Below are positions 1-8,893 of a DNA stretch of 8,893 nt, in pieces. The notes below the pieces were generated by a model, which had not been told where the DNA came from, ran no database searches, and was given only the letters and a program-made list of their open reading frames with translations. Source of the stretch: Deltaproteobacteria bacterium (GTDB taxonomy: Bacteria; Desulfobacterota_B; Binatia; UBA9968); assembly GCA_027297485.1 (NCBI GenBank), contig JAPUHZ010000435.1, positions 1-8,893 of the forward strand, in the 5' to 3' direction. How positions within the stretch are numbered: position 1 is the stretch's first letter; every line of letters begins with the position of its first letter. The translations under genes were made by a program, and so were the position numbers.

Positions 1-2
1 TA

Positions 3-617
3 GTGGATAAAGTGAATGGCCTTCTAACAGTGAGTAATGAGAAAATCAGAGAAAATACAGCTTATTATCGCTTAAACACGTACGTGCGAAAAGGGAATCA
101 GAAATCAAGAAACCGGGTATTTATCGTGCATCGTCTGGATAGAGATACTTCCGGTATTATCGTTTTTGCTAAAAATGAAAACGCCAAGCGTTATCTTCAG
201 GAAAAGTGGCAGGGATTTGAAAAAAAGTACTATGCCGTAGTACATGGAACGTTACCAATGAAGGAGGGCGTACTTACTTCATATCTTGCAGAAAACCGCG
301 CTCATAAAATGTATTCTGTTGATGATCCCCAAAAAGGTAAACTTGCTAAGACCGGGTATAAAGTTCTGAGAGAATCGAAAAAATACAGTCTGCTTGAAAT
401 AGATCTTCTTACAGGTAGGAAAAATCAGATCCGGGTTCATTTTGCGGAAAAGGGTTGCCCTGTAGCTGGAGATAAAAAGTATGGGGAAAAGATAAAGGGT
501 ATTAAAAGACTTACACTTCATGCGGCTTCCATAACAATATTACATCCCTATACCAAAGAGAAGATGACCTTTAAGACAAAGGTTCCTGCTTATTTTGAAT
601 CACTTGTAAATAGGTAA
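3..617 (+). CDS. RluA-family pseudouridine synthase, 5'-truncated by window edge
   Basis: The readable 204 residues are the catalytic domain of an RluA/RluD-type enzyme, which converts uridine to pseudouridine in rRNA or tRNA in the cytoplasm. The signature HRLDRDTSG lies at residues 43-51 of the visible part, with the catalytic aspartate at residue 46. GRKNQIRVH follows at 138-146 and a LHA motif at 172-174, in the order expected for the family. The visible protein opens with VDKVNGLLTV, which matches the internal strand before the active site (family form 'NKPxGLLTV'). The GTG at position 3 is therefore an internal valine and the true start lies upstream. Any N-terminal S4 RNA-binding domain would also be outside the window. 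The gene is noticeably richer in A/T and in AAA/AAT-type codons than everything to its right. Which RNA site it modifies cannot be told from this fragment. Confidence 0.93.
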   Translation: MDKVNGLLTVSNEKIRENTAYYRLNTYVRKGNQKSRNRVFIVHRLDRDTSGIIVFAKNENAKRYLQEKWQGFEKKYYAVVHGTLPMKEGVLTSYLAENRAHKMYSVDDPQKGKLAKTGYKVLRESKKYSLLEIDLLTGRKNQIRVHFAEKGCPVAGDKKYGEKIKGIKRLTLHAASITILHPYTKEKMTFKTKVPAYFESLVNR

Positions 618-658
618 CGACGACTGCTGATATGCGCAGAAGACATAACAAATCGTTC

Positions 659-696
659 CACCTGACCTTTTTTCGCTGTGCTGCAAAATTCAGGTG
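659..696. other. 7-bp inverted repeat between RluA gene and next gene
   Basis: CACCTGA at 659-665 is the exact reverse complement of TCAGGTG at 690-696, with a 24-base loop that contains a T6 run. It could form a weak stem-loop or be a protein-binding dyad. The T-run is inside the loop rather than after the stem, so it is not a standard terminator. The right arm covers the GTG at 694, a possible but poor start for the next gene. Confidence 0.35.
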
Positions 697-753
697 AACT
701 CAACTTTATACGGCAAAATGAGCATCACTGACGAGCCGACGGAGGGAATATCG

Positions 754-1263
754 GTGACACCCGTGGACGAGCAACTGGTGGAGATGACGTGGAAGGAGGT
801 TGCGGCCTTTAGTCCCGCCAGGGCGAGGCAAGAAATGCTCCGATTGGGGAAGAAACAACCCGATCTGCTTGCCTTCGTAACGACCTACCTTGATGAACTT
901 CACCCAGAAGCGAAGGAGCTCGGCGTCTACGTATTCTTCGTCGTTTATCGGATGTTCGAGAAGGCAGAAAGGGGAAAGGTAAAACGGATCTCAGCGAAGC
1001 GGGTCTCGGATGCGTACGACCGAAACGAGACTCTTCTGATGAAGCTTGAGGGGGCACATGACCGGTTTTTCGAACGGGTCGCAGGAGTGGAGATATCGAG
1101 TCAGCCTCATGTAATGAAGTATGTCGTAGATACTCTGATGGAATTTGGCGAAGCACCGGACGACGTGGTATTGACAGACGACGAAATAGGCACACTGTTC
1201 CTGGTATTGAAGACAGCCGTCGATGCACTTGGCGAGGCTGCAAAGCACGAATATAAGGGCTAG
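754..1263 (+). CDS. hypothetical protein, about 169 residues, no recognised family
   Basis: I do not recognise this protein. The frame is open from GTG 694, with an ATG at 718. The best start is GTG 754, because GGAGGG at 741-746 sits seven bases before it, whereas neither upstream candidate has a Shine-Dalgarno sequence. The product is soluble, rich in charged residues and probably all-helical. It has no signal peptide and no membrane segment. A central hydrophobic, aromatic stretch (LGVYVFFVVYRMFE, about residues 57-70 from GTG 754) is followed by a basic patch (ERGKVKRISAKR) and an acidic C-terminal half with APDDVVLTDDE. Cysteines are absent, and no nucleotide-binding or metal-binding motif is visible. 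It appears to be a single-gene unit: the gap to the AT-rich RluA gene is 136 bases from this start, and the downstream region is degraded. Long antisense frames overlap it, but this frame has the only ribosome-binding site and the more protein-like composition. Confidence 0.72.
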   Translation: MTPVDEQLVEMTWKEVAAFSPARARQEMLRLGKKQPDLLAFVTTYLDELHPEAKELGVYVFFVVYRMFEKAERGKVKRISAKRVSDAYDRNETLLMKLEGAHDRFFERVAGVEISSQPHVMKYVVDTLMEFGEAPDDVVLTDDEIGTLFLVLKTAVDALGEAAKHEYKG

Positions 1264-1386
1264 CCGCATAAACCACGCACTGCGCGCGGACAGCTCTTGG
1301 AAACTCCTTACTCCCTCTTCTCTTTTGCGCTTTTTTCGTCTCCCCTTTCGTCTAGAAAGATTTATCCCTCCAGGCAGGACCTTCCG
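1264..1386. other. intergenic stretch without recognisable features
   Basis: The stretch is pyrimidine-rich, with TTTTTT-type runs around 1330-1337, but I see no stem before them that would make a clear terminator. No start codon with a ribosome-binding site opens a plausible frame. Confidence 0.5.
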
Positions 1387-1494
1387 TTAAGTTGACACAC
1401 CAAGATCCAGCCGATATGTTTCGATTAGTCTAATTAAGTAAGAGGGCAGAAAACGTTCGTGAGGAAACCCATCCGGGTCACAGTAAACGGGTAG
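1387..1494 (+). pseudogene. duplicate of molybdenum-hydroxylase promoter and gene start (truncated copy)
   Basis: Bases 1387-1491 align with 4714-4817, the promoter and first codons of the [2Fe-2S] subunit gene, at roughly 80% identity by hand, with one single-base indel. From GTG 1459 the copy reads VRKPIRVTVNG and then TAG at 1492-1494. The intact gene reads VKQTIRVTVNGR at the same place. Similarity stops abruptly at the GGG codon: what follows is acyl-carrier-protein-like coding sequence in another frame, not the rest of the Fe-S subunit. Only the promoter, the leader and 11 codons remain. This is best explained as a relic of a second copy of the operon start that was joined to the ACP region by deletion or recombination. 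A functional short leader peptide is a less likely alternative. Confidence 0.78.
1392..1420 (+). promoter_or_regulatory. candidate sigma-70-type promoter in the truncated copy
   Basis: TTGACA (1392-1397) and TATGTT (1415-1420) are separated by exactly 17 bases. Both hexamers and the spacing are identical in the copy at 4719-4747, although the spacer has three substitutions. TTGACA is a perfect -35. TATGTT matches the -10 consensus at four of six positions. It would drive transcription through the ACP remnant towards the membrane acyltransferase gene. Confidence 0.55.
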
Positions 1495-1815
1495 GACAGC
1501 AGCGTAAAGCGGACTTGATTCAAATCCTTGGCACAATCCAGAGACCGCATTGTCCGATCGAAGACATCGACGAGAAACAAAGCCTGGCCGAATCAAATTA
1601 TATTGACCAAAGGGAAGAGCTGCCGCTTCTCCCCTTTGGGAACCCCATCGGTTATGTGCCCGCGCCAAGCCGCGGGGTATACTAATAAATCAGGTGACAT
1701 TGCTTCCCTCGCCGTGTTGCGGATCGTTGTCTATCTTGAGGAAACTTACAAAATCGACCTTCGCGAGAACGGTCTGGACCCGGGAGGTCTCAGCTCTATT
1801 GGCGCCATCCTTTGA
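1494..1815 (+). pseudogene. acyl carrier protein gene, disrupted
   Basis: Two halves of a phosphopantetheine-type acyl carrier protein lie in different frames. The first half (frame of 1506, about 1494-1607) reads KADLIQILGTIQ, then IEDIDEKQSLAES, NYID, which matches helix I and the loop before the active site. The second half (frame of 1690, about 1699-1815) reads ASLAVLRIVVYLEE, then TYKIDLRENGLDP, GGLSSIGAIL and stop, which matches helices II to IV, including the serine (codon 1705-1707) that would carry phosphopantetheine. Joined, they give about 75 residues, close to the family's usual 75-90. Between them is a ~97-base insert with tandem TAA stops. No start codon precedes the first half: its N-terminus is replaced by the duplicated operon-start segment. 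The aspartate normally before the serine falls at the junction and appears as alanine. The gene cannot make a working ACP as it stands. Confidence 0.68.
1606..1699. repeat. small palindromic element inserted in the ACP gene
   Basis: This segment separates the two ACP halves and contains two stem-loops. The first pairs CCAAAGGG (1607-1614) with CCCTTTGG (1632-1639) and continues as an imperfect stem inwards. The second pairs CCCGCG (1659-1664) with CGCGGG (1671-1676) around a six-base loop. ATTG occurs on both sides (1602-1605 and 1699-1702) and might be a small target duplication. The distance between the two ATT codons is 97 bases, which accounts for the frame change, and the insert carries TAA TAA at 1683-1688. 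It codes for no transposase, so it resembles a MITE-like or REP-like palindromic unit. Confidence 0.5.
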
Positions 1816-1836
1816 TCTGATTAAAGGCGCACCACC

Positions 1837-3234
1837 ATGATGAAGATCAAGACTCTTCGCGATACATACCGGACTATCTCTCAGTTTCACGAGAACGATA
1901 GACTTGCTGCCTCGGTACAAAGCTGGCGTTTCTTTGCCTGGTTCACACCTAAGCGCCGCAGACTGTTTTTGTCTCTGGGCGCGATCGCAGCCGGCTTAAT
2001 TGGTTTGCTCAACAGGTACGTTAAGTGGAGCGAGCATTTTACCGCGCCATCATGGCTCGCGCCCTCCTTCGCTATGCCTATCCTCTTGGGCTTTCTTTAC
2101 CTGGTCTACCTCTCGACGAAGAACTTCAGCAGATTACCAGTTGTGGTCAAGCGTCGCCCTCAAATCTCACTGCACATCCTGTTCTGGGCGACTCTTGCGG
2201 TGATCTGGGTGACCCCGAATAACGGAGAACTATGGAGGACGGTCCTCATACTGATCATACTGTCGCTTCCTTATCTGATCTGGCGATGCGGGTACATGAT
2301 AAAGTCGGGTCAGCGAGGCAAGTCTCCGGGCGCTGCCTTTCACGACCACCTGTTTTATCTCTGGCCCATCTGGGACGGGACAAACACCCCGGCCGGCAAA
2401 GGCTCGGACTACCTTTCTCAGTGCGAAGCACAATCCGCCGAGGCGTACGCCCGGTCGTCCCTGGCTGGGATCAAGCTGCTGATTCTTGCCATGCTATGGG
2501 GATTAACCCTCCTGTTCATGGGCGGGCTCGTTTATGGCGATCCGAAGAATCCATTGACAGACCTGCTGGGAGGATACAGCCTTGAGATCCCACGGCTGAA
2601 GAACATCGCCAGAGGCAATATCATTGTTTCGCTGCCCATCGCTTGGATCAGTCTGTACTGTGAGCTAATCTGGCAAACACTGAAAATTGCCGCCCGAGGT
2701 CACCAATGGATCGGAATGCTGCGTCTGTTCGGCTTCAATGTCTTCCGCAATACCTATAAGCCATTGCTGGCAGAATCGATTGTTGATTTTTGGAACAGGT
2801 TTTACTACTACTTCAAGGAACTGTTGGTCGAGTTCTTCTTCTTCCCGACCTACCTGAAATACTTCCGCACACAACCCAAATTACGAATGTTTACCGCGAT
2901 CTTCATGGCGGCATTCGTTGGCAACTTGTATTACCATGTGCTGCAAATGAAGGGCCCACTCGTTCTCGGCGAGTTCGCCAAGATCTGGCAAAGCCTGGGC
3001 TCGCGTATGGTCTACGCTATTTTTCTCACGGTCGGCATCTACGTTTCCATGCTCCGCCAGCAGAGACAAAGGGGGAAACGTGCCGATTCGCATACGGTGG
3101 CGGCGAGAGTCGGCCGGTTGAGAAGAATTGCAGGTGTCTGGACTTTCTACAGCTTGATTAATTTCTGGAATCTACGGTCCCGCCTGACATTACTCGAACG
3201 GACCAAGGTTTTTCTTTCCTTCTTCGGCCTGTAA
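1837..3234 (+). CDS. MBOAT-like multi-pass membrane O-acyltransferase (putative)
   Basis: This is a 465-residue integral membrane protein with about ten hydrophobic segments (roughly 42-58, 76-92, 111-126, 134-149, 211-232, 262-280, 323-339, 350-368, 389-405 and 433-446). Around residues 305-340 the order TYKPLLAESIVDFWNRF then FFFFPTYLKYF resembles the 'RPYLAxSxxDFWRRW...DYxYxPL' core of membrane-bound O-acyltransferases such as DltB and AlgI. His367 in GNLYYH lies where the family's catalytic histidine is expected. Length fits the family (450-500). MBOATs move an acyl group, often from an acyl carrier protein, to a hydroxyl on a cell-surface or secreted acceptor. The gene immediately upstream is an ACP remnant, which supports this call, but that partner is broken and no ligase or SGNH hydrolase is nearby. 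The acceptor is unknown. ATG 1837 and ATG 1840 are both possible; AAAGG at 1823-1827 is a modest ribosome-binding site. The match is remote. Confidence 0.62.
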   Translation: MMKIKTLRDTYRTISQFHENDRLAASVQSWRFFAWFTPKRRRLFLSLGAIAAGLIGLLNRYVKWSEHFTAPSWLAPSFAMPILLGFLYLVYLSTKNFSRLPVVVKRRPQISLHILFWATLAVIWVTPNNGELWRTVLILIILSLPYLIWRCGYMIKSGQRGKSPGAAFHDHLFYLWPIWDGTNTPAGKGSDYLSQCEAQSAEAYARSSLAGIKLLILAMLWGLTLLFMGGLVYGDPKNPLTDLLGGYSLEIPRLKNIARGNIIVSLPIAWISLYCELIWQTLKIAARGHQWIGMLRLFGFNVFRNTYKPLLAESIVDFWNRFYYYFKELLVEFFFFPTYLKYFRTQPKLRMFTAIFMAAFVGNLYYHVLQMKGPLVLGEFAKIWQSLGSRMVYAIFLTVGIYVSMLRQQRQRGKRADSHTVAARVGRLRRIAGVWTFYSLINFWNLRSRLTLLERTKVFLSFFGL

Positions 3235-3686
3235 TATTTCGCCGCCGACATTGCCCCGGTCGCTTTTTTAGCCGCATGCTCTCTGACAGTGGTCCCAAAA
3301 GAAAATTGCAGACCATGGAGTTTAGATGGGCAGTCTGATTTGGGCTGTAGGAACACAAAGCCGGAAAGCCTCTTTCGCCATAAGGTTCTTAAGATGAAGG
3401 TCGAGCAGGCTGATGGGCGCAAGGATCCAGGAGAAAATAGTGGATTGTATAGCGGCGGGGATTGAGGGGTATCTGAATTGAATTATTTTTCTCAAGAGAT
3501 GCTTCGGATTGGGGAGTGTAAGTAGCAGAATAATTACATCTAATTCTGGAAGTTTTAGGAAGATGGCAGTAACCCTCCTCACCGACCACTACTGAGCAAC
3601 TATTGTGGTGGACTCGAAGCATTGGGTTTGACAAGTTACTGTTAACACGCCTAAAGTCTACGGCACTGTGACGTTTAATTACCGTA
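3235..3686. other. gene-free stretch
   Basis: I see no convincing gene on either strand. The open frames here are short, lack ribosome-binding sites and have low-complexity or non-protein-like composition. There is a T6 run shortly after the acyltransferase stop (about 3263-3268) but no clear stem in front of it. TTGACA at 3628-3633 with TAAAGT at 3652-3657 (18-base spacing) is a weak promoter candidate for the downstream toxin-antitoxin pair. Confidence 0.5.
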
Positions 3687-3705
3687 ATACACTGGTCAGT
3701 ATACT
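3687..3705 (+). promoter_or_regulatory. candidate -10 box and operator dyad of the toxin-antitoxin pair
   Basis: TATACT at 3700-3705 is a good -10 hexamer 56 bases before the antitoxin ATG. Overlapping it is an imperfect dyad, ATACACTG-GT-CAGTATAC (3687-3704), with ACTG/CAGT as the perfect inner arms. A dyad over the -10 is where a self-repressing antitoxin would bind. No good -35 is present at the usual distance, so the promoter call is tentative. Confidence 0.35.
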
Positions 3706-3760
3706 CAATGGTTAGATTTGTCCTGAGGGCAATGGTATTCTGCTGGGGGGAGATAGTTTT

Positions 3761-3970
3761 ATGGGTACCCGACAGAGCGTGATTCATAGTGACCCCGAAA
3801 TCCTTGGTGGGACTCCCGTTTTTATCGGGACACGTGTACCAGCGCGGGCGCTGATTGATTATTTGGAAGCAGGGCGGCCGCTTGACGAGTTCCTAGACGA
3901 CTTTCCCAGTGTGACTCGCCAACAAGCGGTGGCCGCTTTGGAAGAAGCCGGTGCGCGTCCTGCTGGATGA
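3761..3970 (+). CDS. DUF433 family antitoxin
   Basis: This 69-residue protein is a clear DUF433 member. The core DPEILGGTPVFIGTRVPAR begins at residue 11 and continues to LIDYLEAGRPLDEFLDDFP, followed by SVTRQQAVAALEEA (about 50-63), the helical, probably DNA-binding part. Members of this family are usually antitoxins that bind and neutralise the DUF5615 PIN-like protein encoded next to them, and often repress their own promoter. The start ATG 3761 has a strong purine-rich ribosome-binding site (GGGGGGAGA, 3745-3753). The gene overlaps the toxin frame by 20 bases, so the two are almost certainly translated together. The dyad at 3687-3704 could be its operator. Full length for the family and apparently intact. 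Confidence 0.9.
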   Translation: MGTRQSVIHSDPEILGGTPVFIGTRVPARALIDYLEAGRPLDEFLDDFPSVTRQQAVAALEEAGARPAG

Positions 3971-4265
3971 GTGCGTCCCGAGGAAGCTCAAACGTGAGCT
4001 TCCCGACCACGATGTTCAGACCGTAACTGAAGTGGGCTGGTCGGGGATTAAAAACGGGCCCCTGCTCCGCCGCGCCGCTCAAGAATTTGATGTATTTCTC
4101 ACCGTAGACCACGGCGTTGAGTATCAGCAAAATCTGCTCGGCCTGGAGCTTGCAATCATTGTAATGGTCGCAGCGACCAATGACATTGATGATCTTCGCC
4201 CGTTGATGTCTCGCGTACGAGAAGTGCTCGGACAAACCTCTCCTGGTAACGTCGTGAAAATTTAA
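3951..4265 (+). CDS. DUF5615 family PIN-like toxin
   Basis: This 104-residue protein belongs to the DUF5615 PIN-like group, predicted ribonuclease toxins related to VapC. It opens with the characteristic strand and acidic pair MRVLLDECVP (Asp6, Glu7), then HDVQTVTEVGWSG, and a second acidic site in LTVDHG (Asp53), where most members have 'TRDxDF'. The hydrophobic strand LAIIVMVA (about 67-74) follows. These acidic residues would hold the catalytic metal. The GTG 3951 start lies inside the antitoxin gene and has GGAAG at 3941-3945 as its ribosome-binding site. The shifted overlap implies coupled translation with the antitoxin made first. Both genes look intact, so the pair is probably functional. 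The phenylalanine of the usual DxDF motif is missing, which is within the variation I would expect. Target RNA cannot be inferred. Confidence 0.87.
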   Translation: MRVLLDECVPRKLKRELPDHDVQTVTEVGWSGIKNGPLLRRAAQEFDVFLTVDHGVEYQQNLLGLELAIIVMVAATNDIDDLRPLMSRVREVLGQTSPGNVVKI

Positions 4266-4483
4266 ATCTAACTTTCGCTAGAGCGCATCGGCAATCAGCT
4301 TGTGCTGATTGAACGGATAATTGAGCTTTGAAACTGTGTTCCTAAATCAAGCCACAGCATTGAGTTCTCGCCCCGCGCTTTTCTAAACGTTAGTCCGACT
4401 TCGGAATCTAAAATAAGTCGCCGGAGGGGCAAGCCAGCCACCGTCCTTGAAGGGAACTGTATTCGGCAACGTCAAATGATGTC
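4266..4483. other. gene-free stretch with a short hairpin
   Basis: No gene is supported. A perfect 8-bp stem (CAATCAGC, 4292-4299, with GCTGATTG, 4304-4311, loop TTGT) follows the toxin gene by 27 bases. It lacks a T-run, so it would be a poor intrinsic terminator but could stabilise the end of the transcript. A second small palindrome, TCCGA-CT-TCGGA, lies near 4395. Confidence 0.4.
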
Positions 4484-4659
4484 GAGAGTGTTGAAAAACC
4501 CTGGTCTAAGCCTGGTCAAAAAGGTCTCAGATGCGAGGCGCGCGAGACACTGACGAGCGGAGGCGTACTTAAGAGGCACGTTGGAGTGAGGCGGTTGAGC
4601 GCAACCATCGCAACGCCTGCTGTCGGCAGGCTATGGCAGATGAGCCTTTTTCAACAGGC
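4484..4659. repeat. MITE-like intergenic repeat with TGTTGAAAAA inverted ends
   Basis: TGTTGAAAAA (4489-4498) and its exact reverse complement TTTTTCAACA (4647-4656) bound a non-coding block. Within it are two tight stem-loops: GGTTG-AGCG-CAACC (4593-4606) and GCCTGC-TGTCG-GCAGGC (4615-4631). TGATGTC occurs just outside both ends (4477-4483 and 4660-4666), which would fit a 7-base target duplication. From memory, similar non-coding blocks with TGTTGAAAAA ends and a GGCGTACTT core recur in deltaproteobacterial and other environmental genomes. There is no coding capacity for a transposase, so it would be non-autonomous. Confidence 0.55.
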
Positions 4660-4713
4660 TGATGTCCATCTGACCGCGTTTGCAAGGTTAAAAATCTTCA
4701 TCGATAACCCACA

Positions 4714-4817
4714 TTAAGTTGACACACCAGAATCTAGCCGATATGTTCCGATAGGTCGAGCAATTGAGCGAGCAGAAAACCTTTGTGAAGCAAACTATCC
4801 GGGTTACAGTAAACGGG
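4714..4817 (+). repeat. intact copy of the duplicated operon-start segment
   Basis: This 104-base block is the partner of 1387-1491. It carries the promoter hexamers, the leader and the first 11 codons of the [2Fe-2S] subunit gene. The two copies match best at the -35/-10 region and over the codons for IRVTVNG. They diverge most between the -10 and the GTG start, where the one-base indel lies. Outside the block there is no similarity on either side. Confidence 0.78.
4719..4747 (+). promoter_or_regulatory. candidate promoter of the molybdenum-hydroxylase operon
   Basis: TTGACA (4719-4724), 17-base spacer, TATGTT (4742-4747). Transcription would begin near 4754, about 30 bases before the preferred GTG start at 4785 but only about 10 before the alternative TTG 4764. 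This favours the GTG. The same hexamers and spacing are kept in the degraded copy at 1392-1420. Confidence 0.6.
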
Positions 4818-5258
4818 CGTGTTTATGAAGAAGAGACAGAGCCGCGCCAGCTCCTTTCCTTCTTTCTGCGCGAAACGATTGGACTTAGAGGAAGTCAAAT
4901 AGGATGTGTCATCGGGGAGTGTGGCGCTTGCACGATACTCCTAGACGATAGGTTGGTAAAGTCCTGTTTGCTATTCGCCATACAAGTGGACGGTCGAGAG
5001 ATCCTCACCATCGAAGGACTTGCGAAAGACGGATCCCTGCACCCGATTCAAGAAGCCTTCGTAAACAAGTACGGTCTTCAGTGCGGCTACTGTACTCCGG
5101 GGATGGTCCTCGCCACCTATGCCCTCCTTCGTCAGAATTCTAAACCGAGTGACGAAGAGATTCGAAAAGGTCTTGCCGGAAATCTCTGTATGTGCACTGG
5201 TTACATGCAGATCGTGGAGGCCGTCAAAGAAGCATCCAGGAGTCTCGAAAATGAATAA
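4785..5258 (+). CDS. [2Fe-2S] subunit of a xanthine dehydrogenase-family molybdenum hydroxylase
   Basis: This is the small iron-sulfur subunit, which passes electrons from the molybdenum site to FAD. It has an N-terminal ferredoxin-like domain with four cysteines in CVIGECGAC and, later, KSC (positions 41, 46, 49 and 61 from the GTG start). A helical C-terminal domain holds the second cluster in CGYC (100, 103) and CMC (135, 137). All eight ligands are present. From GTG 4785 the protein is 157 residues and starts (M)KQTIRVTVNG, typical in length and N-terminus for this family. The frame can be extended to TTG 4764 (164 residues), and an in-frame TAG at 4752 bars anything longer. A one-base indel between the duplicate copies falls before the GTG, which argues that the region between TTG and GTG is not coding. 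The ribosome-binding site is weak. The stop overlaps the next gene's start by 8 bases. Confidence 0.93.
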   Translation: MKQTIRVTVNGRVYEEETEPRQLLSFFLRETIGLRGSQIGCVIGECGACTILLDDRLVKSCLLFAIQVDGREILTIEGLAKDGSLHPIQEAFVNKYGLQCGYCTPGMVLATYALLRQNSKPSDEEIRKGLAGNLCMCTGYMQIVEAVKEASRSLENE

Positions 5259-7680
5259 GTATGTTGGCCGATCCACGAGAAGTAAAGAAGGTCCGCGGCA
5301 CGTCACGGGGAGTGGTTTCTTCACTGATGATATGATGTTTCCCGGAATGCTCTACGCAGTAATGCTGAGAAGCCCGCATGCCCACGCGCGCATTCTCAGG
5401 GTTAATTCTGAGCCGGCCCTCCGTGCTCCTGGAGTCGTTGTCGCCTTTACGCCTAAAGAACTCAAGGAAAAAACAAAACCGTTTAGGCCGGGGCGTTATT
5501 CAGCCGGACTGACAAGACCGATTCAGGAATACGCGGGCGCCATCGAAAAGGTACGCTACGTCGGGGAGCCTGTGGCAGGAATCGCTGCACGCACTCGCGC
5601 CGAAGCTGAAGACGCTCTTGAGTTGGTCGAAGTCGAGTATGAGTCGCTCTCCCCTGTGGTAGAAACGGCCGATGCACTACGACCCGACTCCCCTCCCATT
5701 TTCGAGGAGCTAGGCTCGAATGTGGCCTGGACCGGCACCCTTACTTACGGTGACATCGAAGGCGCCTTTAAAAAGGCGGACAAGATCGTAAAAGAAAGGC
5801 TTAAGATCCATCGCTACAGCTCGACCCCTCTCGAACCCCTGGCCTGCATTGCCTCTTTCGAGGCAGCGAGTAGAAAATTAACCGTTTGGATCAACGCCCA
5901 GGTCCCGGACGTCATCTACGACGCCTTGCGGGACGCTTTTGGTCTGGATGATGTCCGCGTGATCATTCCGGACATTGGCGGCGGCTTTGGGCAAAAGATT
6001 CACCTGATTAAGAACTACGCAGTGCTCACAAGTTTCCTCGCTATGAAGAGCCAGCGCCCGGTCAAGTGGATCGAGGATCGAACCGAGCACATGATGGCGG
6101 GAGGCCACTCCTGCCAGCAAGAGTTTGAGGTTGAAGCCGCAGTGAAAAAGGATGGAACTGTCTTGGGACTCAGGTTCAAAGAGTTCGATGATGTTGGCGG
6201 ATCCGTCGGCACGCTCACGATCCACTTCACGAATAAGCTGAACAACCTTACCAATACTTACAAAGTGAAAAACATTTCGATGCAGGGCCACTCTCTGATT
6301 ACGAACAAGTGTCCCGTGATCCCCAACCGAGGCATCGGCAAGCCAGCCATGTGCTTTGTCTGGGAGAGGATTATGGACCGGATCGCCGACGAGCTAGGCT
6401 TGAGCCCCATTGAGGTGCGCTCAATCAACCTGGTCCCAGCTTCCGAAATGCCCTACGAAACCCCTAACGGGAACATCTACGACAGCGGAGATTACCCAGG
6501 TCTCCTCAAGCGGCTGGTAGATAAGATCGATTACGGCAGGCTCAAAAAAGAGCAAGAAGAGAAATGGAAAAAAGGACGATATCTGGGGATCGGTGTGGTC
6601 ATTGGCGTGGAGCCGGGTGGGAGGAACGCGGCTCGCGACATGGCGGTGTTTCCTGAGATGAGAGAAATCCCAGGAGCCGGCGGAGTAAACGGCGCAATGA
6701 TCAAATTGGAGAAGAACGGGACGATCGCTCTCTTTTTGGGGTCACCGAACGGCGGACAGTCCCATGAAACCACTACCGCCCAGGTTGCCGCAGATGTTCT
6801 CGGGATCTCGCCTGACCGCATCAGCGTCACCACGCCTTTCGACAGCGACCTTGCCCCGTGGGGCGTATCCGCAGCAAACAGCGGCAACAACTTCCATCTC
6901 TACGACATCGGGGCCATTCAGGGGGCCGCGTTGAAACTTAGGGAAAAGATTCTCACGCTCGCAGCTAATATTCTTGTCGCCGCCCCGGCGGAGCTCACCA
7001 TAGAGGATGGAGTTGTCCAGACGAGTCGTTCTCCTGCTAAAAGGATTACCCTTGCCGACTTGGGAAGGCTGGCCTACAGCAACCAATCAGTGATGCCCCC
7101 CGGCTTCGAGGGAGGCTTGCGCACGACTTTTTATTACACCTTCCCGCACGCCCAACCTTATTTGACGCCCGGTCTGGACCGCAAAGTTCGCGCGCAGTTC
7201 ACGTTCTCAGCAGCCGCCCATGCCGCCTCCGTAGAAGTGGACAAAGAAACTGGAAACGTGCACATCATCCGATATGTCATCGTCTGCGACAATGGTACTG
7301 TTATCAACCCGGAAGTGGTCAACGGTCAAATTTACGGTTCGGCTGCGCACGGAATCTCGGTGGCCCTGGGGGAAGGGTTTGTCTACAATTCGGACGGCCA
7401 ACTTTTGACGGTTACTCTGACGGATTATGGAAAGTCCTCGACTCTGGATACTCCCAAGATCGAGGTTGAGCATCGACCTTCCCCCTCCCCCTTTACCGTC
7501 CTCGGGCAGAAGGCGGCGGGCGAAGGTGCGGCTATCCCCTCCCCTGCCTGCATCGCGAGCGCTGTGGAGGATGCCCTAAAACCGTTGGGTGTGAAGGTGC
7601 GAGAGCTGCCTCTTTCACCAGAGGCGATCTGGGGGCTCATTCAAGAGGCTCAAGCTTCAGCAGATAAAGTAAGACCATGA
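5251..7680 (+). CDS. molybdopterin-binding large subunit, xanthine dehydrogenase/aldehyde oxidase family
   Basis: This 809-residue catalytic subunit binds molybdopterin-cytosine dinucleotide or a related cofactor and hydroxylates its substrate with oxygen from water. The a/b hammerhead domain covers about 1-135 (GMLYAVMLRSPHAHARI at 32-48). The Mo-cofactor region begins with GGGFGQK (243-249). NRGIGKP (359-365) stands where the family usually has 'xRGxGxP'. GGQSHETTTAQ (501-511) is the cofactor-contacting segment, and GEG (757-759) supplies the catalytic Glu758. The AYxCSFR loop of form I CO dehydrogenase is absent, so it is not that enzyme, and the substrate is unknown. ATG 5251 is chosen because AGGAG at 5238-5242 precedes it and the protein then begins at the usual point. 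The frame stays open back to 5119, but only inside the Fe-S gene. Its TGA overlaps the FAD subunit's ATG by four bases. One oddity is SAANSGNNF (540-548), in place of the usual serine/arginine-containing loop. Confidence 0.93.
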   Translation: MNKYVGRSTRSKEGPRHVTGSGFFTDDMMFPGMLYAVMLRSPHAHARILRVNSEPALRAPGVVVAFTPKELKEKTKPFRPGRYSAGLTRPIQEYAGAIEKVRYVGEPVAGIAARTRAEAEDALELVEVEYESLSPVVETADALRPDSPPIFEELGSNVAWTGTLTYGDIEGAFKKADKIVKERLKIHRYSSTPLEPLACIASFEAASRKLTVWINAQVPDVIYDALRDAFGLDDVRVIIPDIGGGFGQKIHLIKNYAVLTSFLAMKSQRPVKWIEDRTEHMMAGGHSCQQEFEVEAAVKKDGTVLGLRFKEFDDVGGSVGTLTIHFTNKLNNLTNTYKVKNISMQGHSLITNKCPVIPNRGIGKPAMCFVWERIMDRIADELGLSPIEVRSINLVPASEMPYETPNGNIYDSGDYPGLLKRLVDKIDYGRLKKEQEEKWKKGRYLGIGVVIGVEPGGRNAARDMAVFPEMREIPGAGGVNGAMIKLEKNGTIALFLGSPNGGQSHETTTAQVAADVLGISPDRISVTTPFDSDLAPWGVSAANSGNNFHLYDIGAIQGAALKLREKILTLAANILVAAPAELTIEDGVVQTSRSPAKRITLADLGRLAYSNQSVMPPGFEGGLRTTFYYTFPHAQPYLTPGLDRKVRAQFTFSAAAHAASVEVDKETGNVHIIRYVIVCDNGTVINPEVVNGQIYGSAAHGISVALGEGFVYNSDGQLLTVTLTDYGKSSTLDTPKIEVEHRPSPSPFTVLGQKAAGEGAAIPSPACIASAVEDALKPLGVKVRELPLSPEAIWGLIQEAQASADKVRP

Positions 7681-8531
7681 TTCCTGCATCGTTTGAATAT
7701 TTTTCACCGCGGTCCGTTAAAGAGGCCATCGATCTCCTCTCATCCCACGAGGATGCAAAGCTTCTCGCCGGAGGCCAAAGTCTGGTTCCGTTAATGAAGC
7801 TCCGGCTCGCCAAACCGAGATACATCGTCGATCTCAACCGAATCCCCGGTCTCGACAGGATCCGTGAAGATGGAGACCATATCTTCATCGGAGGCCTGAC
7901 CACGCACGCGCAACTAGAACACTCCGATCTCCTCAAGCAAAAGTGTCCTCTTCTGTCCCAAACGGCTGCCACCATCGCTGATGTCCAAGTACGCAATCAA
8001 GGAACCCTTGGAGGCAGCTTGGCCCACGCTGACCCTGCAGGTGATATGCCGGCCGCAATCCTCGCTCTCGGAGCCGAAATGAAAGCTGTCGGCCCAAATG
8101 GAGAGAGATGGATCAAGGCAGAAGATTTTTTCCTGGGCTTTCTGATGAGCACCCTCGAGCCCGACGAGATCTTAACAGAAATCAAAGTCCCGATTCTAAA
8201 CGGTGTGAAGACTGTCTATCTCAAAGCTGCCCAAAGAGCATCCGGATTTGCGGTCGTCGGCGTGGCCGCTTGTCTTAAGTTGGACAAAAGCGGGATTTGT
8301 GAGGATATGACCATCGGAGTGACAGGCGTCACAGACAAGCCCTACCGGGCGGAAGGTGTGGAGAAAATGCTAAGGGGCAAGAAACTCGAAGCCAAGCTTA
8401 TCGAAGAAGCCGCAGCCGAAGTTACTCGTGACACGGATGTGATTGAAGACATCAATGGCTCCAAGGAGTACCGCTCCCACCTTGCCCGCGTCTACACCGC
8501 CCGAGCCATCGAGACCGCACTGAAAGCTTGA
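7677..8531 (+). CDS. FAD-binding subunit of the molybdenum hydroxylase
   Basis: This 284-residue subunit takes electrons from the iron-sulfur clusters onto FAD and hands them to an external acceptor. It has the VAO/PCMH-type FAD fold of CoxM-like proteins. The N-terminal diphosphate loop is AGGQSLVPLMKLR (31-43), and the second FAD motif is NQGTLGGSLAHADPAGDMPA (107-126). The C-terminal CO-dehydrogenase flavoprotein domain extends from about residue 175. Length is typical. The start ATG overlaps the previous gene's stop (ATGA), giving translational coupling within the operon. There is no four-cysteine insertion of the 4-hydroxybenzoyl-CoA reductase type, so no extra [4Fe-4S] cluster is expected. 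Gene order, Fe-S then Mo then FAD, differs from the M-S-L order of classical cox operons. No XdhC or cofactor-insertion gene is visible in the window. Confidence 0.94.
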   Translation: MIPASFEYFSPRSVKEAIDLLSSHEDAKLLAGGQSLVPLMKLRLAKPRYIVDLNRIPGLDRIREDGDHIFIGGLTTHAQLEHSDLLKQKCPLLSQTAATIADVQVRNQGTLGGSLAHADPAGDMPAAILALGAEMKAVGPNGERWIKAEDFFLGFLMSTLEPDEILTEIKVPILNGVKTVYLKAAQRASGFAVVGVAACLKLDKSGICEDMTIGVTGVTDKPYRAEGVEKMLRGKKLEAKLIEEAAAEVTRDTDVIEDINGSKEYRSHLARVYTARAIETALKA

Positions 8532-8558
8532 GGTATTTCGGGAAGTTAGAAAGAGACA

Positions 8559-8893
8559 ATGACACTGATTCTTGAAGACGCCGACGTCGCGAAAACGCTC
8601 TCGATGTCTGACTGCATAGAAGCGATGGAGACGGCCTTCTCCGATCACGCCAATGGAAAAGCCGTCAATATTCCCCGGATAAGGTACAGAAGCGATACCG
8701 CGAAGCCGGAGATCCGATACGGTTCCAATATCCACATCGGCACAACCCCTAGCTACAGCACCGCAGCCGTTCGGATCGGTGGGAGCGCCGGTCCGAGCGA
8801 TGTCAACGCCCACGGGATGCAAACGCCCCGGCCCAAGAACCGCAACTGGGGCTTTATCTGTCTCATTAGTATGGAGACCGGCGAGTTGCTTGC
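8559..8893 (+). CDS. ornithine cyclodeaminase / mu-crystallin family protein, 3'-truncated by window edge
   Basis: The 111 visible residues are the N-terminal third of an ornithine cyclodeaminase-family protein. It begins MTLILEDADVAKTLSMSDCIEAMETAF, followed by NIPRIRYRSD, AVRIGGSAGPSDVN and WGFICLISMETGELL. This order of substrate-domain motifs is the one that leads into the family's Rossmann fold, which would lie past the window edge. The family includes NAD-dependent ornithine cyclodeaminase, alanine dehydrogenase and reductases of cyclic imines such as pyrroline-2-carboxylate, so the reaction cannot be fixed. The start ATG is 28 bases after the FAD subunit stop and has a weak AAAGAGA-type ribosome-binding site. 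Same strand and short gap suggest one transcript with the hydroxylase, which hints at a nitrogen-containing substrate. No stop is seen before 8893. Confidence 0.88.
   Translation, partial: MTLILEDADVAKTLSMSDCIEAMETAFSDHANGKAVNIPRIRYRSDTAKPEIRYGSNIHIGTTPSYSTAAVRIGGSAGPSDVNAHGMQTPRPKNRNWGFICLISMETGELL

Follow-up and report, generated by a model that had tools for sequence, protein, structure and literature searches.

A second copy of a molybdenum-hydroxylase operon start joined to a broken ACP gene in a contig of the Binatia: a putative relic of rearrangement

In the 8,893-nucleotide contig of an uncultured member of the Binatia analysed here, the whole of which we call the window, the start of a molybdenum-hydroxylase operon occurs twice, once before the operon itself (block B) and once before the broken ACP gene of what resembles a Dlt operon (block A; Table 1). 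We consider it slightly better than an even bet, at a probability of about 0.52, that a second, diverged operon start was brought up against this ACP gene by a rearrangement, and that the arrangement seen today is a relic. Block A repeats, in diverged form, the 5' end of the molybdenum-hydroxylase operon; a rearrangement, probably a deletion, would have fused it to the beginning of the ACP coding sequence, with the remainder of the second Fe-S gene and the ligase gene that would be expected before the ACP gene missing at the junction. The ACP gene has additionally acquired a hairpin element and a frameshift. Block A may once have headed a full operon, and its promoter would not have been kept for function.

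Table 1. Positions of the features discussed, in window coordinates
Feature	Position	Strand	Basis
Block A: repeated promoter, leader and opening codons of the Fe-S subunit gene	1387..1491	+	alignment, 84/105
Promoter-like TTGACA-N17-TATGTT of block A	1392..1420	+	sole promoter-like site in 1264-1900 (1 found; shuffle mean 0.6)
5' part of ACP pseudogene, first codon replaced by end of block A	1492..1594	+	78% to G002 gene; alignment with 8 relatives
Hairpin element inserted in ACP gene	1591..1691	.	AATC copies at 1591-1594 and at 1688-1691; 97 bp net gain
3' part of ACP pseudogene	1692..1836	+	ASL instead of DSL; an additional base around 1811-1813; 75% to G002
Undamaged gene for a 465-residue membrane protein with a predicted DltB-like MBOAT fold	1837..3234	+	homologues, structure model
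Block B: own promoter, leader and first codons of the operon	4714..4817	+	L003 and L005 carry this promoter in the same position
Promoter-like TTGACA-N17-TATGTT of block B	4719..4747	+	pattern found
Fe-S subunit of molybdenum hydroxylase (possible alternative start TTG 4764)	4785..5258	+	Pfam Fer2, Fer2_2
Molybdopterin-binding large subunit	5251..7680	+	Pfam Ald_Xan_dh_C, MoCoBD_1, MoCoBD_2
FAD-binding subunit	7677..8531	+	Pfam FAD_binding_5, CO_deh_flav_C

The first-pass annotation had described the two blocks as a match of about 105 bases at some 80% identity with sharp edges on both sides, and alignment bears this out. Blocks A and B agree with a single gap over the columns counted in Table 1, while their flanks fall to chance level (10/30 identical on the left, 6/30 on the right), and the two halves of the pair are the longest direct repeats that a repeat search of the window returned. 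The longest exact run common to both is 16 bases. We give practically no credence to the view that the likeness is a chance one around promoter hexamers; nothing beyond the consensus hexamers speaks for it, and it is refuted by the shuffle control, in which the local alignment score of 62 compares with a best score of 20 in 1000 dinucleotide shuffles. The identity, moreover, extends to the spacer (14/17) and to the 18 codons counted from TTG 4764 (43/54), with 10/17 in the 17 columns that follow the stretch from -35 to -10. The differences between the copies fall on codon positions 1, 2 and 3 in the numbers 3, 2 and 6 (p = 0.12), which is not decisive for coding constraint. An RNA element was rejected, as Rfam gave no match in the window at its gathering score. 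The duplication of the operon start is genuine.

Both copies carry the same hexamers with the same 17-base spacing, as had been noted, and the earlier contrast between this unchanged promoter and a drifted spacer and leader holds as a description, but not at a level that would count as evidence of selection. The chance of unchanged hexamers under uniform drift is 0.069, and the stretch from -35 to -10 is identical at 31/34 columns vs 53/71 for the rest of the block (Fisher p = 0.067); block A is thus most conserved in its promoter part, by a margin short of significance. Likewise as described before, the frame of block A runs for 11 codons and ends at the TAG at 1492-1494, so that block A heads no gene, whichever start codon applies. 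As to that start, 112 of the 120 homologues listed for the Fe-S subunit start at the residue of GTG 4785 or close to it, and two (P0009 and P0026) have an extension like the one that would begin at TTG 4764; block A keeps the GTG, and the counterpart of the TTG reads GTA there. TTG 4764, which we had favoured at first, was not borne out by this comparison, and we take GTG 4785 as the default start on these alignments, without certainty. None of the 120 listed homologues is an intact protein with the N-terminus of block A (MRKPIRVTVNG), the best agreeing at 9 of 11 positions.

The operon behind block B encodes all three subunits of a xanthine oxidase family enzyme, with Pfam scores above cut-off for 4764-5258, 5248-7680 and 7677-8531, while the NCBIfam equivalog scores of all three, which would give identity at the level of the substrate (CO dehydrogenase or xanthine dehydrogenase, for example), lie below their cut-offs. 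We gathered 30 relatives through the large subunit, 61-79% identical to it, mostly from bins of Deltaproteobacteria or Candidatus Binatia with a few from Acidobacteria, Chloroflexi, Acidimicrobiia and Syntrophobacter. At two loci (L003 and L005, in genomes G003 and G005) the Fe-S orthologue is preceded, in the corresponding position, by the same promoter, in one copy each, and by this orthology block B is the operon's own promoter. Against the blocks of L003 and L005, block B is 63-64% and block A 60-61% identical, compared with 80% between A and B, so that A either separated from B later than the lineage split from G003 and G005 or derives from a nearer relative. In six class genomes (G011-G015 and G136; L146-L151) the match to the large subunit contains one in-frame TGA each, near its end, which is probably the gene's own stop, because the matching reads through stops. 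An imperfect inverted repeat at 4489-4656 (19-nt arms, 79% complementary, 130 nt apart) lies about 60 bases before block B and is perhaps a miniature transposable element.

On the 3' side of block A lies an ACP gene that the first reading had not recognised. The sequence resembles an ACP gene of G002 (L105), one half of it at 1500-1594 and the other at 1698-1821; in G002 that gene is intact and contiguous, and it begins where block A ends. In eight relatives, inspected by eye, the ACP start lies 9 codons (five relatives) or 11 codons (three) before a conserved leucine, and in the window both of these places fall within the last ten bases of block A; the ACP frame holds no ATG, GTG or TTG between the stop at 1431 and TTG 1515. 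An open frame with DSL, as in a functional ACP, is therefore absent from 1492-1836, where the start is lost, the hairpin element interrupts the gene, an extra base shifts the frame and the motif is altered. Three such lesions beside a stub that ends at TAG imply decay. The core of this interspersed hairpin element occurs in 100 copies in G020, 17 in G007, three in G006 and one in G021, and in none of 8 of the 12 genomes tested. Like its copies at L091, L092, L097 and L101, the element consists of stacked hairpins, often with AATC-like ends, and many of the aligned copies have an extra leading hairpin that the window copy lacks.

Behind the broken ACP gene the membrane protein gene is intact, with AAAGG 9 bases before its ATG at 1837. 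Homologues were found in 13 of the 148 class genomes (E <= 1e-5), and no sequence match to Pfam MBOAT was obtained up to E 10. A structure model built from 105 sequences reached pLDDT 84 (a first model from 8 sequences, pLDDT 50, was set aside), and a Foldseek search of the PDB with it ranked first 6bug (E 3.5e-5), titled just as a membrane protein, which we take to be DltB, with DltB of 8jem at E 9.3e-5 and TM values of about 0.5; PORCN and MBOAT7 came next after the DltB structures with weaker E values. On this model the protein is predicted to have an MBOAT fold of DltB-like form. It deviates at 2 of 112 conserved columns, where the other 104 members deviate at 2.19 on average and 59 of them at two or more, and in a smaller set at 8 of 138 invariant columns, vs 2 to 18 in the others. 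Judged from these columns it is a normal member of its family, with no decay.

In genome G139 the homologue stands in a row of an AMP-binding enzyme, an ACP, the MBOAT-like protein and a sulfatase-family protein, tested against Pfam; in the other listed contexts neighbours of like size lie in like places, and of these the sulfatase of G002 alone was tested against Pfam. Neither ligase nor sulfatase was found in the window, the best E values with four ligases and four sulfatases of relatives being 0.41 and 0.93. The Dlt operon serves D-alanylation, and the row in G139 resembles it in the succession of AMP-binding enzyme, ACP and membrane protein and in the predicted DltB-like fold of the latter. 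It differs in that the MBOAT-like protein has no Pfam match and that a sulfatase-family protein follows it, and of its genes the window retains only the one for the membrane protein intact. Our literature search returned no paper on the set of ligase, ACP, MBOAT and sulfatase genes, and only unrelated papers when combined with Binatota. In G007 (L126, on G007:C28) four tandem homologues of the membrane protein gene follow a single ACP gene.

The remainder of the window holds further neighbours. Positions 3-617 encode an RluA-type pseudouridine synthase at 38% GC, with 22 listed clusters 94-100% identical to it and a few named relatives from Deltaproteobacteria, Thermodesulfobacteriota, Desulfobacteraceae and Marinimicrobia, and may be a transferred gene or a misjoined contig end. 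A stem with an unpaired base at 640-712, which folds mildly better than shuffles (z -1.62) and which together with its flanks presumably resembles an integron attC site, could mark this low-GC gene as a cassette. The 189-residue ORF at 694-1263 had no match in Pfam, PHROGs or NCBIfam and a weak one, at 25% identity, in one of the 148 class genomes. The gene pair at 3761-4265 (DUF433 and DUF5615) looks like one of toxin-antitoxin type.

Two origins had been proposed for the duplicated block, the deletion of a paralogous operon or the movement of a promoter-leader cassette, and of these the former fits, with a second operon start lying in a rearranged region, whereas the cassette found no support. 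That a mobile promoter cassette which spreads should have landed by chance before the ACP gene is very improbable in our judgement, even though two unrelated genes of the window are preceded by the same promoter block. The further copies before different genes that a cassette would predict were not seen beyond chance in 148 class genomes (the window's own genome is not among them), nor was there any match to the promoter block in plasmids, phages or, by exact pattern, IMG/VR. A 22-base promoter signature searched with at most 3 mismatches occurred in 3 of the 148 genomes, without mismatch at one site each in G003 and G005, where it is the orthologous operon promoter, and with 3 mismatches at one site in G015; the reversed control also gave one match, in G120. 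A DNA search of 26 relatives' genomes returned matches at E <= 10 in 25, the best at E 0.007 over 22 bases, which we read as chance matches. Terminal repeats were not seen at the block edges, and the block carries codons of one gene. An insertion element bringing its own gene start was also discarded, as Pfam and PHROGs showed no integrase or transposase in the four ORFs scanned within 1492-4713 (1528-1815, 1837-3234, 3761-3970 and 3951-4265). The deletion of a paralogous operon has its own difficulty, since the second full operon it had been expected to leave in relatives is not clearly present. With a large subunit of at least 65% identity taken as the close form and at most 6 candidates per genome scored, 27 of the 29 class genomes that have it carry it at a single place; G135 has matches at two partial places, and G026 at one, with another copy on a second contig of the latter's bin (L029 vs L030, 93% identical over 573 bases), which may be paralogues or mixed strains.

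It is also conceivable, though we hold it to be doubtful, that the promoter was captured: the copy of the molybdenum-operon promoter at 1387 would transcribe the MBOAT-like gene at 1837, and selection would keep both while the stub and the ACP gene decay. The captured promoter would, with the same reserve, have put an orphaned DltB-like gene under new control, the gene having outlived its ligase, carrier protein and sulfatase neighbours. A lesion-free gene conserved like its family, the intact hexamers and spacing of the sole promoter-like site in the region, the higher identity from -35 to -10 and the AAAGG before the ATG all agree with this, but the promoter excess falls short of significance, such an acyltransferase would presumably depend on an ACP and the ACP gene next to it is broken, hairpins from the inserted element separate the promoter from the gene, and the branch of the gene since G002 is slightly longer than that of the G002 gene (dN 0.130-0.138 vs 0.107-0.116). 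An assembly artefact, in which 1387-1492 would be a chimeric join between two related genomes, we regard as unlikely. A misjoin is possible at the left end of the window, where GC is low compared with 50-58% in the other genes and near-identical relatives occur in many contigs; 16 bases of exact identity are, however, short for an assembly join between A and B, and the ACP insertion and the gene behind it continue without a break in composition. Against the relic reading itself stand the undecayed MBOAT-like gene, which a mere relic region would not need, and the conservation of the promoter part, insignificant as it is; and the deletion is not observed directly, as the genomes compared include neither an intermediate nor a sister. 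A simulation with substitutions only, at 0.11 changes per site (half of the A-B divergence, 20% of columns), gave about 6 stops for a neutral frame of 465 codons, and 0.25% of the runs were free of stops. Given these expected stops, A probably started to diverge from B earlier than the join, except in the case that the gene was preserved by selection; we favour a recent join of a block A that had diverged earlier, for example as the head of a paralogous or acquired operon, over an old join with a selected gene, perhaps transcribed from block A.

Mobile promoters in the sense of Matus-Garcia et al. 2012 and van Passel et al. 2014 are reportedly homologous promoters before non-homologous genes of a single genome, spread to several places. 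The window is like them in that one promoter stands before two unrelated genes (ACP for A, Fe-S for B), and unlike them in that no propagation is seen in the relatives and that the block carries codons. Both studies are cited in PMC8049555. In the E. coli long-term experiment, promoters were reportedly recruited by rearrangement and non-genic DNA became expressed (uz-Zaman et al. 2024, PMC11101190); the likeness lies in a pre-existing promoter joined to other DNA by rearrangement, and the difference in that the recipient in the window is an old gene pair. Fusions born by deletion have been surveyed (Kaul et al. 2026, PMC12803068), and the window shares with them that one gene's start is joined to another gene, probably by deletion, and differs in that the block A frame stops at the TAG while the ACP is read in another, so that no fused frame results. 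On present evidence the window case is most likely a promoter joined by rearrangement, a kind already known, and not a spreading cassette.

If block A is a mere relic, it shows how rearrangement can leave a live-looking promoter before unrelated genes. If instead block A drives the gene behind it, the window would be an example, from an uncultured lineage, of a natural promoter capture whose donor promoter, junction and retained gene can all be read from a single contig, and such a capture would be a case of natural regulatory rewiring whose scars are still visible.
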